The translations under genes and the position numbers were made by a program. This document shows, piece after piece, positions 1-64,000 of a stretch of DNA of 64,000 nucleotides. Each line of letters begins with the position of its first letter. Position 1 is the stretch's first letter. The stretch comes from Jatrophihabitans sp. GAS493. GTDB lineage: Bacteria; Actinomycetota; Actinomycetes; Mycobacteriales; Jatrophihabitantaceae. The notes beneath the pieces are model-generated. The model had not been told where the DNA came from. It did not search any database and saw nothing but the letters and a program-made list of their open reading frames with translations. The stretch lies in assembly GCF_900230215.1 (NCBI RefSeq), contig NZ_LT907982.1:3396001-3460000 (forward strand), read 5' to 3'.

Positions 1-503
1 ACCGCAACGACAAAGTCGCCTTCGCGAAGTTCTTCAGCCATGTCCCTCTCGCCGAGCCGAACATCCATCGCATGCCATCCACAGACGGCCCGTGGGGCGA
101 AGATGTGGCGGCCGGGGTCGCGGCCTACGCCGGAGAACTGGCCGCCGCGGCATCGGACGGGGAGGACGTTCCCCGCTTCGACGTGGTGCTCCTCGGCGTC
201 GGACCGGACGGACACTGCGCCTCCCTCTTCCCGGGTGCGCCCGGGGTCTATGAGACGGAGCCCGCCGTCATCGCGGTGCACGACTCCCCCAAGCCGCCGC
301 CGACACGCACTTCGCTGACCTTTCGCGGGCTCGGCGCGGCCAACGAGATGTGGGTGATCGTGGCCGGCGCGGGCAAGGCCGACGCCGTCAAGGCCGCGCT
401 GGGTGGGGCCGACCGGGCTCAGATCCCGTCGGCCGGAGCCCGCGGACGGGTACACACGCTGTGGCTACTCGACGAGGCCGCGGCGTCCGGGCTCACTCAC
501 TAG
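1..503 (+). CDS. pgl: 6-phosphogluconolactonase, C-terminal part (gene enters from the left edge)
   Basis: Hydrolyses 6-phosphogluconolactone to 6-phosphogluconate in the oxidative pentose phosphate pathway; cytosolic. The frame is already open at base 3 and reads RNDKVAFAKFF, the region after the DERxVP motif of this family. Further on are FDVVLLGVGPDGHCASLFPG, the family's glycine-rich VGxDGHxASLFPG motif, and a C-terminal half matching Pgl/DevB. About 166 residues are present; the N-terminal third lies outside the window. It converges on secG, with a hairpin in the gap. Actinobacteria usually place this gene after zwf and opcA upstream of the glycolytic genes, which fits here. The identity is secure. 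Confidence 0.93.
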   Translation, partial: RNDKVAFAKFFSHVPLAEPNIHRMPSTDGPWGEDVAAGVAAYAGELAAAASDGEDVPRFDVVLLGVGPDGHCASLFPGAPGVYETEPAVIAVHDSPKPPPTRTSLTFRGLGAANEMWVIVAGAGKADAVKAALGGADRAQIPSAGARGRVHTLWLLDEAAASGLTH

Positions 504-525
504 CTCTCGCCACTCGCCGCGGCTG

Positions 526-554
526 GCTCCCCGCCCGGTTCGCGGGCGGCGAGC
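526..554. terminator. Hairpin between convergent pgl and secG
   Basis: GCTC-C-CCGCCCG, a GTTCG loop, then CGGGCGG-C-GAGC: an 11-bp stem with a single C/C mismatch. It lies in the 73-nt gap between two convergent stop codons, so it could serve both genes. There is no clear U-tract, as is common for actinobacterial terminators. Terminator function is inferred from position and stem. Confidence 0.5.
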
Positions 555-576
555 TGCCGATCGAGAACCCGGTCGG

Positions 577-810
577 TCAGAGGTTCTTGTAGAGCAGACC
601 CAGGCCGATGATGGTGATGGCCCAGACGATCCCCAGGATCACGGTGATCCGGTCGAGGTTGCGCTGCAGCACCGAGGAGCCGGAGACGTTGGAGTAGAAC
701 GAGCCCCCGAACATCGACGAGAGGCCGCCGCCCTGGCCTCGGTGCATCAGGATCAGCACGATCAGCACCAGGCTGGTGGCGATGAGCAGCAGGGAGAGGG
801 CAAAAATCAT
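577..810 (-). CDS. secG: Preprotein translocase subunit SecG
   Basis: Small integral subunit of the SecYEG protein-conducting channel in the plasma membrane. The 77-residue product has two hydrophobic helices (about residues 2-22 and 54-73) joined by a Gly/Ser-rich loop with MHRGQGGGLSSMFGGS, which is the SecG signature. Size and topology are standard. It follows tpiA on the same strand after an 84-nt gap, and gap-pgk-tpiA-secG is a conserved actinobacterial order. It is probably cotranscribed with the glycolytic genes, with its end set by the hairpin before pgl. Confidence 0.95.
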   Translation of the reverse strand: MIFALSLLLIATSLVLIVLILMHRGQGGGLSSMFGGSFYSNVSGSSVLQRNLDRITVILGIVWAITIIGLGLLYKNL

Positions 811-894
811 GGTGAAGAACCGGCCTTAACAGATGTGCTGACGGAGATTTAGCAGCGGAGCAGGGCTAGCCTACCTGGCGAACCGCAGAGAACC

Positions 895-1716
895 CTACCC
901 AGCAGCCGTCGGCGCGGCTGCGGGAGCGGGCTGACCGGCCGCGATGCAGATGGCAGCGAACTCATCGGCGTCGATGCTCGCGCCCCCGACCAGGGCCCCG
1001 TCGACGTCGACCTGAGCGAGGATCTCGGCCGCGTTGGCCGCCTTCACCGACCCGCCGTAGAGAACTCTGACCCCGGCGGCGACCTCCTTCGAGTACAGCC
1101 GGGCCAGCTCGATCCGGAGCGCGGCGCAGACCTCCTGGGCGTCGGCCGGGCTCGCGACCCGTCCGGTCCCGATCGCCCAGATCGGCTCGTAGGCGATCAC
1201 AATGCCGGCGGCGGCTTCGGCGTCGATGCCGTCCAGCGCGGCGGCCAACTGGCTGGTGCAGTGCGAGATGTGGGTCTCGTCGTCACGAACCTCCAGCGGC
1301 TCACCCACGCAGAGGATCGGGACCAGTGAGTTGCGCAGCGCTGCCTTCACCTTGCTGTTCACCACGGCGTCGGTCTCGGCGTGGTATTCACGCCGCTCGC
1401 TGTGGCCGACGGTCACATATCCGCAGCCCAGCTTGCTCAGCATCGGGCCGGCAATGTCACCGGTGTACGCCCCGGAGTCAACCGGTGAGAGATCCTGCGC
1501 GCCGTGCTTGATGAGCAGCCGATCACCGTCGATCAGCGTCTGCACACTGCGGATGTCGACGAACGGTGGCAGCACGATCACGTCGACTGCTTTGAGCTGG
1601 TCTTCGCTGAGGCTGAAGGCCAGCTTCTGCACGAGGGCGATGGCCTCGAGGTGATTCAGGTTCATCTTCCAGTTGCCGGCGATGAACGGCGTACGGGCCG
1701 CGACCTTGGTGCTCAC
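895..1716 (-). CDS. tpiA: Triosephosphate isomerase
   Basis: Interconverts dihydroxyacetone phosphate and glyceraldehyde 3-phosphate in glycolysis. All catalytic elements are visible: NWKMN (residues 15-19, Asn and Lys), VTVGHSERR (electrophilic His), [11 protein letters not shown] (catalytic Glu and the start of the mobile loop) and the phosphate-binding [10 protein letters not shown]. Length (273) is near the family norm of about 250-260; the excess is an Ala/Pro-rich C-terminal tail after IAAGQPA. The GTG start overlaps the pgk stop by 4 nt (GTGA), indicating translational coupling with pgk. Confidence 0.97.
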
Positions 1717-2933
1717 GCGAGCACCTCGACGCCGGGAAGTGCCTTCCCCTCAAGGAACTCCAGCGAAGCGCCACCGCCGGTCGAGATGTGCCCGAAGGCC
1801 GTCTCGTCCAGGCCGAGGGCGCGGACCGCGGCGGCGGAATCGCCACCGCCGACCACCGTGAGACCCGGTGCGGCCGAGACCGCCTCGGCAACTCCCTTGG
1901 TGCCGGCGGCGAAGGGGGCCAGCTCGAAGACACCCATCGGCCCGTTCCAGAAGACCGTCTGGGCGTCGGTCAGCGCCGCAGCGAAGGTGGCCACGGACTT
2001 CGGGCCGATGTCCAGACCGAGGGTGTCGGCCGGAATCTGGCCCGCGTCCACCGTCTGGATGTTCGCGTCCGCCGCGAAGGCGTCGGCCACCACGATGTCG
2101 CTCGGGAGCAGGATCTTGTCGCCACTGTCAGCCAGCAATTGCCGGCAGGTCTCGATCTGGTCGGCCTCCAGCAGCGACTTGCCGACCTCGTAGCCCTGCG
2201 CCGCGAGGAAGGTGAAGCACATGCCGCCGCCGACGAGAAGCTTGTCGACCTTGGGGAGCAGCGACTGGATCACCGCCAGCTTGTCACTTACCTTGCTTCC
2301 GCCGAGGACGACGACGTACGGGCGGGCCGGCTCTTCGGTGAGACGCCGCAGCACGACCAGCTCATCGCGGACCAGGTTGCCGCAGAACGCCGGCAGCATT
2401 GTGGCGATGTCATACACCGACGCGTGCTTGCGGTGCACCGCGCCGAAGGCGTCGTCGACGTAAGCACCCTGCGGCGCGTCCTCGCCCTCGCCGTCGGTGA
2501 GGGTGGCCAGGGCACGGGCGAACTCAGCCCGATCAGCGTCGTCCTTGCTCGTCTCACCCGCGTTGAAGCGGACGTTCTCGAGCAGCAGCAGTTCACCGTC
2601 GGCGAGATCATCGGCCATCAGCCGGGCACTCTCCCCCACCGTGTCGAGGGCGAACTTCACCGGGCGTCCGAGCAGCTGAGCCAACCGGTCGGCCACCGGG
2701 CGGAGTGAGTACTTCTCCTCCGGGGCCCCCTTGGGACGCCCTAGATGCGCGGTCACCAGCACTCTGGCCCCGGCGTCGAGCAACGCGGTGAGGACCGGAA
2801 GGGAGGCCCGGATACGGCCGTCGTCGGTCACGACGGGTGGTTCGTCCTTGCTCAGCGGGACGTTGAGGTCGGATCGAACCAGAACCCGTCGACCGGCGAC
2901 ACCGTCGGCGAGTAGATCATCGAGCGTGCGCAA
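1713..2933 (-). CDS. pgk: Phosphoglycerate kinase
   Basis: Transfers phosphate from 1,3-bisphosphoglycerate to ADP, an ATP-forming step of glycolysis. The 406-residue product has the N-terminal substrate signature [19 protein letters not shown] and, in the C-terminal nucleotide domain, [20 protein letters not shown] and GGGDSAAAV. The start appears to be a TTG at 2931-2933 giving [11 protein letters not shown]; no better ATG or GTG precedes the conserved region and no strong Shine-Dalgarno sequence is present, so the first codon is less certain than the function. It sits between gap and tpiA. Confidence 0.96.
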
Positions 2934-3002
2934 GATATATCGACTTTCTAGTCGGAGACGCTGTGGCGAGCTGGTCGGAGAATGACGAGATCGTCGCAGG
3001 TG

Positions 3003-4037
<1,035 letters not shown>

Positions 4038-4120
4038 CTAGCCGGACTCAGGACGGTCCGGTTTGCGCATAGCCTATCGAACCTAGGGAGCATCCAGCCC
4101 ACCGCGTGGTTACTCGCCGG

Positions 4121-5101
4121 TCAAGGTCCGAGCATCTCCGGGGTGACGGCGGATTCGGTGTCCGGGATGCCGAGGTCGCTGGCCCGTTTGTCAGCCATCG
4201 CGAGCAGGCGGCGGATCCGACCGGCAACGGCATCCTTGGTCATCGGCGGATCGGATAGCGCGCCGAGTTCCTCCAGTGAAGCCTGCTTGTGCTCCAAGCG
4301 CAGCCGTCCGGCTTGCAGCAGGTGTTCCGGCGCGTCGTCGGCCAGTATCTGCATCGCCCGATCAACCCGGGCGCCGGCGGCGACCGCGGCGCGGGCGGAG
4401 CGACGCAGGTTGGCGTCGTCGAAGTTGGCCAGCCGGTTCGCGGTCGCCCGCACTTCGCGACGTAGGCGCCGCTCCTCCCAGGCCAGCACACTCTCGTGGG
4501 CGCCGATGCGGGTGAGCAGCGCACTGATCGTGTCGCCGTCGCGGACCACGACTCGGTCGTATCCGCGAACCTCACGCGCCTTCGCGGAGACACCCAGGCG
4601 ACGGCCGATGCCGACGAGGGCGAGTGCGGCCTCGGTGGAGGGGCAGGTGATCTCAAGCGAGGAGGCGCGTCCGGGCTCGGTCAGTGATCCGTGGGCCAGG
4701 AACGCACCGCGCCAGGCCGCCTCGGCGTCCCCGATGCCGCCGGAGACCACGTGATGGGGAAGCCCGCGGACCGGACGGCCACGCAGATCGACCAGGCCCG
4801 ATTGACGAGCCAATCCCTCGCCGTCCTTGGTGACCCGGACGAGGTAACGGCTGCCCTTACGCAGCCCGCCTCCGGCGACGATCTGCACCTCCGAACCGTG
4901 CCCGAAGATCTCCGCGATCTCCTTGCGTAACCGTCGGGCCACCGAGCCGGTGTCCAGTTCGGCCTCGATGACGATGTGCCCGCCGATGAGATGGAGGGCA
5001 CCGGCGAAACGAAGCATCGTGGCGATCTCCGCCTTGCGGGAGGTGGTCTTGGCAACTGTGACGCGACTCAGCTCATCCTTGACCGCTGCGGTCATCGCCA
5101 T
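4121..5101 (-). CDS. whiA: Sporulation/cell-division regulator WhiA
   Basis: DNA-binding protein with a LAGLIDADG-like N-terminal fold and a C-terminal helix-turn-helix; in Streptomyces it activates division genes with WhiB. The start [14 protein letters not shown] is characteristic, and the C-terminus [20 protein letters not shown] matches the WhiA HTH. I place the start at 5101, where GAGGAA lies about 6 nt upstream; an upstream in-frame GTG at 5125 would overlap yvcK by 14 nt and adds eight non-conserved residues. It is last in the uvrC-rapZ-yvcK-whiA cluster, a conserved actinobacterial group. Confidence 0.93.
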
Positions 5102-5111
5102 TCGTCGTTCC

Positions 5112-6089
5112 TCACTGATCGTCACTTTCGCGTCTAGACGTTACTGCGTTGATGGCCTCACGATAGGCCTCACCCAGACGCTTTGGATCGTGTTCGGCAC
5201 CGTTTTCGTTTGCCGCGATGTCTGACATTACGAGATCAGAACCGGTTCTAGTTGAAAACGCAACCAGCGCGGCCGGATCCAATACTGAATTGCGATCGGC
5301 GACGACGGCGTCGATGCGAAGATTGTCGTGATGCTCGTAGAGCGTTCGCAGTAGCTCCTCGGGTGAGAACCCGTCGGTCTCGCCGGCTTGCGGAACCAGA
5401 TTCACCGCGACGATCACGATCGCTTCAGTGCGGGCGAGTGCGTCGCCGAGTTCACGCAGCAAAAGATGCGGGATCACGCTGGTGAACCATGATCCGGGGC
5501 CGAGCACGACGACATCGGCCGTGCGCACGGCGTCGACCGCCGGAGCGCAGGCCGGGGCGCCGGGAGGCAGCAACTGGATGCTGCGGACGCGGCCCGGAGT
5601 GGCCGCGATCGAGGACTGCCCACGAATCTTGCGGGTCCGCAATGGGTCCGAGGGGTCGAAGCGATCAACCACCGCGACCAGATCCAGCGGTACCGGACTC
5701 ATCGGTAGGACCCGACCGGTGGCCGAAACCATCGACGCGACCTGCGCCAACGCGACGACGGAATCCCCGGACTTCTCGAAGAGGCCGGAGAGGATCAGAT
5801 TCCCCACCGGATGTCCGGCCAGGGCTCCGTCGCCCCCGAGCCGATGCTGCAGCAGTTCGGTCCAGTCAGGGTCGCCCTCCCGGCGGTTGGCCAGGGCAAC
5901 CAGGGCCATTCGCAGGTCACCTGGGGGAAGAATCCCCAGCTCGCGCCGGATACGCCCCGACGAGCCGCCGTCGTCAGCGACGGTCACGATCGCGGTGACG
6001 TCCTCGGTCAGATGCCGCAGAGCGCTGAGCGTCGCGTGCAGGCCGTGTCCGCCGCCCAGCGCGACCGCCTTGATTTGGCGTTGGGTCAT
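5112..6089 (-). CDS. yvcK: Gluconeogenesis factor family protein (YvcK/CofD-like)
   Basis: Member of the YvcK (CuvA) family, which binds UDP-sugars and is needed for peptidoglycan homeostasis and growth on gluconeogenic carbon. It is related to the CofD transferase but is not the F420 enzyme. The 325-residue product begins [19 protein letters not shown] and continues with [18 protein letters not shown], both family hallmarks, then [14 protein letters not shown]. The gene lies 30 nt after rapZ and just before whiA. The placement in this operon excludes CofD. Confidence 0.92.
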
Positions 6090-6119
6090 CGATCGCTCGC
6101 CGGCCCAGTCGTGATTTCT

Positions 6120-7079
6120 CTATTCACGGCCGAGGTCCCGATTCACGACCGTCGCCCGCACGCCCAGGTCGTGCAGTCGATCGGCGAACTGCTGGGCCAT
6201 CACTACAGAGCGGTGCTTCCCGCCGGTGCAGCCGACGGCGAGCGTCAGGTAGTGCTTGCCCTCCCGCCGGTAACCGGCACCGATGATCTCGAGAATCGCG
6301 CTGTACCGGTCGATAAAGTCCGTCGCGCCCTCCTGGGCAAGGACGTAGTCGCGGACCTCGGTGTCCTGGCCGGTCAGTTCGCGAAGCTCGGGAATCCAGA
6401 ACGGATTGGGGAGAAATCTCACGTCGACCACCAGGTCGGCATCGACCGGCAGCCCGTACTTGAAACCGAAGGAGACGACGGTGGCTCGCAGCGCGGGAAC
6501 CCCGTCCAGATCGCCGCCGCTGGCGAAGGCCCGCTCGATGGCCCGACGCAACTCGTGCACCGAACGATCGCTGGTGTCCAACACCAGATCGGCCTCGCCC
6601 TTGAGCCCCTCGAGAATCTGCCGCTCGGCCCGGATCCCCTCGCTCAGACGCCCGTCGCCCTGCAGCGGATGGGCACGCCTATTACTTTCGAACCGGCGAA
6701 CCAACACCTCGTCGCGGGCGTCGAGGAAGAGCACCCGGGGCCGCAGCCCGCGGTTGGCCAGGTCGATGATGACACCGCGTAGATCGGAGGAGAAGGCCCG
6801 TGAGCGCACGTCCATCACGACTGCGATCCGGGTGACCGCGCCCTGCGTACGACTTCCCAGCTCCACCATCGTCGCGACCAACTCCGGCGGAAGGTTGTCG
6901 ACGACGAAGTAGCCCAGGTCCTCCAGGCACTTCGCTGCGGTGCTACGTCCGGCGCCGCTCAGCCCGGTGACGACCACTGTCTCCAGCGCACCGCGGTCGT
7001 GAGGTTCCTCCTCGGGGGCATCGTCGGGTTGGTCGTCCAGCTGATCCTGCGGCGTATCGGTGTCACTAGTGGGGGTCAC
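6120..7079 (-). CDS. rapZ: RNase adapter RapZ (nucleotide-binding YvcJ family)
   Basis: P-loop protein that binds nucleotides and, in enterobacteria, presents small RNAs to RNase E; its role in Actinobacteria is not settled. The Walker A motif is GLSGAGRST (about residues 39-47), and the C-terminal half has YLTLAVGCTGGKHRSVVMAQ, the family signature. The first 35 residues are an acidic Asp/Pro/Glu-rich leader without homology value. A GTG start follows uvrC after 8 nt, so the genes are probably cotranscribed. Confidence 0.93.
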   Translation of the reverse strand: MTPTSDTDTPQDQLDDQPDDAPEEEPHDRGALETVVVTGLSGAGRSTAAKCLEDLGYFVVDNLPPELVATMVELGSRTQGAVTRIAVVMDVRSRAFSSDLRGVIIDLANRGLRPRVLFLDARDEVLVRRFESNRRAHPLQGDGRLSEGIRAERQILEGLKGEADLVLDTSDRSVHELRRAIERAFASGGDLDGVPALRATVVSFGFKYGLPVDADLVVDVRFLPNPFWIPELRELTGQDTEVRDYVLAQEGATDFIDRYSAILEIIGAGYRREGKHYLTLAVGCTGGKHRSVVMAQQFADRLHDLGVRATVVNRDLGRE

Positions 7080-7087
7080 AGCGGTGA

Positions 7088-9082
7088 TTATTCGCTATCC
7101 AGCACTTCACCGGTGGTTACGTTGATCGCCGGTTGACGATCGATGGCCGTTCGGGCTAGCGAGGCGACCACGGCCTCGGCCGTCTGAGGCCCGATTCCCG
7201 GGACCTGACTGATCTCGGCCGCATCGGCGGCGCGGAGCTTTCGCAACGATCCGAAGTGGGTCAGGAGTGCCTTTCGGCGTGTCTCCCCCAATCCGGCGAT
7301 GCCGTCCAGAGCGGAGACGGTCATCGACTTCGAACGCTTCTGCCGGTGGTAGGTGATCGCGAACCGGTGCGCCTCGTCGCGCACCCGCTGCAGGAGGTAC
7401 AGCCCCTCAGAAGTGCGCGGGAGGATAAGGGGATAAGCCTCGTTGGGTACCCACACCTCCTCCAGTCGTTTGGCCAGGCCGACGAGGGCGATGTCGTCGA
7501 TACCGAGGTCGTCGAGCACGGCCTGGGCGGCGGCGACCTGCGGTGCGCCGCCATCCACGACTAGAAGGTTCGGTGCGTAGGCGAACTTCCGGGGACGGCC
7601 CGTGACCGGGTCGATCCCGATCGCGTCGGGTGTCTCGTTGCCGTCGGCCGACGGGTCGGGGGCGACCTGCTCGTCGAGGTAGCGGGCGAAGCGGCGGCGA
7701 GTCACCTCGGCGATCCAGTCGGTGTCGCCGGTGCCGGTGCGCATCGCGAACCGCCGGTATTCACTGCGACGGGCCAGACCGTCTTCGAAGACGACCATGC
7801 TGGCCACCACGTCGCTGCCTTGAACGTGGCTGATGTCGAAACACTCGATACGCAGCGGCGCATCGGGCAGATCCAGCGCCTCCTGCAGTTCCGCCAACGC
7901 GAGCGATCGGGCGCTCAGGTCGGAGGCCCGCTTGAGCTTGTGCTGCGTGAACGACTGGGCGGCGTTCCGCTCGACGGTCTGCATCAGCGCACGCTTGTCA
8001 CCACGCTGCGGCACCCGGAGCGAGACCCGGCTGCCGCGTCGCTCGCTGAGCCATTCGGTGAGGGCGTCAACGTCATCTGGGACCTCAGGCACCAGCACTT
8101 CACGGGGGATCCCGGCCCCGTCGGCCCCGTCGGCGTCGTCGCCGTAGAACTGCGTGATGAACTGTTCCACGAGGTCAGCGGTGGTCACCGCCTCGTCAAT
8201 TGCCGAGACCTTGTCGATGACCCAACCGCGCTGGCCGCGAACCCGGCCGCCGCGCACGTGGAACACCTGTACCGCGGCCTCGAGCTCGTCCTGGGCGAAC
8301 GCCACCACATCGGCGTCGGTGCCATCGCCGAGCACCACCGCCTGCTTCTCCAAGGCCCTTCGCAGGGCGTTCAGATCGTCGCGTAGCCGGGCGGCCCGCT
8401 CGAACTCCTGCTCGGCGCTAGCCTCGTTCATGCTCCGCTCCACCCGCCGCATCATCGACTCGGTGCGGCCGGCCATGAAGTCACAGAAATCGTTGACGAT
8501 CTCGCGATGTTCGTCGGCCGAGACCCGGCCGACACAGGGTGCGCTGCACTTTCCGATGTAGCCGAGCAGGCAGGGGCGGCCGACCGCGGTCGCACGCCGG
8601 AAGACGCCGGCCGAGCAGGTACGAGCCGGAAAGACCCGCAGCAGCAGGTCCAGCGTCTCGCGGATGGCCCACGCGTGGGAATACGGGCCGAAGTAACGGA
8701 CACCCTTGCGCTTCGGCCCCCGCATCACCTGAAGGCGCGGATACTCCTCATGCAGGGTGACGGCGAGCGACGGGTAGGACTTGTCGTCGCGGTAGCGGAC
8801 GTTGAACCTCGGGTCGTACTGCTTGATCCAGGTGTACTCGAGCTGCAGCGCCTCAACCTCGGTGCTCACCACCGTCCACTCGACGCTGGCCGCCGTCGTC
8901 ACCATCTGCCGGGTGCGCGGGTGGAGGGCCGAGAGGTCGGCGAAGTAAGAGTTCAGCCGTTGGCGAAGGCTCTTCGCTTTTCCCACATAGATGACTCGGT
9001 GCAGGTCATCGCGGAACTTGTAGACGCCAGGCTCCACCGGAATGGTGCCGGTGGCCGGTCGGTAAGTCGAAGGGTCAGCCAC
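7088..9082 (-). CDS. uvrC: Excinuclease ABC subunit C
   Basis: Makes both incisions in nucleotide-excision repair after UvrAB has marked a lesion. Domains in order: GIY-YIG nuclease ([20 protein letters not shown]), a UVR motif ([14 protein letters not shown]) that contacts UvrB, an RNase H-like nuclease ([18 protein letters not shown]), and helix-hairpin-helix motifs at the C-terminus ([22 protein letters not shown]). I choose the GTG at 9082 ([10 protein letters not shown]), because a TAGGCT -10 box ends 7 nt upstream and the conserved part starts there; an in-frame GTG at 9106 would overlap the deaminase gene. A damage-promoter-like motif precedes this start. Confidence 0.95.
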
Positions 9083-9089
9083 ACTCGCA

Positions 9090-9112
9090 AGCCTAGCTAC
9101 TGCCACCGACTG
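9090..9112 (-). promoter_or_regulatory. RecA-NDp/PafBC-like promoter of uvrC
   Basis: On the minus strand CAGTCGGTG-N8-TAGGCT, against the mycobacterial damage-promoter consensus TTGTCRGTG-N8-TAnnnT: 7 of 9 upstream positions match, the spacing is exact and the -10 fits. The predicted transcript would begin at the GTG 7 nt downstream of the -10, making a leaderless message. It lies within the 3' end of the deaminase gene. Activity is inferred. Confidence 0.5.
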
Positions 9113-10217
9113 AGGTATCGGATCTGCGGTCGGTTGCGGCGTCTACTTCGTACTGGTCGATCTCCTTCAGCAGTGACTGCTGCCCCGGCTGATCCAGAAA
9201 CGAGTAGCGCACCGCCGCCCGGGCGAGATTCGTCACCCCGGCGGCATCCAGTCCGAGCAGCTGCGCGGCCACCGAATACTCCTGGTTGAGGGTGGTCGAG
9301 AACATCGGAGGATCGTCGGAGTTGATGGTGACGGGAACGCCGGCCGCCACAAGTGCCGGTAGCGGGTGCTCGGCCAGCGAGGGAACCGACCGGGTACAGA
9401 CGTTGGAGGTCGGGCAGACCTCGAGCGGAATGTCGTGCTCGATGAGGTAATCCATCAGCGCCGGGTCGCCGGCCGCGGCGATGCCATGGCCGATTCGCTC
9501 GGCGCCCAGATAGCGCAACGAGTCCCAGATGCTCTCCGGCCCGGTCGATTCGCCGGCGTGCGGCACGCTGTGCAGCCCAGCGGCCCGGGCGGCGGTGAAG
9601 TACGGCTCGAACTGGGGTCGCGGCACGCCGATCTCCGGGCCGCCGAGGCCGAAACTGATCAACCCGGCCGGGCGATTACGCAACGCGACATCGAGGGTCA
9701 CGTCCGCCGACGGCAATCCGGCCTCCCCGGGGATGTCGAACGACCACCGCAGCTGGATACCGAAGTCTCGGGCTGCCCGCTCACGAGCATCCTCGATCGC
9801 ATCGCAGTAGTCCTGGGCGGCGATCCCCCGGGCAATCGAGGAATACGGCGTGAGCGTCAGCTCGGCGTACCGGACGCTCTGCGCGGCGAGATCGCGGGCG
9901 ACCCCGTGGGTGAGGGTCCAGATGTCCTCCGGGGTACGAATGAGGTCGACGACCGAGAGGTACACCTCGATGAAGTGCGCAAAATCGGTGAAGGTGAAGT
10001 ACGAGGCCAGCAACTGTTCGTCGGCCGGCACCGGCGTCGAACCCTCGTGACGGGCCGCGAGCTCGGCGACGATCTGCGGCGAGGCCGAGCCGACATGGTG
10101 GACGTGTAGCTCGGCCTTGGGTAGGCCGGCGATGTACGGGTCGAGGCCGCTCCCGCCCTCAGGGCCGGGCGACAGGCGACCGGATGGACTGGTCTCCAAT
10201 TGGGGCTCCTGTGTCAC
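9093..10217 (-). CDS. add: Adenosine deaminase family amidohydrolase
   Basis: Zinc amidohydrolase expected to deaminate adenosine or a related aminopurine nucleoside in purine salvage. Metal and catalytic motifs are visible: [10 protein letters not shown] (HxH near the N-terminus), [15 protein letters not shown] (His and Glu), ERIGHG and [16 protein letters not shown] (Asp pair). The 374-residue length suits the family. Substrate is not settled: aminodeoxyfutalosine deaminases share these motifs, but no other futalosine-pathway gene is in the window. It lies 2 nt after uvrA on the same strand and probably shares its transcript. Confidence 0.82.
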
Positions 10218-10219
10218 GC

Positions 10220-13207
<2,988 letters not shown>

Positions 13208-13252
13208 AGTCTTCTCTCGGTGAGGTGATATCTGGGGGCAACCTCAGACGAG

Positions 13253-13294
13253 GTTGGTCGAGCGACGTTGGTCTAGCGAGGTTGGTCTAGCGGG
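13253..13294. repeat. Three 14-nt tandem repeats in the uvrA leader
   Basis: Perfectly phased units GTTGGTCGAGCGAC, GTTGGTCTAGCGAG and GTTGGTCTAGCGGG, with no spacer. They lie 46-87 nt upstream of the uvrA start and below the predicted transcription start, so they would be in the uvrA mRNA leader. Confidence 0.85.
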
Positions 13295-13314
13295 GAACTC
13301 TCCGGCCCTCTCTG

Positions 13315-13337
13315 AGGGTAATGAGCCGTACTGACAA
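13315..13337 (-). promoter_or_regulatory. RecA-NDp/PafBC-like promoter of uvrA
   Basis: Minus strand TTGTCAGTA-N8-TACCCT, which matches the mycobacterial RecA-independent damage promoter TTGTCRGTG-N8-TAnnnT at 8 of 9 upstream positions with exact spacing. The expected transcript begins near 13308 and has a leader of about 100 nt. In mycobacteria such promoters need the activator PafBC; pafBC is not in this window, so regulation is inferred. Confidence 0.62.
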
Positions 13338-13419
13338 CGTGGGACGGGGTGCGGTCAATATCTCCCGGAGCGAACGAATTTCGAGTGACGCCGACCACGT
13401 CTGCGGTTAGGCTCCGCCC

Positions 13420-13902
13420 GTGCCGCAACTCCCAGAGAAGCTCCGCCGAGCCACCCTGGAGGACGCTACCGCCGTCGCCGATCTGTACCTGCGCTCGCGA
13501 GAGGCGGCGGGCGCCGCCTTTCCACCAGGGTTACATCCGCCGTCGGAGGTGTTGGCCCACGTCGCCGAGGTCCAGATCGCTCGCCGGGAGACCTGGATTC
13601 GCGAGGCCGATGGTGTGCTGGCCGGATTTCTGGTGCTGGACGGAGATCAACTCGACTGGCTCTTCGTCGACCCAGCGCATCAGGGCCGAGGTCTCGGCTC
13701 GGCCCTGATCGAGCTGGCCCGCCAGCAGCGGCCGGGCGGCTTGGCCCTCTGGGTTTTCGTCTCCAACCATCCGGCTCGTCGCTTCTACGAACAGCACGGG
13801 TTTCGGATGGTGCGCGGCACGGACGGAGCGGACAACGAAGAGCACGCACCAGACCTGCGCTACGTCTGGGGCGAGCACCAAGAGGGGCACACAAAGCGGT
13901 GA
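13420..13902 (+). CDS. GNAT family N-acetyltransferase
   Basis: Predicted acetyl-CoA-dependent acyltransferase of 160 residues; substrate unknown. The acetyl-CoA-binding motif A is clear: LFVDPAHQGRGLGSALIELA (QGRGLG pyrophosphate loop), followed by FVSNHPARRFYEQHGFRMVR, the usual C-terminal motif B. The GTG start lies 6 nt after a TAGGCT -10 box, which predicts a leaderless transcript. It is divergent from uvrA and converges on the uracil-DNA glycosylase gene. Confidence 0.85.
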   Translation: MPQLPEKLRRATLEDATAVADLYLRSREAAGAAFPPGLHPPSEVLAHVAEVQIARRETWIREADGVLAGFLVLDGDQLDWLFVDPAHQGRGLGSALIELARQQRPGGLALWVFVSNHPARRFYEQHGFRMVRGTDGADNEEHAPDLRYVWGEHQEGHTKR

Positions 13903-13917
13903 GGGTCGCCCCGACCC
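13903..13917. terminator. Hairpin between convergent GNAT and ung genes
   Basis: GGGTCG-CCC-CGACCC, a perfect 6-bp stem with a 3-nt loop, starting one base after the acetyltransferase stop codon in the 49-nt gap between convergent genes. No U-tract follows. Confidence 0.45.
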
Positions 13918-13951
13918 AGGAACAGCGGGCGCCCACTGACGCGGAGTCGAG

Positions 13952-14635
13952 CTAGCCCAAACTCCAGTCGACTGGCGCGGCGCCCTGCTGCTCCAGAAGC
14001 GCGTTGACCCGGCTGAACGGGCGCGAGCCGAAGAAGCCGCGGTCGGCCGACATCGGGCTCGGGTGGGCCGACTCGACCACCGGAGTTCGACCGAGCAGGG
14101 GGCGGAGGGTCTGCGCGTCCCTCCCCCAGAGCACCCCGACCAGGGGGGCATCGCGGGCCACGAGGGCCCGGATCGCCTGGTCGGTCACCCGCTCCCAGCC
14201 TTTTCCGCGATGAGCGGCGGGGCTGCCGGGAGCGACCGTAAGGACCCGGTTCAACAGCAACACCCCCTGCGCACTCCACGGGGACAGATCACCCGAGACG
14301 GCCGGGGCGATACCGAGGTCGGAGTTCAGCTCCCGGTAGATGTTCTGCAGGCTCCGCGGCAGAGGCCGGACCTCCGGGGCGACCGAAAACGAGAGACCCA
14401 CCGCGTGCCCGGGCGTCGGATACGGGTCCTGCCCGACAATGAGCACCCGCACGTCCGCGAACGGCTGGCTGAACGCGCGCAGGACGTTGCCGCCGGAGGG
14501 AAGGTAAGTGCGACCGGCCGCCACCTCCGCCCGCAGGAAGTCGCCCATGGCGCTGATGTCGGCGGCCACCGGCGCCAAGGCCACCGCCCATCCGGCTTCG
14601 ACTACCTCCTCAAGGGGGCGCCCCGGCATCGGCAC
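13952..14635 (-). CDS. ung: Uracil-DNA glycosylase (family 1)
   Basis: Removes uracil from DNA as the first step of base-excision repair. Family-1 motifs are intact: [17 protein letters not shown] (water-activating Asp in GQDPYP), LLLNRVLTV (Asn recognising uracil) and [16 protein letters not shown] (HPSP with the Leu-loop region). The 227-residue length is normal. The GTG start directly abuts the proS stop (TAG then GTG), with an alternative ATG two codons in, so translation is probably coupled to proS. Confidence 0.95.
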
Positions 14636-16444
14636 CTATGCCTTGGGAGTGGGCTGGGGAGCGGGCTTGGGAGTGGGGTTGGGAGTCGGCTTTGCGGTGG
14701 GTGACGCGATGGACGACACGATAGCCACAGCCTGGTCCCGCGCGATCTCGCTCCGCTCGTCGCTGCGCCGGTCCTTCAACTCGATGGTGCCGTCGACCAG
14801 ACCCCGCCCGACGACGAGGATGGTCGGAACGCCGAGCAGCTCGGAATCCTTGAACTTGACGCCCGGCGAGACGCCCCGGCGGTCGTCCAGCAGCACTCGT
14901 AGGCCAGCCGCTTCCAGCTCCTCGGCGAGCTGTTCAGCGCCGGCGATGATCGTGTCGTCCTTGCCCGCGGCCACAACGTGCACGTCAGCCGGAGCGACCT
15001 CGCGGGGCCAGCAGAGACCCTTCTCGTCAAGAGTCTGTTCGGCCAGCGCCGCGACGGCTCGGGTGATGCCGACGCCGTAGGAACCCATCGTGATGGTGCT
15101 CGGCTTGCCGTTGGCGCCGAGCGCGGAGAGCCCGAAGACCTCGGCGTACTTCCGGCCGAGTTGGAAGACGTGGCCGAGCTCGATTCCGCGAGCGATTTGC
15201 AGGGTGCCCCCGCAGCGGGCACATCGGTCGCCGTCGCGGATCTCAACCGCGCCGATCTCGCCATCGGGGGTGAAGTCCCGTCCGCGGACGACGAAGACGG
15301 CGTGCTGGTCGGCGACGTTGGCGCCGGTGACCCAGGCGCTCCCCTCGACGACCAGTGGATCGACGAGGTATCGCACCTTCAACTCGGAGAGGTTCTGCGG
15401 TCCGATGTAACCCTTGATCAGACCCGGCTGGGTGGCCAGATCGGCCGCCGAAGCCTGCTCCACCTCGACCGGCTCCAGCTGTCCGGAGAGACGCTTCAGG
15501 TCGACTTCCCGGTCACCGGGGACGCCGACCACGAGCAGGTCCCACTCCTTCTGCCCCGGGGCCCGGGTCTTCAGCACGACGTTCTTGAGCGTGTCGGCCG
15601 CGTCGAAGGATCGGCCGAGGTCCAGGCTGTTGAGCCGCTCGACAAGGGTCGCGATCGTCGGTGTGTCCGGAGTGTCGAGAACCTGGGACTGCGGTTGCGC
15701 CGATCCGTCCTGGGGCGGCGGCCCGGCGATCTCGACCGCCTCGGTGTTGGCCGCATAGTCACAATCCGTGCACTGCACGAAGGTGTCCTCACCGGCGGGC
15801 GTCGGAGCCAGGAACTCCTCGGATGCCGAGCCGCCCATGGCTCCGGAGACGGCAAAGACGATGCGGTAGTCGAAACCGAGGCGGGTGAAGATCTTCTCGT
15901 AGGTGTCGCGATGGGCCTGGTAGGAGGCGGCAAGCCCGTCATCGTCCAGGTCGAAGGAGTACGAGTCCTTCATGACGAACTCGCGTCCACGCAGGATGCC
16001 CGCCCGTGGGCGGGCCTCATCCCGGAACTTCGTCTGGATCTGGAAGAGCGTCACCGGGTAGTCCTTGTACGAGGCGTACTCCCCCTTCACGAGCAGGGTG
16101 AAGAGCTCCTCGTGCGTCGGCCCCAGCAGGTAGTCAGCGCCCTTGCGGTCGACGAGCCGGAAGAGGGAGTCGCCGTAGTCGTTCCAGCGACCGCTCGCCT
16201 CGAAGGTCTCCCGCGGAATCATCGCCGGGAAGTGCACCTCCTGCGCACCCATGGCGACCATCTCGGAGCGGACGATCTCTTCGACGTTGCGCAGCACGGT
16301 CAGCCCGAGCGGCAGCCAGGAGTAGATCCCCGGCGCGACCCGACGCACGTAACCGGCCCGGACCAGCAGCTTGTGGCTCGGCACCTCCGCGTCGGCCGGG
16401 TCGTCACGCAGGGTCCGGAGGAAGAGTTTCGACAGTCGCAGCAC
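14636..16444 (-). CDS. proS: Prolyl-tRNA synthetase with a proline-rich C-terminal tail
   Basis: Charges tRNA-Pro. The 602-residue product is the bacterial type with an editing insertion between class II motifs 2 and 3: motif 1 around [20 protein letters not shown], motif 2 with [19 protein letters not shown], the insertion (about residues 235-400), then [17 protein letters not shown] and an anticodon-binding domain. It ends in an unusual tail of [12 protein letters not shown] and P-T-P-K units. The GTG start lies 6 nt after TAGCCT, predicting a leaderless mRNA. ung follows directly. Confidence 0.96.
14642..14689. repeat. Four 12-nt tandem repeats encoding the ProS tail
   Basis: In coding sense the units are CCGACTCCCAAC, CCCACTCCCAAG, CCCGCTCCCCAG and CCCACTCCCAAG. 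They encode Pro-Thr/Ala-Pro-Asn/Lys/Gln and end two codons before the stop. Confidence 0.85.
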
Positions 16445-16517
16445 GGGGCAAGGCTATCGCCCCGCCGGCCGACAGCGGAATTCGCGGCCAGCGGCCCGGA
16501 CCGGCGATGAAATTCGG

Positions 16518-16547
16518 TTGCGCGCTTCCACTGCGGCTGGCGATACT
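16518..16547 (+). promoter_or_regulatory. Possible promoter for the leader ORF and RIO kinase gene
   Basis: TTGCGC (16518-16523), 18 nt, then GATACT (16542-16547). It lies about 50 nt upstream of the short ORF at 16596 and faces away from proS. The match is moderate; assignment rests mainly on position. Confidence 0.3.
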
Positions 16548-16595
16548 CAACTTCCTGCATGCGTGCCGGCACTGACGAGACGAGAGGAGGCCCGA

Positions 16596-16640
16596 ATGCG
16601 CGTCGCCTTGGGCTCCTGCCCCTCCGTCCTCACTCCCTGA
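16596..16640 (+). CDS. Possible 14-residue leader peptide upstream of the RIO kinase gene
   Basis: ATG at 16596 is preceded by GAGAGGAGG with 5 nt spacing, one of the best Shine-Dalgarno sequences in a window where many genes look leaderless. The frame reads MRVALGSCPSVLTP then TGA. The stop is 83 nt before the GTG of the kinase gene, which has its own AAGGAG site. No clear attenuator hairpin was seen. It may be a translated upstream ORF or a chance match. Confidence 0.4.
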   Translation: MRVALGSCPSVLTP

Positions 16641-16723
16641 GGTAGTCCGCTCCACCACGGCCTGACGTCGTGAGCTGAGAGACCGGTTGCCACGGGAGCC
16701 GCCATTCAGCCAAGGAGCATCGA

Positions 16724-17557
16724 GTGAAACTCGATCCAGAAGAATCACCCCCCGACGTCCCACTGTCGCTCTCCGACCGCCCCATGGAACCGATCTCCTA
16801 CTCGACGTGGGATGTGGCCACTCACGGCCCCAGACCCCGGCCGGGATGGGTCGTCACCGAATTAAGCGCCGTCGATACCGAACTGGGCGTTCTCAAGACC
16901 GGCAAGGAGGCCGACGTCCACCTGCTCAACCGTGCCCGCCCCGGAGAGGACGGGGTACTGCTGGCCGCGAAACGCTTCCGCCCGTCCGAACACCGGATGT
17001 TTCATCGAGATGCGGGGTACACCGAGGGGCGCCGCGTCCGCCGCAGCCGCGAGACCCGGGCCATGGCGCAGCGAACCGAGTTCGGCCGAGAACTGCTCGC
17101 CGGGCAGTGGGCCGTCGCGGAGTTCGGGGCGCTCAGTGCACTGTGGCGATTGGGCGCGCCGGTCCCCTACCCGGTCCAGCTGCACGGCACCGAACTGCTG
17201 CTCGAGTTCATCGGCAACTCCGACGGCGTCGCTGCTCCGCGGCTGGCCCAGTGCCGTCCCGACCGCGCCGAGCTGGCCGACCTCTTCAAACAGGCGCGCG
17301 AGGCGATGCACACGTTGGCTCGGGCCGGCTACGCGCACGGCGACCTCTCCGCCTACAACATGCTGGTCCAGGACGGCCAGCTCTGGATCATCGATCTGCC
17401 GCAGATCGTCGACATCGCGGCCAATCCACGCGGCGATGAATTTCTGCAGCGCGATTGCGTCAACGTCTGCACCTGGTTCCGAGCCCGCGGCTACGACGCC
17501 GCCGACCCGGACCTGCTCTTCGGCGACCTGATGGCCGAGGCGGTTGCCGGCTGGTAG
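16724..17557 (+). CDS. RIO-type serine protein kinase
   Basis: Atypical protein kinase of the RIO1 type; in eukaryotes and archaea these act in ribosome maturation, while bacterial roles are poorly known. The 277-residue product has the RIO nucleotide loop LKTGKEADVHL (about residues 57-67), the catalytic loop AGYAHGDLSAYNMLV (Asp and Asn) and the metal loop LWIIDLPQIVD. GTG start at 16724 with AAGGAG about 8 nt upstream. It is divergent from proS and followed after 87 nt by mycothione reductase. Confidence 0.88.
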   Translation: MKLDPEESPPDVPLSLSDRPMEPISYSTWDVATHGPRPRPGWVVTELSAVDTELGVLKTGKEADVHLLNRARPGEDGVLLAAKRFRPSEHRMFHRDAGYTEGRRVRRSRETRAMAQRTEFGRELLAGQWAVAEFGALSALWRLGAPVPYPVQLHGTELLLEFIGNSDGVAAPRLAQCRPDRAELADLFKQAREAMHTLARAGYAHGDLSAYNMLVQDGQLWIIDLPQIVDIAANPRGDEFLQRDCVNVCTWFRARGYDAADPDLLFGDLMAEAVAGW

Positions 17558-17644
17558 CCGCAGGCGGCCGAATCCAGCCGGGCACCCGTTGCGACGCGAC
17601 GAGCCTGTCCGCGCGGGCTGATCCGGTACGGCTAGCGTGGCAGC

Positions 17645-19015
17645 ATGCGGCATTACGACCTGGCGATCATCGGCTCGGGGTCGGGCAATCCGGTCGTCAC
17701 CGCCGAGCTGAGCCGATTGCGCATCGCACTGATCGAAGAGTCCGTCTTCGGGGGTACCTGCCTCAACGTCGGATGCATCCCGACGAAGATGTTCGTCTAC
17801 ACCGCGGACATCGCGCACACGGTGCGCGATTCGTCCCGGTTCGGAATCGACGCGAAGCTCGACGACGTGCGCTGGCGGGATATCCGGGACCGCATCTTCG
17901 GCCGCATCGATCCGCTTTCGGCCGGTGGTCGGCGCTACCGGGAGAGCTCTGACCACATCACCCTCTACTCCGCTCACGCCGAGTTCGTCGATGCCTCGAC
18001 CCTGCGGTTGAGCACCGGTGAGACGATCACCGCCGATCGCATCGTCGTCGCCGCCGGGGCGCGAGCCACGGTGCCGCCGGTGGTGGCCGACAGCGGCGTC
18101 GACTTCCATACCTCGGACACGATCATGCGGCTGGATGAGCTTCCGCGGCGCTTGGTCATCCTCGGCGGCGGCTATATCGCCGCCGAGTTCGCACATGTCT
18201 TCGGAAGCCTCGGTACCGAGGTGAGCATCGTGACGCGCGGCGACGGGATGCTGCGGCGCTTGGACCGGGACATCTCTCTGCGCTTCACCGAGGCGGCCGG
18301 GAAGCGGTGGAATCTCGTTCTGAATCGCAGTGTCGCGGCGCTTGAGCAGGCCGGTGCGGAGCTGACCATGCAACTCGACGACGGAAGCGAGCTCACCGCC
18401 GACACCCTGCTGGTGGCCACCGGACGGCGGGCCAACGGCGACCGGCTCAATGCGGCGGCGGCGGGCATCGCGCTACACGAAGACGGCCGGATCGTCGTCG
18501 ACAAATACCAGCGCAGCACCGCTGCCGGGATCTGGGCGCTGGGGGACGTGAGTTCACCGCAGCAGTTGAAGCACGTGGCCAACGCCGACGCGCGCGTGGT
18601 TGCCCACAACCTCGCCCACCCGGACGCGCTCATCGCCAGCCGCCATCAGATTGTGCCGGCTGCCGTCTTCAGCAATCCGCAGGTCGCGACCGTGGGGCTC
18701 ACCGAAGAGGAGGCCCTCGACGCCGGCTACCGCATTCAGGTTCTGCGCCAGCACTACTCGGACACGGCTTATGGATGGGCGATGGAGGACAGCGTCGGCT
18801 ACTGCAAGGTGGTGGTGGAGTCCGGTAGCGGTCGACTGCTCGGAGCCCACATCCTCGGTGCCGAAGCAGCTGTGCTGATCCAGCCGGTGGTGCAGGCGAT
18901 GGAGTTCGGTCAGAGCGCGCTGGAGGTGGCGCGCGGGCAGTATTGGATCCATCCCGCGCTCACCGAAGTGGTCGAGAATGCGCTCCTACAGTTCGATCCG
19001 AAACGCCGAACATGA
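17645..19015 (+). CDS. mtr: Mycothione reductase
   Basis: NADPH-dependent FAD flavoenzyme that reduces mycothiol disulfide, the main low-molecular-weight thiol couple of Actinobacteria. FAD-binding AIIGSGSGNPVVT, redox-active GGTCLNVGCIPTKMFVY (two Cys), NADPH-binding LGGGYIAAEFAHVFGSLG, a second FAD motif IWALGDVSS and the C-terminal HPALTEVVENALL (His-Glu base) are all present. The GSGSGN N-terminus and Mtr-type redox site separate it from lipoamide dehydrogenase and mercuric reductase. The ATG lies 6 nt after TAGCGT, so the mRNA is probably leaderless. Confidence 0.93.
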   Translation: MRHYDLAIIGSGSGNPVVTAELSRLRIALIEESVFGGTCLNVGCIPTKMFVYTADIAHTVRDSSRFGIDAKLDDVRWRDIRDRIFGRIDPLSAGGRRYRESSDHITLYSAHAEFVDASTLRLSTGETITADRIVVAAGARATVPPVVADSGVDFHTSDTIMRLDELPRRLVILGGGYIAAEFAHVFGSLGTEVSIVTRGDGMLRRLDRDISLRFTEAAGKRWNLVLNRSVAALEQAGAELTMQLDDGSELTADTLLVATGRRANGDRLNAAAAGIALHEDGRIVVDKYQRSTAAGIWALGDVSSPQQLKHVANADARVVAHNLAHPDALIASRHQIVPAAVFSNPQVATVGLTEEEALDAGYRIQVLRQHYSDTAYGWAMEDSVGYCKVVVESGSGRLLGAHILGAEAAVLIQPVVQAMEFGQSALEVARGQYWIHPALTEVVENALLQFDPKRRT

Positions 19016-19096
19016 GCGACCCGCCCGATGAAGAGCGTGCTTCCAGCCCGTTTCATCGCGCTGAAAGCGCTTTAGCCGACTAACCTCGAAGGCGCG

Positions 19097-20362
19097 ATGG
19101 GTATCTACACGCTGACGACGATGGGGGCGGCCACCGAGCTGCTCGACCTGCCGTTCGGCGTGCCGCTGGCCGAGTGGGACGACCCTCGGATGGTGCAGGT
19201 CCCCCGCGGTATCTCGCGGCACGTGGTTCGGTTCATCCGAGCCAACAACCAGATCTTCGCGATCAAGGAGGCGACCGACCGGTACGTGCTGCGTGAGCAC
19301 ACGCTGCTGCAGGACCTCGCCGATCGATCCGTGCCGGCGGTAGACGGGTTCGGGACCGTTCTCGGTCGCCGCACCGACGACGGCGAGGAGCTCGACGGAC
19401 TGCTGATCACTCGCCACCTGCCGTTCTCCCTCCCCTACCGGTCGCTCTTCAGCGGACGCAGCCTCCCCGACCTGCGCGTGCGGCTACTCGACTCGCTGGC
19501 GCAGCTCTTCGTACGGCTGCATCTGGCCGGTTTCTACTGGGGTGACTGCTCGCTCTCCAACACCCTCTTCCGGCGCGACGCCGGCGCCCTGGCCGCGTAC
19601 CTGGTGGACGCCGAGACCGGGGAGCTCCACCCGCAGCTCTCGGACGGGCAGCGCACCCACGACATCACCATCGCGACCGAGAACATCGCCGGAGAGCTCT
19701 TCGACGTGCAGGCCGGCGGCGGCACGCCGGATGACCTGGACCCGATTGAGACAGCAATGGCGCTGCGTCCACGTTACGAACTGCTCTGGGCCGAACTCAC
19801 CCGTGACGAGGTCATCGGACGGGACGAGCGCTACCGGATCGATCAGCGGGTCAAGCGTCTCAATGCGATGGGGTTCGACGTCGCAGAACTGGCGATCAGC
19901 TCGGTGGACGGTGGCCGAAAGCTGCGATTCAGTACCCACGTCGTGGAGCCTGGACATCACCAGCGGGCCCTCTTTCGGCTCACCGGGCTTCAGGTCCAGG
20001 AGAACCAGGCCCGTCACCTGCTGTCAGACCTGGCGCGCTTCCGGGCGACCTGGACTGAGGGCACCGGCGTCGATATTCCGGAGGCGCTCGCCGCTCGACG
20101 CTGGCTGGACGAGAAGTTCTACTCAACGCTGGCCATGGTGCCCCATGAGTTGCGGCAGAAACTTCCCGATGCCGAGCTGTATCACGAGATCAACGAGCAT
20201 CGCTGGTTTCTCTCCGAAGCCCAGGGCTACGACGTCGGCCGCGAGACCGCGGTCGCCACGTACGTCGATTCGGTCCTGAGCTACCTGCCCGACGCCAAGG
20301 TCGAGATCCTCACCGGCGGCCCGCCGACCGAGGAGTTCGACGTCATCAGCGACTTCGCCTGA
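19097..20362 (+). CDS. DUF4032 protein with a kinase-like fold
   Basis: Uncharacterised actinobacterial family of about 400-450 residues (421 here) whose N-terminal half resembles lipopolysaccharide-kinase/RIO-like folds. Visible elements: a nucleotide-loop Lys in FAIKEATDRYVLREHTLLQ, a catalytic-loop-like HLAGFYWGDCSLSNTLF with Asp and Asn, and a metal-loop-like AYLVDAETGE. The C-terminal half (about 230-421) has no recognised motif. It begins 81 nt after mtr, with TAACCT 10 nt from the ATG. Kinase activity is inferred from motifs only. Confidence 0.8.
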   Translation: MGIYTLTTMGAATELLDLPFGVPLAEWDDPRMVQVPRGISRHVVRFIRANNQIFAIKEATDRYVLREHTLLQDLADRSVPAVDGFGTVLGRRTDDGEELDGLLITRHLPFSLPYRSLFSGRSLPDLRVRLLDSLAQLFVRLHLAGFYWGDCSLSNTLFRRDAGALAAYLVDAETGELHPQLSDGQRTHDITIATENIAGELFDVQAGGGTPDDLDPIETAMALRPRYELLWAELTRDEVIGRDERYRIDQRVKRLNAMGFDVAELAISSVDGGRKLRFSTHVVEPGHHQRALFRLTGLQVQENQARHLLSDLARFRATWTEGTGVDIPEALAARRWLDEKFYSTLAMVPHELRQKLPDAELYHEINEHRWFLSEAQGYDVGRETAVATYVDSVLSYLPDAKVEILTGGPPTEEFDVISDFA

Positions 20363-20417
20363 CCGGGCGGCCACGGCGGGTGTCGGGTGCGGCTCGTTGT
20401 TGGGTAGCGTTCGGCAT

Positions 20418-21086
20418 GTGACTGCTCCCATTTACACCGGCGATGTGACCGTCGGCACAGACGCCGATCTACGCGTCCTGCCCGGACTGCTGATCGCGAA
20501 GCTGGCCGTCGGCCCGATGTCCAACAACGCGTACCTACTGCGCTGCACCGCCTCCGGTGAGGGGCTGCTGATCGACGCGGCCAACGAAGCGGATCGACTG
20601 CGGGAGCTGGTGCGGCTACAGGGACCGCCCGTCTCCTCCATCCTCACCACCCATAGGCACGCCGATCATTGGCAGGCGCTGGCTGAGACGGCCGCCGACG
20701 CCGAGGCGGCGATCTTCGCCTCCGACGCTGACGCCGACGAGTTGCCGGTCGCCGTGGATGAACGGCTTTCCCACGAGGACGTGATCACGCTCGGCGAGCT
20801 GAGCCTGGAGATCATCGCGCTACGCGGCCATACCCCGGGCTCAATCGCTGTGCTCTATCGAGATCCGGGTGCCGCGGCTCATCTCTTCACCGGCGACTCG
20901 CTGTTCCCGGGTGGCCCGGGACGAACCACTTCCCTGGCCGACTTCAACTCACTGATGGACGATCTGGAGACTCGGGTCTTCGATGTCCTGCCTGATGACA
21001 CTTGGATCTACCCTGGCCACGGGAACGACACGACGTTAGGCGCAGAGCGCCCGCACCTAGCCGAGTGGCGTGCCCGCGGCTGGTAG
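20418..21086 (+). CDS. MBL-fold metallo-hydrolase, glyoxalase II-like
   Basis: Predicted dinuclear metal hydrolase. The HxHxDH site is TTHRHADHW (about residues 76-84), followed by LRGHTPGSIAVLY, FTGDSLFPGGPGRT (bridging Asp) and IYPGHGNDTTLG (metal His). This pattern matches hydroxyacylglutathione-hydrolase-like proteins; in a mycothiol organism the thioester partner, if any, would not be glutathione. I start at the GTG at 20418, 7 nt after TAGCGT, giving 222 residues; the in-frame ATG at 20397 lies upstream of the -10. Confidence 0.87.
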   Translation: MTAPIYTGDVTVGTDADLRVLPGLLIAKLAVGPMSNNAYLLRCTASGEGLLIDAANEADRLRELVRLQGPPVSSILTTHRHADHWQALAETAADAEAAIFASDADADELPVAVDERLSHEDVITLGELSLEIIALRGHTPGSIAVLYRDPGAAAHLFTGDSLFPGGPGRTTSLADFNSLMDDLETRVFDVLPDDTWIYPGHGNDTTLGAERPHLAEWRARGW

Positions 21087-21125
21087 AACCGTCATAACTG
21101 CCGTGGATGCCATTGCAGGAGCGCG

Positions 21126-22004
21126 GTGACCACGGTCGGAGCACTGGAGATCGGCGGAACGCACGTCGCCGCCACCGCCGTCGAGACGTCGACCTGGCAG
21201 CTGATTGCCCCGGTGCAGCGCGTGTCGCTGGACCCAGCGGCCTCAGCGGCCGAGCTTCTGGACGGGATGGGGCGATGCGCCCGCAGTGTGCAGGCGACCG
21301 ATCCTGCGCTCACCCTTCGCAGCTGGGGCGTCGCGATGCCCGGCCCCTTTGATTACGAACGCGGAGTCGCCCAATTCACGGGAGTTGGAAAGTTCGAGAG
21401 CCTGCACGGGATCGATGTCGGTGCGGCTCTGCAGCAGGTCCTCGGCGGCAGTCGGACATCCGTCGCTGTTCGTTTCGGAAACGACGCCGATGCCTTCGCC
21501 CTGGGTGAGTATCTGGCCGGCGCCGCCCGCGGAACCGCCAGGTTCGCGGCGTTGACGCTGGGCAGCGGGATCGGCTCCTGCTTCCTGGCCGATGGTCGCC
21601 CGATCGCTGCCGGCCCCGATGTCCCGCCGGGCGGGGAGGCGCACTTGATCAGAAGTGACGGGGTGCCACTGGAGGACGTCGTCTCCAGGCGGGCCCTTCG
21701 GGCCGCCTACCGCAGCGCGACCGGAGTCGAGCGAGACGTGAAGGAGATCGCCGAGCGGGCACGGGCCGGTGACGCCGCCGCCGCGCTGGTGCTGGCTGAC
21801 TACGCCCGAGGGCTGGGCTCGGCCCTGGGCCCCTACCTGCAACGGTTCCGGGCCGAGTCCCTGGTCGTCGGCGGTTCGATCTCAGGGGCCTGGGACCTCT
21901 TCGACGCGGCGTTCCGGAGCACGCTAGCCGACCCGGCGCTGGCTATTGCGATTAGCGAGAACAGTGAACGATCGGGCCTGATCGGAGCGGCCAGCTTCGC
22001 CTGA
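21126..22004 (+). CDS. ROK family protein without the zinc cluster
   Basis: Sugar-kinase-like protein of 292 residues. ATP-binding ALEIGGTHVAATAVE (residues 5-19), FGNDADAFALGEYLAGAA with the catalytic Asp, and LTLGSGIGSCFL are ROK features. The usual ROK zinc motif (CxCGxxGC) is absent: after GGEAHLIRSDG the sequence goes to PLEDVVSRRALRAAY with no Cys. It may be a divergent hexose or hexosamine kinase. It is not a repressor, since no HTH domain is present. The GTG start has GGAG about 7 nt upstream. Confidence 0.83.
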   Translation: MTTVGALEIGGTHVAATAVETSTWQLIAPVQRVSLDPAASAAELLDGMGRCARSVQATDPALTLRSWGVAMPGPFDYERGVAQFTGVGKFESLHGIDVGAALQQVLGGSRTSVAVRFGNDADAFALGEYLAGAARGTARFAALTLGSGIGSCFLADGRPIAAGPDVPPGGEAHLIRSDGVPLEDVVSRRALRAAYRSATGVERDVKEIAERARAGDAAAALVLADYARGLGSALGPYLQRFRAESLVVGGSISGAWDLFDAAFRSTLADPALAIAISENSERSGLIGAASFA

Positions 22005-22031
22005 ACCCGCCAGACGCTGCACCCTGCCATT

Positions 22032-22045
22032 GCTGAGCGCTCAGC
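22032..22045. terminator. Palindrome between convergent ROK and L,D-transpeptidase genes
   Basis: GCTGAGCGCTCAGC is a perfect 14-nt inverted repeat that overlaps the transpeptidase stop codon, in the 36-nt gap between convergent genes. A bidirectional terminator role is inferred from position only. Confidence 0.35.
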
Positions 22046-22997
22046 CGGTGCCGATGATAATGCGTGGGTGCGCGGCCGGGGTCAGCCACTTCATCAGCGT
22101 GACCAGCTTCGCCTGCGGGATCGCCACGCAGCCCGCGGTCGCCTTGCCGTCGGTGACATGCAGGAAAATGGCACTCCCTGCACCGGGCACGATTGGCCCA
22201 GTGTTGTAGTTGATGACGACGGCATATGGGTAGACCGACACACCTCGAAGATGTTCGCTAAGGTGCTGGTTAAACCCGCACGAGGCGCCCGGAGCGCATG
22301 ATTGGTACGTGTTGTACTTCGAGCTGCTCGGGTCGCTCACCCACCAGCTATTCGCGTTGGTCAAGCGATAAGGCAGCGCGGTGCCAGGGTTGCTTCGCCA
22401 CCCGAAAGAGGTGGTGAGCGTGTAGCTGCCGATCGGTGTCGCCGACTTGCTCTCACTCGGCGCGGTCGTCATCCCCTGCGACCCGATGTGTGCGGTAACC
22501 GCAGCGCCGTACCTGATCCAACCGCCACCGGCTGCCTTGTTCCAGGCCTGCAGGGTCGCCGTCGTTGAACCGGTACTGCGGGCGACCACGGTGATCACGC
22601 GGGTCGCGTTTCCGGTCGAGAACCGCAACGGCAGGCCCGAGCCAGCAGCCGGGGCGGCTGGCTTCGGCTTCGCGGTGGCCGCCGGTTTGCTGGCCGACAC
22701 TGGCGACTTGGGCGGAGCTGAGGTCGGGCTCACCGCCTGCGGTGCGGGCGGCACGGCGGTGGCCTTCGGCCCTGCTGACGCGGAAGGCGTCAAACGCGGC
22801 GAAACGCGTGGACTGGCGGTCTGCGCCGGCGAAGCGCTGTACCCCAGCGAGAGGGACGCGGCCGCCGTCGAGGGCATGGCGAAATCGTCCTTGCCGCTCA
22901 CCGTCGGCCCACCAGAGGTCATCCCGATCACCACGGCCGCGCCCGCGGCGATGGTCACGACGACGCCAGTGGCGGCGGCAACTCCGAGCAAGCGCAT
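22041..22997 (-). CDS. Secreted L,D-transpeptidase (YkuD-like)
   Basis: Predicted cell-wall enzyme making 3-3 peptidoglycan cross-links or acting on related peptides outside the membrane. From the ATG at 22997 (318 residues), MRLLGVAAATGVVVTIAAGA is a signal or anchor helix. A Pro/Ala/Ser/Lys-rich linker (about 45-125) follows. The catalytic domain ends with IFLHVTDGKATAGCVAIPQA, which holds the His and the Cys nucleophile of the family. An in-frame start 14 codons upstream would put extra residues before the signal. It is divergent from the small monooxygenase-like gene. Confidence 0.87.
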   Translation of the reverse strand: MRLLGVAAATGVVVTIAAGAAVVIGMTSGGPTVSGKDDFAMPSTAAASLSLGYSASPAQTASPRVSPRLTPSASAGPKATAVPPAPQAVSPTSAPPKSPVSASKPAATAKPKPAAPAAGSGLPLRFSTGNATRVITVVARSTGSTTATLQAWNKAAGGGWIRYGAAVTAHIGSQGMTTAPSESKSATPIGSYTLTTSFGWRSNPGTALPYRLTNANSWWVSDPSSSKYNTYQSCAPGASCGFNQHLSEHLRGVSVYPYAVVINYNTGPIVPGAGSAIFLHVTDGKATAGCVAIPQAKLVTLMKWLTPAAHPRIIIGTG

Positions 22998-23073
22998 CCG
23001 CCCAGTCTGCCAGAGACAGCGGTTAGCCGAGGCGAACAACGCCGTCGGACGACCTGTCTGGCATGCTCACGAC

Positions 23074-23358
23074 ATGGTTCTCGAAGTGGCGAACATTGAC
23101 GTACTGGCTGGTAGCGAAGCTGATTTCGTCGCCGCCTACCGGGGCGCTCGGCACCTGTTGTTGGCCTCCGGATGCCACTCGGCGCAGATGACCCAGGGCA
23201 TCGAGTCGCCGCAGCGCTTCGTCCTGCTGGTGCAGTGGGACTCTGTGCAGCAGCACCAGGAGAACTTCCGGGACACCGATCTCTTCGTGCAGTGGCGGGC
23301 CGCGATCGGCCCATACTTCGCCAACCCGCCGCTGGTCGAGCATTTCCTCGACGTCTAG
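23074..23358 (+). CDS. Small ABM-domain (antibiotic biosynthesis monooxygenase-like) protein
   Basis: A 94-residue ferredoxin-like alpha+beta protein with the ABM pattern: MVLEVANIDVLAGSEADFVAAYRGA, a middle strand FVLLVQWDSVQQHQENFR and a C-terminal FANPPLVEHFLDV. Such dimeric domains include heme-degrading and quinol monooxygenases, but no residue here fixes a substrate. The ATG at 23074 is the first codon of the conserved part. The gene is divergent from the transpeptidase gene and convergent with the VOC gene. Confidence 0.8.
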   Translation: MVLEVANIDVLAGSEADFVAAYRGARHLLLASGCHSAQMTQGIESPQRFVLLVQWDSVQQHQENFRDTDLFVQWRAAIGPYFANPPLVEHFLDV

Positions 23359-23391
23359 CTGTGCTGCTTTACGGCCGATCGCTCGGTGCGG

Positions 23392-23841
23392 TCACTCGTG
23401 ACTGAAAACCTCGAGAATGTTGCCGTCCGGGTCGGCCACGCTGGCGCCGAAGTATCCGGGACGGAAGACCTCCCAGCGCCGCGGGCGTTGCCGCGGAACG
23501 CCACCAGCCGCCACCGCCGCCGCGTAGAACGCCTCAACCTGCTGCCGTGACTCGGCTCGCAGCGCGGCGTGCGCACTGTGGGTGGCCGGCGTACTCATCA
23601 CCACCCAGAGGTGAGCGTCCGAACTTGCGGCGCCGGAGAGGCTGTCTGAGAGCGCGTCCGTGGAGCGAGCGGCCGGCCCGTACCCAATCGCCTCGGTGGG
23701 GCCCTCTTCCTCCTCCTCGTCGATGAATTCGACGACCCGGTACAGCTCGACCGCGGCCAGCGCGGCGTCGTAGAAGGCGGCACTGCGGGCGAGGTCGCTG
23801 GCGCCAATTGTCACGTGGTCGAGGCGGGCCGAAGAACTCAT
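23392..23841 (-). CDS. VOC (glyoxalase/dioxygenase superfamily) protein
   Basis: A 149-residue vicinal-oxygen-chelate fold protein. The first module starts ARLDHVTIGASDLARSAAFYDAAL (metal His near the N-terminus). The C-terminal end has YFGASVADPDGNILEVFSHE, with the metal-ligand Glu of the second module. The middle shows a Glu-rich stretch (DEEEEEGPTE) that may be a loop. Substrate is unknown; glyoxalase, resistance-type and dioxygenase members cannot be told apart here. A single gene 49 nt downstream of uvrB's stop on the same strand. Confidence 0.83.
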   Translation of the reverse strand: MSSSARLDHVTIGASDLARSAAFYDAALAAVELYRVVEFIDEEEEEGPTEAIGYGPAARSTDALSDSLSGAASSDAHLWVVMSTPATHSAHAALRAESRQQVEAFYAAAVAAGGVPRQRPRRWEVFRPGYFGASVADPDGNILEVFSHE

Positions 23842-23890
23842 GAGTGCATGCCTACCTCATCGCCGTCCGGGACGCGCTGCGGGGACCCGA

Positions 23891-26071
<2,181 letters not shown>

Positions 26072-26077
26072 GCCCCC

Positions 26078-26100
26078 ACGGTACGGCGCACCTCTGACAT
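26078..26100 (-). promoter_or_regulatory. RecA-NDp/PafBC-like promoter of uvrB
   Basis: Minus strand ATGTCAGAG-N8-TACCGT against TTGTCRGTG-N8-TAnnnT: 7 of 9 upstream positions match with exact spacing, and the transcript would start on the uvrB ATG. It fills the 32-nt gap between cytX and uvrB, giving uvrB its own promoter. Confidence 0.5.
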
Positions 26101-26103
26101 CGG

Positions 26104-27630
26104 TCAGTGATCGGGGGCGACGCTCACCGATAGCGAACGGGAAGTCGAACCCGAAGTCGAACCCGAAGCCGAACCGGAAGCCGAACCGGAAGCCGAACCG
26201 GAAGTCGAACCGGAAGTCGAACCGGAGCGCGGCCGGCCGGCGCTGCGGCGCATCGGCCGGCCGAGGATCAGCGTCACCAGCCCGGCGACCGCGAAGGAGG
26301 TGAGGGATGCGCTCAGCCAGGTGGGTGCGGTCCAATGCAGGAAGCCAGCGACTCCGCGCCACATGTCTGACCAGTAGCCGACGTCCCCCGGGGCGATCAG
26401 CTGGTACGCCGCGATCCCGACCAACCAGGGCAGCAGCGCGATCCAGCGGGTGCGGGCCCGCTCGGAGACGTTCCACGCGCGGCGCCCGCCGAGGAGGAAG
26501 TAGTCGGCGGCCATGACCGCGGCCAGCGGCACGAAGACCGATCCGATGATCGAGAGGAACCTGGCGTAGTCGCTGATCTGCACGACCAACGCGAGAAGCG
26601 TGGCCGCGATCCCGATGATGACGGCCAGCAGCCGTCGGTCCACCCGCGGGAGCAGATTCTGCGTAGAGGTGGCGGTGGAGTAGACGTTCGCGAACGATTG
26701 GTCCAGCTCGCGAGCGACCAGCACGGCGAATGCGATCCACCCCAGCGGGACAGCGATGAAGGCCTTGAAGATATCGGTCTGGGGGTCAGTGGCGTCGGTG
26801 CTCACCACCGTCGAGAAAGCCAGCAGGCCCAACGCGACGTAGGCGATCTGAGTGACGGCGTAGCCGGAGAGAGTGGCGACGAATGAGCTGCGGGGCGACC
26901 GGGAGTGGCGCGAGTAGTCGGCCGCCAGGGGGACCCAGGAGACCGACAGCGCGATGAGGACATCAGTGGAGGTCCAGAATCCGGACCAGGTGCCGTGGGT
27001 CAGCGACGGCATCGGGTGACGCAGCAGCTGGATGAAGAGGTAGATCGAGGCGAGCACCACCGCCGTCAGCGCGTACTTCCGTAACACCCGCACCGCACCG
27101 AGCGGGCGGATCGCCATCAACGTGCTGAGCACCCCGGCGGCGATGACGTAGGGCCAGTGCACGTCCCAAGGCAGCAGGAGCTGGGCCCCGGACGCGATGA
27201 CCACCAGTTCGAAGACTCCCCATCCGAGGCACTGAAGGAGATTCAGAACGGTGGGCAGGTAGGAGAGTTTCGCACCGAACAGCCCACGCAATAGCACCAT
27301 CGCCGGTGCCCCGGTGTCGGCGCCGGGGACGGCCGAGATCGCGACCATCAGGGTCCCGATGAATGAGCCGACGACCAGCGCGGTGAAGGCGGCAACCAGC
27401 GAGAGCTGCGGTCCGTCGACGAACGGAAAGAGGATGTAGAGCGCAGTCACCGGCCCGAGCAGGCTCACGCCCAGGTTGGCCCAGAAGGCGATCTGATCCC
27501 AGGTTCCGAGAGTGCGCGGAACCGCGCCTTCGAGCGTGATCGACGGCTCGTCGGCATTGGTTCGGGCTTCGTTCAGGTCTTCGTTCAGGGCATTGTTCAG
27601 GGAATTGTGTGCCGCTAGTTCTGTAGCCAT
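26104..27630 (-). CDS. cytX: NCS1-family transporter, probably for hydroxymethylpyrimidine (CytX)
   Basis: Plasma-membrane permease of the nucleobase:cation symporter-1 family. The 508-residue product has about 12 hydrophobic segments, with family features such as [17 protein letters not shown] near the start and [19 protein letters not shown] in the middle. A TPP riboswitch directly upstream and thiG-thiS-thiO just before it point to import of the thiamine precursor hydroxymethylpyrimidine rather than cytosine. The protein ends in a Ser/Gly/Thr/Ala tetrapeptide-repeat tail beyond the last helix. The substrate is inferred from context. Confidence 0.85.
26141..26224. repeat. Seven 12-nt tandem repeats encoding the CytX C-terminal tail
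   Basis: Plus-strand units are GAAGTCGAACCC twice, GAAGCCGAACCG three times and GAAGTCGAACCG twice. In cytX they encode seven Gly-Ser-Thr/Ala-Ser units. They end about 70 nt upstream of the uvrB start. Confidence 0.9.
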
Positions 27631-27635
27631 CAGGC

Positions 27636-27742
27636 TCTCCCTACGCCGGCATTACCCGGACAGGTTCATTCGGTCGGCGACCCAACTAGTCGCCCTCTCA
27701 GCCCGGTTGGTCCGAGCTCCCGTCTTGAGCCACCCCACGTGT
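27636..27742 (-). promoter_or_regulatory. TPP riboswitch (THI element)
   Basis: On the minus strand the conserved THI segments appear in order: ACGTGGGGTG, GGGCTGAGAGG, TGAACCTGTCCGGGTAATG and CCGGCGTAGGGAGAG. The 3' end (GTAGGGAGAG) holds the purine-rich ribosome binding region 5 nt before the cytX start, so thiamine pyrophosphate binding would be expected to block translation start. It lies between thiG and cytX. Confidence 0.95.
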
Positions 27743-27774
27743 GCCGCGGCGTGACCACTTCATTAAATCACTGG

Positions 27775-28777
<1,003 letters not shown>

Positions 28778-28781
<4 letters not shown>

Positions 28782-29959
28782 GGTGACGATTCTCCCCGAC
28801 TTCGGTGGTTGGCGAAACGAGAGGGACTGAAGCGGGCCAGATCCAGCCCAGGAGTAAATGTCGTCTCCGCCGCGAACTGAGTTCCGATCACGAGGCTGGT
28901 CACCACGTCCGCGGTTACCGGGGTGAGCAACACCCCGTTGCGAAAATGGCCGGTGGCGATGATCAGGCCGTCGAGTTCAGCCGCCCCGATCAGCGGGGCA
29001 TTGTCGGGGGAACCGGGTCGCAGGCCGGTGCTCACCTCGACCCAGGTCAATTCACCGAGGCCGGGCAGCAGCGCCAGCGCGTCACGAAGCAGGTCGTAGA
29101 CCGCGCCAGTGCGGGGGCGCACGTCGAAGCCCGCCTCCTCGCTCGAAGCGCCGAGGACGACCTCGCCGTCCTCGCGCGGCACTACGTAGACCGCGCTCCC
29201 CTTCACCGACCCGCGGATCACTCGGCTCATGGGCTGACTCGCCTGGTCGGTGCGCAGTCGTAACGTCTGCCCCTTCACCGGACGCACCGGCGGACGGACG
29301 TGCGGCGGGAGGCCACCGACGACGGCACTCTGCGCCCCCGCCGCCAATACGCTGAACCGACTACCGACGCGGGTACCGTCGTCCAACTCGGCGGCGGCGA
29401 CTCGTTCCCGCTCGACGACCAGCCGCCGCACGCCGACGTCGAAGAGGGTGACGCCGCTGCCCCGGGCTGCCGCCAGTAGCGCCGAGTGCAGTCGGCGCGG
29501 ATCGACCTGATGGTCGTCGGCGGCCCACAACCCACCTGGCAGCCCGCTGGAGAGGGCCGGCTCCAGAGATCGCATCGATCGGCCGGTGAGCAGCTGGGAG
29601 TCCAGTCCGACCGATGTCTGCAACTGGTGAAGGTCGCGTAGCGCGGCGAGATCAGCCGCGTCCCAGGCCGTCACCAGGGTGCCGCTGCGGCGGTACCCGA
29701 CGTCAATTCGGGAGAACTCACCGAGCGCGGAGACGAACGCCGGGTACCGGGCGGCCGATTCGAGGTTGAGGGCAAGCAGCGGCTCCTCCCCATAGGTCAG
29801 TTCGGTGACCGGCGCCAGCATGCCGGCCGCGGTCCAGCTCGCGCCGCGCCCGGCGGCGGGGTCGGCGACGGCGACGCTCAGACCTTGCTGAGCCAGCCGC
29901 CAGGCCGTGGCCAGTCCGATGGGCCCGGCGCCGACGACCAGGGCGTCGAAGGTCTGCAC
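28778..29959 (-). CDS. thiO: Glycine oxidase ThiO
   Basis: FAD enzyme that oxidises glycine to dehydroglycine for thiazole synthesis in aerobes lacking ThiH. The 393-residue product has the dinucleotide-binding VVGAGPIGLATAWRLAQQG, GRGASWTAAGMLAP, VKGQTLRLR and the C-terminal GLIIATGHFRNGVLLTPVTA typical of ThiO. The GTG start lies 6 nt after TAACGT on the minus strand, so the transcript looks leaderless. It is divergent from thiE with only 30 nt between start codons, which leaves no room for a riboswitch. Confidence 0.94.
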
Positions 29960-29965
29960 CCGTCA

Positions 29966-29981
29966 ACGTTAGCGGTAGCCT
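29966..29981. promoter_or_regulatory. Interlocked divergent -10 boxes of thiO and thiE
   Basis: Minus-strand TAACGT (29966-29971) is 6 nt from the thiO GTG; plus-strand TAGCCT (29976-29981) is 8 nt from the thiE GTG. The boxes are 4 nt apart, so each -35 region would fall in the other gene's start region and both mRNAs would be leaderless or nearly so. Confidence 0.55.
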
Positions 29982-29989
29982 CGCTGACT

Positions 29990-30640
29990 GTGACGCTGAC
30001 GCCGCGAGAACAGTTCCGCACCGCCCGCCTGTATCTCTGCACGGATTCCCGAGCCGCCACCGGCGACTTCGAGGCTTTCGTCGACTCGGTGTTCGCCGCC
30101 GGCGTAGACGTGATCCAGCTCCGGGAGAAGGGCCTCGAGGCCGGAGCGGAGATCGCACTACTGGAGGTGCTACGGGCAGCGGCACTGCGTCACGGGCGCC
30201 TCTTCGCGGTAAACGACCGGGCCGACGTGGCGGCCGCGGTCGACGCCCCGATCCTGCATCTCGGGCAGGACGATCTACCAGTGCCGGTGGCTCGCCGGCT
30301 ACTCGGCTCGGACGTGGTTATCGGTCGTTCCACCCACTCGCCCCAGCAGTTCGACGCGGCGATGGCCGAGTCCGGGGTGGACTACGTCTGCGCCGGGCCG
30401 ACCTGGACGACACCCACCAAGCCCGGTCGGCCGGCCGCCGGCGTCGAACTGCTGGAGCACGCGGCCGGTCACAGCCGCGCCCGGCCGTGGTTTGCAATCG
30501 GTGGCATCGACTTACAGCGGCTGCCGACGGTGGTCGCCGCCGGAGCCACCCGGGTCGTGGTGGTTCGGGCGATCACCGAGGCCGCTGATCCTGCGGCGGC
30601 GACCCGCGAGATTCTGCGGCACCTTCCGGCGGTCAGCTAG
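29990..30640 (+). CDS. thiE: Thiamine-phosphate synthase
   Basis: Joins hydroxymethylpyrimidine pyrophosphate and thiazole phosphate to thiamine phosphate. The TIM-barrel product (216 residues from the GTG at 29990) shows ARLYLCTDSR, VDVIQLREKGL, FAVNDRADVAAAV (Mg-binding Asp), VIGRSTHSPQQ, YVCAGPTWTTPTKPGRPAAG and FAIGGIDLQRL. The GTG at 29990 follows TAGCCT; an earlier in-frame ATG would lie inside thiO. It converges on thiD after 23 nt. Confidence 0.95.
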   Translation: MTLTPREQFRTARLYLCTDSRAATGDFEAFVDSVFAAGVDVIQLREKGLEAGAEIALLEVLRAAALRHGRLFAVNDRADVAAAVDAPILHLGQDDLPVPVARRLLGSDVVIGRSTHSPQQFDAAMAESGVDYVCAGPTWTTPTKPGRPAAGVELLEHAAGHSRARPWFAIGGIDLQRLPTVVAAGATRVVVVRAITEAADPAAATREILRHLPAVS

Positions 30641-30663
30641 TAGTGCGCTCCGGGGTGGTGGAC

Positions 30664-31512
30664 CTAGATCTCGTCCAGATCCTTCACTCGCCAGAAGTGC
30701 CCGACCGGACCGAGCCCGCTGCCGAGTGCGAAACTGCCGTCAATACCGCCGGTGACGAACTCCTTGCCGGCCCGCACCGCGGCCGGCATCGCAAGCCCGC
30801 GGGCCAGCCCCGCGCAGGTTGCCGCGGCGAGCGTGTCGCCGGTGCCATGCGTGTGGTCGGTGGCGCGTCGCCCAGCTGAGTACTGGGTGAACGTGGTGCC
30901 GTCGAAGAGCAGGTCGATGGCTGCGGCGCCGTCGCGGTGTCCGCCCTTCACAAGGACGTTGCGCGGGCCGAGCTCAAAGAGGGCGTGTGCGGCTTCGCGG
31001 GCCGCGGAGTCACTGCGCACCTCGATTCCGGTCAGCAGCCGGATCTCGCCGATATTCGGCGTAACCAGGTCGGCCAGGGGCAGGATCCGGTCCCGGAGGG
31101 CCTCGAGAGCATCGGCTCGCAGCAGCGCGTCTCCGTGCTGGGAGGCGGCCACCGGGTCCACCACGAGCGGCCCGATCTGCAGCCGTCTCAGCACCTCGGC
31201 TACGGCTTCGATGATCTTCGCCGATGCCAGCATCCCTGTCTTGGCGGCGTCGACCCCGATATCCGTGGCCACTGATTCGATCTGTTCGGCGACGGCTGTG
31301 GGCGGCAGTTCGTAGAAGCCGGAGACGCCGAGCGAATTCTGCACGGTGACCGCGGTGATCGCTGACATGCCGTGGACATGGCAGGTGAGGAAGGTTTTGA
31401 GATCGGCCTGGATTCCGGCGCCGCCGCCGGAGTCGGAGCCCGCGATGGTCAGGGCCGTCCGGGGAAACCGGTCGATCTGCTCGGGCGCGGGAAACTGATG
31501 GTCGCCGGACAC
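30664..31512 (-). CDS. thiD: Hydroxymethylpyrimidine/phosphomethylpyrimidine kinase
   Basis: Ribokinase-fold kinase that phosphorylates hydroxymethylpyrimidine twice for thiamine synthesis; it could also use imported hydroxymethylpyrimidine from Cyt[60 protein letters not shown] and the anion-hole [20 protein letters not shown] (catalytic Asp) are present. I choose the GTG at 31512, 7 nt after TATGGT; in-frame starts at 31524 (ATG) and 31545 also exist. It lies 51 nt downstream of the VWA gene on the same strand. Confidence 0.93.
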
Positions 31513-31563
31513 GTGACGGACCATACCGCGCAGCTTCGCCGACACTTCGGCTCGCTAGCTTCG

Positions 31564-33264
31564 TTAGGCCGGCGGTTGGACGAAGGTGTCCAGCAAGATC
31601 TGCAGCGCCTGGGCCGAGGACTCGGCTATGTAGCTGCTGCCTCCGGTCGCCGCCGCGATCAGATTCAGCGCACTGTTGTCGGCGCCGTCGCCGATCGCGA
31701 TCGAGATGATGTGGACCGGCTTGGCCGGATTGAAGCGCTGCCGCAGGGTGGTGAGCAGCTGGTCCAACGTGACGCTACTGGCGTCACGGTTGCCGCTGCC
31801 GGTCATCAGCACGACGGCGTTGGTGCGACCCGGAACGTAGTTGTTGGTGACGTTGTAGAACGCAGCCAGCGCCGTGTCATAGACCGCACTGCCGTCGTTC
31901 GTGGTGGTGTTGACCAACGCCGTCTGTGCCTGCACCGCCTCCCGCCTGGTGCCGTTGTTGTATGGATCTCCGAGCGGGCCGAGGCTGACCTGCTCCAGCC
32001 AGTCGAGCGTCGAGGTCAGGTGGGTGGCATACCCCCAGAGCCCGAACTGCGCGGTATCCGGGAGGTAGTTCGAGGCCAGCGAGATCGCCGAGGAGGTCTC
32101 CATGGAGATCATCGACTCGCCGTTGGCCACATCGCTGTGCATCAGCGACGAGATGTCCATCGCGAATAGGACTCGCGCGTTTCGGGTGGTGGTGGGCCAG
32201 GCGCTCCACACCGTGTTCGCGGTTCCCGGTGCGGGGGTCGGTAGTTTCGCGAAGGGCAATGCGAAGGTGCTGACGTCGGCTCCCGACAGCGGCTTGGCGA
32301 CACCCGTGCCGTCCCGAAGGCCGACCGGATTCACCGATTGGGCGGCGCCCGCGGCAAACGATTCGTAGAACCCATCGGCGCCCGGACCGAGAACCGGATC
32401 GTCTCCGGGGTAGTCCAGGCGCACCGCTGGAAAGTCGAGGCTGAGGGTTCCGTCCGAGGGGTAGGTGGCGGCGGCGAAGTTGGACTTGTGCAGGGCGTTC
32501 TCGGCGGCCACCTCCTGCTCGGTGGCCAGGAACATGGGGGCGGTCTTCGGAGCGGCGAGCAGCATGGCGAATCCGGCATCAGCATCGGGTAGCGCCTTAG
32601 GTGCCATTCCGGCGATCGCCTCGCCCAGGTTGAAGTTGGGTTGGGTGCCGAGCGTTGACTCCATCGCGACCAGGCTGACCAGCCCCTCGCTGCTGACCAA
32701 CGGGTTCTCCATTGCCAATTGGGTTCCGGCCGCGTCGAGACTGGCCCAGGTGACGCCGCCCTTGGCCGCCAATTCGGCCGACTTGGCCGGCGTCGTGACG
32801 AGCACCAGCGGCGAGATCGCCAGCGCCGGATGGGCGGTGAGCCGCTGGATGTGTCCGTCCTTGCCGCGGGTCTTGAGGTCGGTCTGCAGCTTCTCCACCC
32901 AGTAGTTGGAGTCCGGAACCCAGATGGTCGGCTTGTCGGCCGAACTGGTGGCCAGCAGTGCGGCCTCGGTGGAGGCGGACGCCTCGTAGACGGCGGCCTT
33001 GATGCATTTGCCACTGCGAACGAAGTGGATCTGGTTCCAGCGATCGGCATGGGCCTGCAGCGGCTTCACCATGGCGTGCGCGGCGGCCACTCGGATCGTC
33101 ACCGTCGCCGAACAGGTCTGGGGTGCGGTCGTGCTGGATCCAAAGCTGCGAATCGCCATCGCCGAGGCGGCCACCACGCCGAGCACGAGCACGCAGATGA
33201 ACGCCAGGGCAGGCCGGGTGATACGCCACTGCACGGCGATACCCGCAGAATGTCGATTCGACAT
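31564..33264 (-). CDS. Membrane-anchored VWA protein with a solute-binding-like domain
   Basis: A 566-residue extracytoplasmic protein of unknown role. An N-terminal helix (about residues 16-37, LAFICVLVLGVVAASAMAIR) anchors or exports it. Residues about 45-320 resemble a periplasmic substrate-binding fold, with KPTIWVPDSNYWVEKL and LVSSEGLVSLVAM. Residues about 365-560 form a von Willebrand A domain starting VLFAMDISSLMHSD. The metal site is degenerate: DISSL instead of DxSxS, and MTGSGN where a TDG-type loop is usual. Related proteins are common in Actinobacteria; ligand and function are unknown. Confidence 0.78.
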   Translation of the reverse strand: MSNRHSAGIAVQWRITRPALAFICVLVLGVVAASAMAIRSFGSSTTAPQTCSATVTIRVAAAHAMVKPLQAHADRWNQIHFVRSGKCIKAAVYEASASTEAALLATSSADKPTIWVPDSNYWVEKLQTDLKTRGKDGHIQRLTAHPALAISPLVLVTTPAKSAELAAKGGVTWASLDAAGTQLAMENPLVSSEGLVSLVAMESTLGTQPNFNLGEAIAGMAPKALPDADAGFAMLLAAPKTAPMFLATEQEVAAENALHKSNFAAATYPSDGTLSLDFPAVRLDYPGDDPVLGPGADGFYESFAAGAAQSVNPVGLRDGTGVAKPLSGADVSTFALPFAKLPTPAPGTANTVWSAWPTTTRNARVLFAMDISSLMHSDVANGESMISMETSSAISLASNYLPDTAQFGLWGYATHLTSTLDWLEQVSLGPLGDPYNNGTRREAVQAQTALVNTTTNDGSAVYDTALAAFYNVTNNYVPGRTNAVVLMTGSGNRDASSVTLDQLLTTLRQRFNPAKPVHIISIAIGDGADNSALNLIAAATGGSSYIAESSAQALQILLDTFVQPPA

Positions 33265-33552
33265 GCTCCCCCGTTGACCTGCATTTCTTCGTCCGGTGCC
33301 TGCCTCGACAGGCGAATTCGCGTATGGAAAATTGCCAAACCAACGCTGCGAACGCCGCGCCGATCAGGCAATCCCATCACGATAGGGCCTGATCGCTCCG
33401 ACGGTGTAGCGGAGATTTACGGTTGCCGAGAAATCTGCGTTCTTTGTACCAATTGCCGGAACTATAGCGCGTGATCCGGGGGTCATCGGTCACGGACCCG
33501 ATCAGGTCTGGCAGGCTCGGTTGGTCGACGGTGTCGGCTAGTTAGGAGAGCT

Positions 33553-35676
33553 ATGCAGATCTGGCCCGGAGTTCCCTACCCGCTCGGGGCGACCTACGAC
33601 GGATCAGGGACCAACTTCGCGCTCTTCAGTGAAGTGGCTGAGAAAGTAGAGGTCTGCCTCTTCGACGACGGCGTCGAGACCCGTATCGAAATGCCGGAAA
33701 TGGATGGCTTCGTCTGGCATGTGTTTCTGCCCAGCGTCGAGCCCGGCCAGCTCTACGGCTACCGGGTACACGGCCCGAACGACCCGGCCAAGGGCCTGCG
33801 CTGCAACCCCTCGAAGCTGCTGCTTGATCCCTACGCGAAGGCCATCGACGGCCAGATCAACTGGCATCCGTCGCTGTTCAGTTACCAACTGGAGTTCCCG
33901 GGCAACGCCAACGACGACGACTCCGCCGAACATATGCCGAAATCGGTGGTGATCAGCCCGTTCTTCGACTGGGGAGTGGACCGTCCGCCGAAACACCCCT
34001 ACGCGGAGAGCGTCATCTACGAGGCTCACGTCAAGGGTCTGACCCAGACCCATCCCGAGGTGCCGGAGCAACTGCGCGGCACCTACGCCGGGATCGCGCA
34101 CCCGGCGATCATCTCCCATCTCACCGAACTCGGGATCTCGACCATCGAACTGATGCCCGTTCACCATTTCGTGAACGATTCAGTCCTGCTCGATCGTGGG
34201 CTGTCGAACTACTGGGGCTACAACACCATCGGTTTCTTCGCTCCCGACTCCCGCTATACCTCCAGCGGCTCGCCCGGCGGCCAGGTGCAGGAGTTCAAAG
34301 CGATGGTGCGCGCCCTGCACCGGGCGGATATCGAGGTGATCCTCGATGTGGTCTACAACCACACCGCCGAGGGCAACCACATGGGACCGACCCTCTGCTT
34401 CCGCGGCATCGACAACGCCGCCTACTACCGACTCGTCGACGACAGCCCCGAGCACTACATGGACTACACCGGCACCGGCAATACGCTCAACGTGCGGCAC
34501 CCGCACTCACTTCAGCTCATCATGGATTCGCTGCGGTATTGGGTTACCGAGATGCACGTGGACGGCTTCCGCTTCGACCTCGCGGCGACCCTGGCCCGCG
34601 AGTTCTACGACGTCGACCGACTCTCGACCTTCTTCGAACTGGTCCAGCAGGATCCGGTCGTCAGCCAGGTGAAGCTGATCGCCGAGCCGTGGGACGTCGG
34701 TCCAGGTGGGTACCAGGTCGGCAACTTCCCGCCGCAGTGGACGGAGTGGAACGGCAAGTATCGCGACACCGTTCGCGACTTCTGGCGCGGCGAGCCGGCG
34801 ACGATCGGCGAGTTCGCAGCCCGTCTCACCGGTTCGGCCGATCTCTACGAGCACTCCGGTCGCCGCCCCGTGGCCAGCATCAACTTCGTCACCGCCCACG
34901 ACGGCTTCACCCTCACCGACCTGGTCTCCTACAACGAGAAGCACAACGACGCCAACGGCGAGGGGAACAACGACGGCGAGAGCCACAACCGTTCGTGGAA
35001 CTGTGGGGTCGAGGGCCCCACCGACGACAAGGCGGTGCTGGCCCTGCGAGCCCAGCAGCGGCGCAACTTCCTCGCCACACTCTTCCTCTCCCAGGGCGTG
35101 CCGATGCTCTGCCACGGCGACGAGTTGGGGCGCACTCAGCAGGGCAACAACAACGGTTACTGCCAGGACAACGAGATCAGCTGGATCGACTGGACCAACA
35201 TCGACGTCGATCTGCTGGCCTTCGCCCGGCAGCTCGCCGAACTGCGCCGGCAGCATCCCGTCTTCCGCCGCCGTCGATTCTTCGACGGCCGCCCGGTCCG
35301 CCGCCGCGGCCCGGTCCAGCCCGGCGGAACCGTGGCGGTGAGTGACATCGTCTGGTTCACCCCACTGGGCGAGGAGATGACCGAAGAAGATTGGGGTTCC
35401 GGTTTCGGGCGGTCCATCGCGGTCTATCTCAACGGCAACGGCATACCCGATCGCTCCCCCACCGGCGAGCGGCTACGGGACGACTCGTTCATGCTCTGCT
35501 TCAGTGCGCACGATGAAGCGATCGACTTCTCCGTCGCCAGCAGCGAATATGGCGAGCAGTGGGAGATCGTGCTCGACACGGCGAATGTCGATCCGGATGA
35601 GAATGTGGTGGTGGGGGCCGGAGAGACGATATCGGTTGGGCCCCGCGCCCTCGTCGTACTGCGACAGGTGGCGTGA
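33553..35676 (+). CDS. treX: Glycogen debranching enzyme (TreX/GlgX)
   Basis: Isoamylase-type GH13 enzyme that cuts alpha-1,6 branches of glycogen, giving linear maltodextrins for TreY. The 707-residue product has an N-terminal CBM48 (about 1-130, GATYDGSGTNFALFSEVAEK), and catalytic motifs DVVYNHTAEGNH, DGFRFDLAATLA (nucleophile Asp), KLIAEPWDVGPGGYQ (acid Glu) and FVTAHDGFTLTDLVS (transition-state Asp). The ATG is preceded by TAGGAGAG. It overlaps treY by 4 nt, supporting the TreX role. glgX is a valid synonym. Confidence 0.94.
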   Translation: MQIWPGVPYPLGATYDGSGTNFALFSEVAEKVEVCLFDDGVETRIEMPEMDGFVWHVFLPSVEPGQLYGYRVHGPNDPAKGLRCNPSKLLLDPYAKAIDGQINWHPSLFSYQLEFPGNANDDDSAEHMPKSVVISPFFDWGVDRPPKHPYAESVIYEAHVKGLTQTHPEVPEQLRGTYAGIAHPAIISHLTELGISTIELMPVHHFVNDSVLLDRGLSNYWGYNTIGFFAPDSRYTSSGSPGGQVQEFKAMVRALHRADIEVILDVVYNHTAEGNHMGPTLCFRGIDNAAYYRLVDDSPEHYMDYTGTGNTLNVRHPHSLQLIMDSLRYWVTEMHVDGFRFDLAATLAREFYDVDRLSTFFELVQQDPVVSQVKLIAEPWDVGPGGYQVGNFPPQWTEWNGKYRDTVRDFWRGEPATIGEFAARLTGSADLYEHSGRRPVASINFVTAHDGFTLTDLVSYNEKHNDANGEGNNDGESHNRSWNCGVEGPTDDKAVLALRAQQRRNFLATLFLSQGVPMLCHGDELGRTQQGNNNGYCQDNEISWIDWTNIDVDLLAFARQLAELRRQHPVFRRRRFFDGRPVRRRGPVQPGGTVAVSDIVWFTPLGEEMTEEDWGSGFGRSIAVYLNGNGIPDRSPTGERLRDDSFMLCFSAHDEAIDFSVASSEYGEQWEIVLDTANVDPDENVVVGAGETISVGPRALVVLRQVA

Positions 35677-37961
35677 GCGAGATGGCCCATTCTCCGACCA
35701 GTACCTATCGGCTGCAGATTCGTCCCAGCTTTGAGCTGGACGCCGCCGCCGCACTCGTGGACTATCTCGACGCTCTCGGGGCCGACGCGGCCTACCTCTC
35801 GCCGATACTCCGATCGGCGGATGGATCAGACCACGGCTACGACGTGGTCGACCACTCGGTCATTGACCCGGCGCGCGGCGGCGACGCCGGGTGGCGGCGG
35901 TTCATCGACGCCGCCGGCAAGCGGGGACGGGGCGTCGTCGTCGACATCGTGCCCAACCATGCAGGGGTAGCCGACGCCAGCCAGAACGCGGCCTGGTGGG
36001 ACGTGCTGCGCCTCGGCCAGGCGTCCCGGTTCGCCCGTTGGTTCGACATCGAGTGGAGCCGCGGACGTCTGCTCATCCCGGTGCTGGGCGACGACTTCGA
36101 TGCCGGTAACGATCTGAAGATCGAGGGCGACGAGCTGCGGTACTTCGACCATCGTTACCCGATCGCCCCCGACACCAGCCATCCCGGTGACACGCCGGCC
36201 GAGGTGCACGACCGGCAGCATTATCAGTTGGTCAGCTACCACCTGGAGCAGACCGAACAGAACTATCGCCGCTTCTTCGCGGTGACCTCACTGGCCGGCC
36301 TACGCGTCGAGGACGAAGCTGTCTTCGACGCCACCCATGCGCGGGTGCTCGACTGGGTTAGGCACGACGGCATCATCGGGCTGCGACTGGATCACCCAGA
36401 CGGACTTGCCGACCCGGCGGGGTACCTGGAACGGCTGCGCGCCGCGACCGGGGACTGCTGGATCACCGTCGAGAAGATTCTCGAGCCGGGCGAGCAGCTG
36501 CCGACGACGTGGCCGGTGGCCGGCACAACCGGCTACGACGCGCTGACCGAAGTCAGCAATGTCCTGATAGATCCGACCGTCGAGCCGCGCTTCGATGCGC
36601 TCTACCGCGAGCTCAGCGGCGATGCCCTGGATTTTCACGAGCATGTCGCGCGTGGAAAGCGAACCGCGGTCGAGACGATCCTGCAGGCCGAGGTCTCACG
36701 GCTGGCCCGGCTCGTGCCGTCGGTCGAGCGGGCGCGCGACGCGCTGGCCGAGCTCCTCATCGCCTTTCCGGTGTACCGCTCCTACCTCCCCGATGGCCGG
36801 GAGTACCTGGATCAGGCGGTCACTCTGGCCAGCTCGACCCGGCCGGACCTCGCCGCGACCATCGCCGCGCTACTGCCGCAGCTGGCCAATCCGGTGGAGG
36901 AGCTCTGCGCACGGTTCCAGCAGACCTCGGGTGCGGTCATGGCCAAGGGGGTCGAGGACACCGCCTACTACCGTTACAACCGCTTCGTTGCACTGAACGA
37001 GGTCGGCGGCAATCCGGCCCAATTCGGCGGCTCCGTCGCGGAATTCCATCAGGCGCAGCAGGTCCGCCAGCGGGTCGCACCGCTCGGCATGACCACCCTG
37101 TCGACCCATGACACCAAGCGGGGCGAGGACGTCCGGGCCCGCCTCTTCGCGCTGAGCGAGTTCGGCGATGCCTGGGCGGCTACGGTACGCGGGTTGCTGA
37201 CCGCGGCGCCGATCCCGAACGCTTCGTTCGCCTATCTGCTGTGGCAGACGTTCGTCGGGGTCGGCTTCATCGATCGAGGTCGCATGCACGCCTACGCCGA
37301 GAAGGCCATGCGCGAGGCGGCCGACGGCACGGGGTGGGCAGACCCGGACGAGAGTTTCGAGCAGAGCGTGCACGCTGCGGTCGATGCCGCCTACGACCGC
37401 CCCGAGGTCCACCAACCGCTGGCCGAGCTCATCTCGACCATCACCGGCTTCGGCTGGAGCAATTCGCTCTCCCAGAAGCTGATTCAACTGACCATGCCGG
37501 GGATCCCGGACGTCTACCAGGGCACCGAGCTCTGGGAGGACAGCCTGGTCGATCCCGACAACCGCCGTCCGGTGGACTTCAACCAGCGTCGCGGGTTGCT
37601 AGCGCGGCTGGGGCGGAACGGCCGGCCGCTGATCGACGAGTCGGGCGCGGCCAAACTTCTGGTCGTGTCGCGCACGCTGGCCGCCCGCCGCGACCACCCC
37701 GAGCTCTTCGGCGGGTACACCCCGATCACCGGATCCGGCGCCGCGGCTGAGCATTTGGTCGGCTACGATCGCGGCGGCGCGATAACGCTCGCGACTCGGC
37801 TCCCCGCCGGGCTGCAGCGTCGGGGCGGCTGGGGATCGACGGCGGTGCAACTCGGGGACGCCACATTCCTCGACGTCTTCACCGGACGAACTGTCACCGG
37901 GAGCGTCGAGCTGTCGAGCCTGCTGGATCTCCTCCCGGTGGCCCTGCTGCTTCCCCAGTAA
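35673..37961 (+). CDS. treY: Malto-oligosyltrehalose synthase
   Basis: Rearranges the reducing end of maltodextrins to a trehalose unit. GH13 of 762 residues: STYRLQIRPSFELDAAAALV, VVDIVPNHAG, GIIGLRLDHPDGLADP (nucleophile Asp), CWITVEKILEPGE (acid Glu) and MTTLSTHDTKRGEDVRAR (His-Asp) are the TreY catalytic set, and AKGVEDTAYYRYNR is a TreY hallmark. The GTG at 35673 overlaps the treX stop; an ATG three codons in (35682) is an alternative. It converges on the PPK2 gene after 33 nt. Confidence 0.95.
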   Translation: MSEMAHSPTSTYRLQIRPSFELDAAAALVDYLDALGADAAYLSPILRSADGSDHGYDVVDHSVIDPARGGDAGWRRFIDAAGKRGRGVVVDIVPNHAGVADASQNAAWWDVLRLGQASRFARWFDIEWSRGRLLIPVLGDDFDAGNDLKIEGDELRYFDHRYPIAPDTSHPGDTPAEVHDRQHYQLVSYHLEQTEQNYRRFFAVTSLAGLRVEDEAVFDATHARVLDWVRHDGIIGLRLDHPDGLADPAGYLERLRAATGDCWITVEKILEPGEQLPTTWPVAGTTGYDALTEVSNVLIDPTVEPRFDALYRELSGDALDFHEHVARGKRTAVETILQAEVSRLARLVPSVERARDALAELLIAFPVYRSYLPDGREYLDQAVTLASSTRPDLAATIAALLPQLANPVEELCARFQQTSGAVMAKGVEDTAYYRYNRFVALNEVGGNPAQFGGSVAEFHQAQQVRQRVAPLGMTTLSTHDTKRGEDVRARLFALSEFGDAWAATVRGLLTAAPIPNASFAYLLWQTFVGVGFIDRGRMHAYAEKAMREAADGTGWADPDESFEQSVHAAVDAAYDRPEVHQPLAELISTITGFGWSNSLSQKLIQLTMPGIPDVYQGTELWEDSLVDPDNRRPVDFNQRRGLLARLGRNGRPLIDESGAAKLLVVSRTLAARRDHPELFGGYTPITGSGAAAEHLVGYDRGGAITLATRLPAGLQRRGGWGSTAVQLGDATFLDVFTGRTVTGSVELSSLLDLLPVALLLPQ

Positions 37962-37972
37962 CGCTTGCCAGT

Positions 37973-37994
37973 GACGCCTGCCGGTGATGGCGTC
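37973..37994. terminator. Hairpin between convergent treY and ppk2
   Basis: GACGCC, a 10-nt loop, then GGCGTC, filling most of the 33-nt gap between the two stop codons. The same stretch is built from imperfect 13-nt duplications around the treY stop. Terminator role is inferred. Confidence 0.4.
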
Positions 37995-38834
37995 TCAGTA
38001 CGGCGGTGCCAGCCGCCGAGCCAGCCGGGGAAGGTCGAGATCGGTGGCCGGGTACTGCGGATCCATCTCGGCGAGCGTCTCTCGAACGATCTCCCCCACC
38101 GCCCAGTTGCGATACCACTTGTGATCGCTAGGCACGATGTACCACGGTGCGACCTCCGTGGAGCAGTTCTGCACCATCGCCGTATATGCCACCTGATAGT
38201 CGCTCCAGTAGGCACGCTCGTCGATGTCGCCCTCGCGAAACTTCCACCGCTTGGTCGGGTCGTCGAGGCGGGCCAGCAGTCGGTCGCGCTGGGTGGCGTA
38301 GGAGATGTTCAGGAAGCACTTGACGATGACCGTTCCGGAGTCGCTCAGCGCGGACTCGAACGCGTTGATCTCGTCGTAGCGCTGCGCCCACTCCGCCTGC
38401 GGGATCGTCTCGTGGACCCGGGGAACGATGACGTCCTCGTAGTGCGAACGGTCGAAGGCGGCGATCATCCCGCGATCGGGCAGCGCTCGCCGGATTCTCC
38501 AGAGGAAGTGGTGAGCGGCCTCCTCCGGCGTCGGCTTCTTGAAGGCGGTCACCGTCGTCCCGGCTGGCCCCAGCAGCCCGACGACGTGCGAGATCACCCC
38601 ACCTTTTCCGGCAGTATCGATCCCCTGCAGCACAAGTAACAGACTGCGCTTCCGCTCGGCGAAGAGTCGCTCCTGCAGTTGCGCCAGGTCGTCCGCGTGC
38701 TGCAGGGTGGCCGACTCGGTCGCCTTCTTCTTGCCAGGGGCGAGCGGCGTGTCACCCGAGTCGTACCCGGCCAAGTTCACTGTTCCGGGGGCGACGGCGA
38801 GCGCGGAGCGAAGAGAATGCTGACGGGGTGCCAT
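37995..38834 (-). CDS. ppk2: Polyphosphate kinase 2 family protein
   Basis: P-loop phosphotransferase that uses polyphosphate to phosphorylate nucleotides (AMP, ADP or GDP depending on class). The 279-residue single-domain product has Walker A LQGIDTAGKGGVISHV, a downstream FKKPTPEEAAHHFLWR, Walker B AAFDRSHYEDV, the lid arginines in TQRDRLLARLDDPTKRWKF and WYIVPSDHKWYRNWAV. The ATG is 6 nt after a TAAGCT box, predicting a leaderless mRNA. It sits in opposite orientation between treY and treZ. The nucleotide class is not decided here. Confidence 0.9.
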   Translation of the reverse strand: MAPRQHSLRSALAVAPGTVNLAGYDSGDTPLAPGKKKATESATLQHADDLAQLQERLFAERKRSLLLVLQGIDTAGKGGVISHVVGLLGPAGTTVTAFKKPTPEEAAHHFLWRIRRALPDRGMIAAFDRSHYEDVIVPRVHETIPQAEWAQRYDEINAFESALSDSGTVIVKCFLNISYATQRDRLLARLDDPTKRWKFREGDIDERAYWSDYQVAYTAMVQNCSTEVAPWYIVPSDHKWYRNWAVGEIVRETLAEMDPQYPATDLDLPRLARRLAPPY

Positions 38835-38949
38835 TGCTGCAGCTTATCCGGGTGCCGCCGGGATTTGAGGGCAGTTAAGGTCTGCAGCTAGCGGCACGTC
38901 AACCGGCCGCAGGTGAAGTTTGGACCTAGACCGCGGAGGGTAGAGACGC

Positions 38950-40692
38950 GTGGTGCAGAAGAGAATGCGTCTCTGGGCGCCCCAAGCCGAACGGGTCCGG
39001 CTCCGCACCGCCTCCGGCGAGGCCGAGCTGATCAGCCGCGACGGGCAGTGGTGGGAACTCCCGGCGGATACCGAACGCGAACAACTGAAGTTGGCCGCCG
39101 GCACCGACTACGTCTTCCTACTCGACGATTCCGACGACGAGCTGCCCGATCCACGGTCGCGGTGGCAACCGGCCGGTGTGCACGGGCCGAGCCGCAGCTA
39201 CGACGACGAGTCGTTTGTCTGGAGCGACTCGGAGTGGACCGGCCGGGTTCTGCCGGGCGCGATCCTCTATGAGCTGCACATCGGCACCTTCACCCCCGGC
39301 GCCACATTCGACTCGGCGATCGAGAAGCTGGATCACCTTGTCGACTTGGGGATAACGCATGTCGAACTGCTGCCGGTGAACGCCTTCAACGGTGTCTGGA
39401 ACTGGGGCTACGACGGGGTGGATTGGTATGCCGTACATGACGCCTACGGCGGCCCCGACGGGCTCAAGCGCTTCGTCGACGCGGCCCACCGACGCGGCCT
39501 CGCGGTGGTGCTCGACGTCGTCTACAACCACCTCGGGCCGAGCGGCAACTACCTGCCCAAGTTCGGCCCCTATCTGAAGTCGGGGCGCAACACCTGGGGC
39601 GATCTGGTAAACCTCGAGGTCGAAGCGGTGCGCCGATTCATCATCGACAACGCACTCATGTGGCTGCGCGATTTCCATATCGACGGGCTGCGCCTGGACG
39701 CGGTGCACGCGCTCGTCGACTCCAGCACGCCGCACCTGCTGACCCAGCTGGCAACCGAGGTCGACGCGCTCAGTGCGGCCATTCGCCGACCGCTCAGCCT
39801 CATCGCCGAGTCCGACCTCAACGATCCGGTGATGATCACGTCCCGCGAAAGCGGAGGCCACGGCCTGACTGCCCAGTGGGACGACGACGTGCATCACTCG
39901 CTGCACGCGCTGCTGACCGGCGAGCGACAGGGTTACTACGACGACTTCGGCTCGTTCGAGGGGCTGCGGAAGGTGCTGACTTCGGCGTTCTTCCACGACG
40001 GCACCTATTCGACCTTCCGCCGGCGCCGGCACGGAGCACCCGTGAATCGGGTGACGACCCCCGGGTACCGCTTCGTGGTCTGCCTGCAGAATCATGATCA
40101 GATCGGCAACCGTGCCGTCGGCGACCGACTGCCGGAGATCACATCGTCGGGCCGGTTGAAGATTGGCGCGGTGCTGCTCCTCACCTCCCCCTTCACCCCG
40201 ATGCTCTGGATGGGCGAGGAGTGGCGAGCCGCGACGCGCTGGCCGTTCTTCACCTCCCATCCGGAGCCGGAGCTGGCGGAGGCGACCGGAGCCGGCCGGC
40301 TGGCCGAATTCGCCGACCACGGCTGGGACACCTCACAGATGATCAATCCGCAGGATCCAGCGGCCTACCGGGAGGCGATTCTCGACTGGAGCGAGCCATC
40401 GCGAGGCGAACACCGGGAGATGCTGGAGCTCTACCGGCGGTTGATCGCGCTGCGTCACGAGACCGCCGACCTGAGCGATCCCCGGCTAGATCTGGTCTCC
40501 GTGGATCTGGACGAGGCGCGAAGCTGCATCGTGGTTCATCGCGGACGGATTCGGGTGCTGGTGAATCTCGACGACGCAGCGCACGACTTCGACGTCGCCG
40601 CCGAGGAGGTTCTGCTTGCCACCGGGGAGTGTTCACAGCAGGCCGGAGTGATCACGGTCGGTCGCGAGTCCGCGGCGATCGTGCAGCTTTAG
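38950..40692 (+). CDS. treZ: Malto-oligosyltrehalose trehalohydrolase
   Basis: Releases trehalose from the TreY product. GH13 of 580 residues: an N-terminal CBM48-like domain (MRLWAPQAERVRLRT), HIGTFTPGATFDSAIEKL, GGPDGLKRFVDAAHRRG, DVVYNHLGPSGNYLPKFGPY, DGLRLDAVHALVD (nucleophile Asp), SLIAESDLNDPVM (acid Glu) and VVCLQNHDQIGNRAVGDRLP. GTG at 38950; another GTG (38953) and an ATG (38965) follow in frame. It is divergent from ppk2 and completes the TreX-TreY-TreZ route from glycogen to trehalose. Confidence 0.95.
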   Translation: MVQKRMRLWAPQAERVRLRTASGEAELISRDGQWWELPADTEREQLKLAAGTDYVFLLDDSDDELPDPRSRWQPAGVHGPSRSYDDESFVWSDSEWTGRVLPGAILYELHIGTFTPGATFDSAIEKLDHLVDLGITHVELLPVNAFNGVWNWGYDGVDWYAVHDAYGGPDGLKRFVDAAHRRGLAVVLDVVYNHLGPSGNYLPKFGPYLKSGRNTWGDLVNLEVEAVRRFIIDNALMWLRDFHIDGLRLDAVHALVDSSTPHLLTQLATEVDALSAAIRRPLSLIAESDLNDPVMITSRESGGHGLTAQWDDDVHHSLHALLTGERQGYYDDFGSFEGLRKVLTSAFFHDGTYSTFRRRRHGAPVNRVTTPGYRFVVCLQNHDQIGNRAVGDRLPEITSSGRLKIGAVLLLTSPFTPMLWMGEEWRAATRWPFFTSHPEPELAEATGAGRLAEFADHGWDTSQMINPQDPAAYREAILDWSEPSRGEHREMLELYRRLIALRHETADLSDPRLDLVSVDLDEARSCIVVHRGRIRVLVNLDDAAHDFDVAAEEVLLATGECSQQAGVITVGRESAAIVQL

Positions 40693-40724
40693 CGGGGCGA
40701 CCGGCCAACCCAATGCGGGAAGGG

Positions 40725-41459
40725 TTATCGGATCTGCCTACGTCGCCGGCGTGAGGGCGCCGGCGCCGGTGGGCCGAAGGCGGCGCGAGTAGACCTGATC
40801 GCAGCCCGCCCGAGGGCAGCGTTTCCCGAGGCGCCGATGGCCACTCCGATCCCCATCGGCAGCGCCCGCCCGATGAGCAGGGCACCCTGCCCGGCGCCGA
40901 CTCGCGCCATCACGTGCCGCGCTAGCTGGTTGTTCAGCCCACCCAGTCGCTCCTGCGACCCGCGTCGGGAGAGCACTTCGCCCCATCGCGACCTGGTGCC
41001 GGTCACCTGCTCGACGATGTCGACGCCGGTCTGGCCGAGGAGGACACCGAGCACCAGGGAGCGCCGGTAGACGGGGTCGTCAGTCGGAATGCCGTGCACG
41101 TGGGCAACGGATAGTGAGTAGAGCGCCGTCGCCTCGATGAAGGCGGCGATCTCCACGGTGGCCGAGGTGAGCGTCGTGATCACGCCGGCCCCCGGCAGCG
41201 CCGCCGTCCCACCGGCGACGGCACCGATACTGCTGACGAAAGTCAGATAGCGTCGCTCCAACAATGCAAGCAGCTCGCCCTGCGATGCGCCTGGGTGGCG
41301 CTGCATCAGCCGGTCGAGATGGGCCACGATCGTCGGGGTCTGCAGGGCAATCGCCCGGTCCAGGGTGGCGTCCAGAGTTCGGGACACGGAGTCTGGGATC
41401 GGCACGCTCCGCGCGGCTCTACCGGCCGCCAACCCGACCGCCTTCCCCGCCACCGACAT
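40725..41459 (-). CDS. EcsC-like membrane-associated protein
   Basis: A 244-residue protein that I match only loosely to the EcsC family. Two hydrophobic stretches are seen: about 75-100 (SSIGAVAGGTAALPGAGVIT, a glycine/alanine/proline-rich segment typical of EcsC proteins) and about 190-220 (GALLIGRALPMGIGVAIGAS). The C-terminus is basic and Pro-rich. Its ATG overlaps the zapE stop codon, so it is translated after zapE. Function unknown. Confidence 0.6.
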   Translation of the reverse strand: MSVAGKAVGLAAGRAARSVPIPDSVSRTLDATLDRAIALQTPTIVAHLDRLMQRHPGASQGELLALLERRYLTFVSSIGAVAGGTAALPGAGVITTLTSATVEIAAFIEATALYSLSVAHVHGIPTDDPVYRRSLVLGVLLGQTGVDIVEQVTGTRSRWGEVLSRRGSQERLGGLNNQLARHVMARVGAGQGALLIGRALPMGIGVAIGASGNAALGRAAIRSTRAAFGPPAPAPSRRRRRQIR

Positions 41460-42466
41460 CAGCCAGCTCCCATCCGATTCAACGCTATGAGCCGGCTGAT
41501 CGCGCGCCGGTACTTCTTACGGTAGCCACCGGCGAGCATCTGCGCGTCGAATAGCTCGGTCAGCGGCACCCCGGAGGTGAGAAGCGGGATCTGCCGGTCA
41601 TAGAGACGGTCGGCCAGCACGACGAGGCGCAGCGCGACATTCTGGTCGGCCGCGGTGCGCACATCCCACAGGCAGACCGTTGCCACGCCCTCGACGAGCG
41701 CACCGTAGCGGGAGGGGTGCAGCGTCGCCAGGTGGTGAGCCAGATCGGTGAAATTGTCCAGGCTCGCCCCGGGAATCTCCGCGGCCCGCCTGGTCAGCTC
41801 AGCATCGGAGAGTGGAGGCGGCGGCTCGGGGAGGCCGCGGTGGCGGTAATCCGGGCCGTCGACCCGGATCGGGGTGAAGCGGGCGGCCAGCGCCTGGATC
41901 TCGCGCAGGAAGTCATCGGTGGCGAAGCGCTCCTCCCCGAGCCGATCGGGGAGAGTGTTGGACGTCGCGGCCAGGGCCACACCCCGTTCGCTGAGACGAG
42001 CCAGCAACGTCGATACGAGCACCGTGTCACCCGGATCGTCCAGCTCGAACTCGTCGATCGCCAGCAACCGCATGCCGCCGAGTGCCTCGACCAGGTCGGC
42101 GAACCCGAGCGCCCCGGCTAATTGCGTTAGCTCGACGAAGGTGGCGTAGGCCTTCGGGCCTGGTACCGCGTGCCAGAGCGACGCGAGCAGATGTGTCTTG
42201 CCAACCCCGAATCCGCCGTCCAGATAGACCCCGCCCGGGTACTCCGGCCCGGACGCACGGCGAAATCGTCCGGCCTTACGCGGTGGACGGGAGACTTGTA
42301 GCGCGAAGGCCCGCAGGTATTCGACCGCGGCCAGCTGCGTCGGCTCTCCCGGATCAGGCCGGTAGGTGTCGAAACTGACGTCGGCGAAGAGCGGCGGTGG
42401 GACGAGCGAGTCGAGCAGGTCGGCCCGTGACACGACCGGTAGGCGGTCGATGAGTCGTATGGGCAC
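41459..42466 (-). CDS. zapE: Cell division protein ZapE (AFG1-like ATPase)
   Basis: Soluble AFG1/ZapE P-loop ATPase; in Escherichia coli ZapE destabilises FtsZ filaments. Walker A GGFGVGKTHLLASLWHAV, Walker B RLLAIDEFELDDPGD, then ATSNTLPDRLGEERF and CLWDVRTAADQNVALRLVVL (sensor region) identify the family. I start at the GTG at 42466 (VPIRLIDRLPVV, 335 residues), 8 nt after a TAGGCT box; a longer open frame begins at 42532 but runs through that promoter and overlaps the divergent gene. It is divergent from the reductase gene. Confidence 0.9.
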   Translation of the reverse strand: MPIRLIDRLPVVSRADLLDSLVPPPLFADVSFDTYRPDPGEPTQLAAVEYLRAFALQVSRPPRKAGRFRRASGPEYPGGVYLDGGFGVGKTHLLASLWHAVPGPKAYATFVELTQLAGALGFADLVEALGGMRLLAIDEFELDDPGDTVLVSTLLARLSERGVALAATSNTLPDRLGEERFATDDFLREIQALAARFTPIRVDGPDYRHRGLPEPPPPLSDAELTRRAAEIPGASLDNFTDLAHHLATLHPSRYGALVEGVATVCLWDVRTAADQNVALRLVVLADRLYDRQIPLLTSGVPLTELFDAQMLAGGYRKKYRRAISRLIALNRMGAG

Positions 42467-42530
42467 AGCTAGGCAGCCTATCCGTGCTGGGCGCAGGCCG
42501 GGGGTGGACCCGGAAATGGTGAGATGAAGC

Positions 42531-43349
42531 ATGCGCGAACTCCTCGGCCCGAGCGCCGACCCCGACCCCGATAGTGCGCTTGACCTGCACGCCTTCTATG
42601 CCACCGACTGGCTCGAGCCCGGCGGACTGCGGGTCAACTTCGTCTCCAGCGTCGACGGCGCCGTCACCGCCGGAGGACTCTCCCGCGGTCTGCAGACGCC
42701 CGGAGACAACAAGGTCTTCGCAGTGCTGCGAGACCTCGCCGATGTGGTGGTGGCCGGCGCCGGGACGATCTCGGCCGAGAAGTACGGTCCGGTCAAGCTC
42801 TCCCCGGCCCGGGTCACGGCCCGGACGGAGCACGGCCTGCCGCCGCAACTGCCGGTTGCCGTCATCTCCCGCGCTCTGAACCTTGATCCCGCGTCTGAGC
42901 TCTTCACGCCGGCCAGTGAGAGACCCCGGGCCATCGTCCTCACCTGTGCCGCCGGCGGCACACCTGAACTGCGCCGGCGGTTGAGCCAGGGCGCGGAGAT
43001 CATCGACTGCGGCGACTCCGAGGTCGATCTGACGCTGGCCAGAGCTGCGCTGACCGAGCGGGGTCACACCCGAATCCTCTGCGAGGGTGGGCCTCGCCTC
43101 TTCGCTGATCTCGCTGCGGCGGGGGTGGTCGACGAACTCTGTCTGAGCCTCTCGCCGCTGCTGGCCGGGCCGGGTTCGGGGCGGATCACCGCCGGCACGG
43201 CCTGGCCCGGCTCGGACGGGCTGGCGCTGACCCTGCGCGGGCTGCTCGAGGAGGATGGGGCGCTCTTCCTGCGGTACCGCAGCCAAGTCGTGCCGGCCGG
43301 GGCCGGACGAGCGGGCAACCCGCCGCGGGGCCGACTGATGGGAGACTGA
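42531..43349 (+). CDS. RibD C-terminal-domain reductase
   Basis: Dihydrofolate-reductase-like fold related to the reductase domain of RibD, which reduces an aminopyrimidine in riboflavin synthesis. The 272-residue product shows RVNFVSSVDGAVTAGGLSRG, the substrate-binding strand-loop, DVVVAGAGTISAEKYGPV and ILCEGGPRLFADLAAAGVVD with the NADPH-binding glycines. No deaminase domain is attached. Stand-alone proteins of this kind are common in Actinobacteria, often annotated as pyrimidine reductases. Substrate uncertain. The ligase gene follows after 4 nt. Confidence 0.82.
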   Translation: MRELLGPSADPDPDSALDLHAFYATDWLEPGGLRVNFVSSVDGAVTAGGLSRGLQTPGDNKVFAVLRDLADVVVAGAGTISAEKYGPVKLSPARVTARTEHGLPPQLPVAVISRALNLDPASELFTPASERPRAIVLTCAAGGTPELRRRLSQGAEIIDCGDSEVDLTLARAALTERGHTRILCEGGPRLFADLAAAGVVDELCLSLSPLLAGPGSGRITAGTAWPGSDGLALTLRGLLEEDGALFLRYRSQVVPAGAGRAGNPPRGRLMGD

Positions 43350-43353
43350 GCCG

Positions 43354-44436
43354 ATGAAACTGCCCGTGATGCCACCGGTCGCACCGATGCTGGCCAAGTC
43401 GGTGCCGGCGATTCCGGCCGGTGCCTCCTACGAACCGAAGTGGGACGGATTCCGCTCCCTGATCTTCCGCGATGGTGACGACATCGAGTTCGGGAGCCGG
43501 AACGAGAAGCCGATGACCCGCTACTTTCCCGAACTCGTGGCCGCCGTCAAAGCCGAACTCCCCCAACGTTGCGTCCTCGATGGCGAAATCGTCATCGCCA
43601 CCGATGCGGGGTTGGATTTCGAGGCACTTCAGCAGCGCATCCATCCGGCGGCGTCGCGGGTGACGATGCTCGCGGAGAAGACGCCCGCATCGTTCATCGC
43701 CTTCGACCTGCTGGCCCTCGGGGACGAGGACTACACCGGGCGCCCGTTCGCGCAGCGGCGGGCAGCGCTGGAGCGGGCTCTGGCCGGCGTGAACGCCCCG
43801 ATCCACCTCACCCCGACCACGGTCGATGTCGACGTTGCCCAACGCTGGTTCGTCGAGCTTGAGGGCGCCGGGCTGGATGGCGTCATCGCCAAACCACTGG
43901 ACGGCACCTACCAGCCCGACAAGCGGGTCATGTTCAAGATCAAGCACGTCCGTACGGCGGATTGCGTCCTCGCCGGCTTCCGCTGGCACAAGACGTCCAC
44001 CGAGGCGAACCCGCTCGTCGGGTCACTGCTACTCGGGCTGTACAACGCCGAACAGCGACTTCAGCATGTCGGTGTGGTGGGCGCGTTCACGGCCGCCCGA
44101 CGCGCCGAATTGGTCGCCGAACTCGAACCGCTGACCCTGGGAGACGAAGAGGACCACCCGTGGGGCGAGTGGGCCAACGCCGAGGCCCACCGCGGCCAGC
44201 GACTGCCGGGGAACGTCAGCCGCTGGAACGCCACGAAGGATCTCTCCTTCGTCCCGCTACGACCGGAGCGAGTGTTGGAGGTGAAGTACGAGCATATGGA
44301 GGGCACCCGATTCCGGCATCTGGCCCACTTCGTGCGCTGGCGCGACGACCGCACCCCTGACTCCTGCACCTATGAGCAGCTCGAGCAGCCCATCACCTAC
44401 AGCCTGGATGACATCGTCTCGGGGCTGGGCTCCTGA
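43354..44436 (+). CDS. ligC: ATP-dependent DNA ligase (LigC-type)
   Basis: Seals DNA nicks with ATP. The 360-residue product has the adenylation motif I YEPKWDGFRSLIF (nucleophilic Lys29), motif III ASFIAFDLLAL, motif IV DGVIAKPLDG, motif V VMFKIKHVRTADCV, then an OB-fold. It lacks polymerase and nuclease domains, so it is the stand-alone LigC type rather than full LigD. ATG at 43354 with GGGAG about 10 nt upstream. A LigD-like polymerase-domain gene lies 14 kb away; the two types often cooperate in actinobacterial end joining or gap repair. No ku gene is seen. Confidence 0.9.
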   Translation: MKLPVMPPVAPMLAKSVPAIPAGASYEPKWDGFRSLIFRDGDDIEFGSRNEKPMTRYFPELVAAVKAELPQRCVLDGEIVIATDAGLDFEALQQRIHPAASRVTMLAEKTPASFIAFDLLALGDEDYTGRPFAQRRAALERALAGVNAPIHLTPTTVDVDVAQRWFVELEGAGLDGVIAKPLDGTYQPDKRVMFKIKHVRTADCVLAGFRWHKTSTEANPLVGSLLLGLYNAEQRLQHVGVVGAFTAARRAELVAELEPLTLGDEEDHPWGEWANAEAHRGQRLPGNVSRWNATKDLSFVPLRPERVLEVKYEHMEGTRFRHLAHFVRWRDDRTPDSCTYEQLEQPITYSLDDIVSGLGS

Positions 44437-44508
44437 TCCACCGAACCGGCCGCGACGCGGCGATGGCGACTGTGTCAGTCCCGAGGTCAGCTGGGTAGCC
44501 TGCATAGC

Positions 44509-46101
44509 GTGGTCAATCATTCTCGCGATTTCAGACGCCGCCTCCTCTTCGCTCTGGTCGCGAGCACAGCCGTGGTGGCCCTGCTCAGTGGCTGCGTGAC
44601 CCAGACCTCTGGGACGCCGCACCAGGCAGCCTCGGCCTCGACGACCAGCCCGAGCTCCGGGACCGCCACCGCGCCGGCGACGACCCCGATCGCCTTCAGC
44701 GACTGCAGTAACAGCTTCAATCTCAGCGGTGCGATCCCGGCCGACCGCCTGACCAAGCTCACCGTGGAGTGCGGCAAGCTTCGCGTGCCGCAGAACTATG
44801 ACCGCCCCAACGGTGCGACCCTGTCGATCAGCGTCATCAAGCTGCACTACACCGAGCAGACCGACCGCATCGGTTCCCTGCTCATGAACCCGGGCGGCCC
44901 CGGCGGATCGGGAATCTTCCTGGCCATCTCCGAAGCCGGCTCGATCGACGTGTCGATCCTGCAGCACTTCGACCTGATCGGCTTCGACCCGCGCGGTGTG
45001 GGCGTCTCCTCCCCGGTGGCGTGCGTCAGCGATGCGCAGAAAGACGAGCTCAACGGGCAGAATCCCAACGTGCTGACCGCTGCTGGATTCGCGGTCGCCA
45101 AGGCCAGCGCGGCCGCGGTCGCGGCTGCCTGCTCGGCCAGGTTTGGGACCGATCTGGCCGACTACAACACGGTCGAGACAGCGCGGGACATGGATCTGAT
45201 CCGCGCCGGCGTCGGGGACCAGAGCATGAACTACCTCGGGTACTCCTACGGCACCCAGCTCGGGTCGATCTACGCGCATCTCTTCCCGTCCCGCATCCGG
45301 GTCGCGGTGCTGGACGGTGCGGTCAATCCCGACACCGACGCGATCACCTCCTTCGCCAACCAGCTGCAGGGATTCGAGTCGGCCTTCGACCAGTTCGCCG
45401 CCGACTGCGTCACCAAATCCCCCTGTAAATCGTTGGGCAATCCGCGGCAGGTCGTCTACGACTTGGTGAAGCAGACGAACATCACGCCGCTGCCTTCGGC
45501 AAAGTCCGGCGAGACCCGCACCGCCGGAAGCGCGATCGTGCTGACCGGGGTGCTGTCGGCTCTCTACTCCTCAGATAGTTGGCCGACACTCGGCAACGCC
45601 CTGATTCAGGCCAAGCAAGGCGACGCGGCCGGCCTCTTCGAACTCGCCGACGAGTACAACGAGCGCAGCGATGACGGCACCTACAGCAACATCTACGAAG
45701 CGAACCTCACAATCAGCTGCAATGACGAGGCTCCCGGGCCGACCGACGCGGTCATCCGCTCGACCGCGACCCAGTGGTCCACCCGTTATCCGATGTTCGG
45801 GCTCTGGTCGGCGACCGCGCTCTTCGGCTGCCAGGCCTGGCAGCCGATACGCCATCTGCTGCCCGCCCCGAGCGCTGTCGGCTCGAAGCCGATCCTGGTG
45901 ATCGGAACGCTGCACGACCCGGCCACGCCGTATGCCTCCACGCAGGCATTGGCCACAGCCCTCGGCAGCGGGGTCGTCCTGAGCTGGGACGGCCAGGGAC
46001 ACACCGCCTACGGCCGCGGCAGCGACTGCATCGACTCGAAGGTGAACGCCTACCTGATCGACGGCACCCTCCCCCCGCCGAACACCGTCTGTCCCAAATG
46101 A
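44509..46101 (+). CDS. Alpha/beta-hydrolase lipoprotein, tripeptidyl-aminopeptidase-like
   Basis: Secreted serine hydrolase anchored as a lipoprotein. The 530-residue product begins with a basic stretch and LLFALVASTAVVALLSGC, a lipobox (LSGC) at about residue 29. The fold core has the oxyanion LMNPGGPGGSGIF, the nucleophile elbow YLGYSYGTQLGSIYA (Ser), the acid region LVIGTLHDPATPYAST (Asp) and DGQGHTAYGRGSDC (His). The TAP-like C-terminal domain fits aminopeptidases that clip N-terminal peptides. The GTG is 7 nt after TAGCCT, so the mRNA is probably leaderless. The next gene overlaps by 4 nt. Confidence 0.88.
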   Translation: MVNHSRDFRRRLLFALVASTAVVALLSGCVTQTSGTPHQAASASTTSPSSGTATAPATTPIAFSDCSNSFNLSGAIPADRLTKLTVECGKLRVPQNYDRPNGATLSISVIKLHYTEQTDRIGSLLMNPGGPGGSGIFLAISEAGSIDVSILQHFDLIGFDPRGVGVSSPVACVSDAQKDELNGQNPNVLTAAGFAVAKASAAAVAAACSARFGTDLADYNTVETARDMDLIRAGVGDQSMNYLGYSYGTQLGSIYAHLFPSRIRVAVLDGAVNPDTDAITSFANQLQGFESAFDQFAADCVTKSPCKSLGNPRQVVYDLVKQTNITPLPSAKSGETRTAGSAIVLTGVLSALYSSDSWPTLGNALIQAKQGDAAGLFELADEYNERSDDGTYSNIYEANLTISCNDEAPGPTDAVIRSTATQWSTRYPMFGLWSATALFGCQAWQPIRHLLPAPSAVGSKPILVIGTLHDPATPYASTQALATALGSGVVLSWDGQGHTAYGRGSDCIDSKVNAYLIDGTLPPPNTVCPK

Positions 46102-46820
46102 GCGCGGCGGTCAACACTGGTGGTGAGCCGAAGCTGGCTGTCCATCTACCCCGTCACACCCCGCGCGCCGTCGTCCTCGTACTGCACGGCGGTCGGGAGC
46201 AGAGCTTCGCCCCAGTGCGGCCCTGGTCGCTGGCCCCCCTGCGGATGCGGCCGTTCGTAGGTTCCCTGCGCCGCGCCGGCGGCGCTGAGGGGCTCGTCGT
46301 GGCCTCGCTGAGGTTCGCCCAGCGTGGCTGGAACGGCGATGCGAACTCACCCGTTCCGGATGCCCGCTGGGCGCTTGCGCAGCTTCGCGACCAGTTCGGG
46401 GCGGTCCCGTTCGGATTGGTCGGGCACTCCATGGGCGGTCGAACGGCGCTGGCCGCCGCCGACGAACCTCAGGTCCGCTCCGTCGTGGCGCTGGCCCCGT
46501 GGATCGAGCGTATCGATCGCATCAAGCCACTCACCGATCGCGATCTGCTCGTGCTCCACGGGGATCGAGACCGCCTCACCAGTCCCGCGGCGTCGAAGAC
46601 CTTCGTGGAGGCGGCGGCGGGCTTGGCGAGGCTGGCCAGCTACGTCGAGGTAAGCGGCGACAGTCACGCGATGCTGAAAAGGGCCGGCGTCTGGCACGAG
46701 CTCAGCACCGGGTTCACGGTGGCCACGCTGCTGGGTCTGGAATTGGGTGAAACCGAACGGCCCGATGTTGCGAATACTATTCAGGCAGCTCGTGCTGGTG
46801 AGCGGAACCTCGCAATCTGA
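46098..46820 (+). CDS. Alpha/beta-hydrolase family protein
   Basis: A 240-residue cytosolic hydrolase of unknown substrate. VVLVLHGGREQSFAP carries the HGG oxyanion motif, FGLVGHSMGGRTAL the nucleophile elbow GHSMG, LLVLHGDRDRLTSP the acid Asp and VSGDSHAMLK the catalytic His. The ATG overlaps the lipoprotein gene's stop (ATGA), so the two are coupled; a longer upstream reading of this frame lies inside that gene and is not used. Confidence 0.86.
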   Translation: MSAAVNTGGEPKLAVHLPRHTPRAVVLVLHGGREQSFAPVRPWSLAPLRMRPFVGSLRRAGGAEGLVVASLRFAQRGWNGDANSPVPDARWALAQLRDQFGAVPFGLVGHSMGGRTALAAADEPQVRSVVALAPWIERIDRIKPLTDRDLLVLHGDRDRLTSPAASKTFVEAAAGLARLASYVEVSGDSHAMLKRAGVWHELSTGFTVATLLGLELGETERPDVANTIQAARAGERNLAI

Positions 46821-46865
46821 CTCCGGCTGTCGCGGCGTGACAAACGAGGCGAATGTGAGAGCGCG

Positions 46866-48239
46866 ATGACCGAAATGAATCTCCGTCCAGCAGGCAACGA
46901 TCTGGCCGCGCGTCAGCCGGAGGTCTGCGGGCCGCTGGACACCGTGGGTACCGAGCTGACCGTGAGTTCCTCTGGGTCACCGGCCGGCGCCCGACTGTTG
47001 GCCGATCGAATCGATCCGCAGCTCTGGCCCGATGTCGCCACCGTGCCCCACGCCCGGCTGCGGGCGGCCGTCGCCCGGCGCCTCTTCGTGCACGCGGTGA
47101 ATCGCCTACCGCTGCGCGTCGTCGAGGCGAGCGGGCGGGCCTACGGGGGCGGCGGTAGCCGCGACCCGCTGATGACCCTGATCCGGCCGGACGCCTTCTT
47201 CAGCCGGGTCGGGGCAACCGGAACCATCGGTTTCGGCGAGGCCTTCATGGCCGGTGACTGGAGCGCCGAGGACCCGGCCGAGGTGCTGTCGGCCTTCGCC
47301 GCCAACATGGGCAAGCTCATCCCCAGCTCGCTGCAGAAGCTTCGGGGAGCAGTACTTCGCAAGCAACCGATAGCCGACGACAACACGCTGGAGGGCTCGC
47401 GCAAGAACATCGAACGTCACTACGACCTCTCCAACGACCTGTTCAAGGAGTTCCTCGATCAGTCGATGACCTACTCCTCAGCGCTGTTCAACGGCGACCC
47501 ACGCGAATCCGACGACGACCTGCTCACGGCCCAGCACCGCAAGATCGACCGCCTGCTGGATTCGGCCAAGGTCGGCCCGGGCACCCGCGTATTGGAGATC
47601 GGGACCGGCTGGGGTGAGCTGGCGCTGCGGGCCGCCGGGCGCGGCGCCCATGTCACCTCCATCACCATCTCCACCGAGCAGGCCGCGCTGGCCCGCGCCC
47701 GGATCGCCGAGGCCGGACTGAGTCATCTGGCCGAGGTTCGGCTGCAGGACTACCGGCAGACCTGCGGTGCGTTCGACGCCGTCGTGAGCGTCGAGATGAT
47801 CGAAGCGGTCGGCGCCAACCATTGGAACGAGTACTTCGGCACGGTCGACCGGCTCCTCGCGCCGGGCGGGCGCTTCGCCCTGCAGGCCATCGTGCAGGTC
47901 GACGACCGGATGCGGGCGAGCTCCGAGACGTACACCTGGACCCGCAAATACATCTTTCCGGGCGGGCAGCTGCCCTCCGCGGAGTCCATCGGTGCAACGG
48001 TGGCTAAGGTGACCAGCCTACGGGTGACCGACAGATTCGCCTTCGGACAGCACTACGCCGAGACCCTGCGCCGGTGGCGGGAGCAGTTCGAATCGCGGGC
48101 TCACGCGGTCACCCATCTCGGCTTCGACGACACGTTCCGGCGTATGTGGTCGCTGTACCTCGCCTACTCCGAAGCGGGTTTCCGCACCGGGTACCTGGAC
48201 GTCCACCAGATCACGCTGACCAAGCCGCAGCTCGTCTAG
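46866..48239 (+). CDS. Cyclopropane-fatty-acyl-phospholipid synthase family methyltransferase
   Basis: S-adenosylmethionine-dependent enzyme that modifies unsaturated acyl chains of membrane lipids. The 457-residue product has an N-terminal domain (about 50-150, with GFGEAFMAGDWSAED), then NIERHYDLSNDLFKEFLD, MTYSSALF, SAM motif I VLEIGTGWGELALRAAGRG, VSVEMIEAVGANHW and the C-terminal FGQHYAETLRRW. This matches the Cfa/Ufa1 type; cyclopropanation and mid-chain methylation cannot be told apart from sequence alone. It follows the hydrolase pair after 45 nt on the same strand. Confidence 0.9.
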   Translation: MTEMNLRPAGNDLAARQPEVCGPLDTVGTELTVSSSGSPAGARLLADRIDPQLWPDVATVPHARLRAAVARRLFVHAVNRLPLRVVEASGRAYGGGGSRDPLMTLIRPDAFFSRVGATGTIGFGEAFMAGDWSAEDPAEVLSAFAANMGKLIPSSLQKLRGAVLRKQPIADDNTLEGSRKNIERHYDLSNDLFKEFLDQSMTYSSALFNGDPRESDDDLLTAQHRKIDRLLDSAKVGPGTRVLEIGTGWGELALRAAGRGAHVTSITISTEQAALARARIAEAGLSHLAEVRLQDYRQTCGAFDAVVSVEMIEAVGANHWNEYFGTVDRLLAPGGRFALQAIVQVDDRMRASSETYTWTRKYIFPGGQLPSAESIGATVAKVTSLRVTDRFAFGQHYAETLRRWREQFESRAHAVTHLGFDDTFRRMWSLYLAYSEAGFRTGYLDVHQITLTKPQLV

Positions 48240-48278
48240 TCGCGCCCGAAGCCGCGCCCGCGCGGATAGGGTGGCGGC

Positions 48279-49151
48279 GTGAGCAATGACCGCACTTCCG
48301 CCGAACCGGGGAATACCCGGCCGATCGAGGCCTCGGTGGTTCGTGACTTCAGCGTCAACCTCTCCTACGGCGAATACCTGCACCTGGATGAGTTGCTCGC
48401 AGCTCAGCATCTGGTCAGCGAGCCGCCGCACCACGACGAGTTGCTCTTCATCATCCAGCACCAAACCTCGGAACTCTGGCTGAAGTTGATGCTGCACGAA
48501 CTGCGTTCCGCGCAGCGGCTGCTGGCCGCCGACGACCTGCAACCAGCGCTGAAACGGCTGGCCCGCGTCAAGCACGTGCAGCGCACCCTGACCGAGCAGT
48601 GGTCGGTGCTGGCCACCCTGACGCCGTCGGAGTACGCGGAGTTCCGTAGCTTCCTCGGCACCTCATCGGGCTTCCAGTCCTATCAGTACCGGGCCGTCGA
48701 GTTCGTCCTGGGGAACAAGAACGCGGCGATGCTGGAGTACTTCGACCATGATCGGGCGGCCCGGGACCTGCTGGCCGAACTGCTGGAATCACCAAGTATT
48801 TATGACGAATTCCTTCGGTTCTTGTCCCGCGCCGGCCATCCGGTTCCGGTCGGCATCCTGAACCGCGACGTCACCTTGGCCCACACCTTCACGCCCGACT
48901 TGGTGACGATGTTCCTCGGGATCTATGGCGACACCCAGCGGTACTGGGCGGCCTACGAGGCGTGTGAGGAGTTGGTCGACCTGGAGGAGAACTTTCAGCT
49001 CTGGCGCTTCCGGCACCTGAAGACCGTGGAACGAGTAATCGGCTTTAAACCGGGCACCGGTGGCTCCAGTGGCGTCGACTTCCTACGACGGGCCCTGGAT
49101 CTCACGTTCTTCCCGGAGCTCTTCGCCGTACGCACCGAGATCGGGCGCTGA
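48279..49151 (+). CDS. kynA: Tryptophan 2,3-dioxygenase
   Basis: Heme enzyme that opens the indole ring of tryptophan to N-formylkynurenine. The 290-residue product has [35 protein letters not shown] (substrate-side residues), the distal region [16 protein letters not shown], and [20 protein letters not shown] with the proximal heme His and the substrate loop. The GTG lies 6 nt after TAGGGT, predicting a leaderless mRNA. The usual partners kynureninase and kynurenine formamidase are not adjacent; the accessory island begins about 400 nt downstream. Confidence 0.95.
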
Positions 49152-49562
49152 GTCACGCACCTCCGCGCGCCGACCCGGACAGCTCGCTCGGCCGGCTCGC
49201 CAGTGGTAGCCGATCAGTCCAGTGGCTGCGGCTGGACCGCCGCCGCAGCCTGTACGGCCGCGGCCTCTCGATCAGCCTTAGTCGCGCGGGCGCGGCTGGG
49301 CTTTCCGCCCACGGACCTAAACTGAGAACGATGACCGGGCAACTGATGGCGGGGCAGCCTTCGGTTGGACGTGCGGAATGAAGCGGATCACGGGGTTGGG
49401 AGTCTGGAAGGTAGACGGCACGCCGCAGCTGCACCGAACAGCGCCCCGGAGGGCCGGAACACCCGAGGTGTCCCTGCAACACGGCTTGCTCGTCGACAAG
49501 CTCACCGGGAGCGTTGCGGGGTCGAGCGGAGGAACTCGAGTCGACGGAGCAGACGAGCTCTA
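49152..49562. other. 411-nt gap between kynA and the accessory island; no firm gene
   Basis: I see no recognisable gene. TAAACT at 49324-49329 lies 7 nt before an ATG (49331) of a 16-codon frame, and its stop overlaps an ATG at 49378 opening a longer frame that runs into antisense of the hydratase gene. On the other strand a 32-codon basic Ala-rich frame (49214-49312) starts with GTG. None has a known match. This is the left boundary of the island, so a truncated host gene is possible. Confidence 0.4.
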
Positions 49563-50372
49563 TTACTTATCCTTGAAAATAGGGTCTCGCTTTTCGGCGA
49601 AGGCTAACGGGCCTTCCTTGGCGTCGTCGCTCGCAAAGGTCTCTATCCCGATGAGCGTCTCGATATCGAAAGCCTGTTGTTCCGGCAGCGCTTCACTGGC
49701 ACGCATCGCACGCAGGATGTTGCGCACGGCCACCGGACCGTTCCGCACGATCAACCCTGCAAGTTCACGTGCCTTCGCCATCGCTTCGCCGTCCGGCACG
49801 AGGTGGCCGATGAGACCATATCGATAGGCCTCCTCCGCCCGCACCTGGCGCCCGGTCATAAGCCAGTCCGCGGCGACGGTGTATGGCACCTGCCGCGGCA
49901 ACCGGACTGCGGAACCAGCCATCGGGAAAAGGCTCCATTTCGGCTCAGTGAGGCCAAATATCGCGCCCTGCGCGGCAACGCGGATATCAGACGCGATAAC
50001 AAGCTCAGTTCCGCCGGCAAGCGCGTACCCCTCCACCGCGACGATAAGCGGCTTGTTAAGGCGGTATCCCTTGAGAAACATCTTGAGGTTTCGCGGATCG
50101 AAGATACCCGTTGATTCACGCGCCGCCTTCGTGACCTCGTCGGCAGGCTCTCCGCCGGCCAGATACTTTAGGTCAGCGCCAGCGCTGAAGTCACCGCCGG
50201 CGCCGGTGAGAATAACGGCGCGCACGGCGTCGTCATCGTTCGCTCGCTGCCAGGCGTCCGCCAAAAGCTGCGACATCTGCGGCGAAATCGCGTTTCTTGC
50301 CTCGGGTCGATTCATCGTTACGACGAGGATTCCGCCGTCCTGCTCGACGAGAGCGTGGGGTGTTTGGGTCAT
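49563..50372 (-). CDS. Enoyl-CoA hydratase/isomerase (crotonase) family protein
   Basis: Crotonase-fold enzyme, probably hydrating an enoyl-CoA. From the ATG at 50372 (MTQTPHALVEQDGG) it has 269 residues. The oxyanion-hole segments are GAGGDFSAGADLKYL and EGYALAGGTELVIASDIRV; the second catalytic region is IFGLTEPKWSLFPMAGSAV, with one Glu in the usual place, as in many EchA-type proteins. It is the last gene of the minus-strand island pathway but lies 470 nt after the synthetase gene, so it may have its own promoter. Confidence 0.88.
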   Translation of the reverse strand: MTQTPHALVEQDGGILVVTMNRPEARNAISPQMSQLLADAWQRANDDDAVRAVILTGAGGDFSAGADLKYLAGGEPADEVTKAARESTGIFDPRNLKMFLKGYRLNKPLIVAVEGYALAGGTELVIASDIRVAAQGAIFGLTEPKWSLFPMAGSAVRLPRQVPYTVAADWLMTGRQVRAEEAYRYGLIGHLVPDGEAMAKARELAGLIVRNGPVAVRNILRAMRASEALPEQQAFDIETLIGIETFASDDAKEGPLAFAEKRDPIFKDK

Positions 50373-50842
50373 CTCAGTATGAATCCTGCTTACTTTCTGG
50401 GCGACTGGATAGCAGCGGTCATCTGTGCCACGCATCGTGGCGGAGAAACGGAGATGTGAGCATCTCGTTAACTCGGCGACTGGGAAGGTGCTCTCGGGAC
50501 AACCGGCGCAGTTGACGTGAACCGCCCAGGCACATCACCACCGCAGCCGGACGAACTCCGTCGAGGTTGACGTCGGAAGCTCCCGGCGGCAAGCGCAAAA
50601 CGCGACGGCGTCGAGGTCGCCTAAGGCGCGCGAAGGACGTGCGTCCATGTTGGAACTTGATCAGCGAAGTAGTCATTTGCGCTGCTCGGCAATCGATACG
50701 AAGCGCCGCCAGTGGATCGAGATCATGAGCTGGGCCATGACGACATCTCGAGTTGTGACGGCTAGCCTGGCGCTCCGAGGAGCCGAGTTCACCGGACACG
50801 ACGCCTTCTGATGGCCTGGCCGCAACACGGCGCCTCTTACCG
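50373..50842. other. 470-nt non-coding gap inside the island
   Basis: No gene recognised. A minus-strand open frame across it is Arg-rich and has no family features. The right part is unlike the tightly packed genes upstream, and the gap may mark a deletion or an older insertion site. The hydratase promoter is presumably in the left part. Confidence 0.4.
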
Positions 50843-52462
50843 TCACGACGCGCTTGACTTGTCGACGATTCGACTGGTGAACAGTTCACGCGCCCATGCG
50901 TAGTCTGCCTTCGCCGCCGGAGATCGCCGGATCTCATCCACCACGACAAGATCGCGGGGTACCTTGTAGCCGGCCAGCTGCCTTCGGAGGTACTCCTGGA
51001 GGCCGTCCAGAGTCAACGTGGCGCCCGGCCGCAAACTCACTACGGCGGCGACGACGTTGCCGTATCTGACGTCACGAACCCCGACAACAAGGGCATCGAA
51101 GACTGCCGGGAGCTCTTTCAGCGCCGTTTCCACCTCGTCGGGGAAGACCTTCTCGCCGCCGGTGTTGATCGCCAACGAACCGCGGCCGAGAAGCAGGAAG
51201 GTGCCGTCCGCATTGCGGATTCCCTTGTCGCCGGGAAGCACCCAGCGCTTGCCGCTGGCGTCGACCCGAAAGGTCTCCGCGGACTTCACCGGGTCGTTCC
51301 AATACCGATTCGCCGTCGGACCGCAGACGCCGACGAAGCCTTCTTCCCCCACGGCCGACTGGGTAAGGTCGTCCCGCAGGATGTCGACGCGTTCGGTGAT
51401 CGGAAGCTTGGGAATGGCGGAGTCGTCAGGTGAGGTGGTCGTGGTCGTGCAGGCGGCACCGATCTCCGAGCCGCCGAAGCTGTCGATGATGGTCACGTGC
51501 GGGAGGTGCTTGCGCAGTTCCGCCCGGGTTGAGGGCGAGAGCACGGCGCCGCCGGTGCCGATAGCATTCAGTTTGGACAAGGTCCACCGCTCGGGGTTGC
51601 GCTCCAGCGCGTCCGCTAACGGCTTGGCCATAGCGTCACCGACGAGGGCGATGACGTTGACCCTGAGCACCTCGGCGGCGTCGAGGAGCTTCTCGGGGTC
51701 GTACTTCCGCCCGGTCCAGACCGTGGCCGTTCCGGCGAGTACCCACGCCCGCAACATGGCCCACTGTCCGTTGCCGTGCATAAGCGGTGCGACCGCCATC
51801 ACTGCGGGGACCTCTTCGGTGAGCTGTTGGGCGATCGTGGTCGGATCCGTCGCACCGATGCCGCCGGTGGCCCATCCGTAGGCGATGGCGCCCTCGACGA
51901 GATCCGGCTGCGTCCAGATGACGCCCTTGGGCATCCCTGTCGTGCCGCCCGTGTAGAGCATGTACTCGTCGACGCTGTCACGCGGCGGGAAATCGCGCTC
52001 GGAGCTGGCCTCGGACATCAGGACGTCCAGGCTCGTGTCGGTCGGAGCATCCTGGTCGAGATAAAGAACACGAGCGCCCGTTCCGGCCTGTCCGAGGGCT
52101 TGCGTCAACGCCGCTTCGAACTCGGCCTCGGCGATCACAACAGAAGATTCGCTGTCCCTGAGTACGTATGCGATCTCCGGAGCCGTGTAGCGATAGTTGA
52201 CGTTCACGAACAGCGCGCCCAGCTTGAAGCAACCCACCATGATGGCGAGCCACTCGGCACGGTTGTGCGCGAGGACGGCAACTCGGTCACCGGCCCCGAC
52301 GCCGAGATCCTGCAGAACGTGCGCAAGCCGATTACCGCGGTCTTCAAGTACACCGTAGGTGTACTTGGTGACCGCGATCCCGTCCGAGGCCGCAACCGCG
52401 ACGCGGTCAGGGGCGAGGTCGGCGACCGCGTCGGTGATCGACGCAAAGTTGAAAGTATTCAC
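50843..52462 (-). CDS. Acyl-CoA synthetase (FadD17/FadD19-like)
   Basis: AMP-dependent synthetase that activates a carboxylic acid to its CoA thioester. The 539-residue product has the P-loop MLYTGGTTGMPKGVIW, FGGSEIGAACTTTT (A5 region), LLGRGSLAINTGGEKVFPDE (A7-A8) and a C-terminal IRRSPAAKADYAW with the catalytic Lys. INTGGEKVFPDEVE is typical of mycobacterial FadD17/FadD19, which activate steroid side chains, but the substrate here is unknown. It begins 23 nt after the thiolase-fold gene at 52486. Confidence 0.88.
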   Translation of the reverse strand: MNTFNFASITDAVADLAPDRVAVAASDGIAVTKYTYGVLEDRGNRLAHVLQDLGVGAGDRVAVLAHNRAEWLAIMVGCFKLGALFVNVNYRYTAPEIAYVLRDSESSVVIAEAEFEAALTQALGQAGTGARVLYLDQDAPTDTSLDVLMSEASSERDFPPRDSVDEYMLYTGGTTGMPKGVIWTQPDLVEGAIAYGWATGGIGATDPTTIAQQLTEEVPAVMAVAPLMHGNGQWAMLRAWVLAGTATVWTGRKYDPEKLLDAAEVLRVNVIALVGDAMAKPLADALERNPERWTLSKLNAIGTGGAVLSPSTRAELRKHLPHVTIIDSFGGSEIGAACTTTTTSPDDSAIPKLPITERVDILRDDLTQSAVGEEGFVGVCGPTANRYWNDPVKSAETFRVDASGKRWVLPGDKGIRNADGTFLLLGRGSLAINTGGEKVFPDEVETALKELPAVFDALVVGVRDVRYGNVVAAVVSLRPGATLTLDGLQEYLRRQLAGYKVPRDLVVVDEIRRSPAAKADYAWARELFTSRIVDKSSAS

Positions 52463-52485
52463 TCGCTGCTACCCCCCGCGTGTTC

Positions 52486-53631
52486 TCACATCGGTTCCGA
52501 ATGGAACGCGACCATGGCGAAGTACTGCGAGCCGCCACCATATGCGTGCCCGATCGACGTGCGTGCACCGTCGATCTGGTGGTCGCCCGCGCAACCGCGC
52601 ACCTGATTCGCCGCCTCGATCACGCGGATCATGCCGGAGGCTCCGATCGGATTCGAGGACAGGACGCCGCCGGACGGGTTCAAGGGGAAGTCCCCGCTCA
52701 TTTCCGTCGCATTCTCCTCGACCATGCGCCACCCGTCTCCGATTGGCGCGATGCCGAACGCCTCCAGCCAAATCGGCTCGAACCAGCTGAAAGGTACATA
52801 GAGCTCCGCAACATCGATCTGTGTGCGCGGATCAGTAATGCCCGCCTGCCGGTAGACGTCCCTCGCGCAGTCGACAGCGGCCTGCGGACGCACCGGGTCC
52901 CGGCCAGGGAACGAGCCAAGTTCGGTGCGTACCGAGGTGCCCGCAACCCACGCCACCGGCTTGGTCGCCCGCAGGCCACCGGCCTCGTCTGTGATTACGG
53001 CCGCTGCGGCACCATCGGACGAGGGACACGACTCGAGGAAGCGGATCGGCTCCCAGAGCATCGGGGAGTCGCGCACCTGTTCTTCCGTGATTTCGGCGAG
53101 CTTGAGATGTGCGTAGGGGTTCTTCAGCGCGTTAAGGCGGTCCTTCACGGCAACCTTCCAGCCGATATGCTCCGGCGCTCCCGTCTCCTCGATGAAGGAG
53201 CGCACCCACGGCGCGAAGTAGCCGCCGGCACCGGTGCCGCGACTTCGCCCGGCAGACAGGCCCCACTGCGCGTTCCCCTCGGACTGCTTCTCCCACGAGA
53301 CGGTCAACACCCGCTTGAAGACACCCGAACTCACCAGGTGCGACGCAGCGATGAAGGCCGAGCACCCCACGGAGCCCGCGGTGTGTACTCGCAGCAGCGG
53401 CTTGCCGTTGGCGCCGAGCGCATCGGCGAGGAAGAGCTCTGGCTGCACGACGCCCTCGAACGCATCCGGAGCCTTGCCGATGACTACGGCGTCGATATCA
53501 CCCCATGCCGTCTCGGCATCGTCGAGGGCCCGCTGCGCTGCCTCGCGAACGAGACCGGGCATCGAGAGATCGTGCCTGGCCCTTTTATGGTGGGTCTGCC
53601 CGGTGCCCACGACTGCAACCCGCTCAGCCAT
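52486..53631 (-). CDS. Thiolase-fold protein without catalytic Cys and His (subunit B)
   Basis: Thiolase-superfamily protein of 381 residues, close to lipid-transfer (SCP-x/Ltp) types. It starts RVAVVGTGQTHHKR. The nucleophile region reads VHTAGSVGCSAFIAAS: aligned with NACATGSTAL the Cys position is Gly86, and a Cys appears four residues later. The usual GGxxxxGHPxGATG is GGVLSSNPIGASG, with Asn for the catalytic His. A normal Claisen reaction is therefore unlikely; Ltp-type retro-aldol cleavage with an OB-fold partner is a known alternative. Its ATG overlaps the stop of the previous thiolase-fold gene (TGATG). Confidence 0.82.
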   Translation of the reverse strand: MAERVAVVGTGQTHHKRARHDLSMPGLVREAAQRALDDAETAWGDIDAVVIGKAPDAFEGVVQPELFLADALGANGKPLLRVHTAGSVGCSAFIAASHLVSSGVFKRVLTVSWEKQSEGNAQWGLSAGRSRGTGAGGYFAPWVRSFIEETGAPEHIGWKVAVKDRLNALKNPYAHLKLAEITEEQVRDSPMLWEPIRFLESCPSSDGAAAAVITDEAGGLRATKPVAWVAGTSVRTELGSFPGRDPVRPQAAVDCARDVYRQAGITDPRTQIDVAELYVPFSWFEPIWLEAFGIAPIGDGWRMVEENATEMSGDFPLNPSGGVLSSNPIGASGMIRVIEAANQVRGCAGDHQIDGARTSIGHAYGGGSQYFAMVAFHSEPM

Positions 53632-54650
53632 CAGCGCGCCTCCAACATCGCAACAAGGTTCTGCTGCAACGCCTGTCCGCCGGCGGCGTGCGCGATGGCT
53701 CGGCGCGCCGAGCCGTCCCGGATGCGGGCAGCGGCCTCGATGAATCGAATCAGTCCGGTGGCCATCACCGGGTTCGTGATGAGCGGCCCCCCCGAGGAAT
53801 TCACGCTCGCCGAATCAGGAATGCCGAGCGCAGCGCGAAGGATAAGCTCCTGGGCAGTCGAGGTCGCGCAGAGCTCGGCGACGTCGAGGGGACCGCCGTC
53901 GTAGCCGGCCTTGCGAGCAGCGAGGGTCGACGACACCGAGGTTGCAAGGTCGCGGAAACCGGGTAGATGCGCCTCGACGCGATGGTCGATCCCGCTGATC
54001 CACACCGGGTTCGGGCTGAGCTGACGAGCCCGCTCACCGCGCGCAAGGACCACCGCCGCAGCACCGTCGCTGAACGGGGCCAAGTCGTGGTGACGCAGCG
54101 GCGCGCGCAGATAGTCGGCTGCGAGGGCCGTATCGACGTCCGCCGCACGACCGGCGCGCACTGCTACCTCCGCAAGGTCGCGCTCGGTGGCGCGCCCCGA
54201 CTCCAGAAGGGCCCGCGCCTGCAACCCTGCAAGTGAGTACGCATCCAATCCGAGGGGCGCCGAGAAGTACGGGTCACCTTGGATTGTCCAGACCTCCTCG
54301 GGTCGGCTCGACGACGACTTTCCGGACCCCATGACCAACGCGGTATCGATGTCACCGTGCAGCAACCGGATCCAGGCTTCGTAGAGTGCCCACGCACCAT
54401 CCATCTCGACGTGCGACTCGCATATGGGCGGCCACGCACCCGCGGCTTCGAGGTTGAACACAAAGGCGAACGGTCCACCAGTGAGGTAATCGCAGCTACC
54501 CGCGCACACGAATCCGACCTCGTCGCGGTCCAATCCTGCCATCGCCAACGCGTCACGAACGACGGGGAAGAGCAACTGCGTCTCGCTCCTCGTAGTCTGC
54601 GCGACGGCCGTGTGCGCGTAACCCACGATCGCAATATCGTTCGTACTCAT
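53631..54650 (-). CDS. Thiolase-fold protein without catalytic Cys and His (subunit A)
   Basis: Second, shorter thiolase-superfamily protein (339 residues). It starts IAIVGYAHTAVAQTTRSETQ and keeps the fold features LGLDAYSLAGLQARALLE and LAPFSDGAAAVVLARGER. At the nucleophile it reads ICESHVEMDGAWALYEA, with Glu82 where Cys is expected, and the His motif is GGPLITNPVMATG with Asn for His. Paired paralogs of this kind (as in mycobacterial ltp3/ltp4) are found with DUF35 proteins. It overlaps the zinc OB-fold gene by 4 nt and the next thiolase gene by 1 nt, suggesting a complex. Confidence 0.8.
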   Translation of the reverse strand: MSTNDIAIVGYAHTAVAQTTRSETQLLFPVVRDALAMAGLDRDEVGFVCAGSCDYLTGGPFAFVFNLEAAGAWPPICESHVEMDGAWALYEAWIRLLHGDIDTALVMGSGKSSSSRPEEVWTIQGDPYFSAPLGLDAYSLAGLQARALLESGRATERDLAEVAVRAGRAADVDTALAADYLRAPLRHHDLAPFSDGAAAVVLARGERARQLSPNPVWISGIDHRVEAHLPGFRDLATSVSSTLAARKAGYDGGPLDVAELCATSTAQELILRAALGIPDSASVNSSGGPLITNPVMATGLIRFIEAAARIRDGSARRAIAHAAGGQALQQNLVAMLEAR

Positions 54651-55213
54651 GCGAGATACCCTCGGTAGACCGACTCGTCGGCATCGGGCTCACCTGTCGG
54701 TGTGAAGCACTCGATGACTCCGTGAATCAGACCCCACCCGCGGCTGGTGATACCCGCTGTCGTTCGCTCCTCCACCGGTCTCCAGATCGCCTTCACTCGC
54801 ATGCCCGCGCGCAGCTCCGCGTGCGGCACGCCCGAGATGTCCTGACCCGACTCAAGTCCCACGAGGACGCTGTCCGCACCGTCGAGACGCACAGAGGCAT
54901 AGACGAAGGGCTCGGTCGCCGACTGCCCCGGGTACTGGACCGGATGGATGATGCTGAAGCCGGTTATGACGCCGCGGTCGGAGACTTCAACCTCGTTGTC
55001 GCTGGTCGTACCGATGAGGCAGAGTACGCAGAATCCCTTGCCAGGAACATAGACGCGTGAGCAGGACGGACACTTGTGGCCCACAATGCGCCCCTGCAGT
55101 AGCGCCGCAGCGTAACGCTGTAGCTCCTCGGTCAGTTCCTCCTCGTAGTGAAGAGTGATCGGCGTGGGTAGCAGATGCACTCGTGAGTCCCTCGCTGGCT
55201 TCGCCTCAGTCAC
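54647..55213 (-). CDS. Zn-ribbon OB-fold (DUF35) protein
   Basis: Nucleic-acid-binding-like OB fold that in acyl-CoA pathways bridges thiolase or hydratase subunits. The 188-residue product has the rubredoxin-like zinc ribbon HKCPSCSRVYVPGKGFCVLC (four Cys, about residues 48-66) and an OB-fold domain (TGFSIIHPVQYPGQSATEPF to about 165). It overlaps the cysteine-free paralog upstream and the thiolase-fold gene downstream by 4 nt each. Specific role inferred from the family. Confidence 0.87.
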   Translation of the reverse strand: MTEAKPARDSRVHLLPTPITLHYEEELTEELQRYAAALLQGRIVGHKCPSCSRVYVPGKGFCVLCLIGTTSDNEVEVSDRGVITGFSIIHPVQYPGQSATEPFVYASVRLDGADSVLVGLESGQDISGVPHAELRAGMRVKAIWRPVEERTTAGITSRGWGLIHGVIECFTPTGEPDADESVYRGYLA

Positions 55214-55674
55214 GCCGGCACCCAGTACGCGATGTCATCGATCCGTCCGATTCGCTGGTCTTTCCACTGCGGCGACACCCGCATGCCTGTGCTCATCCGC
55301 TCCGGGGAACCAACGTCGACGAGATGCACAATTGTGGTGGTCGCCCCCTCGGGGCGTAGCTGCGCGAACGCGAATGGCCGCTCAAGCAGGTGCACGCTCT
55401 GCGGCTGCGCCACCCAGGTCCACGACTCGACGGTGGCGGTAGGGCCGACCTCCACCAATTCGCCGCTCAAGGGCTCTCCATCGACCGGATCCCACTCGGT
55501 TGGTGGGACTAGGACCCGACCGTCGTCCGTTCGCGCGCCGAGCAGTCGCATCTCCATCAGCGCATCCGCGAAGGCGCCGACCACAGGCCCGAGGGACCGC
55601 ACATATGGGAACTCAAGACGTTCCGAGACGCGAATCTGCTCGACCGCCGCCTCCGAGGTGACGATGCCAGTCAT
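55210..55674 (-). CDS. OB-fold (DUF35-like) protein that has lost its zinc ribbon
   Basis: A 154-residue relative of the next protein with no cysteine at all. The ribbon region is LLGARTDDGRVLVPPTEWDP, aligning with the four-Cys ribbon of its neighbour but with the Cys positions taken by Thr, Asp and Gly. The OB part (SWTWVAQPQSVHLLERPFAF, GMRVSPQWKD) is kept. It overlaps the synthetase gene and the zinc paralog by 4 nt each. It may be a structural partner making a heteromeric scaffold. Confidence 0.82.
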   Translation of the reverse strand: MTGIVTSEAAVEQIRVSERLEFPYVRSLGPVVGAFADALMEMRLLGARTDDGRVLVPPTEWDPVDGEPLSGELVEVGPTATVESWTWVAQPQSVHLLERPFAFAQLRPEGATTTIVHLVDVGSPERMSTGMRVSPQWKDQRIGRIDDIAYWVPA

Positions 55675-57236
55675 CCGACAACTCGCTCGCCGGCCCAGAA
55701 CTGGGCACGCAATGTCTTTTTGTCAGGTTTACCAAGGGCGGTGACAGGTATCGATTGGACCTCGATTATTCTTTTCGGCGCCTGTACCGGACCCTTCGAG
55801 TCGCGGACGGCGTGGGTCATCCGCTCGGCGGTGGCATCGTCGAGGACAAAGCCATCGCGGAGGATCACCAGCGCCGTGACGGCTTCGCCCCACTTATCAT
55901 CTGGTGTACCGATCACCGCGACCCGAGCGACCGCTGGATCGGCTGCGATGATGTCTTCGACCTCACGTGGATACACATTGAAGCCACCAGTGACAATCAT
56001 GTCCTTCGTGCGGTCGACGATGTGCCAGAAGCCATCATCGTCCTCGCGTGCAATGTCTCCGGTGTGCAACCACCCGCTCTCCCGAAATGTCTCCGCCGTG
56101 ACCTCGGGGCGGTTGTGGTACCCAGCGGCAAGCAGTCCGCCAGCAACGCAGATCTCCCCAGGCTCACCCACTGGCACAGTTCCCCCGTCCGATCCGAGGA
56201 GCGCCGACATCACGAAGGGCGACGGGCGCCCGCAGGAGGTGAGGCGAGACGCCGGGCCGAGGTGGTCCGCGCGAGAGAAATAGGTGACCACCATCGGCGC
56301 CTCGGATTGACCGTAGACCTGCGCGAAGATAGGACCGAAGCGTTCAAGCCCCTCCGCTAGGCGAGACGGATTCATCGGGGACGCGCCGTAGTAGACCGTC
56401 TCGAGGGAGGTGAGATCCCTCGTGTGCGAGTCCGGGTGGTCCAGAATTGCATAAATCATCGATGGAACCAGGAATGTCACGTTGATGCGTTCTTGCTCGA
56501 TTGCCCGCAACACCGCGGAGGGGTCGAACGTCGGCAGGACGATCGAGGTGCCACCGGTCAGCAGCATAGGGAGAAAGAACGAGGCGCCAGCGTGTGAAAG
56601 CGGCGTGCAAAATAGGAACCGCCCCTGCGCGGGCCACTCCCATTCGGCCAGCTGAATCTTCGTCATCTCGGTAATGACGCGGGCGTTGACGACGACCCCT
56701 TTCGGGGTGCCAGTGGTGCCGCCTGTATATCCGTAGGAGAGCACCTGGTCCTCGCCGTAAGGCGTGATCTCGATCGGAGCCGGGGGGTACCCGTCGGCGA
56801 GGGCGTTGAGATCGGTGCCGAGCGATGCCGGGCCAATCGTCAGCACCTGCAGCTTCGGGATCCGGGCAACAAGCGCCTGCGCGTGCTCGGCGAAACTCGG
56901 GTCGATAATGACAGTGGTGGCGCCGCAATCGGTGAGGACGAAGACGTGGTCGTCCAAAGAAGCCAACGGATGCAGCGCAACGCGACATACGCCACGCACC
57001 CATCCGACGCCCATCACATAAAGGACCTCCGGTACGTTCTTCGCTAAAATCGCGATGGTGGAGAACGGTCCAACACCCGCCGCTTCGAGGGCCTGCACGT
57101 ACTGCGAAGTGCGTCTCAGCATGTCTGCCCCGGTGACGGTCCCACCACCGGCCTGCATTACGTTATCGCTCTTGTAGCGCTTGAGTGCTGCGATGAGAAT
57201 GTGGCCGACGTGTGCGGGATATGCAGCCTGAGCCAT
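55671..57236 (-). CDS. Acyl-CoA synthetase, first gene of the island operon
   Basis: AMP-dependent acid-CoA ligase of 521 residues. P-loop YGYTGGTTGTPKGVVV, A5 region YGQSEAPMVVTYF, A7 HTGDIAREDDDG, A8 MIVTGGFNVYPREVEDI and the catalytic Lys in PVTALGKPDKKTLR are intact. The substrate is unknown. The ATG lies 6 nt after a TAGCAT -10 box, predicting a leaderless start of the operon. An inverted-repeat operator sits next to the -35 box. The next gene overlaps by 4 nt. Confidence 0.88.
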   Translation of the reverse strand: MAQAAYPAHVGHILIAALKRYKSDNVMQAGGGTVTGADMLRRTSQYVQALEAAGVGPFSTIAILAKNVPEVLYVMGVGWVRGVCRVALHPLASLDDHVFVLTDCGATTVIIDPSFAEHAQALVARIPKLQVLTIGPASLGTDLNALADGYPPAPIEITPYGEDQVLSYGYTGGTTGTPKGVVVNARVITEMTKIQLAEWEWPAQGRFLFCTPLSHAGASFFLPMLLTGGTSIVLPTFDPSAVLRAIEQERINVTFLVPSMIYAILDHPDSHTRDLTSLETVYYGASPMNPSRLAEGLERFGPIFAQVYGQSEAPMVVTYFSRADHLGPASRLTSCGRPSPFVMSALLGSDGGTVPVGEPGEICVAGGLLAAGYHNRPEVTAETFRESGWLHTGDIAREDDDGFWHIVDRTKDMIVTGGFNVYPREVEDIIAADPAVARVAVIGTPDDKWGEAVTALVILRDGFVLDDATAERMTHAVRDSKGPVQAPKRIIEVQSIPVTALGKPDKKTLRAQFWAGERVVG

Positions 57237-57242
57237 GGCCGG

Positions 57243-57272
57243 ATGCTACCTACACGGATCCCGGATAGTCAA
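57243..57272 (-). promoter_or_regulatory. Promoter of the acyl-CoA operon
   Basis: Minus strand TTGACT (57267-57272), 18 nt, TAGCAT (57243-57248), 6 nt, then the ATG of the synthetase gene. Transcription would start on the ATG. The -35 shares its first base with the adjoining palindrome. Confidence 0.6.
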
Positions 57273-57285
57273 CCAACTGGTTGGT
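57272..57285. promoter_or_regulatory. Palindromic operator next to the -35 box (TetR-type candidate)
   Basis: ACCAAC-TG-GTTGGT: perfect 6-bp arms with a 2-nt centre, abutting the -35 of the operon promoter. Short palindromes of this form are typical binding sites of TetR-family repressors of acyl-CoA pathways. No regulator gene is beside it; the DNA further upstream is IS remnant, so the regulator may have been lost or lie elsewhere. Confidence 0.5.
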
Positions 57286-57338
57286 GATATCGACCGTGCC
57301 CACCCCTAGCCCAGATCTTTCGTGGGTCTGTCTGAACC

Positions 57339-57802
57339 GTCGACTTCCAATTCGACTCCACCACCGACGGCCGGCCGATCAAGATCGTCTCCATCATCGA
57401 CGAGCACACCCGCGAATGCCTCGGTGGGCTCGTGGAACGGTCCATCACCGCCGATGCGTTAGCCGACGAACTGGACCGCGTCGCCGCCGAACGTGGGTAC
57501 CCATCGTGCTGCGCAGCGACAACGGCCCCGAGTTCGCCTGCACCGTGATGACCGACTGGGCCGGTGAACGGATCGGGCTGTCGTTCATCCCACCCGGCGA
57601 ACCCTGGCGCAACGGCTATGTCGAGTCATTCAACTCCCGGGTCCGCGATGAATGCCTGAACATCAACGTCTTCTGGTCGCTGCCCCACGCCCGCGTCGTG
57701 ATCAGCGATCGGAAGGGGGAATACAACGAAAATCGGCGGCACTCGGCTCTGGGCTACCAAGCCCCGGCCCGGTACGCTGCCATCTGCACCCACCGAAACT
57801 GA
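57339..57802 (+). pseudogene. IS3-family transposase remnant (truncated and frameshifted)
   Basis: Integrase core of an IS3-type OrfB. The first part reads VDFQFDSTTDGRPIKIVSII and continues as EHTRECLGGLVERSITADA; after GYP near 57500 the frame shifts by one deleted base and continues IVLRSDNGPEFACTVMTDWA and NGYVESFNSRVRDECLNINV, ending near QAPARYAAICTHRN. The three catalytic acidic residues (VDF, SDNGPE and ESFNSR) remain, but the N-terminus and left end are gone and the frame is broken. Not functional. Confidence 0.85.
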
Positions 57803-57840
57803 CTCTCACAAACCGTGGATCAATTCACGGGGTCCGGCCA
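57339..57840 (+). mobile_element. Right part of an IS3-family element, inserted into an IS256 transposase gene
   Basis: The insertion point is visible: the IS256 reading frame is normal up to 57841 (TIKTT) and changes at 57840. Read from that point, the IS end begins TGGCCGGACCCCGTG, so the plus strand ends in CA, as expected for 5'-TG...CA-3' elements. The left end and N-terminal coding part are absent. Confidence 0.65.
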
Positions 57841-58149
57841 CGTGGTCTTGATCGTCACGACGGCGAAGCCGTTACGCGACCCGGCCCGCGCCTCGGGAGC
57901 GTCGGACTTGCGCTGGTAGCGGGCCCGGCCAAGGAACACCTCAACCTCGGCCTCGACCGCGGTCTGGATGATCAACCTGGCACCGAGACGGGCGACATCC
58001 TCGATGATCTCGGCCAGCTCACGCTGACCATCGAACAGGGCATCGATCTCGCCCCGGATACGGTCGGTGGGAGATACTCGTGCAGACACGGGCGTAGTCC
58101 TTCCTTCACTGAGTTGGTAGCTCTTGAAGGAACCTACGTCCGTTGTCAT
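57841..58149 (-). pseudogene. IS256-family transposase, N-terminal fragment
   Basis: The first roughly 100 residues of a mutator-type transposase: LGARLIIQTAVEAEVEVFLG, RARYQRKSDAPEARAGSRNG and VVTIKTT are the conserved N-terminal block. The frame then runs into the inserted IS3 end and stops at 57820. The catalytic domain is missing. Together with the IS3 piece it marks the right border of the accessory island. Confidence 0.82.
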
Positions 58150-58490
58150 TCACACCAGGGCTGGGACGCGACCCTACCTGTACGCGCGTGAAGACCTTCT
58201 CTGGACGCTGACCGCACCCAGACGCGGCAAAGTCGGCATCCGCTACGAAGTGGCACGAGAAGCCCGCCAGACGGGATCTACCGGCTAAGCCACACCATTT
58301 CGTTGTAGCCCAGATTCGCAGCGCAACATTCCTCTGCGCGTGAGCTACGGATCGGCAGTGCTCGACGTTTTGTCAGCACATGGATCGACTCGGACATATT
58401 GGACTTGTGTCGGATATCGATGGCCGCGCAGAACGCCGCCGGCGACTTCGGAAGCTGTCCGCAGCTGGACCTATCGGCGACCTTTTGAGA
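58150..58490. other. 341-nt gap after the IS remnants; no gene recognised
   Basis: A short open stretch ends at 58288 (…YLYAREDLLWTLTAPRRGK…) with no recognisable family and no good start; it could be the end of a gene cut by the IS elements. The rest, up to the polymerase-domain gene, shows no clear feature and is less GC-rich than the surroundings. Confidence 0.4.
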
Positions 58491-59561
58491 TCAGTCGAGC
58501 TGCTGCGGCTCGACCCCGTCAACCGTCGCTGCCGCATCGGCCCAGTTCGCCTTGTTCATCCGCGACGGCTGTACTCGCGGCGGCTCCCCCTCTTGCTTGG
58601 GGAAGTTCGGCGGGTAGGGTGCGTCGCCCAATCCACGGTCACGCTCGTCGCGGTCCGCCCAGTCGAGCAGTGGGGCGATAGAGAACGCGGCGTCATCCAT
58701 TGCCGCGTGCAAGTCGCCCAGTTTCGCGAACCGGGTCGGCATGGTGGCTATCGTGAAGTCACGCATCTCCACATCGGGGAGTTCCTCCCAGGTCAGCGGA
58801 GCCGACACCGGTGCCCACGGGAAGCCGCGGACACTATAACCACAAGCGATGGTGCGATCTCGGGCATTCTGGTTGTAGTCGAGGAAGATCTGGGTGCCGC
58901 GCTCCTCCTTCCACCAGGCGGTGGTGATCAGCTTCGGCGCGCGCCGCTCGACCTCGCGGGCGAAGGCCAGCGCGGCCCGACGCACCTCACGGAAGCCGTA
59001 GTCCGGCTCGATCCGGACGTAGATGTGGAGTCCGCGCGAACCGGAGGTCTTCGGGAAGCCGATCATGCCCAGCTCGGCCAGCACCTCGCGGACGATCTCG
59101 GCGACGATCTTCGCCTCCTCCAACCCGGTGCCCGGCTGCGGATCCAGGTCGATGCGGAGTTCGTCCGGGTGCTCGGTGTCCGCGGCGCGGGAATGCCACG
59201 GATGGAACTCGACCGTCGACATCTGCACCGCCCAGATAACACTGGCCAATTCGGTGACCCGCAGCTCATCGGCCGTGCGCCCGGAGGGGAATGCGACCTC
59301 GACGGTCTGGACCCAGTCCGGCGCTCCCTTGGGAAGCCGCTTCTGGTAGATCTTCTCGCCGCCGACGCCTTCGGGGTAGCGATGCAGCATGCATGGCCGG
59401 TCGCGCAGCGCACGGACAATGCCGTCGCCCACCGAGAGGTAGTAGTTGGCCAGATCGAGCTTCGTCTCACCACGCGTCGGGAAGTAGACCCGCTGCGGAT
59501 TGCTGATTCGCACGCTGCGCTGCCCCACCTGCAGTTCGATCGCCGCGGGCTTGGTTGCCAT
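58491..59561 (-). CDS. LigD-type DNA polymerase/primase domain protein
   Basis: Stand-alone archaeo-eukaryotic-primase-like polymerase domain (PolDom) of 356 residues, acting in end joining or gap filling. HRYPEGVGGEKIYQKRLPKG, ELRIDLDPQPGTGLEEA (catalytic Asp pair), FPKTSGSRGLHIYVRI and KLITTAWWKEERGTQIFLDY are LigD-Pol signatures. No ligase or nuclease domain is attached; the LigC-type ligase at 43.4 kb is a likely partner. The ATG is 7 nt after TAGCGT, predicting a leaderless mRNA. It is the first core gene right of the island. Confidence 0.92.
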   Translation of the reverse strand: MATKPAAIELQVGQRSVRISNPQRVYFPTRGETKLDLANYYLSVGDGIVRALRDRPCMLHRYPEGVGGEKIYQKRLPKGAPDWVQTVEVAFPSGRTADELRVTELASVIWAVQMSTVEFHPWHSRAADTEHPDELRIDLDPQPGTGLEEAKIVAEIVREVLAELGMIGFPKTSGSRGLHIYVRIEPDYGFREVRRAALAFAREVERRAPKLITTAWWKEERGTQIFLDYNQNARDRTIACGYSVRGFPWAPVSAPLTWEELPDVEMRDFTIATMPTRFAKLGDLHAAMDDAAFSIAPLLDWADRDERDRGLGDAPYPPNFPKQEGEPPRVQPSRMNKANWADAAATVDGVEPQQLD

Positions 59562-59673
59562 GCTCCAGACGCTACCGGCTCGTCCGCCGCGGCGGCAGCG
59601 GCACGTTCATCGGCTGGCTCGTCGTCCCTACCTCTTTGTCCGTTCGGGCCGCCGTCCATGGCACCCTGGAGTC

Positions 59674-59952
59674 ATGTCCTCCGACTTGGATTCCTACGAC
59701 GGACCGGACGACGACTGGGAGGCGGACGAGGAGTTCGCGCGCCGCCACCCCTACGTCGACGGTGGCTGGGGCCGCACGGCCAATCCAAACACCGTCGAGG
59801 GCGAACTGCAGAACATGCAGGCGTTCGGCAACGGTCTCACCCGGCTCGAAGACGGCCAGCGCCGCTTCGCGGTGATCGTGGTGTGGCTTATCCTCATCGG
59901 GTTCGCCATCTCCCTCGGCTACGGCGTCGTCGCCATCTTCCGCCTCTGGTGA
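59674..59952 (+). CDS. Small one-helix membrane protein of unknown function
   Basis: A 92-residue protein from the ATG at 59674. Residues 1-60 are acidic and soluble (DDDWEADEEFARRHPYVDGG, then RTANPNTVEGELQNMQAFGN), and residues 68-90 form one membrane helix (FAVIVVWLILIGFAISLGYG). No known domain. It is divergent from the polymerase-domain gene and convergent with hemQ. The coding pattern and intact topology suggest a real gene. Confidence 0.7.
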   Translation: MSSDLDSYDGPDDDWEADEEFARRHPYVDGGWGRTANPNTVEGELQNMQAFGNGLTRLEDGQRRFAVIVVWLILIGFAISLGYGVVAIFRLW

Positions 59953-60006
59953 TCGGCTACCTCCCGGGGAGAGAGCCGGGTTGACTGCGGCCGCCAGCCC
60001 GCTTGG

Positions 60007-60702
60007 TCAGGGCAGCGAGGCGACGAGCTCGCTGATGTCGCGACGGGTGCCGGTGTAGAAGGGCACCTCTTCACGCACATGGCGTCGAGTCTCAGATCCA
60101 CGCAGGTGCCGCATCAGATCGACGATCCGGTGCAGCTCATCGGCCTCGAAGGCCAGCATCCATTCGTAGTCGCCGAGCGCGAAGGAGGCGACGGTGTTGG
60201 CCCGGACATCCGGGTAGTCGCGGGCCATCTTGCCGTGCTCGGCGAGCAGCGAGCGACGCTCGCCGTCATCCAACAGGTACCACTCATAGGAACGCACGAA
60301 CGGGTAGACGCAGACATACCGTCGCGCCTGTTCATCGGCCAGGAAGGCCGGGATGTGGCTGCGGTTGAACTCCGCCGGGCGGTGCAGCGCCATGTTCGAC
60401 CAGACCGGACGTAGGTGGCGCCCCAGCTCGGTGCGGCGGAACCGGCTGTACGCCTCCTGCAGTGCCTCGGCGCTAGAGGCATGCCACCAGACCATCAGGT
60501 CGGCGTCGGCCCGCAATGCACTGACATCGTAGGTTCCGCGAATGATTACGTCCTTACTCGCCAACTGCTCGAAGAGTTCGGACACCTCCGCACTGAGCGC
60601 GCTGCGATCGGCCTCACCGATCGGCTGCTCGCATCGGAAGACCGACCAGGCGGTGTACCGAATGACGTCGTTGAGTTCACGTGCCTTCTTGCCATCGACC
60701 AT
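60007..60702 (-). CDS. hemQ: Coproheme decarboxylase HemQ (chlorite-dismutase fold)
   Basis: Last enzyme of the coproporphyrin-dependent heme route in Actinobacteria and Firmicutes: oxidative decarboxylation of coproheme to heme b. The product of 231 residues has the fold features [34 protein letters not shown], the active-site Tyr in [15 protein letters not shown] and [16 protein letters not shown] at the end. I start at the ATG at 60702, preceded by GGGGAG; an in-frame ATG at 60732 overlaps hemY by 26 nt. Third in hemE-hemY-hemQ. Confidence 0.94.
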
Positions 60703-60706
60703 GTCG

Positions 60707-62116
60707 TCATTCTCCCCGATCGATCGATTCAAGTCCCAGCTGGGCTACGGCTCGATGGGCCGACGCGATGCAGGCCGGGATCCCGACCCCCTCATACGTC
60801 GCGCCACAGGCGGCGAGCCCTGCGACATCGGCCAGCGCGCCCCGAATACGCTCGATGCGCTCGGGATGCCCCACCGCGTACTGCGGTAGTCCCCCGGCCC
60901 ACCGGGTGACCAGCGCGTCGACCGGTGCCGCCGTCAATCCGGTCAGCCGGGCCAGGTCACTGCGGACCAACCGGGTGAGTTCGGCATCGTCGCGCTGAAG
61001 GACCACCGTCTCCCCGGCCCGGCCGAGTGAAGCGCGGAGCACCACCAGATCGGGTGGCGTTCCGGGCCACTTCTGCGACGTGAACGTGGTCGCCTTCACC
61101 GAGAACCCTTCGCCGGGGGCGATCAGTAGCCCACTCCCGGCTGGAAGGCCGGCACCGGATCGCAGCGCCTCGGCGCGGTAGGCCAGGGTAACGATGGCCA
61201 CGCTGGACGTCTCGATGGCCGCCAGCTCACGCGCGGCCACTGGCGCCACTTCGCGCAGCAGGGCCGCGGCCTTGCCGGCCGGGGTCGCGACGATCACCTT
61301 GTCGGCCATAATTCGCTCCGGCGAGATCGTCGCACCACACTGCAGTTCGAAGCCGTCCGGACCCAGTCGTCGGAGACCGCGGACCGTGACACCGGTACGC
61401 ACGGTGAAGGCGCGGCTGGCCGCCAGCGACTGCGGTAGCCGTCCGAGACCTCCCGGCAGCGAGACGAATACCGGTCCGTCGCCGGCGGCGGCGCGCCCGG
61501 TGGCGACCGTGGCTGCGGCGGCGGAGACGAGTGATCCGCCATCGCGCTGCAGCCGGGCGTAGAGAGCTGGCATCGCCGCCGCCACGGAGATCCCATCGGC
61601 CTTTCCGGCGTACACCCCGCCGAGGAGCGGTTCGACCAGCCGCTCGACGACCTCATCGTCGAGCCGCTGCCGGACAAGGGTGCCTACCGCGAGGTCGCGG
61701 GCCAGGGGCGGCATCGGGTCCTGGTCTGTCTCTTCGGCGATTCGTCGCAGGCTCGCGTCGCTGAACAGGCCGCTCGCCCGGGCCGAGTCGACCCCGGTCG
61801 GGATACCGAGCAGGGTGCCGGCCGGGATCCCGTGCGTCTGCCCACCAGCCCGAATACCGGCACTGAGCGTCTGCGGAGTGATCAGCTCTTCGGCGAGCCC
61901 GAGCTCGCCGACCAAGCCGACACCGAGGGGGTTACGAGCCAGCAGCGACTCGGCTCCGAGATCGACCCGGACTCCGGCCACCTCGCCGGAGCGGAGCTTC
62001 CCGCCGACCTCCCGGCTTGACTCGAGGACGACAATCTCAGCCTCCGGCTGGACCTGGCGGACCCGCCACGCGGCGGCCAGGCCAGAGATGCCACCACCGA
62101 TGATGACGACCCTCAT
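60707..62116 (-). CDS. hemY: Coproporphyrinogen/protoporphyrinogen oxidase
   Basis: FAD enzyme that aromatises coproporphyrinogen III (CgoX role in Actinobacteria). The 469-residue product starts [20 protein letters not shown] (dinucleotide fold) with [20 protein letters not shown], and has [33 protein letters not shown] and the C-terminal [20 protein letters not shown] (FAD-binding). Gene order with hemE and hemQ supports the coproporphyrin-dependent role; hemG and cgoX are alternative names. Confidence 0.94.
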
Positions 62117-62131
62117 GCTGTGCCTTGCCGG

Positions 62132-62176
62132 GCGTTGGCCTTCACAGCGTTGGCCTTCACAGCGGTGGCCGTCACA
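62132..62176. repeat. Three 15-nt tandem repeats across the hemE stop codon
   Basis: Plus-strand units GCGTTGGCCTTCACA (62132-62146 and 62147-62161) and GCGGTGGCCGTCACA (62162-62176). In hemE sense each unit starts TGTGA in the same frame, so the terminal codons CTG-TGA are repeated twice more downstream. Confidence 0.88.
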
Positions 62177-63209
62177 GGGTCAGCGACTTCACCAGGTCGA
62201 CGACCGCTGTGATGACCCCTGGATCGGTATCGGGCAGCACCCCGTGGCCGAGATTGAAGATGTGCCCGTCGGCCGCCCGACCCTCGGCGACGATCCGCCG
62301 GACGGCTGCTTCGATCACTGGCCAGTCCGCGAAGAGCAGCGCCGGATCGAGGTTGCCCTGCACGACTGCGCCCGGACCCAACCGGCGGACCGCCTCGTCC
62401 AGCGGAATACGCCAGTCGACGCCCACCACGTCGGCCCCGACCGCGCGCATCTGGCGGAGGATCTCGTTGGTTCCGACGCCGAAATGGATGCGCGGGACGC
62501 CCGCATCGACGACCCGAGCCAGAACCGCGGCGCTGTGCGGAGCTACGAACTCCTCGTAGTCAGCCGCGCTCAGCGCACCGGCCCAGGAGTCGAAGAGCTG
62601 CACTGCACTGGCCCCGGCCTCGATCTGGACCGCCAGGAACTCACCGGCTATCACCGCGAGCCGAGACAGCAAGGCGTGCCACAGTTCCGGCTGACTGTGC
62701 ATCAGCGATTTGGTGCGGGCGTGGTCGCGGGAGGGGCCGCCTTCGATGAGGTAACTGGCCAGTGTGAAGGGAGCTCCGGCGAATCCGATCAGGGGCACGT
62801 CGCCGAGTTCGGCGGTGAGTGATTGGACGGCCTGGGTCACGTACGGCACATCGTCGCCGGCGATCGGGCGGAGCGCCTCCAGATCAGACAAGGTACGGAT
62901 CGGTTTGGCCACGACTGGTCCCACACCGGGCACGATGTCGACGTCGATTCCGATGGCCACCAACGGCACGACGATGTCGGAGAAGAAGATCGCGGCGTCG
63001 ACCCGGTGCCGGCGCACCGGCTGAAGCGTAATCTCAGTAATCAGTTCTGGGTTCTGGCAGGCTTCAAGCATCGTGGAGCCCAGGCGAAGCGCGCGATATT
63101 CGGGCAACGAGCGGCCTGCCTGGCGCATGAACCACACAGGTGGGCGGGATACGGCATGGCCTTGAGCGGCACGCAGGAGCAGGGATTCCGAAACAGTACT
63201 CATCGTCAT
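62172..63209 (-). CDS. hemE: Uroporphyrinogen decarboxylase
   Basis: Converts uroporphyrinogen III to coproporphyrinogen III by four decarboxylations. The 345-residue TIM barrel begins with the signature [19 protein letters not shown], followed by [16 protein letters not shown] (catalytic Asp region), [35 protein letters not shown] and [14 protein letters not shown]. First gene of hemE-hemY-hemQ; a 55-nt gap to hemY holds tandem repeats that begin at its stop codon. The ATG at 63209 is chosen; another ATG lies two codons in. Confidence 0.96.
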
Positions 63210-63291
63210 TCATGGTCGCATGCCGCCCAAAGCTTGCACGTTCGGTGGCACGGCGTGACTCAGCCAGCAGGGGCGGCGCGCCTGCATGACT

Positions 63292-63314
63292 TTGTCAGTA
63301 CCCCATGCCAGGAT
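63292..63314 (+). promoter_or_regulatory. RecA-NDp/PafBC-like promoter of the zinc-ribbon gene
   Basis: TTGTCAGTA-N8-CAGGAT: the 9-mer is identical to that at uvrA, the spacing is exact, and the -10 differs from TAnnnT only at its first base. The -10 is 6 nt from a GTG at 63321, in the same frame as the gene downstream. Activity is inferred. Confidence 0.45.
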
Positions 63315-63338
63315 CTGCGTGTGACGAAGGAGGCACCG

Positions 63339-63542
63339 ATGTACGGCATGACACCTGTTCGGATTGACTGCCCGACGTGCGCGGAATCGACGGTTGCCGA
63401 CTTGATCGACGTGGATCTCAGCGTATTGGACGGCACGGGAGCCTGTATCGAGTGCGGAACCGCTTTCGTCATCGACCCCAGTCTCTACCAGTCACAGGCC
63501 CGGCGTGGGCAACATGGTCCGGCTACCCGAGTGGCCGCGTGA
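63339..63542 (+). CDS. Small zinc-ribbon-like protein of unknown function
   Basis: A 67-residue protein with two CxxC pairs, IDCPTCAES (residues 10-13) and GACIECGTA (about 36-39), spaced as in a four-Cys zinc ribbon, followed by a short basic C-terminus. ATG at 63339 has AAGGAGG with ideal spacing. A GTG at 63321 lies exactly where a leaderless transcript from the damage-type promoter would begin, so a 73-residue form is possible. Its stop overlaps the DUF3000 gene (GTGA). Function unknown. Confidence 0.72.
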   Translation: MYGMTPVRIDCPTCAESTVADLIDVDLSVLDGTGACIECGTAFVIDPSLYQSQARRGQHGPATRVAA

Positions 63543-64000
63543 GCGCCGGTAACGGCACCGTGACTGCCGCTCCCACTCCCCTCGCCGCCGCATCCGACCC
63601 CGCTGAGCAGAACGACCGTGCCAAGGCGCTTACCCCAGCACCCTTCGCCGAGGCGGTGGCCAGCCTGGGCGCAGCCGTCGTTCGCCCCGAGGTCCAGATC
63701 GAGTCGATGCGGGCACCGACCCGTCTCGCCCCGTGGGCCCATGCCGTCGGCGCCGACGTGCGTGGCTCCGATGGTGAGGAGCTCGCTACCGGACGTCTGG
63801 TACTGCTCTACGACCCCGACGGCGCCGAGGCTTGGGACGGCGAATTCAGGTTGGTCGCCTTCGCCTCGGCCGAAATGGACCCGGCCATCGGCGCTGATCC
63901 GCTGCTGCCGCAGGTCGGCTGGAGCTGGCTCATCGAAGCGCTGCAGAGCCGCGGTGCGGACTTCCTTGCTGCCGGCGGCACCGTAACCCAGACGACCTCC
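63539..64000 (+). CDS. DUF3000 family protein, N-terminal part (runs off the right edge)
   Basis: Actinobacterial protein of unknown function, about 154 residues visible. The GTG at 63539 overlaps the zinc-ribbon stop by 4 nt. After a Thr/Ala/Pro-rich start the DUF3000 core appears: FAEAVASLGAAVVRPEVQIE, PTRLAPWAHAVGADV, ATGRLVLLYDPDGAEAWDGE and QVGWSWLIEALQSRGADF. In Actinobacteria DUF3000 genes often stand near hemE and a ribonuclease D gene, matching this place. The coupling suggests that the zinc-ribbon protein and this one are made together. Confidence 0.85.
   Translation, partial: MSAGNGTVTAAPTPLAAASDPAEQNDRAKALTPAPFAEAVASLGAAVVRPEVQIESMRAPTRLAPWAHAVGADVRGSDGEELATGRLVLLYDPDGAEAWDGEFRLVAFASAEMDPAIGADPLLPQVGWSWLIEALQSRGADFLAAGGTVTQTTS

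Follow-up and report, generated by a model that had tools for sequence, protein, structure and literature searches.

The seven-gene operon of Jatrophihabitans sp. GAS493 described here is read, with a probability of about 0.6, as an acquired retro-aldolase module for a branched acyl-CoA that is not a sterol. Its core of Ltp3, Ltp4 and DUF35 proteins is already known; what is new is its insertion relative to a congener and that searches gave no KshA, HsaC, KstD, IpdA, ChsH2 or FadE26 orthologue in the host, whose genome is a single contig, 99.67% complete. The window is the whole stretch of 64,000 nucleotides analysed, and coordinates refer to it.

Gene content and counterparts elsewhere

The operon is a set of seven intact open reading frames on the minus strand of the window, at 49563-57236:

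55671..57236, minus strand: FadD8L, FadD8-like acyl-CoA synthetase of 521 aa (best match NCBIfam FadD8)
55210..55674, minus strand: OBb, OB-fold protein of DUF35 type that lacks a zinc ribbon (PF01796, alignment, fold match)
54647..55213, minus strand: OBZn, zinc-ribbon plus OB-fold DUF35 protein (PF01796 and PF12172 above cut-off)
53631..54650, minus strand: Ltp4L, degenerate thiolase-fold subunit of Ltp4 type (PRK07937 above cut-off; CATS at the Y-x-x-F position)
52486..53631, minus strand: Ltp3L, thiolase-fold aldolase-type subunit of Ltp3 type (PRK08313; YVPF; without nucleophilic Cys)
50843..52462, minus strand: FadD19L, FadD19-like acyl-CoA synthetase (PRK07798 score just under cut-off)
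49563..50435, minus strand: ECH, EchA19-like enoyl-CoA hydratase (PRK07799 above cut-off)

The first five form a chain with overlaps of 4, 4, 4 and 1 nt (ATGA, GTGA, ATGA, TGATG), in agreement with the seven genes on one strand, five of them overlapping, of a sequence-only reading of this DNA, and FadD19L follows Ltp3L after 23 nt. The gap between FadD19L and ECH is 407 nt and the start of ECH, judged from that of EchA19, is probably an internal ATG near 50372, so that ECH may belong to a separate transcript. Promoter and terminator scans of the region gave about the same counts as shuffled sequences; one weak sigma-70-like site lies on the minus strand at 57272-57243, directly before FadD8L. 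The Pfam and NCBIfam families (AMP-binding twice, OB_ChsH2_C twice, thiolase-type twice, ECH_1 once) correspond to the two synthetases, two OB-fold proteins, two thiolase-fold proteins and one hydratase recognized earlier. It had also been said that the island lacks dehydrogenases and would only cover activation and chain cleavage; none of the seven genes encodes an acyl-CoA or hydroxyacyl-CoA dehydrogenase, and their content is consistent with such a role.

The likeness to ltp3/ltp4-DUF35 sets, noted in the same reading, is borne out by protein models. Ltp3L passes PRK08313 (585.9 bits, cut-off 514) and Ltp4L passes PRK07937 (433.4 bits, cut-off 419), two NCBIfam models also passed by the mycobacterial-type Ltp3 and Ltp4 of a comparison genome, G054. 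There, a fused OB protein adjoins Ltp3/Ltp4, and alignment makes OBb the counterpart of the N half and OBZn that of the C half of this Rv3521-type protein. OBb scores 27.2 bits against PF01796 (cut-off 27.1), and its AlphaFold model (pLDDT 85.1) has fold matches to 6ok1_B and 9myr_B, the best being the DUF35 chain in 6ok1, the structure of the Ltp2-ChsH2 aldolase; the DUF35 matches of OBZn in the PDB are 3irb and 6esq. Of the 99 rows scored (six of 105, without a match to OBb, OBZn or Ltp4L, were dropped), 29 have the OB domains in separate genes, as here, and 70 have them fused; 34 of the 99 carry a zinc ribbon in the OBZn part. ECH passes PRK07799 (366.4 bits, cut-off 316) and does not reach the EchA19 equivalog model (348.6 bits, cut-off 400). 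FadD8L likewise stays below the NCBIfam FadD8 equivalog (761.4 bits, cut-off 875), and its next-best match in the host genome has 34% identity.

The operon thus shares families, internal order and Ltp3/Ltp4 models with the Ltp3/Ltp4-Rv3521-FadD19-EchA19 sets of mycobacterial and rhodococcal sterol regulons, from which it differs in its separate OB domains, in the FadD8-like ligase at its head and in FadD19L. The search of other genomes for the same gene order, recommended by the sequence-only reading, found OBb-OBZn-Ltp4-Ltp3 in 28 of 29 loci outside the window, the remaining one starting at a contig end. A wider set of 96 loci (16 of them wider views of genomes already in the Ltp4 search of the taxonomic order) shows it in 88, and a contig end interrupts the other eight. 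As this order recurs, commonly in Actinomycetota and also in Myxococcota, the gene set is not a product of chance. No Ltp4 relatives were found among viral contigs. The earlier view that the combination was unknown does not stand, since similar sets occur in Actinomadura, Streptomyces and Saccharomonospora and on plasmids. The plasmid sets of S. clavuligerus and Tsukamurella also combine an OB protein, two thiolase-domain proteins and one or more acyl-CoA synthetases, with an annotated crotonase in Tsukamurella that recalls ECH, but their single annotated OB protein is as long as a fused one, their synthetases are placed differently, and their Ltp4 is 47-48% identical to Ltp4L.

Steroid genes of the host and the substrate

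Passages of PMC6273163, PMC7807495 and PMC6593523 describe Ltp3/Ltp4 as aldol lyases for C24-branched sterol side chains. The substrate, which the sequence-only reading called unknown, therefore has a reported candidate for the core, and the common operon with known substrate that was named as counting against that reading exists to the same extent; nevertheless, this substrate is probably not the host's, because no steroid-ring genes were found there. At E<=1e-10, neither HsaC nor KstD has a match in the host genome and the best match of KshA is a Rieske protein with 27% identity; IpdA has none at E<=1e-40. A KshA_C-domain Rieske protein is, however, encoded in the host genome, a point against a non-sterol substrate. 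The best match of FadE26/ChsE4 has 39% identity, compared with 65-70% in five control genomes, and ChsH2 has no orthologue, the only two DUF35 OB matches in the genome being those of the operon. Hosts of the sterol-regulon sets differ in this respect. With none of the searched steroid-ring genes turning up, the likeliest substrate is a branched acyl-CoA, perhaps a terpenoid one, rather than a growth-supporting sterol.

In the same taxonomic order, KshA (at least 54%) together with an HsaC-like protein (at least 45%) was present in all 23 other Ltp4-bearing members tested, out of 48 such genomes found. Outside it, where 40 of 80 named loci were sampled, many of them from metagenome bins, KshA at the same level accompanied 4 of 40 and a near-full-length HsaC-like protein (at least 45%) 5 of 40. 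The link of Ltp4 with KshA and HsaC therefore holds in every tested member of the order and is loose beyond it.

The main objection to a non-sterol substrate is that the operon could be a true module for C24-branched sterol side chains, with which the host would trim plant sterols, starting with a CYP125-like P450, while unable to open the rings. This alternative is unlikely, although several findings speak for it: a CYP125-like P450 (54%) is encoded elsewhere in the genome, the Ltp3, Ltp4, FadD19 and EchA19 families are linked to sterol side chains, and the loci of the closest relatives lie beside genes of sterol-side-chain type, namely FadE26 (64%) and EchA19 (66%) at locus L035, and Ltp2 (68%), ChsH1 (50%) and ChsH2 (40%) at locus L034. 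However, besides the lack of close matches to FadE26, ChsH2, KstD, KshA, HsaC and IpdA, the 40 kb round the P450 hold no other protein of the G054 sterol cluster, just two further weak P450s (26-27%). Regulatory sites do not favour it either. With what we take to be the KstR consensus, and one mismatch allowed, 9 matches were counted against 4.39 expected, a number reached in 6 of 100 shuffles; one lies within the operon (52778-52791) and none near its start, and no KstR2-like sites were found.

FadD19L also argues against sterol trimming. It scores 537.5 bits against the PRK07798 subfamily, 5.5 under the cut-off of 543, and searches of seven other genomes gave best matches of 36-42% identity (39% to FadD19 of G054). 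Its in-genome paralogue is 64% identical and sits in a cluster of CoA-transferase, SDR, ADH and P450 genes. Among 397 genomes of the order, with three candidates per genome scored, close relatives (E<=1e-130) were confined to the host. By these comparisons FadD19L is of a subfamily distinct from the FadD19 of sterol regulons.

The inserted island

The operon lies within an insertion, as follows from the congener G001, in which both flanking genes are adjacent and whose alignment to the window ends at 49302 and restarts at 58489:

49303..58488, no strand: inserted island of about 9.2 kb, between tryptophan 2,3-dioxygenase and LigD primase-polymerase genes (Pfam names)
57337..57842, plus strand: IS remnant with rve integrase core (5 further copies at 92% in the genome)
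57867..58172, no strand: repeated sequence (83% to 4567499-4567804 of the host genome, G000)
49212..49302, no strand: apparent displaced copy of the LigD gene 3' end (alignment to the 3' end of LigD in G001)

The repeat at 57867..58172 is likely a second mobile-element remnant; it presumably resembles an IS256-type transposase, and its open reading frame at 57820-58149 gave no family match. Insertion relative to the congener, tree position and GC3 suggest that the operon was gained by horizontal transfer, with the qualifications that the long end branch of Ltp4L (0.61) makes its position in the tree less certain, and that the GC3 background comes from gene calls favouring high GC3, which perhaps overstates the contrast with the operon.

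The IS remnants adjoining this single isolated island, the same long branch and a 12-residue deletion in Ltp4L, in a stretch missing from a few relatives too, could be taken as signs of a transferred catabolic cluster that has decayed into a functionless remnant. This is improbable, since all seven reading frames are intact, with translational couplings in the chain of five, and neutral simulation to 80% identity left stop-free runs in only 9 of 200 cases for Ltp4L, 8 of 200 for Ltp3L and 3 of 200 for FadD19L. The native proteins have identities of 69% (Ltp4L) and 71% (Ltp3L) to their nearest rows, a divergence split over both branches.

The thiolase-fold pair and the predicted reaction

Ltp4L scores below the cut-off of the Pfam thiolase family (20.9 bits, cut-off 28), but the PDB matches of its AlphaFold model (pLDDT 86.6) are thiolases and thiolase-fold aldolases. 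In alignments of 104 Ltp4 and 101 Ltp3 rows, which take in the window and some loci entered more than once (two of the 104 are identical), the nucleophilic Cys is absent from Ltp3L and Ltp4L; its region reads HTAGSVG in all 101 Ltp3 rows, and no Ltp4 row has a Cys at this position. Ltp3L carries a Cys four residues further on, a point against the retro-aldolase reading. Three FadA5 thiolase-motif positions, whose roles we assume, are all altered in both proteins. The aldolase Tyr is kept in 100 of the 101 Ltp3 rows (the remaining one has a gap there), and a Tyr occupies the counterpart position in 7 of the 104 Ltp4 rows, Ltp4L having CATS instead. Since Ltp3L keeps this Tyr, Ltp4L does not and both have lost the nucleophile, the alignments point to a retro-aldolase in which one subunit is catalytic and the other degenerate.

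According to a portion of PMC12329534, the Tyr of YDHF or YDCY is the base in Ltp2 and Sal, Tyr344 of Ltp2 and Cys304 of Sal are the second acid-base residue, and both enzymes form complexes with DUF35 domains. The YVPF of Ltp3L keeps the Tyr of these Y-D-H-F and Y-D-C-Y motifs, but it has Pro in third place, where they have His or Cys, and the second acid-base residue has no clear counterpart in the alignment. The complex predicted here would likewise be a DUF35-bound thiolase-fold aldolase, but it would join two dissimilar thiolase-fold subunits to a pair of OB proteins, whereas Ltp2-ChsH2 and Sal-Shy have one of each; their MaoC hydratase domain is also missing from the operon (Pfam search).

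The loss of Cys led thiolase and biosynthetic readings of the pair to be dropped. A complex that forms C-C bonds or transfers acyl groups, as in PhlABC or the archaeal thiolase/HMG-CoA synthase, which also join a thiolase fold to DUF35, is very improbable, because neither subunit has the nucleophile and the ligases and hydratase of the operon indicate breakdown. A thiolase of the benzoylsuccinyl-CoA type (BbsAB) is hardly credible, for although fold and DUF35 partner match 7pxp, the 106.5 bits of Ltp3L against the BbsB model are far under its cut-off of 750 and the FadA5 positions are changed.

Together with the transfer and substrate argued above, we infer complex formation, subunit roles and a reaction as follows. 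FadD8L, FadD19L or both would convert a branched acid to its CoA thioester, an acyl-CoA dehydrogenase of the host from outside the operon would give the enoyl-CoA, and the EchA19-like hydratase would add water to it. The putative complex of Ltp3L, Ltp4L, OBb and OBZn would then cut the alpha-beta bond of the beta-hydroxyacyl-CoA in a retro-aldol reaction, yielding a ketone or aldehyde and a shortened acyl-CoA, so that no hydroxyacyl-CoA dehydrogenase would be needed. In this complex, Ltp3L would be the catalytic subunit with the Tyr of YVPF as base, Ltp4L its degenerate partner, and OBb and OBZn would dock the two.

It is tentatively proposed, beyond this operon, that Ltp3/Ltp4/DUF35 is a general retro-aldolase used where branching blocks beta-oxidation, that pairing with a local FadD19 paralogue brought the island into a pathway for non-sterols, perhaps terpenoids, and that Ltp4 has turned into a partner without catalytic function, which may determine specificity. 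In the portions of the literature searched, to which the primary paper, Wilbrink 2012, does not belong, Ltp3/Ltp4 are read as sterol enzymes and no assignment of their subunit roles was met; their asymmetry predicts that catalysis falls to the single Tyr-bearing subunit, that the other is its degenerate partner, and that an OB protein goes with each. If the general reading is true, sterol side chains would be one case of it, and an intact module in a host without the searched steroid-ring genes offers a test between a sterol-specific complex and a general bypass of branch points.

The operon and its core

The sequence-only reading described a seven-gene operon on one strand, which is indeed found at window 49563-57236, on the minus strand, with the genes ordered FadD8L, OBb, OBZn, Ltp4L, Ltp3L, FadD19L and ECH. 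Direct reading of the sequence confirmed that five genes overlap (by 4, 4, 4 and 1 nt); FadD19L starts 23 nt after the preceding gene, and ECH 407 nt after FadD19L. The proposed families also agree: both ligases are of the AMP-binding family, the two OB proteins are DUF35/OB (in one case along with a zinc ribbon), the thiolase-fold pair is thiolase-type and the hydratase is a crotonase. In predicted fold, Ltp4L (pLDDT 86.6) resembles thiolases as well as the aldolases 6ok1 and 9myr, whose DUF35 chains are the best matches of the predicted OBb fold (pLDDT 85.1). The suggested likeness to ltp3/ltp4-DUF35 sets was borne out as well, Ltp3L passing PRK08313 and Ltp4L PRK07937 (NCBIfam), as do the proteins of the mycobacterial-type reference genome G054.

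The combination was unknown to that reading, but its core is already known and common. The order OBb-OBZn-Ltp4-Ltp3 recurs across Actinomycetota and in Myxococcota bins: one neighbourhood survey shows it in 28 of 29 loci other than the window's, and a second in 88 of 96 (read from its table), where the remaining eight are cut by a contig end. In G054, a single OB protein adjoins Ltp4/Ltp3, and its two halves align with OBb and OBZn; these parts are fused in 70 of 99 scored rows and split in 29, as they are in the window. PMC6273163, PMC7807495 and PMC6593523, which all cite Wilbrink 2012 as the primary paper, call ltp3/ltp4 aldol lyases of C24-branched sterol side chains; in M. smegmatis, FadD19 was shown to be necessary for a side chain of this kind, and EchA19 non-essential (PMC6273163; also the other two). 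On an S. clavuligerus plasmid, this OB-thiolase-thiolase set is accompanied by two synthetases, and a terpene synthase gene is close by.

Insertion and origin of the island

In the congener G001, the genes named by Pfam as tryptophan 2,3-dioxygenase and LigD primase-polymerase are adjacent, and its alignment with the window stops at 49302 and restarts at 58489. The island thus delimited lies at the LigD 3' end, in a pattern that would fit integration into a gene end: the window's LigD has a different, substitute last stretch (58489-58590), and what appears to be a displaced copy of the 3' end lies at 49212-49302, on the far side of the island. The direct match between the two window copies is weak, equalling the best of 200 shuffles, and none of the ORFs of the island was recognised as an integrase of the gene-end-integrating kind. 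IS remnants adjoin the operon at 57337-58172, and the first of them is present in five further copies (92%) across the genome. GC3 is 0.69-0.80 in the seven operon genes; the 39 other ORFs of the window, as called by a script that favours high GC3, average 0.827 (sd 0.035). In the Ltp4 tree, the window, on a long branch, groups with four other loci, L031, L032, L033 and L035 (100/99), inside a 40-row clade (100/98), separate from the four copies that its own family has there. A fifth family copy, partial and from G002, shares 70-73% identity with three of these and 53% with the window; the family has a sixth in G013. Taken together, the insertion relative to G001, the IS remnants, GC3 and the Ltp4 comparisons make horizontal transfer of the module likely.

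Of the two Ltp4 copies in genome G064 (L115, L116), one belongs to the 40-row clade of the window and the other groups with sterol-type copies, so that the groups are paralogous. Elsewhere in the window, AT skew reaches 0.212 at 26001-28000, unusually strong against the rest.

Motif residues and proposed reaction

The thiolase nucleophile and two other FadA5 motif positions are altered in both Ltp3L and Ltp4L (alignment A3). The nucleophile region reads HTAGSVG in 101 of 101 Ltp3 rows; the window's Ltp3L has a Cys four residues past the nucleophile position, absent from the other Ltp3 rows of A3. The aldolase-base position is Tyr (YVPF) in 100 of 101 Ltp3 rows, with a gap in one. Among 104 Ltp4 rows, it is Tyr in 7, H in 58, Q in 13, C in 10, S in 7, T in 5, M in 3 and L in 1, and the window's Ltp4L reads CATS at the Y-x-x-F position. 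The Tyr of YVPF in Ltp3L matches the one described in PMC12329534 as the catalytic base of Ltp2 and Sal, where the DUF35 domain is a bound partner. The nearly fixed Tyr of Ltp3 and its loss from most Ltp4 rows suggest a fixed division of labour, in which Ltp3L would be the cutting subunit and Ltp4L a degenerate partner, with the OB proteins presumably docking both. A branched beta-hydroxyacyl-CoA would then be cut by retro-aldol cleavage, which needs hydration and no hydroxyacyl-CoA dehydrogenase, and this would explain the gene set. An acyl-CoA dehydrogenase would have to be supplied by another part of the genome; the matches to FadE26 (34-39%) are found at 1.68-1.71 Mb, and Pfam confirms two of them as acyl-CoA dehydrogenases.

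Host pathway and substrate

The host genome (one contig, 99.67% complete) was searched with G054 proteins, of which HsaC and KstD were confirmed by NCBIfam and the others are presumed from position. At E<=1e-10 neither HsaC nor KstD had a match, and KshA only a 27% Rieske match, which bears a KshA_C domain; IpdA had none at E<=1e-40, and the best FadE26 match was 39%. The only two DUF35 OB matches in the genome belong to the operon; in the 11 others searched, the number ranges from 3 to 18. A P450 was found, 54% to its G054 query:

L136:17967-19334, minus strand, CYP125-like P450, in a genome without steroid-ring genes found

Within the order, KshA (at least 54%) and HsaC-like (at least 45%) proteins occur in 23 of 23 other Ltp4-bearing genomes tested, the HsaC match of G138 being in pieces. 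Outside it, 40 named genomes were examined, a good part of them bins, and KshA reaches this level in 4; the complete genome IMCC26256, also among the 40, has neither protein. This loose link indicates that the module is not bound everywhere to the 9,10-seco ring pathway.

A sterol substrate is pointed to by the P450 and by neighbouring genes: at L035, among the nearest relatives, the module adjoins FadE26-like (64%), EchA19-like (66%) and Rv3520c-like (63%) genes, and at L034, of the same 40-row clade, Ltp2/ChsH1/ChsH2-like genes. Against it, the ring genes, FadE26 and ChsH2 have no close match in the host, and FadD19L is closer to an in-genome paralogue (64%) than to its top matches outside this genome (36-42%). 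This paralogue lies in a cluster at 1.745-1.752 Mb that also has CoA-transferase, SDR, alcohol dehydrogenase and P450 genes; an M. branderi plasmid carries a cluster like it, whose FadD19L homologue is at 50%. With moderate confidence, the substrate is probably a branched acyl-CoA, which we infer is perhaps terpenoid.

The paralogue and the KshA_C-domain Rieske protein belong to a large catabolic cluster at 1.68-1.76 Mb, partly annotated by family search, with several ligases, acyl-CoA dehydrogenases, hydratases, a thiolase, a hydantoinase-type protein and P450s.

What varies on the common core is the split OB genes, the FadD8-like head gene, the operon's own FadD19 paralogue and the insertion in a host without steroid-ring genes found, which makes this variant a useful test case rather than a new system.
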